From contig JAGBCY010000028.1 of NCBI GenBank assembly GCA_017937765.1, positions 38,416 through 102,415 on the forward strand: a stretch of DNA of 64,000 nt, read 5' to 3'. Below are positions 1 to 64,000 of this stretch, piece by piece (the stretch's first letter is position 1; the number at the start of each line of letters is the position of its first letter). This DNA is from Alistipes sp. GTDB lineage: Bacteria > Bacteroidota > Bacteroidia > Bacteroidales > Rikenellaceae. The notes under the pieces are model-generated. The model had not been told where the DNA came from and did no database searches. It was given only the letters and a program-made list of their open reading frames with translations. Made by a program: the position numbers and the translations under genes.

Positions 1-59
1 ATAGCCTCGTAGTTACTGCCACTACCGCTTGCAAACACAGCAATCTTGGCTCTCTTCAT
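1..59 (-). CDS. purN: Phosphoribosylglycinamide formyltransferase, N-terminal fragment (cut by window edge)
   Basis: Only the first 19 codons are in the window. They begin with ATG at 59 and read MKRAKIAVFASGSGSNYEA. A hydrophobic beta strand followed by a GSGSN-type loop is the usual PurN start, where the loop binds the phosphate of GAR. PurN transfers a formyl group from 10-formyl-THF to GAR, the third step of purine synthesis. The start lies 13 bases after the purM stop, so it is the last visible gene of the purE-L-C-F-M-N operon. The assignment rests on this short stretch plus the context. Confidence 0.85.
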   Translation of the reverse strand, partial: MKRAKIAVFASGSGSNYEA

Positions 60-72
60 AGCTCTTCCTATT

Positions 73-1101
73 TTAGATGATAGTTACACCCTCACCCTCC
101 GTTACACGACCGATGACCGAGGCCTTCTCGCCACACTCCTCGAGGATGGCAATAGCACGCTGGGCATCACTCTCAGGAAGGGCGATAACCATACCTATAC
201 CCATATTGAAGATGTTGAACATCTCACGGTGGCCGACCTTGCCATACTTCTCCAAGAGGCGGAAGACGGGAAGAATCTCCCACGTACCCTCCTTAACCTC
301 TACGCCCTGACCATCCTTCAAGATGCGGGGGATATTCTCATCGAAACCACCGCCCGTGATGTGGCTGATTCCGTGGACATCGCACTCGGCAATGACCTTC
401 AGTACCTGCTTAACATAGATACGCGTGGGCTCCAACAACGCCTCGCCGAGCGTACGACCAGGAATCTCGGGATACGTCTCGCCCAGTTTAAGACCGTTAT
501 CGCTAACCACCTTACGCACGAGGCTGAAGCCGTTAGAGTGAACACCGCTCGAGGCGATACCAACCAACACGTCACCAACCTTTACACGCTCACCGGCGTC
601 GATGAGCTTCGCGCGCTCGACAACACCCACCGTGAAACCAGCGATGTCGTACTCGCCATCCTGATACATACCAGGCATCTCGGCAGTCTCGCCACCAACC
701 AGTGCACAACCAGCCTGACGGCAACCCTCGGCGACACCCGAAACAATGGCCTCAACCTTAGCAGGCTCGTTGTGACCGACAGCCACATAGTCAAGGAACA
801 CAAGGGGCTCGGCACCCTGAGCCAACACGTCGTTGACACACATAGCAACAGCGTCGATACCAATAGTATCGTGCTTATCCATCTCGAACGCCAACTTCAG
901 CTTCGTACCGACGCCATCGGTGCCACTAACGAGCACAGGCTCCTTGATATTTAACTCAGCGAGGTTGAACATACCGCCAAACGCTCCGATATTACCCATC
1001 GAACCAACACGCTTGGTTGATGCCACGTGCGACTTAATGCGTCGTACCACTTCGTAACCGGCCTCGAGATTTACACCGGCAGCTTCATAACTCTTTGCCA
1101 T
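73..1101 (-). CDS. purM: Phosphoribosylformylglycinamidine cyclo-ligase (AIR synthetase)
   Basis: PurM closes the imidazole ring: FGAM plus ATP gives AIR. The protein has 342 residues, the normal length. It shows the family signatures GTDGVGTK near residue 60 (ATP and metal loop), the [13 protein letters not shown] stretch near residue 90, and [11 protein letters not shown] near residue 137. It starts with ATG and lies between purF (12-base gap) and purN (13-base gap) on the same strand, so the three are almost certainly co-transcribed. Nothing is unusual. Confidence 0.97.
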
Positions 1102-1113
1102 ACCTATATATTT

Positions 1114-2517
1114 TTATTTATTATTCAACTTATTCTGATATAACGACGTCGGGTAACAGCCATTAAAGCAGGCCATACACAACTCTTGTCGATTACCCGC
1201 CTTAAGCAACGACTCTTCGGTAAGGAACTCCAACGAGTCGGCCTCGATAGCCTTACGGGCCTCATCCTTCGTATGTCGAGCACATAGAAGCTCCTCTCTT
1301 GTCGACATATCGATGCCGTAGAAGCAGGGATTAGTAATCGCGGGGCTGGCGATACGCACGTGAACCTCCTTAGCTCCCGCCTCCTTTAACAGACGTACGA
1401 TTCGCAACGACGTCGTGCCGCGCACGATAGAGTCATCGATCAGCACCACCGACTTATCCTTAACCAGCGAGCGCACGGCCGAGAGCTTCATACGCACGCC
1501 CTTCTCGCGCATCTCCTGCGATGGCTGGATAAACGTGCGGGCGATATACTTATTCTTGATGAGTCCCATCTCGTAGGGTATGCCGCTGGCCTCCGAGAAG
1601 CCGATGGCAGCACTGATACTCGAGTCGGGCACGCCGATAACCACGTCGGCCTTGATGGGCGACTGCTCGTATAGATAGCGACCCGTGAGCTTACGGAACG
1701 AGTGTACGTTGCAACCCTCGATATCGCTATCGGGACGAGCAAAGTAGATATACTCCATAGCGCACATTAGGTGACGCTGGAAGAGCGAGTAGTTGTTCGA
1801 ACGAATGCCGTGGTGGTCGATAGTAACGATCTCACCCGGCTCAATATCGCGGATAAACTCCGCACCGATGATATCCAAGGCGCAGGTCTCCGAGCTAACA
1901 ACATAGCCATCACCGAGCTTACCGATAGACAGAGGTCTAAGGCCGTGCTTGTCGCGGCAAGCATAGATACGATTCTTGGTCATAATGAGGAAGGCAAAAG
2001 CACCCTCCAACATATTCAGAGCCTCGATGATGTTGTCGATACGGTTCTTCTCGCCCTTATCCTTCTTGATAAGGTGAGCCAGAAGTTCGCTATCCGACGA
2101 TGAGTGGAACAGCGAACCGCGCACCTCCAAGTAATGCGCAAGCTCCTTCGAGTTCACGAGGTTACCGTTGTGTGCCAGCGCGAAGTCACCCGTATAGTGG
2201 TTAAACGAGAAGGGCTGCACGTTGTTCGCACCACCGCCACCCGTTGTCGAGTAGCGCACGTGGCCGATAGCAATTCGCCCCTTAAGCGTCGAGAGTTTCT
2301 GCTGGTTAAAGACCTCCGTAACGAGGCCCTCGCCCTTGACCGTATGGAGCTTATCGCCATCGAAGGCCGAGATACCGCACGCCTCTTGACCACGATGTTG
2401 CAGAGCGTGCAGACCGTAGTAGACAAGGTTCGGCGCATCGTTAACACCAAAGATACCAAAGACACCACACTCCTCGTGCAGGTCGTCGCCATATATATCC
2501 AATGAATCCTTTAGCAT
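1114..2517 (-). CDS. purF: Amidophosphoribosyltransferase, iron-sulfur (Bacillus) type
   Basis: PurF makes phosphoribosylamine from PRPP and glutamine, the committed step of purine synthesis. The 467-residue protein starts with a 16-residue propeptide ending in EE, followed by CGVFG. Cys17 should become the N-terminal nucleophile after cleavage. The PRPP loop reads VVLIDDSIVRGTT. Cysteines in the LMCAMEYIY, PCFYGID and ELCMACF stretches match the ligands of the structural 4Fe-4S cluster of the B. subtilis enzyme, so this is the oxygen-sensitive class. It sits 5 bases after purC. In this family purine nucleotides inhibit the enzyme allosterically. Confidence 0.97.
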   Translation of the reverse strand: MLKDSLDIYGDDLHEECGVFGIFGVNDAPNLVYYGLHALQHRGQEACGISAFDGDKLHTVKGEGLVTEVFNQQKLSTLKGRIAIGHVRYSTTGGGGANNVQPFSFNHYTGDFALAHNGNLVNSKELAHYLEVRGSLFHSSSDSELLAHLIKKDKGEKNRIDNIIEALNMLEGAFAFLIMTKNRIYACRDKHGLRPLSIGKLGDGYVVSSETCALDIIGAEFIRDIEPGEIVTIDHHGIRSNNYSLFQRHLMCAMEYIYFARPDSDIEGCNVHSFRKLTGRYLYEQSPIKADVVIGVPDSSISAAIGFSEASGIPYEMGLIKNKYIARTFIQPSQEMREKGVRMKLSAVRSLVKDKSVVLIDDSIVRGTTSLRIVRLLKEAGAKEVHVRIASPAITNPCFYGIDMSTREELLCARHTKDEARKAIEADSLEFLTEESLLKAGNRQELCMACFNGCYPTSLYQNKLNNK

Positions 2518-2522
2518 ACCTA

Positions 2523-3242
2523 TTATTTATTAAGTACGTTAGCGAGGCGGTCTGCCACCTCCTGATATACCTCTCCTACGCGGCCCAAGTCGCGACGGAA
2601 ACGATCCTTATCCATACGCTCGCCGGTGGTCGCATCCCACAGACGGCAGGTGTCGGGCGTGAGCTCGTCGGCCAGTACAAGCGAGCCATCCGCCGCACGA
2701 CCAAACTCGATCTTGAAGTCAACGAGACGTATGCCCGCCTTAGCGTATAGCTCCATAAGCAGAGTATTAACTCGTGTCGATACCTCGTAGATAACATCTA
2801 ACTCCTCGTAGCTAACAAGTCCTAAGGCCACGGCGTGGTGGTCGTTGATAAGCGGATCGCCCAACTCGGTGTCGCGAAGGCATAGGTCGAATACCGTGTT
2901 TGCGGGAACGATACCCTCTTCGATGCCGAGACGCTTAGCCATAGAGCCGGCTATGACGTTACGGACAATGACCTCGATGGGGATATGCTTCACGAGACGG
3001 CACTGCTGGTCGCTATCGCTGAGTCGCTTAACGAAGTGTGTCGCAATGCCACACTCGTTAAGATAGCCAAGCACCATCGACGAGATGCTACAATTCATCT
3101 TCGCCTTATTCTCAATTCTTGCCCCCTTGATATTGTAGAAGGCGGCAATGTAGTCCTTGAAGCGGATGACGATATCCTCGTCGCCCTCGCCTTTGTAGAC
3201 CACCTTGCTACTGCCATTATATAGAATCTGCGACTCCATCAT
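2523..3242 (-). CDS. purC: SAICAR synthetase
   Basis: PurC joins aspartate to CAIR using ATP. From the ATG at 3242 the protein has 239 residues and begins MMESQILYNGSSKVVYKGEG, the usual PurC start with its ATP-binding lysine. LVDFKIEFG and LADELTPDTCRLWD in the C-terminal half are diagnostic. The frame is open upstream to 3272, but that would overlap purL by 29 bases. The ATG at 3242 follows the purL stop directly, so it is preferred. A second ATG at 3239 is also possible. Confidence 0.95.
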   Translation of the reverse strand: MMESQILYNGSSKVVYKGEGDEDIVIRFKDYIAAFYNIKGARIENKAKMNCSISSMVLGYLNECGIATHFVKRLSDSDQQCRLVKHIPIEVIVRNVIAGSMAKRLGIEEGIVPANTVFDLCLRDTELGDPLINDHHAVALGLVSYEELDVIYEVSTRVNTLLMELYAKAGIRLVDFKIEFGRAADGSLVLADELTPDTCRLWDATTGERMDKDRFRRDLGRVGEVYQEVADRLANVLNK

Positions 3243-3243
3243 A

Positions 3244-6200
3244 TTATCTCTTGGTAAAGTAGTTAACGGCATTCGAGAAGATATCCTGAACCTTCTCGCC
3301 GTAGATATTCTTCATAAGGTCGCGCTCGTAACGCTCGGTGTGGCCCATCTTGCCGAGGATTTGACCACTGGGGTCGATGATACCCTCGATACCGAAGCTC
3401 GAGACATTGGGGTTACAGGGCGAGTCGGTCGTAGGACGGCCCTCAGCATCTACATACTGGAACGCCACCTGACCATTGCGGAAGAGCTCCTCGGCCAACT
3501 CGTCGCTAACGACGAACTTACCCTCGCCGTGGCTCACAGCGATAGAGTGGATATCGCCAACCTCAAACGACTGCAACCAGGGCGATGCCACGGTGCCGAC
3601 GCGTGTAGATACCACCTGCGAGATATGGCGGTTGATATCGTTACGGAACAGCGTGGGCGATGCCTTTGTGACCATACCCAAGCGGCCATAGGGCAGAAGG
3701 CCCGACTTAACCAACGCCTGGAAACCGTTACATATACCGAGCATCAAGCCGCCACGATCGAGCAACGCGTGGATAGCATCTGCAACGCTCTTATTATTCA
3801 ATACGTTTGCAATAAACTTACCGCTGCCATCGGGCTCATCACCTGCCGAGAAGCCTCCGGCCAAAGCCATAATATGGCAACGCTCGATGCACTTGGTCAT
3901 CTCCTCGATTGAGCTAAGGACATCCTCACCCGTGAGGTTCTTGAACACCGCGACCTCAACCTCGGCACCTGCACGCTCAAAGGCACGAGCAGTATCGTAA
4001 TCACAGTTGGTGCCGGGGAATACGGGGATAAAGACTCTCACCTTATCAACCCTCTCACCCTGATACTCCTTGGCGTGCAAGCGACCCTCGCTCACACGTG
4101 TGGGCTCGCCAGCCTTACCCTTATCGGCATAGACCGCAGTGTACTTTGTGGTGTTTGCCTCCAACAATTCGTCGATATGCAGGCGTGTGCCATTGATGAA
4201 GATTGCCTCCTCTGATACGGTCTCACCGATAAGCTCTGCCGCGGGGAAATTAAGCGTACGGCGTGCTTCGACAACAATAGAGCCGTATGACAAGTTATAG
4301 AGCATCTGCTCGTCGCACTCCAGCGCAGCACCTACTCTATTACCAAACGACATCTTCGCAACGGCCTCCGCAACACCACCGAAGCCTACGGCATAGGCCG
4401 AAACGATATCGCCCTGAGCGATCTTATCCGACACGAAGTCGAAGTTGCGCTTCAGCTCGTCAGTCGAGGGCATATAGTTAGCCTCGGGCGTATGGCGAAT
4501 GATGTAGAGCTTATGACCAGCCTCCTTAAACTCGGGGCTAATGACCGTGCGTGCATCCACCGTCGTGATACCAAAGGCCATAAGCATAGGGGGCACATTG
4601 ATATCGCGGAACGTACCGCTCATCGAGTCCTTACCGCCAATCGACGGGAGGCCCAACTCCACCTGCATCTTCAGAGCACCGAGCAACGCAGCAAGGGGCT
4701 TACCCCACGACTTAGCGTCGGTCATACGCTCGAAGTACTCCTGATACGAGAAGCGCATACCGTCGTAGCGAGCACCTGCTGCCACAACCTTAGCACAAGC
4801 ATCAACCACTGCATAGGCGGCACCGTGATAGGGGCTCCACTTAGCGATATAGGGGTTATAACCAAAGGCCATAATACTTGCCGTATTTGTATAGCCGCCA
4901 CCAACGGGCAACTTCTGAACTGACACCTGTGTCTCGGTAGTCTGAGTCTTTCCACCATAGGGCATCAAGACAGTCGAGGCACCGATCGTCGAGTCGAACA
5001 TCTCGATAAGACCCTTCTGCGAAACGACGTTATCGTCCGCAAGGTTGGTCTTCATACGCTTAGTGGTGGTAGCTCCCTCCACCTTGCGCTCGAACGGATT
5101 GCGGTTCTCCACCTCACCGAGGCAGATCTTTGTATAGTGCTTGGCACCTGCCGAGTCGATGAAATCGCGCGAGAGGTCAACAACAACCTTATCGCCCCAG
5201 TACATACGCATACGGCGCGTGTCCGTAACGTCGGCAACATAGGTAACCTCCACATTCTCCTCGTGACAGAGAGCCATAAACTTCTCCATATCCTTGCGTT
5301 CGATAACCACCGACATACGCTCCTGCGACTCCGAGATAGCGAGCTCCGAGAAGTTCAAGCCATCGTACTTCGTAGGCACGCGGTCGAGGTAGATATCCAG
5401 ACCATCGGTAAGCTCGCCGATAGCCACGCTCACACCTCCTGCACCAAAGTCATTCGACTTCTTAATAAGGCGTGTCACATCGCCACGGCGGAACAGACGT
5501 GCGAGCTTGCGCTCCTCGGGAGCATTACCCTTCTGCACCTCCGAACTACACTCCTCCAGCGAACTAAGCGTATGCTCCTTAGACGATCCCGTAGCACCGC
5601 CCACGCCATCACGGCCCGTGCGGCCGCCGAGCAACAGCACAACATCGCCCGCAGCAGGACTCTCGCGACGTACGTTCTCGGCCTTTACAGCACCGACAAC
5701 GGCACCCACCTCCATACGCTTAGCCACGTAGTCGGGGTGGTAGACCTCGCGGACGTGTGTCGTAGCAAGACCAATCTGGTTACCATAGCTCGAGTAACCG
5801 GCAGCAGCCTTGGTCGAGATGATACGCTGCGGCAGCTTACCCTCCATAGTCTCGCCCACGGGCTTATAGATATCACCTGCACCCGTCACACGCATAGCCT
5901 GATATACGTAGCTACGGCCTGACAACGGGTCGCGGATAGCACCGCCAAGACAGGTTGAAGCACCACCGAAAGGCTCAATCTCAGTGGGGTGATTATGTGT
6001 CTCGTTCTTAAACTGCAACAGCCAACGCTCCATAACGCCATCTACATCCACATTCACAAAGATGCTACAAGCGTTATTCTCCTCGCTCTGCTCCATATCA
6101 TCGAGCTTACCGCACTTCTTCAAGTAGCGAGCACCAATGGTTGCAAGCTCCATAAGGCAGAGGCTCTTCTGCTCGCGGCCAAGCTCCTTGCGGATACGGC

Positions 6201-6951
6201 GCATAAGCTCGAGCGACTCCTCGAACTCCTCGCGCATAAACGACTCGTCGAGCGTGATCTCCTCGATCTCGGTTGTAAATGTTGTGTGACGGCAGTGGTC
6301 GCTCCAGTATGTATCCAAGATGCGGAGCTCGGTCTCCACGGGGTCGCGGCCCTCCTCACGGAAATAGTTGACAACCTCACGCAGATCGTCGGCATTCATC
6401 GCAAGACCGTTAGTCTTACAATAGGGAGCCAACTCCTCCTCTTTCATATCGCGGAAACCCTCCAATACAGCCACGGGCTTAACCTCGGCACTCTCCATAT
6501 CCGAGAGCACATCAAGATTCTTTTTGCGCGACTCCACGGCGTTGATGAGGTACTTCTCGATGCGGGCCATAGCCTCCGCATCGACACTCTCGTCGAAGAT
6601 ATAGAGGCGCGATGACTTGATCTTCACCTCGGCATTAGGCTCGATAAGGTGAACACAATCGACAGCCGAAGCGGCACGCTGGTCGAACTGACCGGGGAGA
6701 TACTCTACGGCGAGCATAGGCTTACCCTCAGCATCGCACTCGTCGGTAACCGAGTCGGTAACGACCTCACCAAATACGCTGTAACGGCTCTTCTCAAGAA
6801 GCTCGTCCGAGAAACCAAACAGGTCGTACACATTTACGAAGCGCAGATGCTCGATGCTAAGACCGAGGTTCGTATTAAGCTCCTTGCGCAACGTCTCGGC
6901 CTCGACCTGGAAGCGCGAATACTTCTCAACAAATATGCGGCGATTCTTCAT
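3244..6951 (-). CDS. purL: Phosphoribosylformylglycinamidine synthase, single-chain large type
   Basis: This is the fused PurL/PurQ form (1235 residues) that converts FGAR, glutamine and ATP to FGAM. The order is an N-terminal PurS-like region, two AIRS-type ATP domains (GGRTGRDGVGGATGSS near residue 445), and a C-terminal glutaminase. The glutaminase nucleophile Cys is in GICNGFQ near residue 1074. The catalytic His and Glu are in MGHTERY near the end, so the site looks intact. The longest open frame begins at a TTG at 6957; the ATG at 6951 is the better start. The stop is immediately followed by the purC start, indicating translational coupling. Confidence 0.96.
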   Translation of the reverse strand: MKNRRIFVEKYSRFQVEAETLRKELNTNLGLSIEHLRFVNVYDLFGFSDELLEKSRYSVFGEVVTDSVTDECDAEGKPMLAVEYLPGQFDQRAASAVDCVHLIEPNAEVKIKSSRLYIFDESVDAEAMARIEKYLINAVESRKKNLDVLSDMESAEVKPVAVLEGFRDMKEEELAPYCKTNGLAMNADDLREVVNYFREEGRDPVETELRILDTYWSDHCRHTTFTTEIEEITLDESFMREEFEESLELMRRIRKELGREQKSLCLMELATIGARYLKKCGKLDDMEQSEENNACSIFVNVDVDGVMERWLLQFKNETHNHPTEIEPFGGASTCLGGAIRDPLSGRSYVYQAMRVTGAGDIYKPVGETMEGKLPQRIISTKAAAGYSSYGNQIGLATTHVREVYHPDYVAKRMEVGAVVGAVKAENVRRESPAAGDVVLLLGGRTGRDGVGGATGSSKEHTLSSLEECSSEVQKGNAPEERKLARLFRRGDVTRLIKKSNDFGAGGVSVAIGELTDGLDIYLDRVPTKYDGLNFSELAISESQERMSVVIERKDMEKFMALCHEENVEVTYVADVTDTRRMRMYWGDKVVVDLSRDFIDSAGAKHYTKICLGEVENRNPFERKVEGATTTKRMKTNLADDNVVSQKGLIEMFDSTIGASTVLMPYGGKTQTTETQVSVQKLPVGGGYTNTASIMAFGYNPYIAKWSPYHGAAYAVVDACAKVVAAGARYDGMRFSYQEYFERMTDAKSWGKPLAALLGALKMQVELGLPSIGGKDSMSGTFRDINVPPMLMAFGITTVDARTVISPEFKEAGHKLYIIRHTPEANYMPSTDELKRNFDFVSDKIAQGDIVSAYAVGFGGVAEAVAKMSFGNRVGAALECDEQMLYNLSYGSIVVEARRTLNFPAAELIGETVSEEAIFINGTRLHIDELLEANTTKYTAVYADKGKAGEPTRVSEGRLHAKEYQGERVDKVRVFIPVFPGTNCDYDTARAFERAGAEVEVAVFKNLTGEDVLSSIEEMTKCIERCHIMALAGGFSAGDEPDGSGKFIANVLNNKSVADAIHALLDRGGLMLGICNGFQALVKSGLLPYGRLGMVTKASPTLFRNDINRHISQVVSTRVGTVASPWLQSFEVGDIHSIAVSHGEGKFVVSDELAEELFRNGQVAFQYVDAEGRPTTDSPCNPNVSSFGIEGIIDPSGQILGKMGHTERYERDLMKNIYGEKVQDIFSNAVNYFTKR

Positions 6952-6984
6952 AATCAATAGTCTGATGTTAGGGGATTAAGATTA

Positions 6985-7452
6985 TTACAACTCCGAAGCA
7001 AGAACCTTATCGGTCTGTGCCTTACGGAACGCCAAGAGACGCTCCTCGAGAGCCTTATCCGTGAGCGCGAAAATCGAGGCTGCGATGAGAGCAGCGTTCT
7101 TTGCACCGTTGATTGCCGTTGTCGACACGGGGATACCGCCGGGCATCTGTACGATCGAGAGCAATGAATCAAGGCCGCCGAGAGCCGAGGTCTTGATAGG
7201 CACACCGATTACGGGTACGGTGGTAAGAGCCGCAGTAACACCCGCAACGTGGGCTGCACCACCGGCACCAGCGATGATAGCACCAATGCCACGCTCACGA
7301 GCCGTGGTGGCATACTCAAACATAAGCTGAGGAGTACGGTGCGCACTAATCACACGCTTCTCATACTCAATACCCAACTCCTCCAAAGTCTCGACTGCGG
7401 CCTTCATAATATCCCAGTCGCTGGTTGAACCCATAATAACTGCTACTTTCAT
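6985..7452 (-). CDS. purE: N5-carboxyaminoimidazole ribonucleotide mutase, class I
   Basis: PurE rearranges N5-CAIR to CAIR. The 155-residue protein shows GSTSDWDIM at the N-terminus, the catalytic histidine in SAHRTPQLMFEY, and GAGGAAHVAGVTAA. All three are typical of bacterial class I enzymes, which work with PurK. No purK is visible in the window, so it must lie elsewhere if present. This is the first purine gene of the operon; purL starts 33 bases downstream. Upstream lies a hairpin (7490-7520) and a short ORF, which may form its regulatory leader. Confidence 0.96.
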   Translation of the reverse strand: MKVAVIMGSTSDWDIMKAAVETLEELGIEYEKRVISAHRTPQLMFEYATTARERGIGAIIAGAGGAAHVAGVTAALTTVPVIGVPIKTSALGGLDSLLSIVQMPGGIPVSTTAINGAKNAALIAASIFALTDKALEERLLAFRKAQTDKVLASEL

Positions 7453-7482
7453 AATCTCGATATTTTAATTACACATATTTAC

Positions 7483-7520
7483 AAAACAAAGACCGCCAAC
7501 ACACTATGTATCAGCGGTCT
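7483..7520 (-). terminator. Terminator-like hairpin between the 57-codon ORF and purE
   Basis: On the minus strand a 7-bp perfect stem (AGACCGC / GCGGTCT, 7490-7520) with a 17-base loop is followed by a T-rich stretch (7483-7489). It could end the transcript of the upstream short ORF, or act as an attenuator ahead of purE, because no better promoter is visible between it and purE. The stem is clear; the role is inferred. Confidence 0.55.
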
Positions 7521-7525
7521 ATCTC

Positions 7526-7699
7526 CTATTTATCAACTCCATTCATCATCTGAACAGCCACAATATATGCGCCCAACATCTGACCCACCTGCTTTTGACA
7601 GGCTGCAAACTCAGAGCCCTGCATCGCGAGTCCTTGAGCCATCAACTCGCCCTGATTTACAAACGAGTTCAGTCGTGGGTGTTCAGTGTAATAGTTCAT
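7526..7699 (-). CDS. Small hypothetical protein (57 aa) upstream of purE
   Basis: An ORF of 57 codons starts with ATG at 7699 (MNYYTEHPRLNSFVNQGELM) and ends in GVDK at 7528-7526. It is amphipathic and rich in Q, M and A, with no signal peptide or membrane segment. A TACCTTTG box ends five bases before the ATG, so the mRNA would be nearly leaderless. I do not recognise a family. It could be a real small protein or a translated leader of the purine operon. The promoter fit and sensible composition argue that it is translated. Confidence 0.55.
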   Translation of the reverse strand: MNYYTEHPRLNSFVNQGELMAQGLAMQGSEFAACQKQVGQMLGAYIVAVQMMNGVDK

Positions 7700-7704
7700 A
7701 GCGA

Positions 7705-7712
7705 CAAAGGTA
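7705..7712 (-). promoter_or_regulatory. Bacteroidetes -7 box (TACCTTTG) before the 57-codon ORF
   Basis: Reading the minus strand, TACCTTTG matches TAnnTTTG exactly and lies five bases before the ATG at 7699. No TTG is found 19-21 bases upstream, only a T-rich run. It is the only good promoter match upstream of the purine operon in this gap. Confidence 0.55.
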
Positions 7713-7792
7713 GCATTTTTTTCGCGATTTAAAAAGTGCCCGACACACTTTTTTCAACTTTTTTTTAACAATCCTTGTCGCCCGCTCCGGCT

Positions 7793-8371
7793 TTAGCCGG
7801 CCATAACCCTACGACACTCCCGTCGCCAACGCATATAACCGGCCACAGCGAGCACGCAGTAGAGCGTGTAGAGCAGTGCCGTAAGCGGGATGCCCTTGTA
7901 GAAATAGAGCCCCACGCTAATCATATCGACGACAAGCCATACGAGCCACTGTTCCACCAACTTACGCGAAAGCATCCACGTAGCCACAACGCATAACGCA
8001 GTCGACATCGAATCGAGGAACGGAACGCTACTATCGGTAAACTGCGTAAGAACGAAGTAGATCACAACGTGCAACACAGCATAGACAGCGACGAGTGGCA
8101 AAATCCACCTAACGGGCGTATGCTTGATGCTTCCCGACTTCTCGTCCTTAGAATTACGCTTCCACACCACGAGGCCGTAGATTGCAGCCAGCAAATAGTA
8201 GAGTTGCATCGCCGCATCTGCATAGATTCCCGAATTGAGATAGAGCGTACCGTGGGTGATAGCCATAAGAGCACTTACGACCCACACCCAGATGTTCGCC
8301 TTATACTCCAGCCACAGATATATTAGGCCGAGCGTCGTACCCACAATTTGCAGTATCGATGACCAATCCAT
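7793..8371 (-). CDS. pnuT: PnuC-family permease, probably thiamine transporter PnuT
   Basis: This 192-residue inner-membrane protein has about seven hydrophobic segments with many Trp and Tyr, including WLEYKANIWVWVVSALMA near the start and YGLVVWKR in the middle. Both fit the PnuC vitamin-transporter family. PnuC proteins mediate facilitated diffusion of a vitamin that is then trapped by phosphorylation. The gene starts 23 bases after a TonB receptor gene preceded by a TPP riboswitch. This context points to thiamine rather than nicotinamide riboside. A thiamine kinase often follows in such operons; none is seen here. Confidence 0.88.
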   Translation of the reverse strand: MDWSSILQIVGTTLGLIYLWLEYKANIWVWVVSALMAITHGTLYLNSGIYADAAMQLYYLLAAIYGLVVWKRNSKDEKSGSIKHTPVRWILPLVAVYAVLHVVIYFVLTQFTDSSVPFLDSMSTALCVVATWMLSRKLVEQWLVWLVVDMISVGLYFYKGIPLTALLYTLYCVLAVAGYMRWRRECRRVMAG

Positions 8372-8394
8372 CGTAGAGTTTATATAGAGTTTTG

Positions 8395-10635
8395 TTAAAA
8401 GTTAATTGTCACGTTTGCCAAAAAGTTAATCGGAGCCTGCGGGAAGTAGAAGGCCTCGTCGTAACGCTCCCCGTCCCACATATACGAATAACCATAACCA
8501 TTTGACTCATAGAGTGTAGAGAATAGGTTTTCGATACGTAGTCCGAAGCGAACCCTACGCTCATCCTTCGATTTAAGCGTGTATCCCAAATCGACGTTTG
8601 TGACACAGTAGGCATCCAACGACAAAGCCTCTATTTCGTTATTAGTAAAGTACTGTTTACCAACATACTGCGTATGCCACAAGGCATCAAAGCCGCCAAC
8701 GTGAAAATCTGCCGACACCGAGCCCATAACCGAGGGCGAATAGGAGATTGTCATCGTACCGAGATTTTTACCAAATGTTGGGCTATCTTTCAACTCATCG
8801 ATATAGTTGCGAATCTTATTCTGCGACAGCGTAGCATTGGCCGCAAGCGTCAGCCATCGTGTCGTTCTCCACGACACCATAAACTCCACACCGCGACGGA
8901 AGCTATCCTCGACATTCGTATTCAAAGCATCGTCGCCATCGTTGACCATACCAGTGGCCACCAACTGGTTGTGGTAGAGCATATAGTAGAGATTCACACC
9001 TGCCGTCACGCGCGACGAAGTGAAGGTGTATCCAAGCTCGATATCGACGAGGCGTTCGGGCTTAGGATAGCTATCATCGGCCGAAAACATATAGCGGTCG
9101 GTAAAATCCGAGCGCGTAGGTTCGCGGTGCGCCACAGCCACCGAAGCAAAGGCATTGTGTCTGTCCGCCACGTAGCTGATGCCGAGACGAGGATTAAGGA
9201 AGTCGTAGCATTCATCGACGTCGATAGGCTGCATCGCCACACCCTCATCACCCCAGATAGCATTATCGTTAGTGCCCCACGCCTTGTAATGGACGTAGCG
9301 ATACTGCATATCACCAAAGAGGTGCAACTCGCCGTTACCGCTATGCACCACCCAATCGGCACGCACAAAGGCATTGGCATCCTGCTTCGTCACGTCGTTA
9401 TCGTACCAACGTCCCGCAGCGTCACTCGTAGCTAAGCCATCAACCCACGACAACGTACCCCAGTGCGGGCAAGTATAGTAACTCCACGAGCCTCCAAAGG
9501 TAAGGTTCAGACGAGAGGTGTTGTAGGTAGCCGCAGCATTCAATCCCCCGAGGTGGTTGCGCATAATCTTATGGCGAATAAGGTCGGCCTGCTCTATATC
9601 CGTTCTAAGGTTGGTATATCCCGCCAACCACGCATCCTCCTTGTACTGGTTGTAGTAGCCGTAGCCATAGGTATAGAAGAGCGTAGCGTTTAGCTGCCAA
9701 CGATTATCGAAGCGGTGGTTTACGACGAGCTGATTATTGAGCTGAAGGTAGTTATCCGTCTGGTCGTCGTAGTAATCCACGTGCGTACCATCTGCCAAGA
9801 CGTAAGGACCATCCGATGTGGTGTACTGACCCGAGGTGTGATACCTACGGCCATAGAGCCTCATCTCCTCCCTCGACACTCCGTTGTAGGTAAGATAGGT
9901 CTTTGCCGCGCCACCAAACGACAACAACTTTATCTTGGTATTATCGTCGTAGTAGCCTGCCTGCACCATATAGCTCTTCAGATCCGTGGCTCCGCGGTCG
10001 ATATATCCATCCGAGCCGATATGCGTAAGGCGAGCATCAACAACCCAGTGGTCGTGCATAAGCCCCGAGGAGATATGCAACGCCTGCTTATTGGTGTTGT
10101 ACGAGCCATACGACAGCGATGCCGAGCCGTTGAAGTGTGTGGTGAGGGCATCCGTCGTCATCGACACCGAGCCACCAAAGGCTCCCGTACCGTTTGTCGA
10201 TACACCCGCTCCGCGTTGCACCTGCACCGAGCCTACCGACGAGATAAGGTCGGGCGTATCGTACCAGTAGACCGAGTGCGAGTCGGGATTATTCATCGCC
10301 ACACCGTTGATGGTCACATTGATACGTGTGGCATCCGTACCGCGCAGGCGAATGGACGTAGCACCGATGCCGATACCCGTCTCGTTGGTTGCAATCATCG
10401 AGGGGGTAAGCGCGAGGGCCGTGGGTATATCCGTGCCATAGCTCGAGCGCACGATGTCAGCTTCGTTGAGTATATTCTGCGCGACAGGTGTCGAGCGTCG
10501 CGCCGAGGTGGTCTGCACCTCGACAAGTTCGATGTCGTAGTTACGTAGTGAGTCAATACTCTCCTCCACGCCCTCGGCGCGGAGTGCCGTCATAGATAGA
10601 AGTGTTACGGCAAAAAAACAAAAAATCCTTTTCAT
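8395..10635 (-). CDS. TonB-dependent outer membrane receptor, predicted thiamine uptake
   Basis: The protein has 746 residues with a signal peptide (MKRIFCFFAVTLLSMTALRA). A plug domain follows from about residue 35 to 160, containing IRLRGTDATRINVTINGV and VQVQRGAG. A long beta barrel ends in an aromatic terminal residue (FLANVTINF), as needed for outer-membrane assembly. There is no N-terminal carboxypeptidase-like extension, so it is not SusC type. It is preceded by a TPP riboswitch and followed by a PnuT-like permease, the arrangement known for thiamine uptake in Bacteroidetes. The substrate is inferred from that context. Confidence 0.9.
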   Translation of the reverse strand: MKRIFCFFAVTLLSMTALRAEGVEESIDSLRNYDIELVEVQTTSARRSTPVAQNILNEADIVRSSYGTDIPTALALTPSMIATNETGIGIGATSIRLRGTDATRINVTINGVAMNNPDSHSVYWYDTPDLISSVGSVQVQRGAGVSTNGTGAFGGSVSMTTDALTTHFNGSASLSYGSYNTNKQALHISSGLMHDHWVVDARLTHIGSDGYIDRGATDLKSYMVQAGYYDDNTKIKLLSFGGAAKTYLTYNGVSREEMRLYGRRYHTSGQYTTSDGPYVLADGTHVDYYDDQTDNYLQLNNQLVVNHRFDNRWQLNATLFYTYGYGYYNQYKEDAWLAGYTNLRTDIEQADLIRHKIMRNHLGGLNAAATYNTSRLNLTFGGSWSYYTCPHWGTLSWVDGLATSDAAGRWYDNDVTKQDANAFVRADWVVHSGNGELHLFGDMQYRYVHYKAWGTNDNAIWGDEGVAMQPIDVDECYDFLNPRLGISYVADRHNAFASVAVAHREPTRSDFTDRYMFSADDSYPKPERLVDIELGYTFTSSRVTAGVNLYYMLYHNQLVATGMVNDGDDALNTNVEDSFRRGVEFMVSWRTTRWLTLAANATLSQNKIRNYIDELKDSPTFGKNLGTMTISYSPSVMGSVSADFHVGGFDALWHTQYVGKQYFTNNEIEALSLDAYCVTNVDLGYTLKSKDERRVRFGLRIENLFSTLYESNGYGYSYMWDGERYDEAFYFPQAPINFLANVTINF

Positions 10636-10677
10636 ACTTTTAATTAGTTAAGTTGAAAAGGGGCAATAATAAGATAT

Positions 10678-10847
10678 GTCCTATCCCGGTCTCGGCATTA
10701 CCCGTATCCGGTGCGATGGGTCTAATCTCAGCCACTTGGCTTCACTACACTCGCCGCGTGGCTGACCAACACTATCTGTTGACTTACCACAATAGGCGCA
10801 GATTGCCGGCTTAATCTGCGAAGTAGTGAAGGAGTAGCACCCCTTAT
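10678..10847 (-). promoter_or_regulatory. TPP riboswitch (THI element)
   Basis: On the minus strand the leader contains the conserved elements in order: GGGGTGCT near 10845, then GGCTGAGAT, ACCC, an ACC-GGATA-type segment, and GGGTAATGCC with a terminal GGGATAG at 10681. These are the thiamine-pyrophosphate pocket signatures. The region between the first element and CTGAGA is unusually long (about 90 bases), consistent with an expanded P3 arm. A promoter lies directly upstream and a TonB receptor gene starts 43 bases downstream. High TPP should switch expression off. No clear terminator is seen, so control may be translational. Confidence 0.93.
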
Positions 10848-10854
10848 GTAGCGA

Positions 10855-10886
10855 CAAAGGTAAACCATATTTTTGAAAAGTGCAAA
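10855..10886 (-). promoter_or_regulatory. Promoter of the thiamine uptake operon
   Basis: The minus strand has TTTG (10886-10883), a 20-base spacer, then TACCTTTG (10862-10855), a full match to the Bacteroidetes consensus. Transcription would start a few bases before the riboswitch. Confidence 0.85.
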
Positions 10887-10914
10887 CCTTCATTAAATAT
10901 TTACAATTAATTCC

Positions 10915-10945
10915 TTGATTATCTCGATTACTTTTCGTAACTTTG
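10915..10945 (+). promoter_or_regulatory. Promoter driving the repeat-containing leader of the LRR lipoprotein
   Basis: TTG at 10915-10917, a 20-base spacer and TAACTTTG at 10938-10945 match the consensus. The predicted transcript would run through the solitary repeat copy and then into the lipoprotein gene at 11077. A second TA-containing box (TATTTTTG, 11027-11034) lies at the far end of the repeat, without a good -33 partner. Confidence 0.7.
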
Positions 10946-11034
10946 CCGTTGCTACGACAATCCTACTACATTATGGCTCTACAACATCGAAAGTCTCAAG
11001 TAGTGGGAGTTCAGCAGTTTTTTTCGTATTTTTG
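10938..11034 (+). repeat. Solitary diverged copy of the 87-bp repeat found at the right window edge
   Basis: The core, from CCTACTACATT through CTACAACATCGAAAG and CTCAAGTA to the next TA-TTTG box, matches the tandem units at 63.65-64 kb. I judge roughly 80-85 percent identity by eye. The unit is about 89 bp here against 87 bp in the array. The palindrome after the -7 box in the array (CCGTCGTAACGACGG) is degraded here. It lies in the leader of a BspA-like lipoprotein gene. Confidence 0.85.
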
Positions 11035-11076
11035 CAATGTGTATTGTTTAGCCACCAATCTAAATATCCATCGACT

Positions 11077-12567
11077 ATGAAACGTCTCCTAATCATAATA
11101 GCTCTGCCGCTAATCTTGGCATCGTGCTGGAAGGAGTGGACCGAATCCGACACACCATCGAAGCACGTGATCTACTACACGACATCGGATGGCGAGGTCG
11201 CACACCTGCATATGCAACCCTTAAGTGCTCTATATTTCAACCTCTTCTCCAACACCTACGAGAATGGCATAGGTACCATAACCTTCAGGCGCGACATCAC
11301 GGCCATCTACGACGATATGTTTGAGTACGCCCGTCTTACGAGCGTGACACTCCCCGAGAGTGTAACAAGCATTGGAGATGGTGCATTTCGGTCGTGCGAC
11401 AAGCTCGCCCTTGTAACGATTCCCGATGGTGTAAGCCATATCGGCAGCCACGCCTTTAGCTGTTGCAATAGCCTCACAGATATCATTACCTCCCCAAACA
11501 TAACCACAATCGAGGAATACACATACGTCAGATGTATGAGACTAACCGAGTTAACAATCCCCGAGGGCATCACCACGATAAATGGGCACGCCTTCGAGGA
11601 CTGCTACAACCTCAAAAGCATCACACTCCCCGAGAGTCTTACTACGCTACGCGAAGCCCCCTTTTCGGGATGCGACAATCTCGAAGCCTTTAGTGGCAAG
11701 TTTGCATCCGACGACGGCAAGTATCTCCACAGCGCGAGCACACTCCTTGCCATCGCCCCGGCAGACGTTACAGAGTACTCTATACCGGAGTCGATAACCG
11801 AGATAGGAGATTACGCCTTGAGTGGTTGTAAAAACATCACGTGCATCACGCTCCACGGCGACGTAACCGCGATTGGCGAGGGGGCGTTCTATGGTTGCGA
11901 ATCGCTCGCAAGCATAAACCTTCCCCAAGGCATCACACGATTGGGCACAGAGGCATTCAGCGAATGCCATAATATTAAGGATATAGTTATTCCGAGTAAC
12001 ATCTGCACAATTGAAGCTCTCACCTTTTTCAACTGTCATAGTCTAAAAAGAGTAACGATTCCCGAGAGTATTAAGTCAATTGAGAACAACGCATTTAGTG
12101 GCTGTGCCTACCTTACAGACATCACTATCCCAAAGAGTGTGATAGCAATCGGAAGCGGAGCATTTTCCAACTGCCACAGCATTAAGGATATCATCATACC
12201 GGAGAGTATTACAAAAATAGATGAATACACGTTCCAAGGCTGTCAATCCCTCGAAAGCATTACCCTACCGAGCAGCCTCCGAACCATCGGATACAAGGCC
12301 TTCTTCTACTGCCGCGCCTTACGCGAGGTGACCATCCCTGAGGGTGTAACGACTATTGGTGACTCGGCATTCGCGCACTGCGAATGGCTCGAGGCAGTAC
12401 ACTGCACATCTACCACGCCTCCAACTATCAGTGACAACACATTCTCGGAGTGTGCCAAAGGACTTACGATATACGTACCCGTAGGCTGCGGACAAAATTA
12501 CAAGAGCACGAAGGGCTGGAGCAACTATGCCGACGCCATCGTAGAGCGTAACCCGTCAGCCAATTAA
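11077..12567 (+). CDS. BspA-like leucine-rich-repeat (LRR_5) lipoprotein
   Basis: The 496-residue protein starts MKRLLIIIALPLILASC, a lipoprotein signal with its lipid-anchored cysteine. About fourteen LRR_5 repeats of 22-24 residues follow, each resembling LTSVTLPESVTSIGDGAF. A short non-repeat island sits near residue 200 (GKFASDDGKYLHSAS). A C-terminal cap starts after CTSTTPPTISDNTF. Such proteins are surface adhesins or binding proteins in Bacteroidetes and Treponema. The frame is open upstream to 10915, but that part reads a repeat and has no signal; the ATG at 11077 is the clear start. The ligand is unknown. Confidence 0.9.
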   Translation: MKRLLIIIALPLILASCWKEWTESDTPSKHVIYYTTSDGEVAHLHMQPLSALYFNLFSNTYENGIGTITFRRDITAIYDDMFEYARLTSVTLPESVTSIGDGAFRSCDKLALVTIPDGVSHIGSHAFSCCNSLTDIITSPNITTIEEYTYVRCMRLTELTIPEGITTINGHAFEDCYNLKSITLPESLTTLREAPFSGCDNLEAFSGKFASDDGKYLHSASTLLAIAPADVTEYSIPESITEIGDYALSGCKNITCITLHGDVTAIGEGAFYGCESLASINLPQGITRLGTEAFSECHNIKDIVIPSNICTIEALTFFNCHSLKRVTIPESIKSIENNAFSGCAYLTDITIPKSVIAIGSGAFSNCHSIKDIIIPESITKIDEYTFQGCQSLESITLPSSLRTIGYKAFFYCRALREVTIPEGVTTIGDSAFAHCEWLEAVHCTSTTPPTISDNTFSECAKGLTIYVPVGCGQNYKSTKGWSNYADAIVERNPSAN

Positions 12568-12593
12568 TCGGTAAGCGAATGCGAACAACAGAT

Positions 12594-12633
12594 AGAGATT
12601 GCCAGCCCGCGAGGCGAGCAGTCTCTGTTTTTA
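12594..12633 (+). terminator. Intrinsic terminator after the LRR lipoprotein
   Basis: AGAGATTGC and GCAGTCTCT form a 9-bp stem (one G-T pair) around a 15-base GC-rich loop. GTTTTTATT follows. It sits 27 bases after the stop codon. Confidence 0.75.
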
Positions 12634-12667
12634 TTCTCCTTCCACGCCATCCTATACGCGCGTGCGA

Positions 12668-12698
12668 TTTGCTTATTCAATTTTTATTTGTATCTTTG
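12668..12698 (+). promoter_or_regulatory. Promoter of rpe
   Basis: TTTG at 12668-12671, 19 bases, then TATCTTTG at 12691-12698, a full consensus match. The rpe ATG is 40 bases downstream. Confidence 0.85.
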
Positions 12699-12738
12699 TC
12701 AAAATATAAAGATACAAAGCCTAAAACAACCTAAGACT

Positions 12739-13392
12739 ATGAAACGAATTATTGCACCGTCGGTACTCTCGGCCGACTTCGGAAACCTCAACCGCGATAT
12801 GGAGATGCTCAACCACTCGCAGGCCGAGTGGGTACACGTCGACGTTATGGATGGCGTCTTTGTACCCAACATCTCGTTTGGCTTCCCGCTTATGAAGCCA
12901 CTGCGTAAGGGTACCGAGAAGGTGCTCGACGTGCATCTTATGATTACTGCTCCCGAGAAGTATGTGGAGCGTTTCGTTGAGGCAGGTGCCGACTATGTCA
13001 CCTTCCACTACGAGGCTACGGAGAATATCCAGCAGTGCATAGACCTCATCCGCAAAGCGGGTGCTAAGGTGGGCATCTCGATCAAGCCCGGCACCGAGCC
13101 CGAGGTCCTCGACAAGTGGCTCACGCAGCTCGACCTCATCCTTGTGATGAGCGTAGAGCCCGGCTTCGGTGGTCAGAAGTTTATGCCATCGTCTATTGCC
13201 AAGTGCGAGTACCTCTCGAAGAAGAAGCAGGAGCTCGGCCTCGGCGACCTCATTATAGAGGTAGATGGCGGCATTTCGGCCTCGAACTCACGACTACTCT
13301 TCGACGCAGGAGCCGAGGCATTGGTTGCTGGCAGCTCTGTATTTGGAGCCGAGAGCCCCGAGCAGGCAATCATAGATATGCTCAACTCATAA
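12739..13392 (+). CDS. rpe: Ribulose-phosphate 3-epimerase
   Basis: Rpe interconverts ribulose 5-phosphate and xylulose 5-phosphate in the pentose phosphate pathway. The 217-residue TIM barrel carries HVDVMDGVFVPNISFG (metal His and catalytic Asp), DVHLMI, HYEAT, VMSVEPGFGGQKF (phosphate loop) and VDGGI (second catalytic Asp). The start is the ATG at 12739; the longer open frame begins at a TTG inside the -7 box and is not used. The ABC-F gene starts 10 bases after the stop, so the two are probably co-transcribed. Confidence 0.97.
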   Translation: MKRIIAPSVLSADFGNLNRDMEMLNHSQAEWVHVDVMDGVFVPNISFGFPLMKPLRKGTEKVLDVHLMITAPEKYVERFVEAGADYVTFHYEATENIQQCIDLIRKAGAKVGISIKPGTEPEVLDKWLTQLDLILVMSVEPGFGGQKFMPSSIAKCEYLSKKKQELGLGDLIIEVDGGISASNSRLLFDAGAEALVAGSSVFGAESPEQAIIDMLNS

Positions 13393-13402
13393 TCCACCTA
13401 CG

Positions 13403-15328
13403 ATGATTTCGCTCGACAACCTATCCATAAGCTACGGAGGCTGGACCCTCTTCGACGGCATATCGTTTATGATCAACCCTAAGGACCGCATAGGCCTTGT
13501 GGGTAAAAATGGTGCAGGCAAGACCACACTCTTGCGCGTCATCACTGGCGAGCAGCAGCCCACCGAGGGTGCTGTCACCATCAATGGCGAGTGTACAATC
13601 GGCTACCTCCCGCAGCAGATGCGCGTGGCCGACACCACCACGCTTGTCGCCGAGACTGCTAAGGCCTTCGACGAAGTGCTCCGTATCGAGGCCGACATCG
13701 AGCGTCTCACTACCGAGATCGCCTCGCGCACGGACTACGAGACAGAGGAGTATGCCGAGCTTATTCATCGTCTTAACGACGCCAACGACCGCTACCACAT
13801 CCTCGGTGGCGACACACGTGAGGCTGACATCGAGCGCACGCTCCTCGGCCTCGGTTTTAAGCGCACCGACTTCGAGCGTCCCACACGCGAGTTCTCGGGC
13901 GGCTGGCGTATGCGTATCGAGTTAGCAAAGTTGCTACTTCGCCGTCCCTCGATTTTCCTCCTCGATGAGCCCACGAACCACCTCGACATCGAGAGCATCC
14001 AGTGGCTGGAGGAGTACCTCAAAAATTATAACGGCGCAGTGCTTCTAATCTCGCACGATAGAGCCTTCCTCGACAACGTGACGACCCGCACGGTGGAGCT
14101 ATCGTTAGGCAAGATCTACGACTACAAGGTGCCCTACTCGAAGTATGTAGTGCTGCGTGCCGAACGTCGAGAGCAGCAGATGGCGGCCTACGAGAATCAG
14201 CAACGTATGATCGAAAAGACCGAGGAGTTTATCGAGAAGTTCCGCTATAAGCCGACGAAGAGCAATCAGGTGCAATCGCGCATCAAGCAGCTCGAGAAGA
14301 TCGACCGCATCGAGGTCGACGAAGAGGACCTATCGCGTCTGAACATCAAGTTCCCACCTGCGCCACGTTCGGGCCAGATCGTTGCCGACATCAAGGGCGT
14401 GGGCAAGGCCTTCGGACCGAAGCGCGTATTCAGCAATGCGGAGTTTACAATCGAGCGTGGTCAGAAGATCGCCCTCGTAGGTCGTAATGGCGAGGGTAAG
14501 ACGACGCTTGCTCGTATGCTTATCGGTGAGTTGGAGCCCACCGAAGGCGAGATAAAGATTGGTGCAAACGTCAACATCGGCTACTACGCCCAGAATCAAG
14601 ATGACCTTATGGATGGCGAGTTCACGGTATTCGACACGCTCGACCGTGTTGCCGTGGGCGACATCCGCACGCGTCTGAGGGATATCCTCGGAGCCTTTCT
14701 CTTCCGCGGTGAGGATATTGACAAGAAGGTCAAGGTGTTATCGGGTGGCGAGCGTTCGCGCTTGGCCATGGCGCGACTAATGCTCGAGCCATACAACCTC
14801 CTTGTCCTCGATGAGCCGACGAACCATATGGATATGCGCTCGAAGGATATTCTTAAAAATGCCCTTCAGAAGTACGACGGCACCGTGGTCGTTGTATCGC
14901 ACGACCGAGAGTTCCTCGACGGCCTTGTCGACCGTATCTACGAGTTCCGCGATGGCGGCGTGAGGGAGTATCTCGGCGATATATGGTATTTCCTCGAGAA
15001 GCGCAAGGTGGAGTCTTTGCAGGAGATTGAGCGTCACGACAAACCAGTGGCCAAGACTGAGGAGACGACAAACAGCGGCAAGCTAAGCTACGAGCAGAAA
15101 AAGGAGCAGGAGAAGCTCCTGCGTAAGCTACGCAAGACAGTGGAGACCATCGAGGCGGAGCTTGCAGATGTCGAGCGCGAGATTGCAGCATATGATGCTC
15201 GCTTTGCCATAGCAACGGAGTATAACGCCGATGATTACACCAAGTACAATGTCCTCAAGGAGCGTTACGACCACCTTATGCACGAGTGGGAGAAGGCCGT
15301 CTACGAGTTAGAAATTAGTAGTGAGTAA
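13403..15328 (+). CDS. ABC-F family ATPase (ribosome-associated)
   Basis: The 641-residue protein has two ABC domains in one chain and no membrane segments. The Walker A motifs are GKNGAGKTT (near residue 37) and GRNGEGKTT (near residue 360). The signatures are SGGWRMRIELAKLL and SGGERSRLAMARL, with Walker B in LLDEPTNHLD and VLDEPTNHMD. The inter-domain linker is basic and helical (YKPTKSNQVQSRIKQLEK), as in translation factors of this family. A charged coiled coil of about 90 residues ends the protein. ABC-F proteins act on the ribosome or in resistance; which subgroup this is cannot be settled by eye. Confidence 0.92.
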   Translation: MISLDNLSISYGGWTLFDGISFMINPKDRIGLVGKNGAGKTTLLRVITGEQQPTEGAVTINGECTIGYLPQQMRVADTTTLVAETAKAFDEVLRIEADIERLTTEIASRTDYETEEYAELIHRLNDANDRYHILGGDTREADIERTLLGLGFKRTDFERPTREFSGGWRMRIELAKLLLRRPSIFLLDEPTNHLDIESIQWLEEYLKNYNGAVLLISHDRAFLDNVTTRTVELSLGKIYDYKVPYSKYVVLRAERREQQMAAYENQQRMIEKTEEFIEKFRYKPTKSNQVQSRIKQLEKIDRIEVDEEDLSRLNIKFPPAPRSGQIVADIKGVGKAFGPKRVFSNAEFTIERGQKIALVGRNGEGKTTLARMLIGELEPTEGEIKIGANVNIGYYAQNQDDLMDGEFTVFDTLDRVAVGDIRTRLRDILGAFLFRGEDIDKKVKVLSGGERSRLAMARLMLEPYNLLVLDEPTNHMDMRSKDILKNALQKYDGTVVVVSHDREFLDGLVDRIYEFRDGGVREYLGDIWYFLEKRKVESLQEIERHDKPVAKTEETTNSGKLSYEQKKEQEKLLRKLRKTVETIEAELADVEREIAAYDARFAIATEYNADDYTKYNVLKERYDHLMHEWEKAVYELEISSE

Positions 15329-15345
15329 TTAGTAATTAGTAACAT

Positions 15346-16077
15346 ATGGAAAACATTATTTTCGGTATTCGCCCTGTTGCCGAGGCTATCGAGGCACGCA
15401 AGCAGATTGAGCGCATCTATGTAAAGAAGGGTGCCGATGGTCAGCTTATGAACGATCTGAAGGACCTTATGGCGCGCCACCACATACGTTGGCAGGAGGT
15501 TCCCATCGAGAAGCTCAACCGCCTTACGCGCGGCAACCATCAGGGCGTTGTCGCCCAGATTGCCGCTATTGAGTATGTGGAGCTCACCGATATCCTCGAG
15601 CGTGTACCAGAGGATGAGACACCTCTTATCGTGGTATTCGACGGTGTTACCGACGTGCGCAACTTCGGAGGCATCGCCCGCTCAGCAGAGTGTGCCGGAG
15701 CTCACGGCCTAATCACTCCGTTGAAGAACTCGGCCCCCGTGAATGCCGATGCCATACGCTCCTCGGCAGGTGCCTTGCAGAACATCCCTGTATGCCGTGT
15801 GGGTTCGATACGCAACACACTCAAGGCTTTGCAGACCGAGGGTTTCCAGATCGTTGCCGCCACGGAGAAGAGTCGCAAACTGCTCTACGATGCCGATTTC
15901 CGTAAGCCTACGGCCATTGTTATGGGTGCCGAGGATAAGGGTATATCTAAGGAGGTTCTTAAGCTCTGCGACGAGCAGCTCGCCATTCCGCTCATCGGCC
16001 ACACCGAGTCGTTGAACGTGGCAGCCGCAGCAGCCATTATGCTCTTCGAGGTTGTACGTCAGCGCATTGGCGACTAA
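15346..16077 (+). CDS. rlmB: 23S rRNA 2'-O-methyltransferase, RlmB/TrmH (SpoU) family
   Basis: This 243-residue protein has an N-terminal substrate-binding domain (MENIIFGIRPVAEAIEAR, then GNHQGVVAQI near residue 65). The knotted SpoU methyltransferase domain follows with its three motifs: NFGGIARSAECAG, VMGAEDKGIS and IPLIGHTESLNVAAAAAIM. The layout fits RlmB, which methylates the ribose of G2251 in 23S rRNA. Its stop overlaps the start of the next gene by one base (TAATG). A short AT-rich spacer of repeated AGTAATT separates it from the ABC-F gene. Confidence 0.92.
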   Translation: MENIIFGIRPVAEAIEARKQIERIYVKKGADGQLMNDLKDLMARHHIRWQEVPIEKLNRLTRGNHQGVVAQIAAIEYVELTDILERVPEDETPLIVVFDGVTDVRNFGGIARSAECAGAHGLITPLKNSAPVNADAIRSSAGALQNIPVCRVGSIRNTLKALQTEGFQIVAATEKSRKLLYDADFRKPTAIVMGAEDKGISKEVLKLCDEQLAIPLIGHTESLNVAAAAAIMLFEVVRQRIGD

Positions 16078-16649
16078 TGTCGTTTGTAATCTTTAACCCA
16101 ATCGTTGGAGAGATTGAGTGTGTTGGTTCGACACGCTCCCGTTATGTGCGCATTTCGGTGCGCAGCGATGGTTCGTTGCTCCTCACATACCCCCGATTTT
16201 CGTCTGTTGACGATGCAATAGCTTTTGCTGAAAAGCGGGCCGAATGGATACGCACGGCACGTCGAAAGATGGCTGAGCGTGTAGCGAACTACCCCACCAT
16301 CTCGCTCAAGGAGCGCGAGGCTCTGCGCCGTGATGCCCACAGTGTAATCCCCACACTCGTTGCAACGCTCGCCCAACGTCACGGCCTTAGCTACACGTCG
16401 CTACGCATCTCGTCGGCACATACGCGCTGGGGATCGTGTAGCACGAAGAACGGCATAAGCATATCGCTTTTTGTAATGCTTCTACCCGAGCATCTACGCG
16501 AGTTTATCATCCTCCACGAACTCTGCCACACGCGCCATCACAACCACTCCGCGGCATTTCACGCGCTACTTGACACTCTCACTAATGGCAAAGAGAAGGC
16601 CCTCAACCGAGAGTTGAAGGCCCATAGGATTCCGCGCATAAAGTCATAG
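16077..16649 (+). CDS. YgjP-like metal-dependent hydrolase (DUF45)
   Basis: The 190-residue protein has TRWGSCS near residue 120 and a zinc site HELCHTRHHNHSAAFH near residue 148. The latter is HExxH with a third His further along, as in YgjP/WLM/SprT-like metalloproteins. No signal peptide or membrane segment is present, so it is probably cytoplasmic. The exact substrate of this family is not established. Its start overlaps the rlmB stop by one base, suggesting coupling. Its 3' end overlaps the end of the convergent ispE gene by six bases. Confidence 0.88.
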   Translation: MSFVIFNPIVGEIECVGSTRSRYVRISVRSDGSLLLTYPRFSSVDDAIAFAEKRAEWIRTARRKMAERVANYPTISLKEREALRRDAHSVIPTLVATLAQRHGLSYTSLRISSAHTRWGSCSTKNGISISLFVMLLPEHLREFIILHELCHTRHHNHSAAFHALLDTLTNGKEKALNRELKAHRIPRIKS

Positions 16650-17450
16650 TTGCTCGATGTGGATGAAGTCTGCGGTGTCGATCGCTGGAGACTCGGCAAA
16701 GAGTCCAAAGACGGCTGAACCCGAGCCCGACATTGCAGCATAGAGAGCACCGCCACGTAGCAACATATCCTTTATATTCTTAATTCGCGGATGCGCCTCG
16801 AATATGTGCGGCTCAAAATCATTCACAATACACCTCTGCCACTCCTCGATTGGACGACGTAGTACATCTACTAACGACTCCTCGGGAACGCGCGGCCTAA
16901 CGCCACGATAGGCCTCCGCCGTCGACACACCCTCATCGGGCTTAACGACCACGAGCCACAAGCCGCGAAGATCGACATCAACGGGGGTCATAATCTCACC
17001 GCGTCCCGTACATAGCTGCGGTCGGTTGTAGACAAAGAACGGCGTATCGCTACCGAGCTCCGCAGCAAGTGATGCCAACGTAGGATTATCCAGACCGAGC
17101 CCATAGAGTTCGTTGATGGCCATAATGACCGCCGTGGCATCCGACGATCCACCGCCAAGGCCCGCTCCGAACGGCACACGCTTATCTAAATGGAGCCTAA
17201 CACCTCCAACGCTGTAACGCTCCTGCATAAGGCGCGCAGCACGCACAACAATATTTTTATCCGCCTGGCAGTCTACGACGATGCCGGACGTTGTGAGCGA
17301 TACAATATTGTCATCGCTTCTATCCACGCGGACAACATCATACAGACCACGCACAGGTAGCATCACAGTCTCGAGTTCGTGATATCCATCCTCGCGTTTA
17401 CGCACAACCCTCAGTCCGAGGTTTATCTTACAATTAGCCCTTAGTTGCAT
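16644..17450 (-). CDS. ispE: 4-diphosphocytidyl-2-C-methyl-D-erythritol kinase
   Basis: IspE phosphorylates CDP-methylerythritol in the MEP isoprenoid pathway. The 268-residue GHMP kinase begins MQLRANCKINLGLRVVRKRE, with the catalytic lysine and the DGYHELETVM motif. It carries the ATP loop PFGAGLGGGSSDATA near residue 95 and a C-terminal MSGSGSAVFG. A GTG one codon upstream (17453) also opens the frame, but the ATG at 17450 is preferred. It ends 6 bases inside the convergent YgjP-like gene. Confidence 0.96.
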   Translation of the reverse strand: MQLRANCKINLGLRVVRKREDGYHELETVMLPVRGLYDVVRVDRSDDNIVSLTTSGIVVDCQADKNIVVRAARLMQERYSVGGVRLHLDKRVPFGAGLGGGSSDATAVIMAINELYGLGLDNPTLASLAAELGSDTPFFVYNRPQLCTGRGEIMTPVDVDLRGLWLVVVKPDEGVSTAEAYRGVRPRVPEESLVDVLRRPIEEWQRCIVNDFEPHIFEAHPRIKNIKDMLLRGGALYAAMSGSGSAVFGLFAESPAIDTADFIHIEQL

Positions 17451-17466
17451 CACAAAATCATTTTCA

Positions 17467-17474
17467 CAAAGGTA
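17467..17474 (-). promoter_or_regulatory. -7 box (TACCTTTG) of ispE
   Basis: An exact TAnnTTTG match on the minus strand, 16 bases before the ispE ATG. No convincing -33 box is seen. Confidence 0.6.
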
Positions 17475-17541
17475 GTAAAAATTCTCGTATTCGGTATAGT
17501 TGTTGGGATAGAGTGGTTACAAACCATAAAATTTTACGACT

Positions 17542-18384
17542 ATGAAACGATTATTTACATTCATCCTCCCGCTCGTAGCACTGGCTCTGCCAGCAGTGGG
17601 CAGCGGTCAGCAGGCATCGAGGAAGCTAAGTGCCGAGTGGCGCGATGGCGACTATATCGTGCGTCGCTACATCGTTACCGACAACTCACCACACAAGGCA
17701 GAGTATGAGCTACACTACGCCATAAACTCCGCAGCAACGACGCCCGGGTATGAGCACAACGACGAGGAGCTCGCACGGCTCGACCGTTTCTTCCAGGAGC
17801 TTAAGCGCGACACGCTGCGCCACGTATCCGCGATAACAATCACGGGTTACGCCTCACCCGACGGCACCACGCCATTCAACACGGAGCTTGCGCGTAAGCG
17901 TGCCGAGGAGCTGAGCCAGATGCTTACAAAACGTTATGGACTCAAGGGCTATCGAGTAAACATAGCCTCGCACGTCGAGCCGTGGAGTGCAACTACTGGG
18001 GCCATCGAGGATTCGAGGCTCAAGAACCGTAATGACCTTGTTAACATCGTAAATGCCGCGGAGGCGCCGATGGTTGTCGACAACCGCCTCAAGCACGATG
18101 CGGCAGCTTGGCAGTGGATGAAGAGCGACGTGTTGCCCGATATGCGACGTGCTGTTGTGAGCATAACCTATACCGAGGATCAGATGATGGATAGCCGCGA
18201 GTATAGCCCCGTAAAGCGCGAGGTTGTCGTAGTGGAAGAGGTTGTCGAAAGGGATAAGCACGACAAGGATTCGAAGCACCACCATAAGCAGGACAAGCAC
18301 AGCAAGCGTAAGCATAAGGTTGTCGACGAATGGGAGGGTGTAATCATCGATTACGGAGCATCATCGTCGGACGATGGAAGATAA
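17542..18384 (+). CDS. Secreted OmpA-like protein with Lys/His-rich tail
   Basis: The 280-residue protein has a signal peptide (MKRLFTFILPLVALALPAVG). A region near residues 90-130 contains ITGYASPDGT followed by NTELARKRAEELSQML, the core of the OmpA-like peptidoglycan-binding fold. A segment after residue 230 is almost entirely K, H, D and E (SKHHHKQDKHSKRKHK). The tail is unusual and could bind metal or anionic polymer. There is no barrel, so it is likely periplasmic or a soluble partner of an envelope complex. The OmpA call is moderate; the exact role is unknown. Confidence 0.7.
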   Translation: MKRLFTFILPLVALALPAVGSGQQASRKLSAEWRDGDYIVRRYIVTDNSPHKAEYELHYAINSAATTPGYEHNDEELARLDRFFQELKRDTLRHVSAITITGYASPDGTTPFNTELARKRAEELSQMLTKRYGLKGYRVNIASHVEPWSATTGAIEDSRLKNRNDLVNIVNAAEAPMVVDNRLKHDAAAWQWMKSDVLPDMRRAVVSITYTEDQMMDSREYSPVKREVVVVEEVVERDKHDKDSKHHHKQDKHSKRKHKVVDEWEGVIIDYGASSSDDGR

Positions 18385-18398
18385 TAGTTGACGAAAAA

Positions 18399-18430
18399 TT
18401 TGCAAAAAAGAATTGGATTTCGTATCTTTG
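18399..18430 (+). promoter_or_regulatory. Promoter of the 94-aa conserved protein
   Basis: TTTG at 18399-18402, a 20-base spacer, and TATCTTTG at 18423-18430, a full consensus match 31 bases before the ATG. Confidence 0.85.
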
Positions 18431-18461
18431 CGTAATAGCAAATACTAAACCTATTATAACT

Positions 18462-18746
18462 ATGGCAAATTTAAGAGTTTTAAAGAAGGAGATCGACTAC
18501 CGTTTGGAGGAGTTTGTCTTTGATTGCGAGATGGCAGCATTCGTTCAGCCTAACAAGGAGGAGCAGATTGTGGAGCTTATGCAGAAGAGCGTAGAGTTGC
18601 GCAACGTACTCTATTGCAAGGCTAACAACCCCGCTGAGCCTAAGAACCGCTCGCTCGTGAAGAAGCACTACGCTGCTTTGCGTCGCGATATGGCTGAGAG
18701 CTACGCCGCTCTCTTCGCTGATCTGAGCGCAGTTTGCAACAAGTAG
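18462..18746 (+). CDS. Small conserved Bacteroidales protein (94 aa)
   Basis: The protein begins MANLRVLKKEIDYRLEEFVF and is predicted to be all-helical, with many charged residues and no signal or membrane segment. It reads like a small cytoplasmic helical-bundle protein. It has its own strong promoter and its own terminator, and its codons favour GCT and CGT, so it is probably well expressed. I do not know its function. The frame is open upstream to 18330, but that part overlaps the previous gene and spans the promoter. Confidence 0.85.
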   Translation: MANLRVLKKEIDYRLEEFVFDCEMAAFVQPNKEEQIVELMQKSVELRNVLYCKANNPAEPKNRSLVKKHYAALRRDMAESYAALFADLSAVCNK

Positions 18747-18767
18747 TCTCTCTGGCACTTTAAATAG

Positions 18768-18799
18768 TAGGGATCATCCATTCGGGTGGTCCCTATTTT
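18768..18799 (+). terminator. Intrinsic terminator of the 94-aa gene
   Basis: TAGGGATCATCC pairs with GGGTGGTCCCTA (12 bp with two G-T pairs) around ATTC, followed by TTTT. It is 21 bases after the stop. Confidence 0.85.
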
Positions 18800-18842
18800 G
18801 GTCTATGGAGCACGGTATCAACCGAGCTGACGAGGCCATAAT

Positions 18843-18883
18843 GAAAACAAGAAGTGGGTCGCAGGATTTCTCCCACAACCCAC
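18843..18883 (-). terminator. Intrinsic terminator of the FKBP gene pair
   Basis: On the minus strand GTGGGT (18883) and ACCCAC (18854) close a long stem with an inner GTGGG/CCTGC part. TTCTTGTTTTC follows. It lies 28 bases after the stop of the downstream FKBP gene. Confidence 0.75.
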
Positions 18884-18910
18884 CATAACAAGCGTTCAAA
18901 TATCTAACGC

Positions 18911-20182
18911 CTACTTCACCACCTCCTTCGCAGGAACGGGACGCACCACAGGGCGACCAGCCTCAGGCTTCTGACCGGGACGTGGAGCAGGCATAATTGT
19001 CACGTTACCCTTGCCGGGAGCGGGAGCAGCAACAGTCTCTTCACCCTCCTCCGCGGGCTCAACGTAGACTACATCCTTAAGCTTCACGCGCAATACAACG
19101 CCATCGTTAGGACCTACGGCACGGTTACCACGATCGCCATATGCCAACGTCGAGGGCAACCATACGGTGATCTCGCCACCTACGCTAACCAACGACATAG
19201 CCTCTTTCATACCCTTCATCACGGTATTACCCATCGTCACGCGGAGGTTCTCGAGCTTCGAAATCTGAGCGTCGATCTGAGCAAGACGCTGAGCACACAT
19301 AGTCGAGTCGGCAAACATTGGATCGTTCTCGGTCTGCTCGCGCATATACTTCAAGTCAGCAACACGGCGCGATGTAGACTCGACGGGAGCACCTACGCGT
19401 GTATATACCTCGTACTCGTAAGAAATGGTATCCAGATCGCTCTTGGGCTTACGGCCATCACCTGCTACATCAATACGATAGTAAAAGGTCTCGCCATCAA
19501 CCTCAGCAGTATTAATGCCATCCTTCTTAGCAATACCTGCAAGCCACTCGGCTGTGCGCTCGGCGTTGTACTCCGTCCAGTCGTTAGTCACATAAGAGGA
19601 GATAGTCTCGCGAACATCATTAAGCGTGATTACCATCACCGAATCAATCTCGTTGTGCGACTCAACAGCCTCAGCATCCTCAAATGCCTTGTACATCCAG
19701 TAAGTATTCACGGGGAATGCCATACGACGAACGTAGGTAGCGATATCACGACCGAAGCACTCCGACATACCCTCACGAGTGAACTCCTCGTTATAGAGCT
19801 CGGGTAAGGTAAGAGTATCGGGACGATCGGTCTGCACAAAGGCATTCATTCGCTTAGCCATTGCATAGGGACGTGAACGCTCCGAAGAGAAGCGCGACAT
19901 CATACGCGAGTTAGCGTTAACAGCATCGTAGTCCACCTCAGTCTTATTGAGCTCCTCTTCAAGAGTCTCCATAATCAGATCGTTAATAAGTTCAAAATCG
20001 CCATTCTGGAGCTTGAGGCTAAGGCCAACGTTCATACCCACAGCATAAGAGAGTGTGTCGAACTCTGCATTAGGATCGTTGTAGATTCTCGACGCATCTG
20101 AGTCGAAATACATCTGACGATCGCCACCGCCACACGCTGTGAGCATCACAAGGGCAATCGCCGAAAAAAGGATTTTCTTCAT
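18911..20182 (-). CDS. FKBP-type peptidyl-prolyl isomerase-like lipoprotein with a helical insert
   Basis: This 423-residue lipoprotein (signal MKKILFSAIALVMLTAC) has an N-terminal FkpA-like helical region (DTLSYAVGMNVG) repeated in spirit at the second half. The C-terminal FKBP half-motif reads EITVWLPSTLAYGDRGN. The strand TISYEYEVYTRVG and the motif above are separated by about 80 residues of charged helix, where normal FKBPs have the active-site loop. A Pro/Ala-rich tail ends the protein. It probably acts as a periplasmic chaperone; isomerase activity is doubtful. The second FKBP gene lies 25 bases upstream in the same operon. Confidence 0.82.
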   Translation of the reverse strand: MKKILFSAIALVMLTACGGGDRQMYFDSDASRIYNDPNAEFDTLSYAVGMNVGLSLKLQNGDFELINDLIMETLEEELNKTEVDYDAVNANSRMMSRFSSERSRPYAMAKRMNAFVQTDRPDTLTLPELYNEEFTREGMSECFGRDIATYVRRMAFPVNTYWMYKAFEDAEAVESHNEIDSVMVITLNDVRETISSYVTNDWTEYNAERTAEWLAGIAKKDGINTAEVDGETFYYRIDVAGDGRKPKSDLDTISYEYEVYTRVGAPVESTSRRVADLKYMREQTENDPMFADSTMCAQRLAQIDAQISKLENLRVTMGNTVMKGMKEAMSLVSVGGEITVWLPSTLAYGDRGNRAVGPNDGVVLRVKLKDVVYVEPAEEGEETVAAPAPGKGNVTIMPAPRPGQKPEAGRPVVRPVPAKEVVK

Positions 20183-20207
20183 AATATAAATTAATTGTTA
20201 ATTGTAA

Positions 20208-20888
20208 TTATCGTCTTTCGATATCTACGAGCCACAACTCGTAGTAGAGCATCGTGTTAGGCGCGATGTTCAACGAGTCGCAGCCAGCCGACCCATATGC
20301 TAAATTCGATGGAAGCCAAGCCTCCATATGTCCACCCTCGCCGATAAGCTTAGCAGCCTCGATAACACCACGAGGCATATCGCCAACAGCAAGGCGCAAC
20401 GTGTCAGCCTCGTAATAAGTGGTATCAATCACACCACCCGCCTGGTCCAAGATACGGTAGCGCATAAGTACCGTATCGCGATTATTGCGGATGACGTGCT
20501 TCATATCGCCAATGTCGGCAATCTTATAGGTGAGGCCCGATGTTGTTGCCACAAACTTACGATCCTGACGACGCAAATCCTCCAAGAACTGCTTCTCGAA
20601 GTGCTTGACACGCTCGTAGACATCGTAGTTCATATACTTAAGGAACGCAGCACGCGCCTCCTCATCACCGAGTTTCGGCTCTGCGGCATAGGCATCGCGA
20701 AGACCCTCGCACACCATATCTATATTTAATAGTGTGTCGATACCCGCGAGATTATAACCTAAATTCATACCTACGACGTAGGACATCGAGTCGGCACTCG
20801 TCTGCATCGTAGGCTTCACGACCGCGGTCTTTCTGCCACACGACACAAGCGCGACGAGTAAAAAGATTGCTATTAGCGACTTTCTCAT
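20208..20888 (-). CDS. FKBP-type peptidyl-prolyl isomerase lipoprotein
   Basis: The 226-residue protein has a lipoprotein signal (MRKSLIAIFLLVALVSC), an FkpA-type N-terminal dimerisation region (SMSYVVGMNLGYNLAGI), and a complete-length FKBP domain from about residue 120. That domain includes MRYRILDQAGGVIDTTY and EAWLPSNLAYG. The active-site tryptophan position of the usual GW motif reads GV here (MPRGVIEAAKL), so catalysis may be weak. It precedes and is probably co-transcribed with the larger FKBP protein, suggesting a paired periplasmic folding system. Confidence 0.88.
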   Translation of the reverse strand: MRKSLIAIFLLVALVSCGRKTAVVKPTMQTSADSMSYVVGMNLGYNLAGIDTLLNIDMVCEGLRDAYAAEPKLGDEEARAAFLKYMNYDVYERVKHFEKQFLEDLRRQDRKFVATTSGLTYKIADIGDMKHVIRNNRDTVLMRYRILDQAGGVIDTTYYEADTLRLAVGDMPRGVIEAAKLIGEGGHMEAWLPSNLAYGSAGCDSLNIAPNTMLYYELWLVDIERR

Positions 20889-20919
20889 TTGATAGTTAAC
20901 TTATTACTCCACCCTTTGA

Positions 20920-22224
20920 TTAGAAGGGGAGGAAGATTAGCTGAACAATGATATATACAGGGAGAAGTATCACCAGCGAGAACTTCAATATATATCCGAA
21001 GAACGACGGCATCTTAACACCTGCCTGCTCGGCGATGGCCTTAACCATAAAGTTGGGGCCGTTGCCGATGTAGGTCATAGCACCAAAGAGCACCGCACCG
21101 AGCGAGATTGCTGTGAGCAGCATCTCGGGAACACCTGCAACATAAGGAATACCCTCAACCATCGGCAGACCCTCGGCAACAGTATGGAAGGCGACAGCCG
21201 TAGGTGCATTATCGAGGAACGACGACAGCACACCCGTAGAGTAGAAGAACTGCCACGGCTCAGTAAGACCCAACTGCGTTGCGTGCTGATTGAGATACAT
21301 CATCGCGGGGGTCATCGTAACGAAGATACCCACAAATAGGATAGCAACCTCCAAGATAGGGGCCCACGAGAAGTTATTTGCCTTACGCACCTCCTTACGT
21401 GTTGTCACCAACGAAAGGATAATGATGATGGCCAGGACTATATCGCGCAAGAAGGCGATATAGAAAGGAGCTCCCTCCTCGCGCATTGCAGGGATATAGC
21501 TACGGTTAAGGAAGAGCACGGCCAAGATAATCAAGCCCAAGTAGAAGAAGTTACGCACACCCGATATTCTGATAGGTTCCTGCTCCGTACGATCGCGCAG
21601 CAGGTTCTCAGCGGGCTCCTTGGCGTAGTAATAACGGTCGAGAACAAAGTAGATAGCCAACAACAAGCCACCTGCCAACATCCACTCGGGGAACATCGAC
21701 GAGAACCACTGGAACTCGGCACCACGCAGGTAGAGGAGGAACAATGGGGGATCGCCAAGAGGTGTTAGGATACCACCACAGTTGGCCACAAGTGCAATAA
21801 AGAAGAGTACGGTATGTACCTTATACTGACGCTGCTGGTTGATCTGAAGCAACGGACGGATCAGCAACATAGCAGCTCCCGTGGTACCCATAAACGAAGC
21901 AAGCACAAAACCAAGACCCAAAATAAGAGAGTTGATAAATGGCGTTGCTGCGATATCACCGCGAATGTGGATACCTCCCGTCACGACAAAGAGGGCCAAA
22001 AGGAGCATAATAAATGGGATGTAGTCGTAGAGCAGATTGTGTACCACACTATGTCCCATTCCGAAGAACGACAAGATTGCAATCGTCACCACTGAGATTG
22101 CCAGCGTAAAGATGAGTTTATTGCGATTACTCTCCCACCAGTGCTCCGCAGCCAATGGCGCAATAGCGATGGTTAGTAGCATAATCACAAAAGGAATCAC
22201 CATCCAAAGTTCTACCTGATACAT
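20920..22224 (-). CDS. nhaD: Sodium:proton antiporter, NhaD/ArsB-like family
   Basis: The 434-residue inner-membrane protein has about 11-12 hydrophobic segments starting MYQVELWMVIPFVIMLLTIA. GTTGAAMLLIRPLL and LSSFLDNAPTAVAFH are conserved ion-transporter superfamily loops, the second being a NhaD-type motif with Asp-Asn-Ala-Pro. It probably exports Na+ in exchange for H+. The frame is open upstream to 22350, but residues there are not membrane-like. The ATG at 22224 matches family starts and lies 33 bases after a TACATTTG box. Confidence 0.85.
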   Translation of the reverse strand: MYQVELWMVIPFVIMLLTIAIAPLAAEHWWESNRNKLIFTLAISVVTIAILSFFGMGHSVVHNLLYDYIPFIMLLLALFVVTGGIHIRGDIAATPFINSLILGLGFVLASFMGTTGAAMLLIRPLLQINQQRQYKVHTVLFFIALVANCGGILTPLGDPPLFLLYLRGAEFQWFSSMFPEWMLAGGLLLAIYFVLDRYYYAKEPAENLLRDRTEQEPIRISGVRNFFYLGLIILAVLFLNRSYIPAMREEGAPFYIAFLRDIVLAIIIILSLVTTRKEVRKANNFSWAPILEVAILFVGIFVTMTPAMMYLNQHATQLGLTEPWQFFYSTGVLSSFLDNAPTAVAFHTVAEGLPMVEGIPYVAGVPEMLLTAISLGAVLFGAMTYIGNGPNFMVKAIAEQAGVKMPSFFGYILKFSLVILLPVYIIVQLIFLPF

Positions 22225-22256
22225 AATAATTAATTTAGGGGCTAATTTGAGTGCCG

Positions 22257-22264
22257 CAAATGTA
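22257..22264 (-). promoter_or_regulatory. -7 box (TACATTTG) of the antiporter gene
   Basis: An exact TAnnTTTG match on the minus strand, with no clear -33 box. The rest of the 22225-22433 gap shows no gene. Confidence 0.55.
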
Positions 22265-22433
22265 CTAACTATTTCGTTAAAATATGAGGCTCTTGGTAGC
22301 GAGATATCGTGATCTAAAATTCCACAAAACAGTTCATAACTTCCACACAAAAGCCCTTACAGCACATCTATAACCCTACTTAGCGTTTTTATCTTATAAT
22401 GTTTTACAAATGTTTATTTATTCAAATCCTTGT

Positions 22434-23504
22434 CTACAACACCTCTGGAGCCGCGTGATTCTTCAGTGCCATACTACACATAATGTAGAGCAGGCGCGCA
22501 GCGATCGAGGCATTGGTCTTATCGTTCATATCGGGCACAACCTCCGTAAGGTCGAAACCCACGATGCGACGCCCCGAGTCGACAATCTTCTCCATAAGGT
22601 ACACAACCTCGGGGAAGCGCATACCGCCCGCAACGAGCGAGCCCGTGCGAGGTGCACACTCAGTTGTGAGGCCGTCGATGTCGAGTGAGATATATACATT
22701 CTCGGGCAGCTCGTCAATAATCTCGCGCGTTATCGTTGCCCACTTCTCGCCCTCGAAATGGCGCGACCATATAGACTGACCAGTGAAGAGTCTTATGCGC
22801 TCGTCGCTCGTTGCCCTCTCCCACTCCTCGGGACTAAAGGCGCGGACGCCGACAGCCACAAGACACTCAACACCTGCAACATCCGTCAGCACGTTGTGCA
22901 TAACCGAGGCGTGCGAGTACTCGAAGCCCTGATAGCCATCACGAAGATTACACTTCGAGTCGATATGCAGGATGCCGATACGGCCGTGCTTCTCGGCCAC
23001 GGCGCGGATATGTCCGTAGGCCGTAGACTGATCGCCACCAACAAGACCAACAATCTTACCCTCATCAAGCCACCTTTTCGACTGGGCATATATATTGGCA
23101 TTCATCTGCGCCGAGCCCTCGTTCACACGACGCAGGCGACGCTCATAGACAAGGTGGTCGAAGGCCGTGCTACCTAAATCGTCGTGCACCTTGATGACAC
23201 GCTCGGCATCCGAGCGCAGGCGGTGCGATAGGTCCTGAATCGAGTAGTCGATAGGAGCCGTGGCAATACCCTTGCGCCAGCTATACGGAGCCATCGGTTC
23301 GAAGAAGTCCACACGGCGCGATGCCTCGATGATGGCATCGGGAGCAAAAGAGCTACCCGCGCGCAATGCCAGCGTGGTATCCCACGGTGCCGAGATAAGC
23401 ACCAGGGCAGCATCTTCGGGGTCGAGCGGGATACCGAAATAGTTACCATTATCGGGGATCACCGCATTAGGATCAAACTTCTTTGTAGCCATAGCCTCTG
23501 TCAT
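22434..23504 (-). CDS. Ureohydrolase (agmatinase/formiminoglutamase) homologue lacking metal ligands
   Basis: The 356-residue protein aligns along its length with the arginase fold: SAPWDTT, GGDQSTAYGHIRAV, LHIDSKCNLR, YSHASVMHNVL, SLDIDGL. Family members bind two Mn ions with His of GGDH, Asp-Ala-His-x-Asp, and Asp-x-Asp. Here the first His is Gln159, and the DAHxD motif is Asp182-Ser-Lys184-Cys-Asn186. Only the first Asp of that motif and the last pair (275, 277) remain. The codons were checked on the sequence. It may be inactive, or use another chemistry or one metal. Starts at 23504 and 23492 are both possible. Confidence 0.88.
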   Translation of the reverse strand: MTEAMATKKFDPNAVIPDNGNYFGIPLDPEDAALVLISAPWDTTLALRAGSSFAPDAIIEASRRVDFFEPMAPYSWRKGIATAPIDYSIQDLSHRLRSDAERVIKVHDDLGSTAFDHLVYERRLRRVNEGSAQMNANIYAQSKRWLDEGKIVGLVGGDQSTAYGHIRAVAEKHGRIGILHIDSKCNLRDGYQGFEYSHASVMHNVLTDVAGVECLVAVGVRAFSPEEWERATSDERIRLFTGQSIWSRHFEGEKWATITREIIDELPENVYISLDIDGLTTECAPRTGSLVAGGMRFPEVVYLMEKIVDSGRRIVGFDLTEVVPDMNDKTNASIAARLLYIMCSMALKNHAAPEVL

Positions 23505-23532
23505 TTGCACCTTTATAGGTTAAAATATCGTG

Positions 23533-23540
23533 CAAAATTA
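23533..23540 (-). promoter_or_regulatory. -7 box (TAATTTTG) of the ureohydrolase-like gene
   Basis: It matches TAnnTTTG on the minus strand, 28 bases before the ATG at 23504. It is back to back with the pdxB promoter. Confidence 0.5.
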
Positions 23541-23561
23541 GTAAAATTTTAACATTTTTCA

Positions 23562-23569
23562 TACATTTG
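23562..23569 (+). promoter_or_regulatory. -7 box (TACATTTG) of pdxB
   Basis: An exact TAnnTTTG match 36 bases before the pdxB ATG. The apparent longer ORF start at 23567 is a TTG inside this box and is not used. Confidence 0.6.
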
Positions 23570-23605
23570 CTAAAATTTTACTTCGTAAAAACTCATTTCA
23601 CACAA

Positions 23606-24601
23606 ATGAAGGTAGTCATTGACAAAGCCATACCCTACGTCAACGGACTCTTGGAGTCCTATGCCGGGGTGGAATACTACGACGGAAGAGAGATAAATAG
23701 CGACGCGGTAAAGGATTGCGATGCCCTGATGATACGCACAAGAACACGCTGCGATCGCACACTTCTTGAGGGATCGCGCGTGAGGCTTATCACCACAGCC
23801 ACAATCGGTTGCGACCATATCGACGAGGCATATTGTCGCGAGGCAGGCATAATCGTGTGCAGTGCTCCGGGCTGTAATGCGCGCGGCGTATTGCAGTGGG
23901 TGGCTGCAGCCTTGAAACATATAGCAACTACGGATGGTAAGAGGCCAAACGATTATACGCTTGGTGTCGTAGGTGTGGGTAATGTTGGCAGGCTTGTTGC
24001 CGACTATGCCGCGAGTTGGGGATTTAGAGTGCTAAGGTGCGATCCACCTCGTATGGAGCGCGAGGGCGGAGACTTCGTCGAGCTTGAGACTATCCTGCGT
24101 AACTGCGACATCATCACACTACACACCCCGCTAAACGACACAACGCACCACCTGATTAACCGTGACACCTTAACCAAGATGAGACCCGAGGCAACCATTA
24201 TAAATGCTTCGCGCGGAGGCGTTGTCGACAACAGTGCCGTGGCAGAAAGTGGCCACCGCTACCTCTTCGACGTATGGGAAGAAGAGCCCAATATATATCC
24301 CGAAGTGCTACAACGCGCTACAATCGCAACACCCCACATTGCAGGCTACTCGAAGCAGGGTAAGGCGAATGCCTCGGCGATGTCAGTAAGAGCCATAGCA
24401 TCGCTATTTAACTTTCCGCTAACAAGCTGGTATCCAAGCGATACAAAGCCAACCACCCCACAGTCAATCAGCTGGGAGGAGCTATGTCGGACAATAGACC
24501 GATATTGCGACATTGCGGCCGAGAGCGAGCGACTCAAAGCCTCGCCGTCAGAGTTTGAAGATATGCGCAATAATTACAATTATCGCGACGAGTACTTTTA
24601 A
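23606..24601 (+). CDS. pdxB: Erythronate-4-phosphate dehydrogenase
   Basis: PdxB oxidises 4-phosphoerythronate in the DXP-dependent route to pyridoxal phosphate. The 331-residue protein begins MKVVIDKAIPYVNGLLESY. It has the NAD fold GVVGVGNVGRLV near residue 117, then the catalytic Arg in INASRGGVVDN, Glu in DVWEEEP and His in TPHIAGYSKQGKANA. A C-terminal dimerisation domain ends in YNYRDEYF. The loop between the Arg and Glu motifs is shorter than in E. coli. It converges on the cyclo-ligase gene, 10 bases away. Confidence 0.95.
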   Translation: MKVVIDKAIPYVNGLLESYAGVEYYDGREINSDAVKDCDALMIRTRTRCDRTLLEGSRVRLITTATIGCDHIDEAYCREAGIIVCSAPGCNARGVLQWVAAALKHIATTDGKRPNDYTLGVVGVGNVGRLVADYAASWGFRVLRCDPPRMEREGGDFVELETILRNCDIITLHTPLNDTTHHLINRDTLTKMRPEATIINASRGGVVDNSAVAESGHRYLFDVWEEEPNIYPEVLQRATIATPHIAGYSKQGKANASAMSVRAIASLFNFPLTSWYPSDTKPTTPQSISWEELCRTIDRYCDIAAESERLKASPSEFEDMRNNYNYRDEYF

Positions 24602-24610
24602 CACACGTCG

Positions 24611-25180
24611 CTATCGCGAGAATATCACCTCGTCGACCAAGATATCGTGCTTATCCGTAGGCAACGAATCGAAGATTTGGCAACCAAAAGCGATGCCTAT
24701 CTTGTGGGCCCTAAAGCCCGGTAGCGACATATACTTATCATAGAAACCTCCACCACGACCGAGTCGCACACCCTCTACGGTAAAAGCGCGGGCCGGCACA
24801 ATGATTAGGTCGATATCCGCCACATCACATTCGTCGCCACCCATAGGCTCCGCTATGCCATAGGCTCCGCTATGCATACGTTCGGGCGAGTAGTCGTAGA
24901 AGCGCATAACCTCGCCCTCGACACGTGGCACAACAACACGCTTACCCACGGAGAGCCATCTGTCGAGAGTCTCCGACGTCGGGACCTCATCCCGCATAGC
25001 CGCGAACACAGCGACACAGCGAGCCGAGCCAAAAATCTCGGTAGACTCCACACGGCCGAAAATCTCGCGTGCAGCGGCCTCACGAGCCTCCGCGCTGAGC
25101 TCCTTAATACGACTGCGCACCTCACGACGTACGGCCTGCTTTCGCTCAATTTGCTCCTCAAATGTCATATTCATCTCCAT
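24611..25180 (-). CDS. ygfA: 5-formyltetrahydrofolate cyclo-ligase
   Basis: The enzyme converts 5-formyl-THF to 5,10-methenyl-THF with ATP. The 189-residue protein has the N-terminal basic helix (RKQAVRREVRSRIKEL), the substrate loop YGIAEPMGG near residue 108, and the nucleotide motif LGRGGGFYDKYM near residue 141, all standard. The substrate loop is encoded by a 17-bp tandem duplication read in two frames (24841-24874). It starts with ATG at 25180; a second Met lies three codons later. Confidence 0.93.
   Translation of the reverse strand: MEMNMTFEEQIERKQAVRREVRSRIKELSAEAREAAAREIFGRVESTEIFGSARCVAVFAAMRDEVPTSETLDRWLSVGKRVVVPRVEGEVMRFYDYSPERMHSGAYGIAEPMGGDECDVADIDLIIVPARAFTVEGVRLGRGGGFYDKYMSLPGFRAHKIGIAFGCQIFDSLPTDKHDILVDEVIFSR
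24841..24874. repeat. Perfect 17-bp tandem duplication inside the cyclo-ligase gene
   Basis: CCATAGGCTCCGCTATG occurs twice head to tail. Because 17 is not a multiple of three, the two copies are read in different frames. Together they encode the HSGAYGIAEPMG stretch at the conserved substrate loop. Confidence 0.95.
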
Positions 25181-25250
25181 TAATATATATAAATAATGTA
25201 AAATTTATCAATTTTCCACACTTTTACTATGTAAAAAGTGAGTTTAGGTA

Positions 25251-25280
25251 TTGTTATTATGCAAACAATTCTTATCTTTG
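25251..25280 (+). promoter_or_regulatory. Promoter of the fumarate reductase operon
   Basis: TTG at 25251-25253, a 19-base spacer and TATCTTTG at 25273-25280. The leader to the sdhC ATG is about 90 bases and A-rich before the start, fitting strong Bacteroidetes expression signals. Confidence 0.85.
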
Positions 25281-25373
25281 CAGTATGTTTTGGCCGCATT
25301 TACTACGGGCCGAGACCACACAAACCCGATAAACAACAAAACTATTTACAAATATAATTAAAATTTTTACACT

Positions 25374-26105
25374 ATGAGCTGTTTTTTAACTAATTCATCA
25401 GTGGGAAAGAAACTCGTTATGAGTATTTCAGGATGTTTCCTCGTACTCTTCATTCTTTTCCATATGTCAATGAACCTTACTATGCTCTTCAGCTGGCAGG
25501 GTTACAACGCTATTTGTGAGTTCCTCGGTGCTAACTGGTATGCACTCGCAGGTACTGCTTTGTTGGCAGCAGGTGTTCTCGTACACTTTGTCTATGCCTT
25601 TATTCTCACCATCGACAACTACCGCGCTCGTGGTAAGCAGCGTTACGCTGTAACCGTTCAGGAGAAGGGCGTTGCTTGGTCGTCGAAGAATATGCTTGTT
25701 TTGGGTGTTATCGTGATCCTCGGTCTCGGTCTTCACCTCGTACACTTCTGGTCGAAGATGCAGCTCGTTGAGATTATGGGCCAGCACGCTTCAGTTATCA
25801 ACGGTCAGGAGTTCCAGGTTATCAATGGTGCGGCAATTATGATGTACACATTCTCACACTGGTACAACGTAGTGCTCTACCTCGTATGGTTTGCTGCTCT
25901 GTGGTTCCACCTCACTCACGGTGTATGGTCGATGTTCCAGACCGTAGGTTTTGCTAACGACACTTGGTATCCCCGCTTGAAGTGCATCGCTAACATCGTT
26001 GCTACGCTGATCTTCCTCGGCTTCGCAGCTGTTGCCGTATACTGCTACTTCACAAGTTCACCCCAGCTTATCGATGAGATGATTGCAAATCCGTTGGCAC
26101 ATTAG
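25374..26105 (+). CDS. sdhC: Succinate dehydrogenase/fumarate reductase cytochrome b subunit
   Basis: This 243-residue protein has five hydrophobic helices with paired histidines for two hemes (LFHMSMNLTM, HFVYAF, HLVHFWSK, FSHWYNV, HLTHGVWS). It matches the single-subunit cytochrome b anchor of Bacteroidetes and epsilonproteobacterial QFR/SQR. It anchors the catalytic subunits and passes electrons to or from menaquinone. It heads the sdhCAB operon (38-base gap to sdhA). Codons GCT, GGT, CGT and GTT dominate, unlike most neighbours, suggesting high expression. Confidence 0.94.
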   Translation: MSCFLTNSSVGKKLVMSISGCFLVLFILFHMSMNLTMLFSWQGYNAICEFLGANWYALAGTALLAAGVLVHFVYAFILTIDNYRARGKQRYAVTVQEKGVAWSSKNMLVLGVIVILGLGLHLVHFWSKMQLVEIMGQHASVINGQEFQVINGAAIMMYTFSHWYNVVLYLVWFAALWFHLTHGVWSMFQTVGFANDTWYPRLKCIANIVATLIFLGFAAVAVYCYFTSSPQLIDEMIANPLAH

Positions 26106-26143
26106 TAGTTCATAAAAGAAAACAATAAAAACTAAGATATATT

Positions 26144-28090
26144 ATGGCTTATACATTAGATGCAAAAACTCCGGCAGGTGAGTTGGCTCAGAAGTGGAGC
26201 AATCACAAGGCGGCTATCAAGGTCGTGAGCCCGGCAAATAAGCGTAAGTTGGATATCATCGTTGTAGGTACCGGTCTGGGTGGTGCTTCTGCAGCTGCTT
26301 CACTCGGTGAGCTCGGCTACAACGTTAAGATCTTCTGCATCTCTGATTCACCCCGTCGTGCTCACTCAATCGCAGCACAGGGTGGTATCAATGCAGCTAA
26401 GAACTACCAGAACGACAACGACTCGATCTATCGTCTCTTCTACGATACAATCAAGGGTGGTGACTACCGTGCACGTGAGGCAAACGTATACCGTCTCGCT
26501 GAGGTGTCGAACCTTATCATCGACCAGTGCGTAGCTCAGGGTGTACCTTTCGCTCGTGAGTATGGTGGCCTCTTGGCTAACCGTTCATTCGGTGGTGCTC
26601 AGGTATCACGTACATTCTACGCCCGCGGTCAGACCGGTCAGCAGCTCTTGTTGGGTGCTTATGCTGCCCTGAACAAGGAGATCGCCGCTGGTTCAGTAAA
26701 GTCATACCCCCGCCACGAGATGCTCGACATCGTTATCGAGAATGGCGAGGCTTGCGGTATCATCGCTCGTAACCTCGTAACTGGTGAGTTGGAGCGTCAC
26801 GGTGCTCACGCTGTTGTTATCGCAACGGGTGGCTACGGTAACGTATTCTTCCTCTCGACCAACGCTATGGCATCTAACGGCTCGGCGGCATTCCAGTGCT
26901 ACCGTAAGGGCGCAGGTTTTGCTAACCCCTGCTTCACTCAGATCCACCCCACATGTATCCCCGTTCACGGCACACAGCAGTCTAAGCTCACGCTTATGTC
27001 TGAGTCGTTGCGTAATGATGGTCGTATCTGGGTTCCCAAGAAGATGGAGGATGTTAAGGCTATCCGCTCGGGTGCTAAGAAGCCGTCGGATATCGCCGAG
27101 GAGGATCGCGACTACTACTTGGAGCGTCGCTACCCCGCATTCGGTAACCTCGTGCCTCGTGACGTTGCGTCGCGTGCTGCTAAGGAGCGTTGCGATGCTG
27201 GCTTTGGTGTAAACGAGACTGGCTTGGCTGTATTCCTCGACTTCAAGACCGCTATCGAGCGTCTTGGTAAGGAGACTATCAAGCAGCGTTATGGTAACCT
27301 ATTCGATATGTACGAGGAGATTACGGACGTGAACCCCTACGAGCAGCCTATGCAGATCTTCCCCGCTGTTCACTATACAATGGGTGGTATCTGGGTTGAC
27401 TACAACCTTATGACTACAATCCCCGGCTTGTACGCAATTGGCGAGGCTAACTTCTCGGATCACGGTGCTAACCGTCTCGGTGCTTCGGCTCTTATGCAGG
27501 GCTTGGCCGATGGTTACTTCGTATTGCCATACACTATCGGCGACTACCTCTCGAAGAAGATTCAGGCTCCGAAGGTTAAGACCGACACTAAGGCCTTCGA
27601 CGAGGCTGAGAAGGGTGTTCAGGCACGTATCGACCGTCTCTTCGCTATCAAGGGTACGCAGACTGTTGACGATATCCACAAGCGTCTCGGTCTCATTATG
27701 TGGGACAACGTAGGTATGGCACGTACTAAGGAGTCGTTGGAGAAGGCTATCGTTGAGATTCAGAAGTTGCGCAAGGAGTTCTACAAGGATTTGAAGCTCG
27801 TAGGTACGGCCGACTCGTTCAACGTTGAGTTGGAGAAGGCTCTCCGCTTGGAGGACTTCCTTGAGCTCGGCGAGCTTATGGCACGTGACGCCTTGAACCG
27901 TGAGGAGTCTTGCGGTGGTCACTTCCGTTCGGAGCACCAGACTGAGGATGGTGAGGCTTTGCGCCACGACGATAAGTTTGCTTACGCCGCTGTTTGGGAG
28001 TACAAGGGCATCGACAACGTTCCCGAGATGACTATCGAGAACCTCGAGTATGAGTTCGTACACCGCGCACAGCGTAACTACAAAGACTAA
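26144..28090 (+). CDS. sdhA: Succinate dehydrogenase/fumarate reductase flavoprotein subunit
   Basis: The 648-residue protein carries the FAD Rossmann motif [20 protein letters not shown] near residue 38 and the flavinylation His in [14 protein letters not shown]. Active-site segments are [25 protein letters not shown] and [12 protein letters not shown], followed by [17 protein letters not shown]. The C-terminal domain has the usual [15 protein letters not shown]. In gut Bacteroidales this complex reduces fumarate as the terminal step of fermentation to succinate and propionate. Strong codon bias as in sdhC. Confidence 0.96.
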
Positions 28091-28121
28091 TTTTGACGTT
28101 GAACTTTAATAAGATTAAACT

Positions 28122-28865
28122 ATGAATTTTACATTAAAGATATGGCGTCAAAGAGACGCTAAGTCACAGGGTGCATTCGAGACCTATAAGGTGGAGAATA
28201 TCTCGGCCGATACGTCGTTCCTCGAGATGATGGACATCCTGAACAATAACCTTATCCACGAGGGTAAGGAGCCAGTAGCTTTCGACCACGACTGCCGCGA
28301 GGGTATCTGCGGTATGTGCTCGATGCACATCAATGGCCACGCTCACGGTCCTTCACAGGCTGTAACTACCTGCCAGATGTATATGCGTAAGTTCAAGGAT
28401 GGCTCGACCATCACTATCGAGCCCTGGCGTTCAGCTGCATTCCCCGTGATCCGCGACCTCGTTGTTGACCGCTCGGCTTACGATAAGATTCTTCAGGCTG
28501 GTGGCTTCATCTCGGTACGCACAAACTCTGTACCCGATGGTAACGCTATTCCTATTCCTAAGGCTGACGCTGACGAGAGTATGGATGCTGCGGCTTGCGT
28601 AGGTTGTGGTGCTTGTGCTGCAACTTGTAAGAATGGCTCGGCTATGTTGTTCGTGGCTGCACGTGTATCGTCACTCGCTAAGTTGCCTCAGGGTAAGGTC
28701 GAGGGTGCTCGCCGTGCTAAGTCGATGGTTGCTAAGATGGATGAGCTCGGCTTCGGTAACTGTACCAACACTGGTGCTTGCCAGGCACAGTGCCCCAAGC
28801 AGGTATCTATCGCACACATCGCACGTCTCAACCGCGAGTTCTTGGCTGCTAAGTTCCAGGACTAA
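28122..28865 (+). CDS. sdhB: Succinate dehydrogenase/fumarate reductase iron-sulfur subunit
   Basis: The 247-residue protein has an N-terminal ferredoxin domain with the 2Fe-2S motif [15 protein letters not shown] and the distal Cys in TTCQMYM. A C-terminal domain follows with [11 protein letters not shown] and [13 protein letters not shown] for the 4Fe-4S and 3Fe-4S clusters. It carries electrons between the flavoprotein and the cytochrome b subunit. It is the last gene of the operon; a strong terminator follows 36 bases later. Confidence 0.96.
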
Positions 28866-28901
28866 TCGTCTAAGAATACGAGGCCTTGAGCCTCAATTGA
28901 A

Positions 28902-28934
28902 AAGGCTGTCTGCATAGCAGGCAGCCTTTTTTTA
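28902..28934 (+). terminator. Intrinsic terminator of sdhCAB
   Basis: AAGGCTGTCTGC and GCAGGCAGCCTT form a 12-bp stem (one G-T pair) with an ATA loop and a run of seven T. The stretch from 28935 to 29063 holds nothing I can identify. Confidence 0.93.
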
Positions 28935-29063
28935 TGCAGGCTATGATCGGTCCGATATTGCATTGCTACGTTGGCCTTGCGCCGTCAGCGATGATTGTTG
29001 CAACCATACGTCCCCTCCTACTTGGTATAGCCCCCACTCCTACTCGGTACGACCAATAAGTCT

Positions 29064-29103
29064 AAAACAAAAACACCTCGATAGCCGAAGCTACCGAGGT
29101 GTC
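29064..29103 (-). terminator. Intrinsic terminator of the dehydrogenase gene
   Basis: On the minus strand ACACCTCGGTAGC pairs with GCTATCGAGGTGT around TTCG, followed by TTTTGTTTTAG. It is 17 bases after the stop. Confidence 0.9.
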
Positions 29104-29119
29104 ATACCTATATTATATA

Positions 29120-30070
29120 CTACTTAATGTCGAGCTTAGCACGTACGGCACGGAGCATATCCTTTGTCATAGACTCCAAGTCCCACTCGGGCTTCCAACC
29201 CCACTCCTCACGAGCGCAAGTGTCGTCCAACGAGTTAGGCCAGCTACGAGAGATCTGATCCTTAACGGGGTCAACGTTGTACTCCATCTGGAAACCGGGA
29301 ACGTGACGCTCAACAACCTCGCGAATGATCTCAGGCGTGAAGCTCATAGATGCGATGTTGAACGAGTTGCGGTGCTTGAGCTTCGCAGGATCAGCCTCCA
29401 TAAGCTCAACCGTAGCACGCAAAGCATCGGGCATATACATCATATCCATATATACATCGGGAGCGATGTTGCAGACAAACTTATTACCTTTAACAGCCTC
29501 ATAGTAGATCTCCACAGCGTAGTCGGTAGTACCGCCACCGGGGAGCGTTACGTTAGAGATGATACCGGGGAAACGTACCGAACGAGTGTCAACACCGAAG
29601 CGTGTGTGGTAGTAGTTCGAGAGAAGCTCGCCCGTAACCTTGCAAACACCGTAGATGGTGTTAGGCTGCATAACGGTATCCTGAGGAGTCTTGTCGCGGG
29701 GGAAGTCGCCACCGAAAGCACCGATAGAGCTGGGGGTAAATACCGCACAGTTCTTCTCGCGAGCGATCTCCAACGAGTTCTCCAACGCACCCATATTGAT
29801 GCGCATAGCCAGCTGAGGATTCTTCTCGCCCGTAGCCGAAAGAAGAGCCACAAGGTTGAAGATAGAGTCGATGTTGTACTTGTTTACAAGCTCGGCATAC
29901 TGCTTGGCATCGAGGGCATCCAACGACTCGAAGGGGCCAGCCTCGGCCAACACGGCATTGTGTTTAACATCGGTAGCAACGACATTCGATGCACCATAGA
30001 TTGAGCGAAGATACGGTACCAACTCAGATCCAATCTGACCTCCGGCACCCAAAACCAAAATGCGCTTCAT
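29120..30070 (-). CDS. NAD-dependent epimerase/dehydratase family protein, probable L-threonine 3-dehydrogenase
   Basis: The 316-residue extended SDR has the nucleotide motif LVLGAGGQIGSELVPYL at the start and a catalytic Tyr-x3-Lys in NTIYGVCKVTGELL near residue 145. FTPSSIGAFG supplies the Ser/Thr. VRFPGIIS and DVYMDMMYMPDALRA match the SDR-type threonine dehydrogenases of Bacteroidetes, which make 2-amino-3-ketobutyrate. The start at 30070 is the first ATG fitting the Rossmann strand; the frame is open 12 codons further. It stands alone with its own terminator. An NDP-sugar epimerase is the alternative. Confidence 0.85.
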   Translation of the reverse strand: MKRILVLGAGGQIGSELVPYLRSIYGASNVVATDVKHNAVLAEAGPFESLDALDAKQYAELVNKYNIDSIFNLVALLSATGEKNPQLAMRINMGALENSLEIAREKNCAVFTPSSIGAFGGDFPRDKTPQDTVMQPNTIYGVCKVTGELLSNYYHTRFGVDTRSVRFPGIISNVTLPGGGTTDYAVEIYYEAVKGNKFVCNIAPDVYMDMMYMPDALRATVELMEADPAKLKHRNSFNIASMSFTPEIIREVVERHVPGFQMEYNVDPVKDQISRSWPNSLDDTCAREEWGWKPEWDLESMTKDMLRAVRAKLDIK

Positions 30071-30206
30071 TGATAGTTTAACGTTAGTTATATGTTTTAG
30101 GTTCAATTAGTTACACCTACACGCCCAGTTTCCGGGCCATAATCATCAACAAAAATACACAAAATCTCGGAAATTGGTACACTCCGCGCCCATTTTTTTT
30201 AACATT

Positions 30207-30239
30207 TTTGCCCTCATTCGGATATTTGCACTATCTTTG
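30207..30239 (+). promoter_or_regulatory. Promoter of the YqaA-like gene
   Basis: TTTG at 30207-30210, a 21-base spacer and TATCTTTG at 30232-30239. Confidence 0.82.
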
Positions 30240-30261
30240 TCTGAGTATAACTTAAGTTGTT

Positions 30262-30711
30262 ATGGACGGACTTCTCGAATTCGGATACATAGGATTGTTC
30301 CTCGGCTCGCTGCTTGCGGCTACAATCTTTCCACTTAGCTCCGACGCTCTGCTCTTGGGTATGTTAGTTGCCGGCGGCGATCCCGTAACCACCGTGGTCG
30401 TTGCAACACTTGGCAACTGGATGGGTGGTTTGGTCGGCTATGGAATGGGCTGGCTCGGCAAATTAGAGTGGCTCGAAAGGTGGTTCAAGGTAAAGCACGA
30501 GACCATCGAAAAGCATCGGACAAAGGTGGCAAAATGGGGCGCGTTTCTTGCTCTTCTCACCTGGACGCCATTCGTTGGCGATGTTTTTGCCATAGTGCTT
30601 GGCTTCTACAAAGCTCCATTCCTCCCCTCGGCCTTCTGGATGTTTGTTGGCAAGTGCGGTCGCTATGTCTGCTGGGCCATAGGTCATTTCTACGTAAGCC
30701 AGTGGTTCTAA
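30262..30711 (+). CDS. YqaA-family small membrane protein (DedA/VTT-like)
   Basis: The 149-residue protein has four hydrophobic stretches: GYIGLFLGSLLAATIFPLSS, then VVVATLGNWMGGLVGYGMGW, GAFLALLTWTPFVGDVFAIV, and SAFWMFVGKCGRYVCWAIGH. Small DedA-like proteins of the YqaA group share the paired re-entrant helices and the FPLSSDALLLG motif. Relatives are implicated in lipid transport and envelope homeostasis, but this subgroup is not characterised. It has its own promoter and is followed by a perfect 10-bp inverted repeat (CGCAATATCT / AGATATTGCG, 30721-30766). Confidence 0.82.
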   Translation: MDGLLEFGYIGLFLGSLLAATIFPLSSDALLLGMLVAGGDPVTTVVVATLGNWMGGLVGYGMGWLGKLEWLERWFKVKHETIEKHRTKVAKWGAFLALLTWTPFVGDVFAIVLGFYKAPFLPSAFWMFVGKCGRYVCWAIGHFYVSQWF

Positions 30712-30761
30712 AAATGATAGCGCAATATCTAATTTTTTTTGAAAATTATGGGGCTAAGATA

Positions 30762-30792
30762 TTGCGAGAAATCGAAAAAATGCTTACCTTTG
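30762..30792 (+). promoter_or_regulatory. Promoter of the pyrimidine operon
   Basis: TTG at 30762-30764, a 20-base spacer and TACCTTTG at 30785-30792. The start site should be near 30798, about 13 bases before the leader ORF. The -33 box lies inside the right arm of the inverted repeat 30721-30766, which could be an operator or the end of the previous transcript. Confidence 0.8.
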
Positions 30793-30810
30793 CGCAAATT
30801 TAGAGTAACT

Positions 30811-30915
30811 ATGAAGCGAGCGACAAATAATCAGCCGATAGCGAGACTGCGAAGCAAGCAGTTGGTTGGCAATTGTCGACGTTTCAACGTTTTGGGAATC
30901 ACTGTTTTTAATTGA
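30811..30915 (+). CDS. Putative pyr operon leader peptide (34 aa)
   Basis: A 34-codon ORF begins MKRATNNQPIARLRSKQLVG and stops with TGA at 30913-30915. It starts right after the predicted transcription start and ends four bases before an intrinsic terminator hairpin. Its last codons include a T-rich stretch (CTGTTTTTAATTGA). This is the layout of the E. coli pyrBI leader, where a translating ribosome blocks the terminator when UTP is low and polymerase pauses. Peptide sequence is probably irrelevant. The function is inferred from position only. Confidence 0.6.
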   Translation: MKRATNNQPIARLRSKQLVGNCRRFNVLGITVFN

Positions 30916-30919
30916 TATT

Positions 30920-30946
30920 AGCGGCTCATTGGGCCGCTGTTTTTTT
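30920..30946 (+). terminator. Attenuator terminator directly before pyrC
   Basis: AGCGGC (30920-30925) and GCCGCT (30933-30938) form a 6-bp GC-rich stem with a 7-base loop. GTTTTTTT follows to 30946. The pyrC ATG is at 30951, so the terminator sits inside the operon leader and every pyr mRNA must read through it. This strongly suggests regulated attenuation. Confidence 0.85.
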
Positions 30947-30950
30947 ATAT

Positions 30951-32213
30951 ATGGCAAACGATAGAATAATCATCAAGGGAGGCATCGTCGTGGGTGCTGG
31001 GAAAGAGGATATTGCCATCGAAGGTGGCATCATTGCGGAGCGCGGAAATTGTATAGAGCCGAAGGCCGAGGATAGGGTTATCAACGCTGAAGGCCTGCTT
31101 GTAGCTCCTGCCTTTGTCGACGTACACGTACATCTGCGTGAGCCGGGCTACGGCTACAAGGAGCGCATTGCTACGGGTACTATGGCGGCGGCACACGGCG
31201 GATATACAACCGTATGCTCTATGCCCAACCTTAACCCCGTGCCCGACACCGTCGAGAATCTCAGGGTGCAGCAGGATATCATCGACCGTGACGCCAAGAT
31301 CGAGGTGCTACCCTATGCTGCAATAACCATTGGCCGCAAGGGCGAGGAGCTCGTCGACATCGCCGCACTGAAGGATGGCGTGTGCGCCTTCTCGGATGAT
31401 GGCAGTGGCGTTCAGGTGGATGGTATGATGGAGCGTGCTATGACCGAGGCGGTAAAGCACGACGCCCTTATCGCTGCCCACTGTGAGGTGGAGGAGCTGC
31501 TCAAGGGTGGTTATATCCACGATGGAGAGTATGCTGCAAAGAATGGCCACAAGGGCATCTGCTCGGAGAGTGAGTGGGAGCAGGTACGTCGCGACATCGA
31601 GATTGCCGAGCGCACGGGTTGCCGCTACCACGTATGTCACATCTCTACGAAGGAGACCGTTGCGCTCGTCCGCGAGGCTAAGGCTCGAGGTGTGAAGGTT
31701 ACGTGTGAGACTGGCCCCCACTACCTTATCTTCACGGATATGGATCTCGAGGAGGATGCTCGCTGGAAGATGAACCCACCGTTACGCTCGGCCGAGGATC
31801 GTGCGGCTCTTATCGAGGGCATCAAGGATGGCACGATAGATATGATTGCCACGGACCACGCACCCCATAGCCTCGAGGAGAAATCTAAGGGACTGAAGGA
31901 TAGCGCGATGGGCATTGTTGGTTTGGAGACTGCCTTCGCCGCGCTCAATACCCACTTGGTCAGCAAGGGTGTAATCAGCCTCGAGCGACTCGTGGAGCTT
32001 ATGAGCTACAATCCACGCAAGGTATTCCGCATCGAGGGAGGCATCGAGGTTGGAGATCGTGCCGATGTAGTCCTGCTCGATACCGAGAAACGATGGACGG
32101 TGGATAGCGATAAGTTCTACTCGATGGGTAAGGTGTCGATGTTCGTAGGTCGCGAGCTTAAGGGCGAGGTTGCGATGACCATCCACCGCGGAAATGTTGT
32201 ATACGAAAGATAG
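30951..32213 (+). CDS. pyrC: Dihydroorotase
   Basis: This 420-residue amidohydrolase cyclises carbamoyl aspartate to dihydroorotate. It has the metal-binding FVDVHVHLREPG near residue 55, AAHCEVEE, HVCHISTKE, and the catalytic Asp in MIATDHAPHS near residue 300. This is the long class I type. The ATG at 30951 follows a terminator T-run by only four bases; upstream in-frame codons read through the hairpin and are not used. It is the first structural gene of the pyr operon. Confidence 0.95.
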   Translation: MANDRIIIKGGIVVGAGKEDIAIEGGIIAERGNCIEPKAEDRVINAEGLLVAPAFVDVHVHLREPGYGYKERIATGTMAAAHGGYTTVCSMPNLNPVPDTVENLRVQQDIIDRDAKIEVLPYAAITIGRKGEELVDIAALKDGVCAFSDDGSGVQVDGMMERAMTEAVKHDALIAAHCEVEELLKGGYIHDGEYAAKNGHKGICSESEWEQVRRDIEIAERTGCRYHVCHISTKETVALVREAKARGVKVTCETGPHYLIFTDMDLEEDARWKMNPPLRSAEDRAALIEGIKDGTIDMIATDHAPHSLEEKSKGLKDSAMGIVGLETAFAALNTHLVSKGVISLERLVELMSYNPRKVFRIEGGIEVGDRADVVLLDTEKRWTVDSDKFYSMGKVSMFVGRELKGEVAMTIHRGNVVYER

Positions 32214-32240
32214 TAACAATAATAATAACAAACGAATTAG

Positions 32241-33329
32241 ATGAAACCTTTTACAAAGAAACTTGTACTCGAAAATGGTAAGGAGTTTCCGGGCTACGGC
32301 TTCGGCGCATCGCGCAATGCCGTATGCGAGTTGGTATTCAACACCTCGATGGTGGGATATCAGGAGATCGTTTCCGACCCGACGTACACCGATCAGATTG
32401 TAGTTATGACCTATCCGTTGGTCGGCAACTACGGATTTATGGACGAGGACTACGAGAGTAAGTTCCCCTCGATGGGCGGTATGGTTGTGCGCGAGTGCTG
32501 CGATGCACCGAGCAACTTCCGCTACACGAAGACCATCAACGAGACCTTCGAGGAGCTCGATATTCCCGGCATCAGCAACGTCGACACGCGAATGATCACG
32601 CGCATCATCCGCAACGAGGGCACGCAGAAGGCTGCCATCGTAGACATTGATATGAGCCACGAGGAGGCTATGGAGCTGATTAAGAATACGGAGTTGCGTC
32701 ACGATCAGGTTAAGAGCATCAGCTGCAAGAAGCGTTGGTTCTCGCGTACGCCCAACCACAAGTGGGATGTTGTGGCTATCGACTGCGGCATTAAGTATAG
32801 CTTCATCCGCCAGCTCAACGCCAAGGGTTGTAACGTGACGATCGTGCCGTTCGACTCTACGCCCGAGGAGATCTTAGCCTTCAACCCCGATGGTATCTTC
32901 ATCTCGAACGGTCCTGGCGATCCGGCAGATGTGGCAGTCGTTGGCGAGGCTATCGCAGCGTTGCGTGGTAAGTTGCCAATCTTTGGCGTCGACCTCGGCC
33001 ATCAGCTCATCGCTATGACATACGGTGCTAAGAACGACAGACTTAAGTTTGGCCACCACGGTGCTAACCACCCCGTTAAGTGCCTCGATACCGACAAGCT
33101 CGAGATCGTAACGCAGAACCACAGTTTCGTTGTCAACGAGGAGTCACTCGCCGACACAAAGCTGACGGTCACGCACCGAAACCTGCTGGATGGCACCATT
33201 GCCGGCGTGGAGTCTGTCGAGGATAAGGTATTCTCGATTCAGTATCAGCCCGACTGCACGCCCGAGGCCAGCAACACATATCTTTTCGATAAATTCATTA
33301 AACTGATGGAGGAGCAGAAAAATGCCTAA
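32241..33329 (+). CDS. carA: Carbamoyl-phosphate synthase small subunit with a lost glutaminase triad
   Basis: CarA normally hydrolyses glutamine and channels ammonia to CarB. The 362-residue protein has the usual N-terminal domain ([19 protein letters not shown]) and a class I amidotransferase domain with ISNGPGDP near residue 222. However, the nucleophile Cys of the GICLGHQ motif is Asp251 (FGVDLGHQ). The His and Glu of the usual HPE motif are Gln336 and Asp338 (IQYQPDC). All three triad residues are therefore replaced; the codons were checked. The protein probably supports CarB structurally while free ammonia is the nitrogen source. It overlaps carB by 8 bases. Confidence 0.93.
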
Positions 33330-36300
33330 GAGAACGGATATAAAGAAAGTAATGGTTATCGGCTCAGGCCCTATCGTCATTGGCCAGGCTGCCGAGTTTG
33401 ACTATGCAGGTACGCAGGCTTGTCTTGCACTTAAGGAGGAGGGCTATCAGGTTATCCTCGTTAACTCCAACCCTGCAACAATTATGACCGATACACATAT
33501 TGCCGACAAGGTATATATGGAGCCTCTCACGCTGGAGTACGTGGCAAAGATCATCCGCTATGAGCGTCCCGACGCTATCGTTCCGGGCCTTGGTGGTCAG
33601 ACAGGTCTTAACCTCGCCGTGCAGCTCGCCAAGAAGGGTATCCTCGAGGAGTGCGGCGTGGAGATTCTCGGTACGTCGTTCACATCTATCGAGGAGGCAG
33701 AGGATAGAGAGCTCTTCAAGGAGCTATGCATGCGTATCGGCGAGCCCGTTATCCCCTCGCGTATCACTAACTCAATCGAGGAGGGTGTGGCTGCTGCCGA
33801 GGAGATCGGCTACCCCGTAGTTCTGCGTCCCGCCTTCACACTCGGAGGTACGGGCGGTGGCTTTGCCGACAACGAGGAGGAGTTGCGCGACGTTATGCGT
33901 AACGCCCTCGCCCTCTCGCCTATCCATCAGGTACTCGTCGAGAAGAGTATCAAGGGCTATAAGGAGATCGAGTTCGAGGTTATGCGCGATAAAAACGATA
34001 CGGCGTTGGCCATCTGCTCGATGGAGAATGTCGACCCCGTAGGTATCCACACGGGTGACTCTATCGTTGTGGCACCGAGCCAGACCCTCGCACACAAGGA
34101 GTACTCTATGTTGCGCTCAAGCGCATTGAAGCTCATCCGTGCCCTAAAGATTGAGGGTGGTTGCAACGTGCAGTTCGCTCTCGACCCCTTGTCGTTCAAC
34201 TACTACATCATCGAGGTTAACCCCCGCGTCAGCCGCTCATCGGCCCTCGCTTCGAAGGCGAGTGGCTACCCCATTGCCCGCGTTACGGCAAAGGTTGCTG
34301 TGGGTATGACACTCGACGAGATACGCATTGCCAACACACCTGCGAGCTTCGAGCCCTCGTTGGACTACATCGTCACGAAGGTAGCACGCTTCCCGTTCGA
34401 TAAGTTCAGCGACGCATCGAACGAGCTCGGCACACAGATGAAGGCTACGGGCGAGGTAATGTCCGTAGGTCGCACCTTCGAGGAGGGTCTGTTGAAGGCC
34501 GTTCGCTCGTTGGAGACTGGCGTATGTCACGTGTACCACAAGAAGTTCGACAATATGTCGGTGGAGGGTATCCTCGCCTATATCCGCAAGGGTACCGACG
34601 ATCGCATCTACGCCATCGCCGAGCTTATCCGTCGCGGTGTCGATCTGTTGCACGTCTATGATAACACGAAGATCGACCTCTTCTTCCTCGAGAAGCTCAA
34701 GAATATCGTCGAGATGGAGCACGTCGTAGCAGAGGGTGTTCGCAATGCCGAAGTGTTGTACGACGCTAAGCGTATGGGCTTCAGCGATAAGTACATCGCC
34801 AAGCTCTGGGGTATGACCGAGAGCGAGGTGTTCCTCTTCCGCAAGGAGAACAACATCTTCCCCGTATATAAGATGATCGACACGTGCGCTGCGGAGTTTG
34901 ACTCAAAGGTGCCCTATCTCTACTCTACGTACGAGGAGGAGAACGAGTCTATCGTTACGAATAACAAGAAGATCGTGGTACTCGGCTCGGGTCCCATCCG
35001 TATCGGTCAGGGTGTTGAGTTCGACTACTCTACCGTGCACGCCATCTGGGCTATCCGTGAGGCTGGCTACGAGGCCATCATCATCAACAATAACCCCGAA
35101 ACCGTATCTACGGACTACTCTATCAGCGACAAGCTCTACTTCGAGCCACTCACGGTGGAGGATGTTATGAACGTCATCGAGCTCGAGAAGCCCACGGGTG
35201 TCGTTGTATCGCTCGGTGGTCAGACAGCCATCAACCTTGCCAAGCCGTTGGCCGACCTCGGTGTCGAGATTATCGGTACGGGTATCGAGGCTATCAACAA
35301 CGCTGAGGATAGAAAGTGCTTCGAGGCTATTATGCGCCGCGTAGGCATTCCGCAGCCCGAGGCTGAGGCTATAACCGATATCGAGCGTGGCGTGGCTGCG
35401 GCTAACCGTATCGGCTACCCCGTGCTGGTACGTCCGAGCTACGTGCTTGGTGGTCGCGCAATGCAGATCGTATCGAACGAGGAGGCTCTGCGCCACTACC
35501 TCAAGACCGCCGTGGAGCTCAACGAGGATCAGCCCGTGTTAGTTGATAAGTATATTATGGGTAAGGAGTTAGAGGTCGATGCCATCTGCGATGGTGAGGA
35601 TGTATTCATCCCCGGCATTATGGAGCACGTCGAGCGCACGGGTATCCACTCGGGCGACTCTATCAGCGTCTACCCCACTTTCAGCGTGAGCCAGAAGGTT
35701 AAGGATACGATCATTGACTACACCATCCGTCTCGGTAAGGAGATCGGCATCATCGGTCTCTACAACATCCAGTTCATCGCCGACGATAAGGATATGGTCT
35801 ACGTCATCGAGGTTAACCCGCGCTCGTCGCGTACCGTTCCCTTCCTCTCGAAGGCCACGGGTATGCCTATGCCCAAGATCGCTACTAACGTTATGTTGGG
35901 TAAGTCGCTCAAGGCTCAGGGCGTGGATAAGGTTATCGCCGAGGAGAAGAAACGTTGGTACGTCAAGACTCCTGCATTCTCCTTCGCCAAGATTCGCGGC
36001 GTCGACTCATACCTCTCGCCCGAGATGAAGTCTACGGGTGAGGCTATCGGCTACGACACGTCGCTTCGCCGTGCACTCTACAAGTCGCTGCAATCGTCGG
36101 GTATGACCATTGCCAACTACGGCACCATCTTCGTATCTATCGCCGATGCCGACAAGCCACGTGCTCTGCCGCTCATCCGCCGCTTCTACGAGCTCGGCTT
36201 CAACATCGAGGCCACGGGCGGCACGGCTAAGTACTTGCGCGAGAACGGCATCCGCACTCGTATGCTCAAGAAGCTCAGCGAGGGCTCTACCGAGATCTTC

Positions 36301-36504
36301 GAATCGATACGTAAGGGTCACGTAAACTATGTTATTAACACCATCGATATCAACCAGCACAGCGCACGTCTCGACGGCTACGACATCCGCCGCTGCGCCG
36401 TGGAGAACAACGTAACGATCTTCACCGCACTTGAGACCGTGAGCGTTCTGCTCGATGTATTGGAGGAGATCACGCTGGGCGTATCGACAATTGATGCTGA
36501 ATAA
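33322..36504 (+). CDS. carB: Carbamoyl-phosphate synthase large subunit
   Basis: The 1060-residue subunit makes carbamoyl phosphate from bicarbonate, ammonia and two ATP. It shows the duplicated ATP-grasp layout: first half from [20 protein letters not shown] with [10 protein letters not shown]; second half from [19 protein letters not shown] with [13 protein letters not shown]-terminal MGS-like allosteric domain contains [15 protein letters not shown]. Both synthetase sites look complete ([16 protein letters not shown] and [16 protein letters not shown]). It is coupled to carA (8-base overlap) and to pyrK (TAATG overlap). Its partner CarA appears glutaminase-dead. Confidence 0.97.
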
Positions 36505-37244
36505 TGTACAAGAAGGGAATATACACAGTTCTTAGTAACGAGCCTCTAACACCTGCGGTTTACCGTATGGTGTTGGAGGGCGATACTCAGTACATCACAC
36601 GCTCGGGACAGTTCATCAACATCGAGCTTGAGGGTAAGTTCCTTCGCCGCCCTATCTCGGTGGCAGACTACGATGCAACGACCATAACTATTATATATAA
36701 GGTAGTTGGTCGCGGTACGGAACAGATGCGCGAGATGAAAGCTGGCAAGCAGCTCGATATCCTCACTGGCCTCGGTAACGGTTTCTCGACCGATAATGAC
36801 GCTAAGCGTCCACTGCTTGTAGGTGGTGGCGTAGGTGTACCTCCGATGTATAACCTCTGCAAGCGACTCTTGGCCGAGGGCAAGCATCCGACGGTGGTCG
36901 TAGGCTTTAACACGCGCGAGGAGGTATTCTACACCGAGGAGTTCAAGGCTTTGGGCGTGGATGTATATTGCTCGACGGCCGATGGTTCTATGGGCACCAA
37001 GGGCTTCGTTACGGATGCAATCCGCGAGGAGGGCATCGAGTTCGACTACCTCTATACCTGTGGTCCGCTTCCTATGCTCAAGGCTCTGTACGACGCCACG
37101 GAGGTGGAAGCAGAGTTCAGCTTCGAGGAGCGTATGGGCTGCGGCTTTGGCGGCTGTATGGGCTGCACGTGCAAGACGAAGTACGGATACAAGCGTATTT
37201 GCAAGGAGGGTCCCGTTCTTAAACGCGATGAGATTATATGGTAA
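36504..37244 (+). CDS. pyrK: Dihydroorotate dehydrogenase electron transfer subunit
   Basis: PyrK passes electrons from PyrD to NAD+ through FAD and a 2Fe-2S cluster. The 246-residue protein has an FAD domain (GKFLRRPISVADYD), the NAD-binding LLVGGGVGVPPMYNLCKRLL near residue 110, and the cluster cysteines in CGFGGCMGCTCKTKYGYKRIC near the end. It overlaps carB by one base and pyrD by seven. With pyrD it defines the class 1B, NAD-linked enzyme, which fits an anaerobe. Confidence 0.95.
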   Translation: MYKKGIYTVLSNEPLTPAVYRMVLEGDTQYITRSGQFINIELEGKFLRRPISVADYDATTITIIYKVVGRGTEQMREMKAGKQLDILTGLGNGFSTDNDAKRPLLVGGGVGVPPMYNLCKRLLAEGKHPTVVVGFNTREEVFYTEEFKALGVDVYCSTADGSMGTKGFVTDAIREEGIEFDYLYTCGPLPMLKALYDATEVEAEFSFEERMGCGFGGCMGCTCKTKYGYKRICKEGPVLKRDEIIW

Positions 37245-38158
37245 AGCACTATGACACAACGGTTGAGCTTTCGGGAGTAAAGCTCGACAACCCCATAATT
37301 CCCGCATCGGGAACCTTTGGCTTTGGCCGCGAGTTTGCGGAGTTCTACAACCTCGACTGCCTCGGTGCTATATCTATCAAGGGCACCACACGCGATGCTC
37401 GCTTCGGTAACCCCACGCCACGCATTGCGGAGTGTACCGCAGGCCTTATCAACTCGGTGGGTCTGCAGAACCCCGGAATCGACAAGGTCATCGCCGAGGA
37501 GTTACCTGCCTTACGCCAGATATTCCACAAGCCTATCGTCGCTAATATCAGCGGCTTCTCGCTCGATGAGTATGAGGAGTGCTGTGCGAAGATTGATAAG
37601 GAGGAGCAGGTGGAGATCATCGAGGTGAACGTCTCGTGCCCCAACGTGCACAACGGCGGTATGAGTTTCGGCACGCAGCCCGAGGCTGCCGCTGAGGTAA
37701 CACGCCGTGTGAAGGCCGTGACGAAGAAGCCCGTATATATCAAGCTCAGCCCCAACGTTACGGATATCGTGGCTATCGCTCGCGCCTGCGAGGAGGCTGG
37801 TGCCGATGGTATATGCTTGATCAACACGCTGCTTGGTATGCGTATCGACACTATGCGTCGCCGTCCCGTTATCGCAAATAAGATGGGTGGTTTCTCGGGC
37901 GACGCTATCTTCCCCGTTGCAGTGCGTATGGTCTATCAGGTAGCCAATGCCTGCAAGATTCCCGTTATGGGCTGCGGTGGCGTGAGCTCAGCATCGGACG
38001 TTATCGAGATGATGATGGCGGGTGCTACTGCCGTGCAGGTGGGTGCCGCCAACCTTAAGAACCCCTATGCCGCAAAGGAGATCGTCGAGGCCCTGCCTCG
38101 GGAGATGGAGCGTCTCGGCATCGAGCGTCTCAGCGACATCATCGGCATTGTTAAGTAG
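37238..38158 (+). CDS. pyrD: Dihydroorotate dehydrogenase, class 1B catalytic subunit
   Basis: The 306-residue FMN-containing TIM barrel oxidises dihydroorotate to orotate. It contains NPIIPASGTFGFGREF at the N-terminus, the catalytic Cys in VNVSCPNVHNGG near residue 130, and KLSPNVTDI. The FMN phosphate site is GCGGVSSASDVIEMMMAGA near residue 247. The Cys base and the adjacent pyrK make it class 1B. It is cytoplasmic and soluble. Confidence 0.96.
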   Translation: MVKHYDTTVELSGVKLDNPIIPASGTFGFGREFAEFYNLDCLGAISIKGTTRDARFGNPTPRIAECTAGLINSVGLQNPGIDKVIAEELPALRQIFHKPIVANISGFSLDEYEECCAKIDKEEQVEIIEVNVSCPNVHNGGMSFGTQPEAAAEVTRRVKAVTKKPVYIKLSPNVTDIVAIARACEEAGADGICLINTLLGMRIDTMRRRPVIANKMGGFSGDAIFPVAVRMVYQVANACKIPVMGCGGVSSASDVIEMMMAGATAVQVGAANLKNPYAAKEIVEALPREMERLGIERLSDIIGIVK

Positions 38159-38185
38159 AATATAATAATTTAAACACAAGATATT

Positions 38186-38887
38186 ATGAGTAAGCGCGAT
38201 GTAATTATTGCTTGCGACTTTAGCAGCAAGGAGCAGACCTTGAACTTCCTCGATAAGTTCACCGGCCGTAAGCCCTTTGTTAAGATTGGTATGGAGCTCT
38301 TCTATGCCGAGGGTCCCGAGATTGTACGTACGATCAAGGCTCGTGGCCACCGTATCTTCCTTGACCTCAAGCTCCACGACATTCCCAACACCGTGAAGAA
38401 GGCGATGTCGGTACTACGTAACCTCGACGTCGATATGACCAACGTTCACGCAGCGGGTACTATGGATATGATGAAGGCTGCAATCGAGGGCCTCACACGC
38501 GAGGATGGCACACGCCCCTTGCTTATAGCCGTTACGCAGCTCACCTCTACATCGGAGGAGCGTATGCAGAAGGAGTTACTCATCGGTGCCTCGATCAACG
38601 ACACCATTGTTAAGTATGCCGAGAATGCTAAGGCTGCCGGCTTGGATGGTGTTGTGTGCTCGCCACTGGAGGCAGCTATGGTAAAGGATGCGTGCGGCAA
38701 GGAGTTTATGACCGTAACGCCGGGTGTTCGCTTCGCGGATGGCGATGTTGGCGATCAGGTGCGTGTGACTACGCCCGAGCGAGCTAAGGAGATTGGCTCT
38801 GACTTCATTGTCGTTGGTCGTCCTATCACTGCGGCCGATGATCCCGTAGCTGCATATGAGCGTTGTATGCGCGAGTTTGCCGAATAA
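38186..38887 (+). CDS. pyrF: Orotidine 5'-phosphate decarboxylase
   Basis: PyrF makes UMP from OMP. The 233-residue barrel begins [20 protein letters not shown]. It contains [10 protein letters not shown] and the catalytic Asp-x-Lys-x-x-Asp in [13 protein letters not shown] near residue 55. The phosphate site is TPGVRF and [12 protein letters not shown]. This is the short, common bacterial type. Starts 28 bases after pyrD. Confidence 0.96.
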
Positions 38888-38915
38888 TTATTAACCAACT
38901 AAAACATAGAATATT

Positions 38916-39545
38916 ATGGAAAAGAAGATAGCAAAAGACCTTTTGTCAATTGGCGCAGTATTCCTTCGCCCCGAGCAGCCCTTCACTTGGGCAAGTGGCA
39001 TCAAGAGCCCCATCTATTGCGACAACCGCCTTACGCTCACAGCTCCCGAGGTGCGTAACCACGTGGAGGAGGGCCTCGCAGAGCTTATCCGCAACCACTA
39101 CCCCGACGTGGAGGTTTTGATGGGTACATCTACCGCAGGTATCGCTCACGCTGCCATCACCGCAACAATCCTCGACCTGCCTATGGGTTACGTACGCTCA
39201 GGCTCGAAGGACCACGGCCGCGGCAACCAGATCGAGGGTAAGTTAGAGAAGGGACAGAAGGTTGTCGTTGTAGAGGACCTTATCTCTACTGCAGGTAGCT
39301 GCATCGAGGTTGTCGAGGCATTGCGAGCTGCTGGTGCCGACGTTTTGGGTATCGTGAGCATCTTTACTTACGGTATGCAGAAGGGCTTGGACCGCTTGGC
39401 AGCTGCCGAGGCTAAGAACTACTCACTCTCGAACCTCGACGCTCTGGTAGAGGTTGCAGCCGAGGAGGGATACATCAAGGCCGAGGACAAGGAGCGCATC
39501 CTTAAGTTCAGAAACAACCCCTCGGACGAGAGCTGGATTAAGTAA
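38916..39545 (+). CDS. pyrE: Orotate phosphoribosyltransferase
   Basis: PyrE joins orotate and PRPP to give OMP. The 209-residue protein shows [16 protein letters not shown] at the N-terminus, the flexible catalytic loop [17 protein letters not shown] near residue 90, and the PRPP motif [13 protein letters not shown] near residue 117. It lies between pyrF (28-base gap) and pyrB (23-base gap). Confidence 0.96.
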
Positions 39546-39568
39546 TTATTAGAAATAGGTATAGAGAG

Positions 39569-40636
39569 ATGAAGCATTTGATTGACCCCACAGACCTCTC
39601 CGTAAGCGAGATTGCGGAGATCATAGCTTTAGCCGAGGATATCATAGCCAACCGCGCAAGGTATAGCGAGGTGTGCCGCGGCAAGAAGCTCGCAACGTTG
39701 TTCTACGAGCCGAGCACACGTACACGTCTCAGCTTTACATCGGCAATGATGGAGCTTGGCGGTAATGTCATTGGCTTTGCCGATGCTAAGAGTTCGTCGG
39801 TATCAAAGGGCGAGACCGTGCAGGATACCGTAAGGGTCATCAACTGCTTTGCCGACATTATCGCTATGCGCCACAAGGTCGAGGGAGCACCCCTTGCCGC
39901 AACGGAGGTGTCGCGCACGCCCATCATCAACGCTGGCGATGGCTCACACAGCCACCCCACGCAGACGATGACCGACCTGCTCACCATCAAGCGCGAGCTC
40001 GGCACGCTCAACAACCTAACAATCGGTCTTGTTGGCGACCTCAAGTATGGCCGTACGGTGCACTCGCTCATCAAGGCGATGACGCGCTACGAGAACACCA
40101 AGTTCATACTTATCTCACCTCCGGAGTTGGCTCTGCCCGACTATATCAAGCACGACGTCTGCGACCGCTATGGTGTGGAGTACCGCGAGTCGGCTGATAT
40201 CGAGAGCGTCATCGGCGACGTTGATGTTCTATATATGACCCGCGTGCAGCAAGAGCGTTTCACCGATTTGGAGGAGTACGAGCGCGTGAAGGATTGCTTC
40301 GTTCTGGATGCCGCCAAGATGCGCGGAGCTAAGGAGCGTATGGCCGTGCTACACCCGCTACCACGCGTCAACGAGATTGCGATTGACGTGGATGCCGACC
40401 CACGTGCGGCATACTTCCGCCAGGTGGAAAATGGCAAGTTTGTGCGAATGGCACTTATCCTTAAGTTGCTCGAGTGGCAAGATGATGCGTCGCGCACGTT
40501 CGACCACGGCGGCGAGGCTATGGCGTGCAAGTGCCCCAACCCGCTGTGTATCTCGAACCTCGAGCCCGTGCGTCCACGCTTCGAACGAGTGGAGGATATC
40601 GTGCGCTGCGTCTACTGCGAGTGGGAAGCACGATAA
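39569..40636 (+). CDS. pyrB: Aspartate carbamoyltransferase with a C-terminal PyrI-type zinc tail
   Basis: PyrB condenses carbamoyl phosphate and aspartate. Residues 1 to about 310 form the catalytic chain: [54 protein letters not shown]. The last 38 residues form an appended zinc ribbon: [13 protein letters not shown], then Cys-x2-Cys at 347 and 350. It closely resembles the zinc domain of the regulatory subunit PyrI, with ligands C322, C327, C347 and C350. The nucleotide-binding half of PyrI is absent and no pyrI gene follows. The tail may stabilise trimers without allosteric control. Last gene of the operon. Confidence 0.95.
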
Positions 40637-40674
40637 CAAAGTAGTAAAAACGTAGGTACGCCTACAAAACAGCG

Positions 40675-40718
40675 AATAGTAGTAACAGACATTGAGTCTG
40701 TTACTACTATTTTATTTT
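40675..40718 (+). terminator. Intrinsic terminator of the pyr operon
   Basis: A perfect 16-bp stem (40675-40690 with 40696-40711) around ATTGA is followed by TTATTTT. It is the strongest terminator in the window. Confidence 0.95.
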
Positions 40719-40881
40719 AACGTACAAATATCTGATATACAATAAATTAACAGCACCACGCAGACAACGCGCGTAACTCATTGATAATCAACACTATGAA
40801 AAACTTGTCAAAATAGCCTTTATAACACATTAATAATCAATGCGTTACAAAACGAATCTGGAAATAAAAAAGGCTCTAAAA
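40719..40881. other. AT-rich intergenic stretch before the barrel operon
   Basis: No ORF of useful length is present. Two similar segments containing TAATCAA (near 40780 and 40832) occur, plus one five-codon ATG frame that is not convincing. I see no RNA gene here. Confidence 0.5.
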
Positions 40882-40913
40882 TTTGGAAATAGCCAGCTAC
40901 GTGTGTAACTTTG
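40882..40913 (+). promoter_or_regulatory. Promoter of the barrel-protein operon
   Basis: TTTG at 40882-40885, a 20-base spacer and TAACTTTG at 40906-40913, a full match, 26 bases before the ATG. Confidence 0.85.
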
Positions 40914-40938
40914 CAAAAAGAAATCAATCAAAAAAGCT

Positions 40939-41667
40939 ATGAGATACCACCTACTTAGATTATGTAGCATCGTGCTTGTGCTCCTCGCCATAGTGGCGAC
41001 AGCCGAGGAGTCGAGCGCGCAATACAGCTACAAATTTCGCGACTCGTTAGGTACCTACGAGGTACGATTCACGCCCGCGTCAGAGAGCTCGCGATTCACA
41101 CAATCGCACACGAAACCTCTGTTACCACGCACACACGAGATACGCCTCTCGACATCGTACGGAGGAACAACGTGGTCGGGAGAGGTAGCGAACACCTTTG
41201 ATGTTGAATACTACGGCGATGCACTCACCACACCGGTATTTCGTGGTCCTTCGCACCGCTACACCCTGACCTTCGACTACGGCTACTGGGTAAACGAGTG
41301 GCTGAGTATCGGAGCAAGTGTCACCTATATGGCAGGACTGCGCAACCTATACAACAGTAGCACGCAGGCGCGCGAGCTTACCATACACGACGATAACCTG
41401 AGCATTATGCCTATCGCGCGTTTTGCGTGGTATCGTCGCGGCATAGTGCAGCTATACTCGAGCGCGGGAGTAGGCCTCGGACTTAACCTCTGGAATCGCT
41501 ACTACTACGGCCGCGAAGTGATGACGGAATTCTATTGCGCCTTCGACTTTAAGCCCTTAGGCATTGCCGTAGGACGCAAGTGGTTCGGATTCGTAGAGGT
41601 AGGCTACGGCTCACGAGGTATAGTAAACGCCGGATTTGGCGTACGTATCAACAATAAAACGAGATAG
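40939..41667 (+). CDS. Predicted outer-membrane beta-barrel protein A of a tandem pair
   Basis: The 242-residue protein has a signal peptide (MRYHLLRLCSIVLVLLAIVA). A mature part of alternating aromatic and polar residues contains many Tyr and Gly, including YTLTFDYGYWVNEWLSIGAS and VQLYSSAGVGLGLNLWNRYY. It ends VGRKWFGFVEVGYGSRG then FGVRI. The C-terminal part resembles that of the next gene, so the two are paralogues. The function is unknown; a small eight- or ten-stranded barrel is likely. It is the first gene of a three-gene operon. Confidence 0.75.
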   Translation: MRYHLLRLCSIVLVLLAIVATAEESSAQYSYKFRDSLGTYEVRFTPASESSRFTQSHTKPLLPRTHEIRLSTSYGGTTWSGEVANTFDVEYYGDALTTPVFRGPSHRYTLTFDYGYWVNEWLSIGASVTYMAGLRNLYNSSTQARELTIHDDNLSIMPIARFAWYRRGIVQLYSSAGVGLGLNLWNRYYYGREVMTEFYCAFDFKPLGIAVGRKWFGFVEVGYGSRGIVNAGFGVRINNKTR

Positions 41668-41669
41668 TT

Positions 41670-42389
41670 ATGATGGCAAAATTACGATATATTATGGTGG
41701 CAGCGGCGATACTCTGCGCAGCACCACTCTTTGCTCAGGAGGTAATTAGCGACGAGCTTATCTACGATCGTGTATCGGGCTATATGGTCGACGCCGAGAG
41801 CTACAACATAGCACCAGAGCGACCAACGAAGAATATTCAGGAGATACGCCACAGACATACCCTGCGCCTCGGCTACGGAGCACCGGGTCTATTCTCGGAG
41901 TATATGCTCGGCAACGTGGCTGTTGGATGCGACTGCGCCATATACCAGAACTACCCGAACACCATCGAGCTTATGCGTCATAGCACAAGCCCGATGCGTC
42001 AGCTCTCGACACTTAGCCTGCAATATGCCTACTGCATAAAGCCCGGCTTTTGGCTCGGAGCGAAGGGTGCGTTTGCGGGCGTGTGGCAGTATGAGTATGA
42101 CACCATCACAGGAGAGAGGCTCTACGAGAACAACATCTACAACGTGGCGGCTATGCTCGATGCTCAGATCGCGTGGCTGCGTCGCGACATCGTGGAGATG
42201 TATTCATCGCTAAGCGTGGGACTTATGGCTCATATCGAGCGTGCAAACGGTGGCCTAATACCGATGTTTGATGCTGTCTTTGTAGGCCTCAGCGTCGGCC
42301 GTAAGGTATATGGCTACGTGGAGATTGGCGCGGGCATAGGCGGTTCTGTGCGTGGTGGTATAGGCATAAGGTTTAATTCTAACAAGTAG
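41670..42389 (+). CDS. Predicted outer-membrane beta-barrel protein B of a tandem pair
   Basis: The 239-residue protein has a signal peptide (MMAKLRYIMVAAAILCAAPLFA) and a barrel-like mature part with RHTLRLGYGAPGLFSEYMLG and VEMYSSLSVGLMAHI. It ends VGRKVYGYVEIGAGIGG and GIGIRF, parallel to the preceding protein. It starts two bases after that gene, so they are co-transcribed and probably work together. An alternative start is the second Met. Confidence 0.75.
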   Translation: MMAKLRYIMVAAAILCAAPLFAQEVISDELIYDRVSGYMVDAESYNIAPERPTKNIQEIRHRHTLRLGYGAPGLFSEYMLGNVAVGCDCAIYQNYPNTIELMRHSTSPMRQLSTLSLQYAYCIKPGFWLGAKGAFAGVWQYEYDTITGERLYENNIYNVAAMLDAQIAWLRRDIVEMYSSLSVGLMAHIERANGGLIPMFDAVFVGLSVGRKVYGYVEIGAGIGGSVRGGIGIRFNSNK

Positions 42390-42395
42390 AAGATT

Positions 42396-43139
42396 ATGAG
42401 AAGAACGATAATACTTTGCATCGCAGCAATCGTTGCGCTCAGCGCGTGCACGGTCAACGAGGGCGAAAAACATAGCCCTATTCAGATAGGTCGCGGCATA
42501 GCCACGTGGACACAGGAGCACATACGATACATCAACCATAGCCTCTATCAGATAAGCGTCGTCGACCACTACCTCGCCACCGACCCCGCGTTACGTGAGG
42601 AGGAGATGGGCAACGACATCAAGAATCTTGTCATCGAGCGCGACGAGGCAACGGGCGTGATTCGAGTAGGCAGTAGCTATGACGATGGTGCCACCGTCTA
42701 TTACTCTATGACCATCGCCACGGACGGGCGACTACTCTCGGAGGGTGGCACGTGGAACGTCAATAATAATCAGTACGTAGTTGCAACCAATAGCGATGGT
42801 ATGACAGCCACGATTACTAACGACTATAAAGCAGACCTTCCCACGAAGGTACGTGCAAAGCTCACGTTCGAAGAGTTTGGCTACGAGCCAAACAAGGGTG
42901 CGAGATTTACGTATAACGGAGCGATAAATATTGAGGAGCAAGCGACCTATAAGCATACGTTAGCGATAGATATCATCGAAAGCATCGAGTACAAAGGACG
43001 TAGGATTGCCGCTGGTGAACTCGACGTGGACTATAACTACTCGGCAAATGGCCATATCGACGAGGTTTATATGACCTACGATGACAGTGGCGAGATTAAG
43101 GTTGACTTCCTCGGAGAGAGCTGCACGGTGCATCAGTAG
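42396..43139 (+). CDS. Lipoprotein of unknown function, third gene of the barrel operon
   Basis: The 247-residue protein has a lipoprotein signal (MRRTIILCIAAIVALSAC) and a mature part predicted to be mainly beta strands, with repeated short YNGAINIEE / YNYSANGHIDEVY-like segments. No family is recognised. The six-base gap to the upstream barrel gene suggests it is the lipid-anchored partner of the pair, perhaps exposed on the surface. No terminator is obvious behind it. Confidence 0.72.
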   Translation: MRRTIILCIAAIVALSACTVNEGEKHSPIQIGRGIATWTQEHIRYINHSLYQISVVDHYLATDPALREEEMGNDIKNLVIERDEATGVIRVGSSYDDGATVYYSMTIATDGRLLSEGGTWNVNNNQYVVATNSDGMTATITNDYKADLPTKVRAKLTFEEFGYEPNKGARFTYNGAINIEEQATYKHTLAIDIIESIEYKGRRIAAGELDVDYNYSANGHIDEVYMTYDDSGEIKVDFLGESCTVHQ

Positions 43140-43236
43140 CCTAAAACAGCCATCAATGAATAGATGGTGTGAAATACTCAAATTTATGCAATATGCAACT
43201 ATTTATATGCTGAAGCACAAGATTGTTACCCCAAAA

Positions 43237-43266
43237 TTTGCGGGGGGGGGAATTTTCATATCTTTG
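43237..43266 (+). promoter_or_regulatory. Promoter with a G9 tract in its spacer, candidate phase-variable switch
   Basis: TTTG at 43237-43240 and TATCTTTG at 43259-43266 are separated by 18 bases, of which 43242-43250 are nine consecutive G. Other promoters in the window have 19-21-base spacers. Gain or loss of one or two G by slippage would move the spacing in or out of the optimum. The next gene encodes an outer-membrane protein. Confidence 0.8.
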
Positions 43267-43302
43267 TACTCCGAAAGATATTAACCAAAATTTAGGAATT
43301 TT

Positions 43303-43935
43303 ATGAAGAGAGTGATTCTATCTATTGTTGCAATCCTTGCAATGGCATTTTCGGCCTCGGCGCAGCAGAAGGGCGAGCAGTACGTGGGTCTTAACCTCGG
43401 CTACGAGACGGGTAAAAGCACCGTGGAGTTCCACGCCAACAGCATCTACGACATCCACTGGAACGAGAAGGTGACGGCGCGTAGTGGCGACGACGTTGGC
43501 TTCGGATTGGAGTATGGCTACTTCGTGGCTAACAACCTGTTAGTCAAGGCACACGTAGGTTACGGCTTCGAAAAGTTAGACGAGGATATCAGCCACTCGT
43601 TTAATATTACGCCTGGCTTGGCATACTACGTACGTCTGGCCGATGGTTTTTACTATACGCCAAATCTCTTGGTAGGATATGGACTTAGCTCAACAAAGCA
43701 GACCGACGATAGTTACCTTACGCTCCACGGCCTTGTTGCCGAGGTGCAGCCATTAGCCGTAGAGTTCCGCCCGGCGAAACGTTTTGCGATGACCGTGAGC
43801 CTTGCTTCGCTTCAGTTTGTGTACCTTAGCGGTAAGCTCGACGCGGGCGAGCAGCTTTCGACCACGGTAGATACCAGCGGCGTAGCCTTCAGTCTGTTGG
43901 CGAATGCTCAGGTGGGCTTTAAGCTATATTTCTAA
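43303..43935 (+). CDS. Outer-membrane beta-barrel protein (about 20 kDa) under a G-tract promoter
   Basis: The 210-residue protein has a signal peptide (MKRVILSIVAILAMAFSASA) followed by an eight-stranded-barrel-like pattern. It contains YVGLNLGYETGKSTVEF, VGFGLEYGYFVANNLLVKAH and FYYTPNLLVGYGLS, and it ends in the aromatic-terminated AQVGFKLYF. It resembles porin-like OprF/OmpW-type small barrels of Bacteroidetes. Surface exposure fits the candidate phase-variable promoter. No operon partner; a hairpin terminator lies 60 bases downstream. Confidence 0.85.
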   Translation: MKRVILSIVAILAMAFSASAQQKGEQYVGLNLGYETGKSTVEFHANSIYDIHWNEKVTARSGDDVGFGLEYGYFVANNLLVKAHVGYGFEKLDEDISHSFNITPGLAYYVRLADGFYYTPNLLVGYGLSSTKQTDDSYLTLHGLVAEVQPLAVEFRPAKRFAMTVSLASLQFVYLSGKLDAGEQLSTTVDTSGVAFSLLANAQVGFKLYF

Positions 43936-43995
43936 CATACGTCGGTAAGCGACCAAATGGTCAATATTTCTGACATTATAAATAATTAGAGGATT

Positions 43996-44026
43996 GCGGG
44001 TATTAAATTAATACCCGCAACCTGTT
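43996..44026 (+). terminator. Hairpin terminator after the G-tract-controlled barrel gene
   Basis: A perfect inverted repeat GCGGGTATTAA / TTAATACCCGC with a one-base centre (43996-44018) is followed by CCTGTTTTTA. The arms nearly match those of the hairpin at 58193-58223. Confidence 0.8.
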
Positions 44027-44133
44027 TTTAGAGCCCATTAATCGATGTAAAATTCCGTTATAGGGACTACCCCACGTTCGAATCAGTCTCTTAATACAAC
44101 ATTCTAATTGATAGCGTTTGCTCCACGAAAATA

Positions 44134-44790
44134 TTAGAGTAGGAAGCCGATAGATATGCCCGCCTTGTTTGGCAGCCACTCGGCCGATGAGTTGAATGGA
44201 TCTGGCGAGGTGGGATGCTTATCTTCGGGTCGCGAGGGATTCATATCAACAACGCCATCCATCGAGTAGCCGTTATACTTGCTGTGCATATATGCAAAGC
44301 CGACAAATACATCGAGCACCCAGCGGCGCGCAAACTGCCACTCATAGCCCACAACCGCACCAGCCATAAAACCATAGCCCTTGCAATAGCGATTCTGAAG
44401 GGCAATATGCCCGCCGGCAAGTTGCGGCTTCGACATATCAAAAGCCATCATACCTGCATTGACACCAGCATACAAGCCGTGCGTGCGCTCGGGTGCAATA
44501 TAGCAGCGATACTCGTTAAGGAAGATGCCAAAGTGCATATGGTGGCCATCAATAGACTTCCACGGCGAGTAGACTATCTCGGTCTGAAATGCCGAGTGGG
44601 GCGATAGGCGAAACTCAACCTGAGGGTTCACCACACCAACAAGAGCATAGGCCGCATTGAGCTTTACGATAGGCTGAGCACCACACTCCTTAGCCGCCAC
44701 ATCGAGGGGCTCATATGGTTGCTCGGCACGGAGAGTATCCACACCCAAAAGCAGCGTTACAATGAGAGCTAACAATCTGACCCGGCGCAT
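44134..44790 (-). CDS. DUF3575-like outer membrane protein
   Basis: The 218-residue protein has a signal peptide (MRRVRLLALIVTLLLGVDTLRA) and a barrel-like mature part. VKLNAAYALVGVVNPQVEF and HFGIFLNEYRCYIAPER followed by GLYAGVNAG resemble the DUF3575 family found in Bacteroidetes. A probable terminal strand ends in GISIGFLL. It is encoded 11 bases after fmt on the same strand and is probably co-transcribed, although functionally unrelated. Confidence in the exact family is moderate. Confidence 0.68.
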   Translation of the reverse strand: MRRVRLLALIVTLLLGVDTLRAEQPYEPLDVAAKECGAQPIVKLNAAYALVGVVNPQVEFRLSPHSAFQTEIVYSPWKSIDGHHMHFGIFLNEYRCYIAPERTHGLYAGVNAGMMAFDMSKPQLAGGHIALQNRYCKGYGFMAGAVVGYEWQFARRWVLDVFVGFAYMHSKYNGYSMDGVVDMNPSRPEDKHPTSPDPFNSSAEWLPNKAGISIGFLL

Positions 44791-44801
44791 ACTACCACAC
44801 T

Positions 44802-45767
44802 TTAAGCAAACGTCACTTGTGAGGCATCACGCCAGCCGAGCAACAACTCACGCGTGGTCATACGTCGCTTGCCCGCAAGCTGCAACTCGTCGATATATAC
44901 CCAGCCGTCCGAGGCAGCCACGCGAAGTTCACCACGGCCATCCGTCACAACCGTGCCGGGTGCGACATCCATCGCTTTGAGTTCTACGCGCGTAGTAAAG
45001 ATCTTTATCGAGCCACACTCCTCGCCATCCTTGAATATGGGTGACCAAGCGGCAGGATAGGGCGATAGGCCACGCACAAGGTTATGGATATCCTCGGCAC
45101 CACGGTTCCAGTCGATACGGCCATCCTCCTTGAAGATCTTGGGAGCGGGGCGCAGGGTCGACTCGTCGATGTGCATCTGCTCCACGGGGTCGACGTTGCC
45201 CGAAGCAATGCGCTCAACAGTCTCGATGACGAGTCCAGAGCCGATGTTCATAAGTTTGTCGTAGAGCGTGCCGATATTGTCCTCGGGAAGAATATCTACC
45301 TCCTCCTGGCCGATGATTGCACCCTTATCTATCTCGTGGTTAAGGAGGAACGTAGTCACACCCGTACGTTTATCGCCGTTGATTATCGCCCAGTTTATCG
45401 GTGCAGCTCCGCGGTACTCGGGGAGGAGCGAGGCGTGGAGGTTAAACGTGCCGTGCTTAGGCATAGCCCACACAACCTCGGGAAGCATTCTAAAAGCGAT
45501 GACGATACCCAGATCGGGTTCCAATGCACGCAGTGCCTCGAGGAAGGCCTCGTCGCGCAACTTCTCGGGCTGCAAAATGGGGAGGCCGAGCTCCTTAGCC
45601 GTGAGCTTGACGTCGCTCTCGTGCATCCTCTGTCCACGGCCCGCAGGTTTGTCGGGCGTAGTTACAACAGCCACAACGTTGTACCCCTCCGCAACCAAAC
45701 GTCTAAGCGACGTGGCAGCGAACTCTGGCGTACCCATAAATACAATCCTCAGATTCTTAGCCTCCAT
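44802..45767 (-). CDS. fmt: Methionyl-tRNA formyltransferase
   Basis: Fmt formylates the initiator Met-tRNA. The 321-residue protein has the N-terminal RIVFMGTPEFAATSLRRLV, the tRNA loop VTTPDKPAGRG, and the catalytic Asn-His in FNLHASLLPEYRGAAPINWA near residue 107. The Asp is in HEIDKGAIIGQ, and a C-terminal OB-like domain follows. Its ATG overlaps the stop of the LptF/LptG-like gene (TAATG), so translation is coupled. Confidence 0.96.
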   Translation of the reverse strand: MEAKNLRIVFMGTPEFAATSLRRLVAEGYNVVAVVTTPDKPAGRGQRMHESDVKLTAKELGLPILQPEKLRDEAFLEALRALEPDLGIVIAFRMLPEVVWAMPKHGTFNLHASLLPEYRGAAPINWAIINGDKRTGVTTFLLNHEIDKGAIIGQEEVDILPEDNIGTLYDKLMNIGSGLVIETVERIASGNVDPVEQMHIDESTLRPAPKIFKEDGRIDWNRGAEDIHNLVRGLSPYPAAWSPIFKDGEECGSIKIFTTRVELKAMDVAPGTVVTDGRGELRVAASDGWVYIDELQLAGKRRMTTRELLLGWRDASQVTFA

Positions 45768-47263
45768 TATCTCTGTTTATTTATTTTGTTCGACTTCTTA
45801 CTTTTCTTCATCCACTTGGGCAGACGCTTCGAAATGGCGCGGCGTATCTTGCGTATACGTACATCATACCAGTCGAAATCCAAAAGCGATGTATCGTTAG
45901 TCGCCTTGTAGGTAAGGTATATAGCCACGGGAGTGAGGATAAATACCGGCAGCCACATTCCGTAGATTGCATCGAGTGTACCCTCCTTGGTCATCTTCTC
46001 GCCAGAGAGGCTGATTACGTAGTAGATCACGAAGAAGAATACCGAGATAACGATAGGCGTACCCAGTCCACCCTTGCGAATGATGGCACCCAGAGGCGCA
46101 CCGATCATAAAGAATACGATAATCGAGATGGGCAGCGTGAGCTTGCGATGCCACTCGGCCTCGGCACGATAGTACTGCGTGATAGCAACCTTCGATGAGT
46201 GCTCGTCGAAGGTGTAGGATCCCTGGGCCGAGCGTGCTGCATTTGATGCCGCGGTCATAACCTTAGCCTTGCTACGCATCGAGAGCGTGGGGATCGAGTC
46301 GTAGAAGTTGAAGGCGTGGTACTGCGAGCGGTCGATGCGGATACTATCGTTGGGGATGATGGTCGTATCGCGCGGGAAGAGCTGTCGCTTAAGCAGCGGC
46401 TGGTAGGTCTCAAGCGTACTCTTGTCGATGGTAATCTGCAACGAGTCCATAAGCTCCTCAAGCTCGACCATATTACGCGTCTGCGACTCGCTGAACTCCC
46501 TTGACATATCACCCTCGGGGCGCGCCACTTTCTCCACGGGGAAGGTGCCATCCTGACGCTGGAAGATATGCTGGCGCATCGTATTCTTGTCGTACCACTG
46601 CGAGCTTCGCGTATGTTCGTAGGTCTGGCCGTTGAAGAGCGTGACGTAGAGGTAGGCCTTGTCGTCGGACATACGTATGTAGCCCGAGTCCGCAAGCGTC
46701 GTTGTCATATCGCCATTGCTCGAGCGCGTATCGTAGATAATCACGTCGGTAAGCAGGCCCGTCTCGTCGTTCTGATGCCCTACACGGATACTCATATCGG
46801 GGAGGCCATTGAAGAACATTCCGTCCTGGAATTTCAACTCCTGACGCTGCTCGCGGATATCGAACAAGATGTCGTACATACGCTGGTTGGCGTAGGGCAC
46901 AAGGTTGTTCGATATAAAGAAGCTACCCACCGAGATCATTGCAACGACGACGAGCAACGGCTTAAGGATTCGCATAAGCGACATACCGGCCGACTTCATC
47001 GCAAGAAGCTCGAAGTTCTCGCCGAGGTTACCCATAGTCATAATCGCCGAGAGAAGCATTGCAAGAGGCAAACCCAACGGCACCATATTGATGGTTCCGC
47101 AGATGAAGAGCTCGATGATGGTGCCCACCTCGAGACCCTTACCCGTGAGCTCGTCGATATAACGCCACACGAAATTAAGCATCAGCACGAAGAGCACGAT
47201 GAAGAAGATGGCCAAGAGCGGTCCTATGTAGGCCTTGAGTACGAGTTTGTGTATCTTTTTCAT
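45767..47263 (-). CDS. lptG: LptF/LptG-family (YjgP/YjgQ) permease
   Basis: The 498-residue protein starts MKKIHKLVLKAYIGPLLAIFF. It has three N-terminal and three C-terminal hydrophobic helices around a large periplasmic beta region of about 250 residues, the LptF/LptG architecture. With the ATPase LptB these permeases extract LPS from the inner membrane. The protein is longer than E. coli LptG (about 360 residues) because of the periplasmic insert, which is usual in Bacteroidetes. It is the first of a coupled pair with fmt. Which of LptF or LptG it corresponds to is not decided. Confidence 0.9.
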   Translation of the reverse strand: MKKIHKLVLKAYIGPLLAIFFIVLFVLMLNFVWRYIDELTGKGLEVGTIIELFICGTINMVPLGLPLAMLLSAIMTMGNLGENFELLAMKSAGMSLMRILKPLLVVVAMISVGSFFISNNLVPYANQRMYDILFDIREQRQELKFQDGMFFNGLPDMSIRVGHQNDETGLLTDVIIYDTRSSNGDMTTTLADSGYIRMSDDKAYLYVTLFNGQTYEHTRSSQWYDKNTMRQHIFQRQDGTFPVEKVARPEGDMSREFSESQTRNMVELEELMDSLQITIDKSTLETYQPLLKRQLFPRDTTIIPNDSIRIDRSQYHAFNFYDSIPTLSMRSKAKVMTAASNAARSAQGSYTFDEHSSKVAITQYYRAEAEWHRKLTLPISIIVFFMIGAPLGAIIRKGGLGTPIVISVFFFVIYYVISLSGEKMTKEGTLDAIYGMWLPVFILTPVAIYLTYKATNDTSLLDFDWYDVRIRKIRRAISKRLPKWMKKSKKSNKINKQR

Positions 47264-48084
47264 TTGTTAGCAGTCCTCCTAATGGTTAAGAGTTTCACCA
47301 CAACCAAGAGCGTGGCAAGAATAAATATTATGCAGCTGCCCGTGGGCAGATCATATTCATAGCTAAGGACAAAGCCAAAGACATTGCCCACCACGGCCAC
47401 CACGGCCGAGTAGATTGCTATGCGGCGATAATCCTTCGTAAAGGTGTTGGCTATGACCGTAGGCATCGTAAGCAGCGACAAAAGCAGGATAATGCCCATA
47501 ACCTTAATCGAGAGAACTATTGTGATGGCCACAACAACCGACATAGCGTAAGCCACCCTCTCGGCCGCAACACCCTGACTATAAGCATAGCTCTCGTCAA
47601 ACGTCACAAACATCACCTTCCTAAGCCACCCCACTGCCCCCACAATTATAAACACCGTGAGCACGGCAAGCCAAGCGATATCGCGACCATCTACCAACAG
47701 GATGTTACCAAATAGGTAGCTCGTAAGGTCCGTGGCATAGCCCGGCCGCAACGACATAAAAACGGCACCAATGGCCATACCCACAGCCCAGATGATACCG
47801 ATGGCCGAGTCCTCTCTCATACGCCCCTTGCGCGAGGCGAACTCAATGCCGAGCGACGATAACACCGCAAAGCCTAAGGCTCCGATTATGGGGTTAGCCC
47901 CTACGTAGAGTGCGATACCCAAGCCGCCAAACGAGGCGTGGGTGATGCCTCCGCTAAGGAACACCATCCTTCGAGCAACGACATAACTACCTACAACACC
48001 GCACGTTATACCCGAAAGAATACACGCAACAAAGGCATTCGTAAGGAAGTCGTACGAAAATATGTTCTCCAGCGTCGTAAGCAT
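47260..48084 (-). CDS. znuB: Metal ABC transporter permease (ZnuB/ABC-3 family), without adjacent partners
   Basis: The 274-residue integral membrane protein has about eight helices. ACILSGITCGVVGSYVVARR, FLSGGITHASFGGLGIALY, and VMGIILLLSLLTMPTVIANT are the hallmarks of zinc/manganese permeases. No ATPase or metal-binding protein gene is adjacent. It overlaps the LptG-like gene by 4 bases, so the three genes form one transcript. The ATG at 48084 is preferred over an upstream TTG. A TAAATTTG box lies 19 bases before the start. Confidence 0.9.
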   Translation of the reverse strand: MLTTLENIFSYDFLTNAFVACILSGITCGVVGSYVVARRMVFLSGGITHASFGGLGIALYVGANPIIGALGFAVLSSLGIEFASRKGRMREDSAIGIIWAVGMAIGAVFMSLRPGYATDLTSYLFGNILLVDGRDIAWLAVLTVFIIVGAVGWLRKVMFVTFDESYAYSQGVAAERVAYAMSVVVAITIVLSIKVMGIILLLSLLTMPTVIANTFTKDYRRIAIYSAVVAVVGNVFGFVLSYEYDLPTGSCIIFILATLLVVVKLLTIRRTANK

Positions 48085-48102
48085 AAGCAATCTATAAACG
48101 TG

Positions 48103-48110
48103 CAAATTTA
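48103..48110 (-). promoter_or_regulatory. -7 box (TAAATTTG) of the znuB-lptG-fmt operon
   Basis: It matches TAnnTTTG on the minus strand. No -33 box is clear. No zinc-uptake-regulator-like palindrome was identified here. Confidence 0.45.
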
Positions 48111-48225
48111 CTTTTTTTTCGTGATACGACGAAAACTTTTTTCACTTTCGTGCAACTTTTTGTAACTTAGCACCCGAAATAGGCCTCTACGGAGGATTAC
48201 AATGCAATTGTAAAACCTTGAGATT

Positions 48226-49524
48226 ATGACTAAGAAAAGGGTTAGTTTTCACACGCTGGGCTGCAAGCTCAACTTCTCGGAATCATCTACCATCGCTCGC
48301 GAGTTCGAGCGCGGCGGATACACACGAGTTGACGCCTCGGAGCCCACGGATGTTGCCGTGATTAACAGCTGCTCGGTGACCGAACACGCCGACAAAAAAT
48401 GCCGCAACATCATACGAAAAATACACCGCCGAAACCCCAATGCAATCATCGCCGTGACGGGCTGTTATGCACAGCTCAAACCCGAGGTAATAGCCGAGAT
48501 AGAAGGCGTTGATATAGTATTGAGCAACAATGATAAGGGTGATTTATATAAACGTGTGATTGAGCTTAGAGACAGAAGCCAGACGGAGGTTTACAGCTGC
48601 TCCGTGGATGAGATTACACGCTTCTTCTCGGCATACTCATCGGGCGACCGTACGCGCTCGTTTCTTAAGGTGCAAGATGGCTGCGACTACAAGTGCGCCT
48701 ACTGCACCATCCACTATGCCCGCGGCTCGAGCCGAAATATCCCAATTGCCGAGATTGTCCGCGAGGCCGAGGAGATTGCCGCAGCGGGTCAGAAGGAGAT
48801 TGTCATCACGGGTGTAAACACAGGAGATTTCGGCCGCACGACGGGCGAGAAATTCATCGACCTACTGAGGGCCTTAGACCGTGTTGACGGCATCGAACGC
48901 TACCGCATCTCGAGCATCGAGCCCAACCTCATAACCGACGAGATCATAGAGTTTTGTGCCTCGTCGCCAAAGTTCGTACCACACTTCCATATCCCGCTCC
49001 AGAGCGGTTCGACACGCATACTCGGACTTATGCGCCGCCGATACACTGCCGACAAATATCGTGAGCGCATAGCAAAGATTCGCGAACTGATGCCCGATTC
49101 GTTCCTCGGCGTCGATGTCATCGTCGGCTTCCCCGGCGAGGGCGAGGAGGAGTTTATGGAGACGTATCATCTTCTGGAAGAGGTGGGTGCTTCGTTCCTA
49201 CATATCTTTCCCTTCTCGGAGCGTCCCGGAACGCCCGCTGTGGATATGCCCAACAAGGTGCAATCACGCATATCAACCGAGCGCGTCGAGCGTCTCGAGG
49301 AGCTCAGCACAAAGCTGCATAATGCCTTTGCAAACAAGTATTTAGGCACCGAGCGCGAGGTGCTCTTTGAGAGTACCGACCACGACGGCTGGATGTATGG
49401 CTACACCGATAATTACTTGCGTGTATCAGCCCCCTACGACGGCGAGCGTATCAACACCATCTGTCGCGTTTTGCTCGACACTATTGATTCGGATGGGAAC
49501 ATTCGCTCGAAAATAGTTGGATAA
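48226..49524 (+). CDS. mtaB: tRNA t6A37 methylthiotransferase
   Basis: MtaB adds a methylthio group to t6A in tRNA to make ms2t6A. The 432-residue protein has an N-terminal UPF0004 domain with the three cluster cysteines (LGCKLN, NSCSVTEH, TGCYAQ). The radical SAM motif is CDYKCAYCTIHYARG near residue 150, with the SAM-binding GVNTGDFG. A C-terminal TRAM-like domain follows. The separation of these motifs fits the MtaB branch rather than MiaB. No clear promoter box is visible; a 7-bp palindrome, TTACAAT/ATTGTAA, lies 15 bases before the start. Confidence 0.9.
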   Translation: MTKKRVSFHTLGCKLNFSESSTIAREFERGGYTRVDASEPTDVAVINSCSVTEHADKKCRNIIRKIHRRNPNAIIAVTGCYAQLKPEVIAEIEGVDIVLSNNDKGDLYKRVIELRDRSQTEVYSCSVDEITRFFSAYSSGDRTRSFLKVQDGCDYKCAYCTIHYARGSSRNIPIAEIVREAEEIAAAGQKEIVITGVNTGDFGRTTGEKFIDLLRALDRVDGIERYRISSIEPNLITDEIIEFCASSPKFVPHFHIPLQSGSTRILGLMRRRYTADKYRERIAKIRELMPDSFLGVDVIVGFPGEGEEEFMETYHLLEEVGASFLHIFPFSERPGTPAVDMPNKVQSRISTERVERLEELSTKLHNAFANKYLGTEREVLFESTDHDGWMYGYTDNYLRVSAPYDGERINTICRVLLDTIDSDGNIRSKIVG

Positions 49525-49547
49525 TTCACACAAAAGTATTACTTTTG
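49517..49547 (+). promoter_or_regulatory. Promoter of the HAMP-protein/trkH pair
   Basis: TTG at 49517-49519, a 20-base spacer, TACTTTTG at 49540-49547. The -33 part lies inside the end of mtaB. The next ATG is at 49575. Confidence 0.7.
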
Positions 49548-49574
49548 TCCGAATTTAACCACAACAACGGGACT

Positions 49575-50399
49575 ATGTTGGAAAGAGTAAAAAAGATATT
49601 CCAGATAAACTCCATCAAGCGACGTATGCAGCTCGCCTTCCTGAGCATCATACTGTTGCTTTGCTTCTCGGGAGCGATGTCGCTCTTTGAGCTCGAGCGC
49701 GTGAGTCACGATACGGAGGAGATTCTGTTGGCCAGTAAGCAGAATGTCGACCTCGCGGGCGAGATGATATCGGCCCTCAACGAGCAGAACGACGCGATGA
49801 TTAATATGGCCGTCATTGGTGGCGGGTTCCACGACATCGCCCCACGCTTCCGCGAGTGTGAGGAGTCTATCGCACGCCTCTCGGCTGCGGTGGAGAAGGC
49901 ACACCAGAGTATGAGCAATACCGAGACGCCAACGGCAACCGACTCGCTGGTGATGTTTAGCAACCGCATCAACGCTTTGGCTAAGGCCTACATCAATGGC
50001 GAGGTACATAGCGCAATCGCCACGGATACCCTCTCGCGCATCACAACCCATAGTTGGTATGTGGATAACTACAAGACCGAGTACGTAAACGTCTCGAACC
50101 AGATCAGAAAGTATATGACCGGTTCGGAGAGTACGCTCGGTCCCGATGTTAACCGTCTGAGTCACACGGCACGCCGCGCGGTAACGCCCGTGTTTATCTC
50201 GCTTGTCGTAATGCTCGTTGTGGTGCTTATGTTCTACCTCTTCATTCGCCACTACATCACCAAACCCATCCTGCGTATCAACCGCGAGTTGGGCGACTAC
50301 CTGCGTTACAGGACACCCTTTGACGAGAACATCGCTTGTCGCGATGAGATTCAGACGCTACGCGACCGCATCGCCAGCCTTATTTCCAAGCAACGATAA
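49575..50399 (+). CDS. Membrane sensor stub: periplasmic helical domain plus HAMP, no output domain
   Basis: The 274-residue protein has one helix near residues 20-40 (LAFLSIILLLCFSGAMSLF) and a periplasmic helical bundle of about 150 residues. A second helix follows near residue 205 (VFISLVVMLVVVLMFYLFI), and then a short HAMP-like region (ITKPILRINRELGDYLRY). It ends with no histidine kinase, cyclase or chemotaxis domain. It resembles the input half of a histidine kinase or methyl-accepting protein. It is 12 bases before trkH, suggesting a role in potassium transport or its signalling. The upstream TTG start at 49545 is inside the -7 box. Confidence 0.72.
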   Translation: MLERVKKIFQINSIKRRMQLAFLSIILLLCFSGAMSLFELERVSHDTEEILLASKQNVDLAGEMISALNEQNDAMINMAVIGGGFHDIAPRFRECEESIARLSAAVEKAHQSMSNTETPTATDSLVMFSNRINALAKAYINGEVHSAIATDTLSRITTHSWYVDNYKTEYVNVSNQIRKYMTGSESTLGPDVNRLSHTARRAVTPVFISLVVMLVVVLMFYLFIRHYITKPILRINRELGDYLRYRTPFDENIACRDEIQTLRDRIASLISKQR

Positions 50400-50411
50400 C
50401 ACCTCAAAAGG

Positions 50412-51857
50412 ATGAGAGTTCACGTAGTCATACGCTATATCGGAATGGTGCTACAATTCATAGCATCGTTTATGCTGGCGTCGGCCATCGTCTCGATGCT
50501 CAATGGCTACGACTCTGCCTATTATCCATTGCTGCTATCTTCGTTTCTCACGGCACTGCTGGGTCTCTTCCCGATGATCTTCGTCGAGAAGGTTGACGAA
50601 ATTAAGACCAAGGAGGGCTATGCCATCGTCGTGGGCTCGTGGCTTGTGGCCTGCATTGTGGGTATGTTCCCCTACCTTATCTGGGGCGGAGAGTTCACGC
50701 TCATAAACGCCTGGTTTGAGAGCGTCTCGGGCTTCACCACCACGGGAGCGTCCATCCTCACCGACATCGAGTTCCTGCCGCGCGGCCTGCTCTTCTGGCG
50801 TGCATCGTCGGCCTGGATCGGAGGTATCGGCGTTGTTATGTTCGCCCTCGTAGTACTCCCTTCAATGGGTAAGAGTCGCCATATGTTGTCAAATGCCGAG
50901 ATGAGTTCCATCGCCAAGGATAACTTCCACTACCGCTCGAAGGTAATCATCCGCATCCTCACTATGGTCTACGCAGGCCTCACGCTCGTCACTACCTTTG
51001 CACTGAAGTACTCGGGTATGACGTGGTTCGACTCGCTCACCCACGCGATGACGTCGTGCAGCACTTGTGGTTTTAGCACTAAGAATGCCTCGGTAGCGTT
51101 CTGGGACAGCCCCTCGATTGAGGCCATTATGATGGTGGCGATGATACTCTCGTCGATACACTTCGGCATTCTATATGCAACGATTACGGGCCGCAGGAAC
51201 AATATTTTCCGCTCGGAGGTCGTTCGCACGTTCATAGGGATGATGGTTGTGGTAGCCGCGGTTATCGCCATCAACCTCTGGGCTGAAGGCATATACCCCA
51301 CCTTTGGTGAGGCTGCACGCCACGCCTCGTTTCAGGTTGTCAGCTTAACGACAACATCGGGCTTCGCCACAGCCGACACGAATATGTGGACACCGCTGGC
51401 CATAGTGCTTCTGGTCTTCTGTTCGGTGATATGCGGCTGTGCTGGTTCAACGTCGGGAGGTATGAAGGTCGACCGCGTGCTCATAGCAACAAAGGTTATC
51501 AATAACCGCATAAAGGTGCAGCTCCACCCCAATGCCGTCATACGCACGAAGGTGGATGGCACGGTGCAGGACGATAGCGTACAGGGATTGGTGATGACAT
51601 TCATCGTGGCCTACATAATCTTGGTATCGATAGGCACCATCATCTACACGCTCTTCGGGTGCGACCTTATGACGGGCTTCACCGCAGCGATATCGTGTAT
51701 AAGCAACGTGGGCCCTGGCTTTGGCGAGGTTGGCTCGATGTCGAACTTCTCGCACCTGCCTGCGGTGCTGAAGTTCACCTCGACGATACTTATGCTCATC
51801 GGTCGTATGGAGATTTTTGGATTCATACAGTTGCTCTTTATACGTTCGTGGAGATAG
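50412..51857 (+). CDS. trkH: Potassium uptake protein TrkH
   Basis: The 481-residue inner-membrane protein has the four selectivity-loop repeats of the Trk/Ktr family: SVSGFTTTGASIL, TSCSTCGFSTKNAS, TTTSGFATADTN and ISNVGPGFGEVG. It imports K+ with protons or sodium. In this family a cytoplasmic TrkA binds nucleotides and gates the channel; no trkA gene is visible in the window. It is downstream of and close to the HAMP protein. Confidence 0.93.
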   Translation: MRVHVVIRYIGMVLQFIASFMLASAIVSMLNGYDSAYYPLLLSSFLTALLGLFPMIFVEKVDEIKTKEGYAIVVGSWLVACIVGMFPYLIWGGEFTLINAWFESVSGFTTTGASILTDIEFLPRGLLFWRASSAWIGGIGVVMFALVVLPSMGKSRHMLSNAEMSSIAKDNFHYRSKVIIRILTMVYAGLTLVTTFALKYSGMTWFDSLTHAMTSCSTCGFSTKNASVAFWDSPSIEAIMMVAMILSSIHFGILYATITGRRNNIFRSEVVRTFIGMMVVVAAVIAINLWAEGIYPTFGEAARHASFQVVSLTTTSGFATADTNMWTPLAIVLLVFCSVICGCAGSTSGGMKVDRVLIATKVINNRIKVQLHPNAVIRTKVDGTVQDDSVQGLVMTFIVAYIILVSIGTIIYTLFGCDLMTGFTAAISCISNVGPGFGEVGSMSNFSHLPAVLKFTSTILMLIGRMEIFGFIQLLFIRSWR

Positions 51858-51899
51858 GATTTGTGTGATAAAAACAGAATAGATTGAGAGATTAAGATA

Positions 51900-53489
51900 A
51901 TGACAAAGGTACGCAGATACTTAATCGGGACGTTGATGCTGGTGCTCTCCGTGGCAGCCATTGCACAGGGTGATGAGCCCACATTCCCGGAACTCGAGAA
52001 GGACCCCGCATATGCCGAGCTCAAGCGCAAGAATAACGAGCTCCTCAATCAAGAGGACTCCCTCCAGAACCTTATCGACGTAGCACGCGATAGGTTTAGA
52101 GCGGAGCGCGACTCGGTGATGCTCGACCGTAACTTTATGGAGAATTTCTCGACATATATCATCGACCTCGAGCAGCGCATCTTCGAACTTCGTCAGGAGC
52201 GTGCCGACATCATCACGCAGATAAATATCGCCGAGCAACTCTATATCCTCGAGCATATGTACACGGTGCACGACAACGAGGATGATGCGTTTAGTGATGA
52301 TGTGAATGCTTTGGAGACAACACCCACCCGTCATCGTGAGCTCACGAAGAACGAGATCTTCACGGAGTTGCTTGCCGAGGTGGACTACAACGAGTTACTC
52401 GTGGCACAAGCCGAAGATGTGTCGATGGAGGATATCGCCAAGGAGTATATCGAGACATACCGCAAGATGAGTAGCACGGTTGCAAGCTACAATGCAGCCT
52501 CGGATGAGGATGAGGCCGATGGCCATTATAGTCGCTATCTCATCCTGCGCGATAAGGCCGACTCGCTAAATCGCGAGATAGACCGTCGCTGGAACCACGT
52601 CCTCGACACCAAGTACTTCGCCTACGGCACCATCCTCGAGAAGCGTCTGCGCTACGATCTCTTGGATAGCTCGTCGGCCGACTTTAGCACTATGCTCCAG
52701 CAGTGTGCCGAGAACGACGGCATCTACGCCTCTGATGCCTTGATGCACTACGCCATCGGTCGCCCTACGCTCTTAGGCTATGAGATGGAGTTTGCCTCGG
52801 AGATGGAGCTTACAGAAGCTCTCGACTCGCTACGCGATGTTCGCGAAAATCTCTACATTCCCGACTTCCACCTCAACCCGATAAGCGTGGAGCGTCGCCT
52901 ATTCTTGGACTACGCCCCGATAACAATCGGTCGCACGAACTTCTACAACGTCTCGAATCCCATCCCCGAACTCCGAGTTTTCGAGCGTGGCACGATCTAC
53001 CGCATACTCCTCGGCTCGTTCCGCAACAAGCAGCCTCTGACGCTCTTCAAGGGTGTGCAGCCGCTCTATATCACGAAGGAGGAGAACGGCTTTTACAGCT
53101 ACTATACCGGTGGTTTCGAGACACTTCGCGAGGCTGAAGAGGCGGCATTATTCCTCAAGGAGAAGGGCTTTAAGCGTCCCGAGGTATGTCGTTGGAAGGA
53201 TGGTGAGATGGTAAATCTCAGCACCAAGGACAAGGATGATGAGGGCGATGACGAAGTTGGCGTAATACCCGCTGGCCACCGCTACATCGTGCTTATCGAG
53301 TGCGAGGACATCAGCGAGGAGCTCAACGCAACGATAAAGACAACGGCCTCGGACAAGAGGATATCGCGTATGGGCGATAAGTTTGCCGTGGGCACATTCA
53401 CGGCACGTTCGGATGCCGACCTGCTAATTTCGGCGATTATGGAGAATCACCCCGAAGTTACGGTGTCGATTAAAGAGTTAGACTTGTAG
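51900..53489 (+). CDS. Secreted coiled-coil protein with C-terminal SPOR-like repeats
   Basis: The 529-residue protein has a signal peptide (MTKVRRYLIGTLMLVLSVAAIAQ) and a long charged helical part up to about residue 320 (RERFRAERDSVMLDRNFMEN-like and DKADSLNREIDRRWNHVL). A beta-rich end contains YRILLGSFRNKQPLTLF then YSYYTGGFETLREAEEA, which resembles SPOR domains that bind denuded peptidoglycan. A second similar half follows from about residue 440 to the end. It is probably periplasmic and may be linked to cell division or the envelope. Function inferred only from the fold impression. Confidence 0.68.
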   Translation: MTKVRRYLIGTLMLVLSVAAIAQGDEPTFPELEKDPAYAELKRKNNELLNQEDSLQNLIDVARDRFRAERDSVMLDRNFMENFSTYIIDLEQRIFELRQERADIITQINIAEQLYILEHMYTVHDNEDDAFSDDVNALETTPTRHRELTKNEIFTELLAEVDYNELLVAQAEDVSMEDIAKEYIETYRKMSSTVASYNAASDEDEADGHYSRYLILRDKADSLNREIDRRWNHVLDTKYFAYGTILEKRLRYDLLDSSSADFSTMLQQCAENDGIYASDALMHYAIGRPTLLGYEMEFASEMELTEALDSLRDVRENLYIPDFHLNPISVERRLFLDYAPITIGRTNFYNVSNPIPELRVFERGTIYRILLGSFRNKQPLTLFKGVQPLYITKEENGFYSYYTGGFETLREAEEAALFLKEKGFKRPEVCRWKDGEMVNLSTKDKDDEGDDEVGVIPAGHRYIVLIECEDISEELNATIKTTASDKRISRMGDKFAVGTFTARSDADLLISAIMENHPEVTVSIKELDL

Positions 53490-53519
53490 TAAACGATTAG
53501 AACAGAGATAAGTAGAGAT

Positions 53520-54965
53520 ATGAAAAGAGCAATCTACAACATTGTACTCGTTATGGTATTAGGCCTCGTTATCGGAGCGTGTAGCAAGGAGGAGGTCAGC
53601 AACTTTGTAGTACCCACTGAGAGCATCCTCGTATCGAAGCCCGGAGAGACGGGCACCACCAACTTCGACAGTCGCAATATCACCTCCATCGAGGTGACGA
53701 CACTACCCACAGGCTGGGTTATAAACGCCATCGACCTCTACAAGGGGACTATAACCGTGACCGCCCCTTCATCGTTTAAGGATGATGAGGTGACAGAGGG
53801 CGACCTTGTCCTTACGGGATATACCCCCACGGGAAAGAGTACGACGGTGACCGTCTACCTCGCAATACTTCCGAACGCTGATATCGACTTCACGGGCCAG
53901 AGCGCAAACTGCTACGTGGTGACGCAGCCAAATACGCGCTATAAGTTCGACCCCTTCATTGGAGGTGAATCGGAGGCGTTGGAGACTGCACGTGTCGAGC
54001 TTCTGTGGGAGACGCGCAGAAACCTTATCGAATATATCGACTTCAACCACGGCAGGGTCTCTTTCTACGTGGGCAATCAGGTTGGCGATGACGACGATGC
54101 AGAGGAGAAGCTATATCCGGGTAACGCCCTGATCGGAGCGTTCAATGCCGAGGGAGAGCTTATCTGGAGCTGGCATATATGGGTCACGAACAACGACCCG
54201 ATGGCAGCGGAGAACATCACAACGATAAATGGTCGCGAGGTTATGAAGATGAACCTCGGAGCCATAAGCCTCAACGATGGCAGTGGTGACGAGGCCAAGA
54301 TCCTTGCTTCGTATGGTCTCTACTTTCAGTGGGGACGCAAGACACCTCTGCCCGGTCCCTTTACTTGGAACTTTACGCAGAACGAGGATGCACGTCTCTA
54401 CAACGCCGATGAGGAGCTCTGCTACCTCGCCTACGAGGCATCTACTGCTGACACCGGCACCGAGGCGTGGAGCAACCTCAACCCCATATCGGTAATCCTC
54501 GGCAACCCCGAGAACAACTACAACTGGCTGTACAGCGGCACGAACGATACACTTTGGAGCACGGAGGTAAAGACCAGCAACGACCCCTGTCCACGTGGCT
54601 GGCGCGTACCCGACAGCTCGCTATATGCAAACCTGACGATTGCCGAGAAGGATGATGCTATGAGCTGGCAGGAGGCACAGCCTATGTATGGCTGGATGCT
54701 GAAAGATACCACGACGGGTGAGGAGCACTTCTTCACGGCAGCAGGCAGACGTAACTACCTCGATGGCCGTCTGGACAATATGAATACCAACCTCGAGCTT
54801 CCGGTGCCCTGGTCGGGATACTACTGGACAACATCGACCGATGGTGCTATGGCCACGGCTATGTACTTCAACCTCAACACCAACACACGTACGTGGAACG
54901 GCTTTGACGCTGCACACCCAATGCAACGAGCCAATGCCCTGCCGATCCGTTGCGTGAGGGAGTAA
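53520..54965 (+). CDS. Surface lipoprotein with FISUMP-like C-terminal domain
   Basis: The 481-residue protein starts MKRAIYNIVLVMVLGLVIGAC, with a lipid-anchored cysteine. An N-terminal Ig-like beta region (TLPTGWVINAIDLYKGTITV) is followed by a domain with YFQWGRKTPLPGP, CPRGWRVPDSSLY and the terminal LPIRCVRE. These are features of the Fibrobacter major paralogous domain and related Bacteroidetes surface lipoproteins. It is encoded 31 bases after the SPOR-like protein. The ligand is unknown. The sequence just after the stop contains a near copy of the last bases (GCGTGAGGGAATAAG). Confidence 0.75.
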   Translation: MKRAIYNIVLVMVLGLVIGACSKEEVSNFVVPTESILVSKPGETGTTNFDSRNITSIEVTTLPTGWVINAIDLYKGTITVTAPSSFKDDEVTEGDLVLTGYTPTGKSTTVTVYLAILPNADIDFTGQSANCYVVTQPNTRYKFDPFIGGESEALETARVELLWETRRNLIEYIDFNHGRVSFYVGNQVGDDDDAEEKLYPGNALIGAFNAEGELIWSWHIWVTNNDPMAAENITTINGREVMKMNLGAISLNDGSGDEAKILASYGLYFQWGRKTPLPGPFTWNFTQNEDARLYNADEELCYLAYEASTADTGTEAWSNLNPISVILGNPENNYNWLYSGTNDTLWSTEVKTSNDPCPRGWRVPDSSLYANLTIAEKDDAMSWQEAQPMYGWMLKDTTTGEEHFFTAAGRRNYLDGRLDNMNTNLELPVPWSGYYWTTSTDGAMATAMYFNLNTNTRTWNGFDAAHPMQRANALPIRCVRE

Positions 54966-55038
54966 GCGTGGCGAGATGGGTGCAATGCGTGAGGGAATAA
55001 GAGCAAAAATATATGCGAAACAAAGTGAGTAAGTGATT

Positions 55039-55761
55039 ATGGCAGAGATAACATCATATCCACACCGTGTGGAGCCTCAAGAGGTAGATTTCACGCTACG
55101 AGCATCCGTGGCGTCGATTATAAACTATATGCTTAATGTGGCGGGCACCGATGCCCATAACAAGGGCTTCGGCGTGGATGTACTTCAGGGACAGTCGTTC
55201 ACGTGGGTGCTTTCGCGCCTTGCCGTGGAGATAAAGAGTCAGCCTTGTCAGTATGACGACATCGTGGTCGACACGTGGGTAAACGAGTTTAACCGTCTGA
55301 GCTCTACGCGAAACTTTCGTGTGCGCAGAGGCGACGAGGTGATGGCCGAGGGTGTATCGCAGTGGTGTATGATAAATATGGAGACGCGTCAGGCGGTAGA
55401 TATGTCTACACTGAAAGATGTCTACGAACGCGCAATGGTGGCCGAGCCATCGCCTATCGCTGTGCCTGCACGTCTACGCGCCATCGAACCTACAACATCT
55501 ACATCGCGTCCCGTGGTATATAGCGACATCGACTTCAACCGCCACGTAAACACCTTGCGATATATCGACCTCGTATTCGACGCACTACCCATCGAGCTTA
55601 TCGAAAATAACCACGGTATGCGCATCGACCTCAACTTCATAGCCGAGGCGCGATACGGCGAGACTCTCACAATCGGCGGCATAAACGATGGCAACGTTTG
55701 GCAGTTCGAGATATCGTCCGATTCTGATAAGACTCTCTGTCGCGCCAAGATTTCGTTTTAG
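55039..55761 (+). CDS. Acyl-ACP thioesterase (FatA/FatB-like)
   Basis: The 240-residue protein has two hotdog folds. The second contains the catalytic motif YSDIDFNRHVNTLRYIDLV near residue 170, with Asn and His as in plant and bacterial acyl-ACP thioesterases. The first carries LQGQSFTWVLSRLAVEI. It releases fatty acids from acyl-ACP in the cytoplasm. The ATG at 55039 is preferred to a GTG two codons earlier. The next gene, a glycosyltransferase, starts five bases after its stop, so they form an operon. Confidence 0.9.
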   Translation: MAEITSYPHRVEPQEVDFTLRASVASIINYMLNVAGTDAHNKGFGVDVLQGQSFTWVLSRLAVEIKSQPCQYDDIVVDTWVNEFNRLSSTRNFRVRRGDEVMAEGVSQWCMINMETRQAVDMSTLKDVYERAMVAEPSPIAVPARLRAIEPTTSTSRPVVYSDIDFNRHVNTLRYIDLVFDALPIELIENNHGMRIDLNFIAEARYGETLTIGGINDGNVWQFEISSDSDKTLCRAKISF

Positions 55762-55766
55762 AGCAT

Positions 55767-56903
55767 ATGGCAGCTAAGGTGCAAAAGATTGCTATCGTAG
55801 GTCCGGCACACCCCTATCGCGGTGGGCTTGCATCTATAATGCAGAGTATGGCGCGCGAATTCCAGAGCCGAGGCTCGGAGGTCGCCATCACCACCTTCAC
55901 GCTGCAATACCCAAAGCTCCTATTCCCCGGTAAGAGCCAGACCGTCGACACTCCTGCCCCCGCAGATCTACATATCGAGCGCAAGCTGTCGACCGTGAAC
56001 CCAATAACGTGGTGGCGCGTAGGTAGGGAGCTACACAAGGCAAAGCCCGACATCGTGCTGATGAAGTATTGGACGCCGTTTATGGCCCCCGCTTTCGGCA
56101 CCGTTGCACGCCTCGCCCGCAAGAATGGCCACACGAAGGTTATCTGCCAGATAGACAACGTCGAACCACACGAGCACCACATCATCGACAAGCCGTGCAA
56201 TCGTTACTTCCTGCGCTCGGTCGATGGCTTCATCTATATGTCGGAGCAGGTGCATAGCGAGCTTAAGGCCTACACCACGGCCCCTGCACTCTTCTCGCCG
56301 CACCCCATCTTCGATAACTTCGGCGAGCGTGTCTCGCGCGACGAGGCGTGTGCACGCTTGGGTCTCGATCCCACCGAGCAATATACCCTATTCTTTGGCC
56401 TTATACGCGACTACAAGGGCTTAGATACCCTCCTTGATGCGTGGGCCGATTATCGTCGCGAGGGGCATAAACTACTGATTGCCGGCGAGTTCTACGCCTC
56501 GCGTTCGAAATATATCGAGCAGATCGAGCGTCTGGGACTCCAGAGCGACATAATCCTCCACGACCACTTTATCCCCGATAGCGAGGTTAAGGATTACTTC
56601 TCGGCTGCGGACTGCGTGGTGCTTCCCTACAAGACCGCTACGCAGAGCGGCGTGACGCAAATATGTTATAACTTCTGCACGCCTGTCATCGTCACACGCG
56701 TGGGTGGCCTTGCCGAAATTGTACCCGATGGCCGCGTGGGATATGTGTGCGAGCCCACGAAGGAGGGTGTCCGCAACGCCATCGAGCGCATATATGAAGG
56801 CGATCGCCTCCAACGTTTTAGCGAGGCTATGCAGGAGGAGCGCAAGCGTTTTACGTGGGAGGCGATGTGCGACAAGATCGAAGAGCTATACCACTCCTTA
56901 TAG
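55767..56903 (+). CDS. Glycosyltransferase family 4
   Basis: The 378-residue GT-B protein begins KIAIVGPAHPYRGGLASIMQ, with the glycine-rich acceptor loop. It carries the donor-site motif LFFGLIRDYKGLDTLLDAW near residue 210, then LLIAGEFYASR, and VVLPYKTATQSGVTQICYNF with the conserved Glu replaced in part. It is cytoplasmic or membrane-associated and probably builds LPS, capsule or glycolipid. The substrate cannot be told. It ends six bases inside the convergent hydrolase gene. Confidence 0.88.
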   Translation: MAAKVQKIAIVGPAHPYRGGLASIMQSMAREFQSRGSEVAITTFTLQYPKLLFPGKSQTVDTPAPADLHIERKLSTVNPITWWRVGRELHKAKPDIVLMKYWTPFMAPAFGTVARLARKNGHTKVICQIDNVEPHEHHIIDKPCNRYFLRSVDGFIYMSEQVHSELKAYTTAPALFSPHPIFDNFGERVSRDEACARLGLDPTEQYTLFFGLIRDYKGLDTLLDAWADYRREGHKLLIAGEFYASRSKYIEQIERLGLQSDIILHDHFIPDSEVKDYFSAADCVVLPYKTATQSGVTQICYNFCTPVIVTRVGGLAEIVPDGRVGYVCEPTKEGVRNAIERIYEGDRLQRFSEAMQEERKRFTWEAMCDKIEELYHSL

Positions 56904-57965
56904 TCGTATCTCGGTTATCGGCTGCTGCTGTACGGTATCCAACGGGTATGAGGCATACTTCACCTTCGAGAAATCAATACTCCGAAGATCAATCATACGT
57001 ATATTATTGTTATAGGCCGTCTTATAATAGACGCGTCGTGCCGTGAGGTCGATGGCTGCGGTCCACTGCGTGGCACTTGGCAGACTCTTCTCCGCGGGAT
57101 TCTCGATGGCTATGGGCACGTCGAAATTGTTGAGCAGGTGGAACGCCTGCAATACCGTCTCAAGCCCCGTGGCACGCTCAGGTGCAGTGTTCCGAAAGAA
57201 GGCGGCACGCACGAAGCGCGACGGAGGTGTAAAGTCTCCGGGCAAGCCCAACATCGCCGAGCTGCCGCCATTGGGTTCTATTGTCACCTCGCCCAACGTC
57301 AGATTCGGAGCGGTGCCAGCACGGAGGTTTACGTAGTTCTCAAGGTTAGCCATCTGCCACTCAAAGCCCGGGGCGTTGGTCAAAACACCTATCTTGTTCT
57401 CGTAGAAATGCACCTTGCCGCCGACAATCTCCATCACCACCTGCCGTCCCGAGGGGTCGCCTATGCGCCAGTGGATTACGGCACTCTTCTCGAGCCCCAC
57501 AATGTCGACCTTGCCCACCGCGGCCATCAGCTCATCTATCGAGGCAAACTGCGTGAGCATCCACTGCACCACCTGAAGGTCGCCAAGCGTTCGGGCGTTA
57601 TGTGCCGCATCGTAGGGCTGATAGCTGCCATAGCGCGGGAAGAAGAACAACCCCGCCGATAGCCCCGCTTCGTTGATTCCCTCGGCGATAAACTCCTTCT
57701 CCACCACGGCAAGGCCCACCACGCCATAGCGTGCCGTGAACTCGAGGCCGTTGGCACCCGTAGGCGTGTAGGAGCGTAGCCGCTCGCCGCGCGGTATTAC
57801 GACATACTCGCTCTTGAGTGCGCCATAGGCCCACTCTATCGTTCGCGCCTGCACATAGCTTCCGTCGGTTGCCGTGAGCGATATTCCTGTGCAGGCAATC
57901 GCTGCGTGGGCAGTGCCAGCCATTGCCGCCACGCCCAACAATAAGTTTTTAATCTCTTTAACCAT
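56898..57965 (-). CDS. Choloylglycine hydrolase/penicillin V acylase family protein (exported)
   Basis: The 355-residue Ntn hydrolase has a signal (MVKEIKNLLLGVAAMAGTAHA) and the nucleophile Cys25 in IACTGISL. The conserved Arg in VQARTIEWA is followed by Glu where characterised bile salt hydrolases have Asp. GVLTNAPGFEWQ gives the substrate Asn, and SRFVRAAFF the second Arg. It acts outside the cytoplasm on linear amides: bile salts, penicillin V or acyl-homoserine lactones are possible. A lipid anchor at Cys25 would block the N-terminal amine, so simple cleavage before Cys25 is more likely. No neighbour settles the substrate. Confidence 0.88.
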   Translation of the reverse strand: MVKEIKNLLLGVAAMAGTAHAAIACTGISLTATDGSYVQARTIEWAYGALKSEYVVIPRGERLRSYTPTGANGLEFTARYGVVGLAVVEKEFIAEGINEAGLSAGLFFFPRYGSYQPYDAAHNARTLGDLQVVQWMLTQFASIDELMAAVGKVDIVGLEKSAVIHWRIGDPSGRQVVMEIVGGKVHFYENKIGVLTNAPGFEWQMANLENYVNLRAGTAPNLTLGEVTIEPNGGSSAMLGLPGDFTPPSRFVRAAFFRNTAPERATGLETVLQAFHLLNNFDVPIAIENPAEKSLPSATQWTAAIDLTARRVYYKTAYNNNIRMIDLRSIDFSKVKYASYPLDTVQQQPITEIRL

Positions 57966-58192
57966 AGCTTACGTGTTTAGTTTCATCGCCCACGGAGCAT
58001 AAACCGCGCCATAGTGTTTTTACTGAGAGAGTGAGGTTAATGGGGCAATGTGTTACGTGGGTTACATAAGTCAAGTGAACAAAAAATCAGTGTGATACTC
58101 AGCCCCACATAACCCATAATAACCCAATGAACCTATATAATCCAAAATCTATATCCCCACCGAACCTACCCCAAAAAAATCCTCACAAAATA
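57966..58192. other. Intergenic stretch upstream of the hydrolase gene
   Basis: This AT-rich region has no convincing ORF, RNA gene or consensus promoter. It contains several similar TAACCCA/GTTACGTGGGTTAC-like segments but no full inverted repeat that I could confirm. The hydrolase promoter is presumably here. Confidence 0.4.
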
Positions 58193-58223
58193 AGATGCGG
58201 GTATTAAATAATACCCGCATCTG
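58193..58223 (-). terminator. Hairpin terminator of the AT-rich secreted-protein gene
   Basis: A near-perfect inverted repeat (AGATGCGGGTATTA with TAATACCCGCATCT) is followed on the minus strand by TATTTTG. It shares the GCGGGTATT / AATACCCGC arms with the hairpin at 43996-44018. Confidence 0.75.
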
Positions 58224-58288
58224 TCATATAGATGATATAAAATTTATCATCCTTAACATAATTATTTCCACAAACTTTACGAAATTTC

Positions 58289-58819
58289 CTAATTCATAAG
58301 ATATCTTTCAAACTCTGACTTTATTTCATAAGTGTGATAATAAAACTCCCTTAAACACTTTTTGCCACCAGTGACACCAACAAAAGGATAAAAATTATCT
58401 ACAGCTGGGTGAAGATGTCCCCACTGATATGATGTGATTATAAAACGTAATGTTATACAATCTTCACACATATGAATTACATAGTTATACATAACTTGGG
58501 CAGAAAAATAAAAAGTAATTTTCAAATTAACTTTTTCATTTAGCAAATATCTATTGTCATGATAGGTGTGGTTTGAATTAGCAACATATGGACTATACTC
58601 TATTCTTTTTGATAAATAGTCCTTTACAAGATTGTCTACCTCTTCCACATCAATGTTTACATACGGTATCTTGTATTCTATAAATATACTGGAATCTTGT
58701 ATGGTATAGTATTGAGATAATTCTTTATAGAAACTCTTTTTCACATTTATGGGCTGTCCTATTGCAGGAATCGAACAAAGCACAAATAAACTAAATACAA
58801 ATAAATAAGCTCTTTTCAT
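58289..58819 (-). CDS. AT-rich secreted protein of unknown function
   Basis: The 176-residue protein has a signal peptide (MKRAYLFVFSLFVLCSIPAIG) and a mature part rich in Tyr, Ile, Asn and Lys, for example IEYKIPYVNIDVEEVDNLVK. Three cysteines (CEDC in the middle and one near the end) may form a disulfide. Its base composition is clearly more AT-rich than neighbouring genes, which suggests recent transfer. A region near residues 118-145 (CITLRFIITSYQWGHLHPAV) is vaguely DUF3298-like; this is weak. It lies behind a 290-base structured leader. Confidence 0.7.
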   Translation of the reverse strand: MKRAYLFVFSLFVLCSIPAIGQPINVKKSFYKELSQYYTIQDSSIFIEYKIPYVNIDVEEVDNLVKDYLSKRIEYSPYVANSNHTYHDNRYLLNEKVNLKITFYFSAQVMYNYVIHMCEDCITLRFIITSYQWGHLHPAVDNFYPFVGVTGGKKCLREFYYHTYEIKSEFERYLMN

Positions 58820-59114
58820 AAAATAAAAGTTTGTGTCCGTCTCAACTCCAACAACGGGTTATAAAAAAAGAAAGTGTGGAGTCGATTAGTCTATCTGAAT
58901 GGAGGTTCTGGAATACCTATATCGCAAATAAACAATACCCCACACTCGTATTGAGTGAGGGGCAAGAAATGCACCTTACTATACAATACGAAGTGACGAG
59001 TGTGTTGCTTCTCTTGACCATTGTTGAAATTTTCCAGATTTCGAACCAAGAATAAAAGCTAATACACTTTCATCAATAATATGTCATCGCAAGGCTAATT
59101 GCCTTACGACAACA
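58820..59114 (-). other. Long structured leader or small RNA upstream of the secreted-protein gene
   Basis: Between the promoter at 59115 and the gene lies about 295 bases. On the minus strand it starts with a hairpin (AAGGC-AATTA-GCCTT, 59091-59105) and contains GGTTCGAAATC near 59035. Around 58936-58960 it carries a 10-bp stem with one mismatch, CCCCTCACTC / GAGTGTGGGG. Short ORFs exist on both strands (for example 74 codons on the plus strand from 58831), but neither looks like a real protein. I think I have seen similar sequence upstream of other Bacteroidales genes, but cannot verify that. Confidence 0.45.
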
Positions 59115-59145
59115 CAAAGATATAATAAATTTCCGAAACAAACAA
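59115..59145 (-). promoter_or_regulatory. Promoter of the long leader
   Basis: On the minus strand TTG (59145-59143), a 20-base spacer and TATCTTTG (59122-59115), a full match. It implies a 5' untranslated region of about 290 bases for the secreted protein, or a separate RNA. Confidence 0.78.
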
Positions 59146-59212
59146 TACCCTTAGAGGCCCCGAGTGATATAGATACGGCCATACTTCTGGGCGCAGGCAG
59201 CTATCTACACGA

Positions 59213-59245
59213 CAAAAAAAATCCGCCACGGCGTGCCGTGACGGA
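59213..59245 (-). terminator. Intrinsic terminator of the acidic 103-aa gene
   Basis: On the minus strand TCCGTCACGG / CCGTGGCGGA form a 10-bp stem (one G-T pair), followed by eight T. It is 41 bases after the stop. Confidence 0.9.
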
Positions 59246-59285
59246 GTATGATTTTAGGTTGTTCGTAAACGTAAAGGGCCCAAGA

Positions 59286-59597
59286 CTAAAAGTCGTCGTC
59301 TGAAGCATCGTCTGCTGCATCGGCCAACTCGTCGGCACCCTTCAAGTCATCCTCGTCGTAGTAGCCGTCGTTGTCGTCATCCTGACCATCGTCAACCTTA
59401 ACATCAATCTTTACCATATAGAAAGTATCCTCGGTCTCGTAGGGTACGGTATAGAAGAATGTGCCATCGGGCTTGTCGTAGCGCATCATAACCTCGCTAA
59501 AACCAAGCGGATATAGTGCCTTAACCTCTGCCTGCTGCTCGGGAGTGAGGTTGTTGTAACTTGTAATCAAACGTCTCTTCTTATTCTCAGTAGCCAT
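59286..59597 (-). CDS. Small conserved protein with acidic tail (103 aa)
   Basis: The protein starts MATENKKRRLITSYNNLTPE and has a compact first part. LTPEQQAEVKALYPLGFSEV is reminiscent of small cytoplasmic Bacteroidetes proteins. A run of Asp and Glu forms the last 35 residues (DDDNDGYYDEDDLKGADEL). No signal or membrane segment. It has its own promoter and terminator. I do not know its function. The acidic tail suggests a protein or ion-binding role, like a histone-like-protein partner; this is a guess. Confidence 0.8.
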   Translation of the reverse strand: MATENKKRRLITSYNNLTPEQQAEVKALYPLGFSEVMMRYDKPDGTFFYTVPYETEDTFYMVKIDVKVDDGQDDDNDGYYDEDDLKGADELADAADDASDDDF

Positions 59598-59680
59598 AAA
59601 TCAAATATTTACGAGTATTCTTATTCCTTATCTATCAAATTTAGGTTGTCCAAAACACATAAGTGTTGCAAAATTTTCCG

Positions 59681-59710
59681 CAAATGTAGCTACAATTTGA
59701 TAATGTGCAA
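59681..59710 (-). promoter_or_regulatory. Promoter of the acidic 103-aa gene
   Basis: On the minus strand TTG (59710-59708), a 19-base spacer and TACATTTG (59688-59681). Confidence 0.8.
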
Positions 59711-59721
59711 GCATTGTATAA

Positions 59722-61905
<2,184 letters not shown>

Positions 61906-61927
61906 TGGAACACAAACGATTATACTT

Positions 61928-62815
61928 ATGATACAGGACAAGATCAAGGGTGTGGGCGTTGCTCTTATCACCCCGTTTAATAACTATGAGGTCGACTACG
62001 AGGCTTTGGCTCGTATGATCGACCACGTGATTGATGGTGGCGTCGACTACATCGTAGCTCTCGGCTCTACGGCAGAGACAGCCACACTATCTATCGAGGA
62101 GCGCAAGCAGGTGCTGAGGTTCGTTGTCGAGCGTACCGCGGGGCGTGTGCCCATCGTGGCAGGTATGGGTGCCAACGACACACGAGCACTTGTGAACCAC
62201 CTCCGCACGTTCGACCTCTCGGGCACGGTGGCTATCCTCAGCGTTGTACCCTACTACAACAAGCCATCGCAAGAGGGCATCTATCGCCACTATATGGCCG
62301 TTGCCGAGGCATCACCCGTACCCGTTATCATCTACAACGTCCCGGGGCGCACGGGCGTGAATATGACGGCCGAGACAACGCTACGCATAGCACACGCAAC
62401 CGATAAGATTTTTGCCGTAAAGGAGGCTTCGGGCGATATCAACCAGATGCAGCGCATCATCGACGGCAGGCCCGAAAACTTCGTGGTGCTCTCGGGCGAC
62501 GATGGTATCACAGTGGAGCTTGTCAAGCGCGGGGGCAATGGCGTTATCTCGGTGGCAGCCAACGCTTTCCCAAAAAAATTCTGCCGCTGCATACACGATG
62601 CGATGGAGGGGCTACTGGCCGATGCTGAGGCTCAGATGGAGGGTTTCGACGAGCCTATATCGTTGCTATTCAGGGAGGGAAATCCCACGGGCGTAAAGAC
62701 TATGACCGCAGCGATGGGCCTCACACGTAGCGAGGTACGTCTGCCATTAGTCGAGGGCTCTGAGGAGCTGATGGAGGCAACAAAATCTGCAGTTGCGAGA
62801 TACGAACTACGTTAG
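61928..62815 (+). CDS. dapA: 4-hydroxy-tetrahydrodipicolinate synthase
   Basis: DapA condenses pyruvate and aspartate semialdehyde in lysine and diaminopimelate synthesis. The 295-residue TIM barrel shows KGVGVALITPFNNYEVDY at the start, YIVALGSTAETATLS, the catalytic Tyr in IIYNVPGRTG, and the Schiff-base Lys in FAVKEASGDINQM near residue 163. The start is the ATG at 61928; the long frame upstream lies inside ligA. It is 22 bases after ligA, so both may share a transcript. Confidence 0.96.
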   Translation: MIQDKIKGVGVALITPFNNYEVDYEALARMIDHVIDGGVDYIVALGSTAETATLSIEERKQVLRFVVERTAGRVPIVAGMGANDTRALVNHLRTFDLSGTVAILSVVPYYNKPSQEGIYRHYMAVAEASPVPVIIYNVPGRTGVNMTAETTLRIAHATDKIFAVKEASGDINQMQRIIDGRPENFVVLSGDDGITVELVKRGGNGVISVAANAFPKKFCRCIHDAMEGLLADAEAQMEGFDEPISLLFREGNPTGVKTMTAAMGLTRSEVRLPLVEGSEELMEATKSAVARYELR

Positions 62816-62842
62816 TTGTGGCGTTTGCAAAAGAAAATCGCT

Positions 62843-63601
62843 ATGCTACGACGACTGCTTTTATTAGCTGCATTTATCGCCACGATGCTCCCAGCGGGAC
62901 TACGGGCTCAGGAGGTAGAGATACATACGCCTAATGAGGATGACATTCTCAACCAGACACTTTCTACAACGTCACCCTACTACTACACCAACCTGATGCT
63001 CGCCTACCGCAACGGCACAGAGCCCCTCGACCACAACGGCTATTACTACCTCTACTATGGCTACGCCTATCAGGAGGGTTATCGTCCCTTTGTCAAGAAC
63101 GATGCCCTCGACCTGATGCTCGAAATAATGTCGGGCATCGACCCCGAGAAGCCAACCGTGGGACAACTCGAGGCACTCATCGAGCGAGGCACCGAGTCGA
63201 TGGAGCTCGACCCGTTCAATCCCAAGGTACTCAATATGTTGGCATATGCCTACGGTGCATTGGGTGACACCAACCGCGAGCAGCTATATTTCAACCACCT
63301 AAACGGCATACTCCGCGCCATAGAGTCATCGGGAACGGGACGCGAGGAGAAGTCGCCGTGGCATATCCTTATGTTCTCGCACGCCTACGATGTCGTGGCG
63401 GCGAAGGGCTATGCCTACAACGAGGGTCGCATAATAAGTCGCACGGTGGAGTTTGTACCACTATTGCGTAGGGCAGCAGATAGGACCAAGGGGTTCTATT
63501 TCGATTATAGCCGTGTATATCGCAACAAGCCCGACGACGTGGTAATCAAGCGCGATAGGACGTGGCAGATTAACAACCTTAAACCACAAGAGTATAAATA
63601 A
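62843..63601 (+). CDS. Secreted DUF4919-like protein
   Basis: The 252-residue protein has a signal (MLRRLLLLAAFIATMLPAGLRA). The mature part carries YYYTNLMLAYRNGTEPLDHN, YYYLYYGYAYQEGY, and MELDPFNPKVLNMLAYAYGALGD, which is TPR-like. These fit DUF4919, a family common in Bacteroidetes and of unknown function. It is probably periplasmic. The ATG at 62843 is preferred to a TTG at 62816. The gene follows dapA by 27 bases. Confidence 0.78.
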   Translation: MLRRLLLLAAFIATMLPAGLRAQEVEIHTPNEDDILNQTLSTTSPYYYTNLMLAYRNGTEPLDHNGYYYLYYGYAYQEGYRPFVKNDALDLMLEIMSGIDPEKPTVGQLEALIERGTESMELDPFNPKVLNMLAYAYGALGDTNREQLYFNHLNGILRAIESSGTGREEKSPWHILMFSHAYDVVAAKGYAYNEGRIISRTVEFVPLLRRAADRTKGFYFDYSRVYRNKPDDVVIKRDRTWQINNLKPQEYK

Positions 63602-63651
63602 CGGCCTACACCACAACAAGGTACAATAATATTCGGTGGGGGCTAACCAAA

Positions 63652-64000
63652 ACAGCCTCAAGTGGTGGAAGTTCAGTACTTTTTCGTATCTTTGTCGTCG
63701 TAACGACGGTCCTACTACATTGTGGTTCTACAACATCGAAAGCCTCAAGTAATGTAAGTTCAGTACTTTTTCGTATCTTTGCCGTCGTAACGACGGTCCT
63801 ACTACATTGTGGTTCTACAACATCGAAAGCCTCAAGTAATGTAAGTTCAGTACTTTTTTGTATCTTTGCCGTCGTAACGACGGACCTACTACATTGTGGT
63901 TCTACAACATCGAAAGCCTCAAGTAATGTAAGTTCAGTACTTTTTTGTATCTTTGCCGTCGTAACGACGGACCTACTACATTGTGGTTCTACAACATCGA
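63652..64000 (+). repeat. Tandem array of 87-bp repeats running off the window
   Basis: A partial copy (63652-63696) is followed by complete units starting at 63697, 63784 and 63871, and a partial unit from 63958 to the window end. The period is exactly 87 bases. Each unit has the 15-base palindrome CCGTCGTAACGACGG (centre A; the first is imperfect), the core CTACAACATCGAAAG, and a TATCTTTG box at 63687, 63774, 63861 and 63948. Adjacent units differ at only a few bases. A diverged single copy lies at 10938-11034. Confidence 0.95.

Follow-up and report, generated by a model that had tools for sequence, protein, structure and literature searches.

How does a bacterial carbamoyl-phosphate synthase (CPS) obtain its nitrogen when its small subunit, CarA, lacks every residue of the glutaminase triad? 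The question is raised by a carA gene in the pyrimidine operon of an Alistipes sp., located in the 64,000-nucleotide stretch of DNA analysed here (the window). Ammonia-dependent CPS is known from the vertebrate urea cycle and is unexpected in bacteria. Escherichia coli CPS uses glutamine by way of Cys269 and His353, and passages of a review name glutamine as the preferred donor of all bacterial CPSases (PMC6245113). In vertebrate CPS1 the ancestral glutaminase domain is kept but inactive, the Cys of the human enzyme having become Ser294, and ammonia is taken from the environment; the ancestral tunnel of human CPS1 is reported to be blocked, and a different route for ammonia has been suggested (passages of PMC4655335). 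Searches of open-licence papers listed no instance of a natural glutaminase-less bacterial CarA. A sequence-only reading of the window had proposed that the entire triad of this CarA is lost and that the enzyme is an ammonia-dependent CPS.

The carA gene and its operon

The window carA is a 362-codon reading frame without interruption. In alignments with the E. coli references used for residue numbering (PDB chains and MG1655 carA), its Asp251, Gln336 and Asp338 (codons GAC, CAG and GAC) fall on Cys269, His353 and Glu355, which confirms the loss of the triad; the state is written below as D/Q/D, and an intact triad as C/H/E. The motifs read GVDLGHQ and QYQPD, with the surrounding letters G-V-x-L-G-H-Q and Q-Y-x-P conserved. 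The gene had been described as intact, in frame and part of a pyr operon with its flanking motifs conserved, and this description stands, the 362-residue frame being open and the operon order retained.

By profile, CarA is the small subunit of a glutamine-hydrolysing CPS (TIGR01368, 398.7 bits over residues 7–357, cut-off 307.35), and it is paired with carB in the operon as in CPS II; the Cys–His–Glu triad of that class is replaced by D/Q/D. It is likewise a class-I glutamine amidotransferase (GATase) by PF00117 (141.4 bits) and by fold (Foldseek matches to class-I GATases), with GVDLG where the class has the Cys of its GxCxG elbow and QPD where it has the HPE motif. Since CarA scores above the curated TIGR01368 cut-off, automatic annotation would misname it, and the label 'glutamine-hydrolyzing' would mislead.

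Table 1. Features of the pyr operon and of CarA in the window
Feature	Position	Strand	Basis
pyrC-like dihydroorotase, upstream in same operon as carA	30912..32213	+	ORF, synteny; named by recognition, not HMM
carA, CPS small subunit, glutaminase triad lost	32241..33329	+	362 aa; ORF; above cut-off for TIGR01368, PF00988 and PF00117
Class-I GATase (glutaminase) domain of CarA, residues 179–354, active site replaced, fold kept (predicted)	32775..33302	+	PF00117, 141.4 bits
Codon GAC, Asp251; E. coli equivalent nucleophile Cys269	32991..32993	+	Alignment with E. coli CarA
Codon CAG, Gln336; E. coli equivalent catalytic His353	33246..33248	+	Alignment with E. coli CarA
Codon GAC, Asp338; E. coli equivalent catalytic Glu355	33252..33254	+	Alignment with E. 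coli CarA
Remodelled CarA loop, aligned with E. coli Gly359-Pro360-His361-Asp362, one residue shorter	33264..33272	+	Gly359 column a gap in 36/36 clade members
carB, CPS large subunit, predicted ammonia-using synthetase	33322..36504	+	1060 aa; NF003671, 1517.7 bits
pyrK-like electron-transfer subunit	36504..37244	+	ORF, synteny; named by recognition
pyrD-like dihydroorotate dehydrogenase	37238..38158	+	ORF, synteny; named by recognition
pyrF-like OMP decarboxylase	38186..38887	+	ORF, synteny where locus long enough; named by recognition
pyrE-like orotate phosphoribosyltransferase	38916..39545	+	ORF, synteny where locus long enough; named by recognition
pyrB-like aspartate carbamoyltransferase, Cys-rich PyrI-like C-terminal tail	39569..40636	+	ORF, synteny where locus long enough; named by recognition

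The gene order in the window is pyrC-carA-carB-pyrK-pyrD-pyrF-pyrE-pyrB, with HMM naming for CarA and CarB only, and its first four members keep their order in 76/76 triad-less and 35/35 intact loci (one locus per genome, each longer than 9 kb). The CarA of the Alistipes pyr operon (30912–40636 in the window, with the pyrK-like gene) is 59–62% identical to that of metagenome-assembled (MAG) contigs labelled Oscillospiraceae and Clostridia (L268, L306) but shares only 31–41% identity with the CarA of most genera elsewhere in its family, which suggests that the operon has been transferred. Open frames of 1448–1471 residues at carA in four genomes from three other families of the order (G417, G459, G269 and G358) suggest natural CarA–CarB fusions.

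Across 120 Alistipes CarB sequences aligned with that of E. coli, no triad-less group shows a change at the residues examined in the nucleotide sites and the tunnel gate; the lone exception among the 120 is a gap in an intact-CarA genome. Most of the residue roles used here are background assignments, and that of the tunnel gate follows passages of PMC4655335. Recurrent differences between the CarB of triad-less and of intact Alistipes lie at E. coli 253–266, 342–348 and 534–538 and may mark a changed CarA interface or only phylogeny; adaptation of CarB was dropped as a reading of them, the intact group being phylogenetically clustered.

An AlphaFold model of the window CarA (input alignment of 34 sequences; pLDDT 88.7, pTM 0.89) gives TM scores of 0.93 to E. 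coli CarA and 0.85–0.88 to human CPS1, and the fold is predicted to be retained. Its Foldseek matches include E. coli structures titled C269S, G359F and C248D.

Recurrence of triad loss and constraint on CarA

The protein was used to search 180 Alistipes genomes (151 + 29), mostly draft assemblies. A usable carA was obtained from 161, the best-scoring copy being taken from each; 19 gave none or a fragment and are uncounted. Five genomes carry a second copy, G021 has an incomplete additional one and G172 a 64-residue piece, none of which enters the 161. The Cys is absent in 105 of the 161 sequences (the carA of G137 ends before the His/Glu motif and was counted by its Gly); in the 56 others Cys, His and Glu are all invariant. 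The 105 comprise 30 D/Q/D, 25 S/H/E, 11 G/N/E, 7 G/H/E, 6 S/Y/E and other states, with S, G, A, N, D or E at the Cys site, Y, N, Q, D or E at the His site, and D, A, T, S, N or a deletion at the Glu site. The clade of the window (n = 36) contains 30 D/Q/D, three G/Q/D and one each of D/Q/A, D/Q/deleted and G/H/N, so that residue 251 is D in 32 and G in four, 336 is Q in 35 and H in one, and 338 is D in 33 and A, N or deleted in one each. With Asp and Gly exchanged at 251 and 338 deletable, this does not look like a new catalytic centre, and no new catalytic set is maintained at the replaced sites. The check proposed in the sequence-only reading, whether relatives share the state, comes out in its favour, given the 36-genome clade and the recurrence in the genus. 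D/Q/D is not a one-off, however: the loss is repeated and stepwise. A loose nucleotide pattern for non-Cys elbows was noisy (98/180 genomes, many matches outside carA) and served as a lead only.

Among 80 named public loci, which were chosen by similarity to the window CarA and therefore show where triad-less genes come from and not the habitat of intact ones, 74 are triad-less and six C/H/E (one isolate is twice in the set). The titles of the 74 name a ruminant host together with cecum, colon or rectum in 61 cases, 'SIG' MAGs in ten and other sources in three. The family sample covered 120 genomes of 22 genera, from which 25 CarA were read; 20 of these were hand-picked with weak matches over-represented, so that the 13 C/H/E and 12 other sequences give no rate. 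Six of the 12 are of the Alistipes type and come from a single neighbouring genus (S/H/E once, G/H/E five times); the other six are of an older type, 31–41% identical, from two genera (three C/Q/D and one each of C/Q/E, G/H/E and R/N/E). These older-type triad losses (L354, L355, L357, L358, L361 and L362) lie outside the Alistipes-type operon, and the Cys is kept in four of them. For the other families of the order, 198 genomes gave 161 with any match, and 49 of about 100 long CarA matches were read (the 29 best and 20 of the weakest); all 49 are C/H/E.

On a gene tree of CarA and CarB with the triad regions removed (161 rows), at least five switches between Cys and non-Cys are needed. The triad-less units are the clade of the window (36 rows), which has the intact G153, G069 and G080 as its sisters with support of 99–100; two clades of 29 genomes each, one with S/H/E and G/H/E, the other with G/N/E and S/H/E; a ten-genome G/D/A and G/D/T clade nested among intact rows; and G140. 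A CarB-only FastTree of 123 rows gives six changes, and a single clade of all triad-less rows is rejected (121 well-filled rows, 80 of them triad-less; 525 log-likelihood units worse, p-AU 1.2e-07). The triad would thus have been lost about four or five times; as G140 is poorly placed and falls with the G/D/A group in a tree of GMP synthase, four is the cautious count.

The dN/dS of the GATase domain is 0.10 in the clade of the window, 0.075–0.21 across triad-less groups and 0.176 in the intact group, values computed within groups from pairs that share branches and hence are non-independent (3 to 777 pairs per group). On the same basis CarB gives 0.039–0.080 in triad-less groups versus 0.118 in the intact group, and the ratio of GATase-domain dN to that of CarB is 2.1–5.3 versus 1.8. 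The domain is thus under purifying selection despite the lost triad, and its raised relative dN is best described as partial relaxation, which fits the loss of one of its functions. The loop at E. coli 359–362, which we take to line the ammonia tunnel near the glutaminase site, is shortened and replaced in two triad-less clades (36/36 in that of the window, 10/10 in the G/D/A clade); every one of the 56 intact Alistipes CarA has its G, P and D (G-P-x-D). The title of the E. coli G359F structure points the same way as to a tunnel role.

Second carA copies and nitrogen supply

No second carA was found in the window's own assembly (1.92 Mb, 85.7% complete) at E-values up to 10, the only other match being the GATase domain of GMP synthase; the sequence-only reading had named an intact second copy as an outcome that would overturn it, and within this assembly none was found. 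A second full carA occurs in the clade of the window in G074 alone (1/36), a genome that is 8% contaminated. This copy (L202) lies in a purB-purA-carA-carB cluster, possibly from a contaminating relative, and its CarA is G/I/E, another triad loss. The partial extra copy of G021 is D/Q/D too. G050, G072, G116 and G148, all of one G/H/E group, have next to a carB a second carA whose triad is intact and which belongs to the older Rikenellaceae type (L188–L191); glutamine use is therefore possible, and may persist, in that clade.

Three PF00117 proteins occur in the window's own assembly: CarA, CTP synthase (PyrG) and GMP synthase (GuaA). The latter two are intact C/H/E, so that glutamine is still used there and CarA alone would have switched. 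The same genome has a glutamine-synthetase-like gene of 500 amino acids, nearest to type I but below the NCBIfam cut-off.

GuaA was sought in 30 genomes, three of those read having intact CarA. A short GuaA (435-residue type) is present in 24 of the 30, all with triad-less CarA, and was found in every genome tested of five triad-less groups (9/9, 7/7, 4/4, 3/3 and 1/1). It keeps 110–112 of about 186 GATase residues, without the Cys or the HPE motif (about 40% of the domain is gone), and its synthetase domain is complete in those scanned. Members of this family (L460–L483) are 81–99% identical to one another and 41–47% to the long form; such a tight family would have spread by descent or transfer and not by repeated truncation. 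Two short GuaA scanned with NCBIfam are still labelled 'glutamine-hydrolyzing'. The synthetase part of GMP synthase can use external ammonia by itself, according to passages of PMC10526850. Full-length C/H/E GuaA occurs in the three intact-CarA genomes, in G148 (whose CarA is G/H/E and which has a second, intact carA) and in one member of the clade of the window, G056; in G040, the other tested member of that clade, no GuaA was found.

PyrG was found in 22 of 30 triad-less-CarA genomes, with C/H/E in 14 (including 9/9 found in the clade of the window) and a broken triad in eight (two each of C/N/E, G/N/E and G/H/E and one each of S/H/E and N/H/E; L444, L445, L447, L448 and L450–L453). There was no CTP synthase match in the remaining eight (G057, G047, G070, G049, G030, G020, G149 and G044), whose completeness is 80–98%; they include 4/4 tested genomes of the G/N/E group. 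An ammonium transporter (AmtB) scores over the cut-off in 4/180 Alistipes, three with intact CarA and one without a usable carA, and in the triad-less G036 there is a weak AmtB-like fragment below the cut-off; the family is present in 14/14 control genomes. The GuaA and PyrG glutaminase losses and the near-absence of AmtB in relatives point to ammonia as donor, with the link of GuaA and PyrG to CarA loss uncontrolled (three intact-CarA genomes for GuaA, none for PyrG).

Two further candidates were set aside. Ammonia-dependent asparagine synthetase (AsnA) occurs in 52/180 genomes (38/105 triad-less, 6/56 intact, eight without usable carA; 0/36 in the clade of the window), and as a general correlate it fails tree correction, with five independent pairs only and a median p of 0.5. 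Loss of glutamine synthetase was rejected as a cause, PF00120 matches being present in 161/180 genomes (160 over cut-off). By a split into types that was made from E-values and match numbers with five sequences checked, the clade of the window has one type-III-like enzyme, 26 GSI-like and nine genomes with none, and the other triad-less groups are mostly type-III-like.

Alternative explanations and a proposed route for ammonia

Pure decay would mean that pyrimidines come from salvage or food, that the pathway is disappearing and that CarA was the first component to degenerate. Relative to CarB, the GATase domain is indeed faster-evolving in the triad-less groups, and the states are graded from loss of the Cys only to loss of all three residues. 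However, dN/dS in the clade of the window is about 0.1 for CarA and about 0.04 for CarB, the CarB sites are unchanged, the operon order is held in every triad-less locus over 9 kb, and the losses cover whole clades with reading frames open; we consider decay decidedly unlikely. The sequence-only reading had also judged it unlikely, which is right for the fold, CarB and the operon, but the glutaminase site itself did decay. Glutamine might still be used if another glutaminase fed CarB with ammonia in trans or if the altered site hydrolysed it by other chemistry. Residues G241, G243, N311 and H312 of E. coli CarA, presumably glutamine-binding, are indeed kept in 35–36 of the 36 clade members; against this, the sites at 251, 336 and 338 vary as described above with no fixed catalytic set, and a search for class-I enzymes (PF00117) in the window's own assembly gave only GuaA and PyrG besides CarA. 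Continued glutamine use is accordingly unlikely in our judgement.

The 14% of the assembly that is missing could hold a second, intact carAB, the window copy having another role, and the intact second carA with adjacent carB in G050, G072, G116 and G148 of another group is a precedent. Set against it, the only second full carA among the 36 clade members is that of the contaminated G074, beside purA and itself G/I/E, and the extra copy in G021 is partial and D/Q/D as well; a hidden carAB seems very improbable. The data are from MAGs, in which a sequencing or assembly error can be suspected, but the same or equivalent substitutions recur in 36 assemblies at 80–100% identity and in named public contigs. 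An error restricted to one assembly is thereby ruled out, and error in general is a negligible explanation.

With these alternatives weighed, it is likely, from the comparative evidence, that CarA has lost its glutaminase and that CarAB is an ammonia-dependent CPS in which CarA is kept as a scaffold. This is what the sequence-only reading had predicted; it remains the best reading and is strengthened by the GuaA and PyrG glutaminase losses and near-absent AmtB in relatives. Free NH3, assumed to be plentiful in the hindgut (a literature search found no paper on the ammonia level there), would cross the membrane without a transporter and would enter the CarAB complex directly, bypassing the glutaminase, perhaps close to the loop that is remodelled around E. 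coli G359–D362. In CarB it would react with carboxyphosphate, and the carbamate would then be phosphorylated as usual. CarA may be retained because CarB depends on it structurally or allosterically. According to passages of PMC6245113, the E. coli CPS requires very high ammonia, so CarB here would need a better ammonia affinity. Relatives would be further along, with a GMP synthase without the catalytic glutaminase part and a CTP synthase losing its triad, and their nucleotide nitrogen probably comes from ammonia more generally.

Among known systems, CPS1 resembles the window enzyme in having a glutaminase domain without its nucleophile and of similar predicted fold. CPS1 is a single mitochondrial chain that needs N-acetylglutamate and serves the urea cycle, whereas the window encodes two bacterial subunits in overlapping frames (32241–33329 and 33322–36504) within an operon for pyrimidine synthesis, and none of the three triad residues is left. 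The triad-less CarAB is most likely a functional parallel of CPS1 with an independent origin. E. coli CarAB (CPS II) shares the two subunits, the domains, the CarB sites and the predicted CarA fold, but the equivalents of Cys269 and His353 are absent from the window CarA. Glutaminase-altered mutants of E. coli CarA (C269S, G359F and C248D) are reported to have lost the use of glutamine and to be left with that of ammonia, and engineered blockage of the tunnel reportedly has this same result; the CarA mutants are laboratory-made, whereas the Alistipes state is natural, repeated and maintained. The carbamate-kinase-like enzyme of Pyrococcus reportedly uses ammonia too. It is similar in that carbamoyl phosphate is made in a prokaryote without a glutaminase subunit and differs in having another fold that is not CarAB; this mode of synthesis is named in passages of PMC6245113 and PMC6022934.

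The triad-less CarA is thus a natural, repeated candidate exception to glutamine-using bacterial CPS, one that annotation models still label 'glutamine-hydrolyzing'. If the ammonia reading is true, a natural ammonia-only CarAB would be seen here for the first time, and these Alistipes would be the first lineage with the glutaminase parts of several amidotransferases dismantled together, as far as the searches of open-licence papers reach. Several independent replicates are available with intermediates (Cys only, Cys and His, all three, loop shortened) for a transition, CPS III to CPS I, that is otherwise described for animals in passages of PMC6022934; they would make it testable why a dead domain persists and how ammonia gets in. 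Taken together, the repeated CarA triad loss, the loss of glutaminase parts in GuaA and PyrG and the near-absence of AmtB make it moderately likely that a ruminant-hindgut Alistipes lineage is abandoning glutamine for nucleotides, with the genome of the window at a CarA-only stage. They suggest a habitat in which ammonia is high and steady enough for core biosynthesis to be reshaped.
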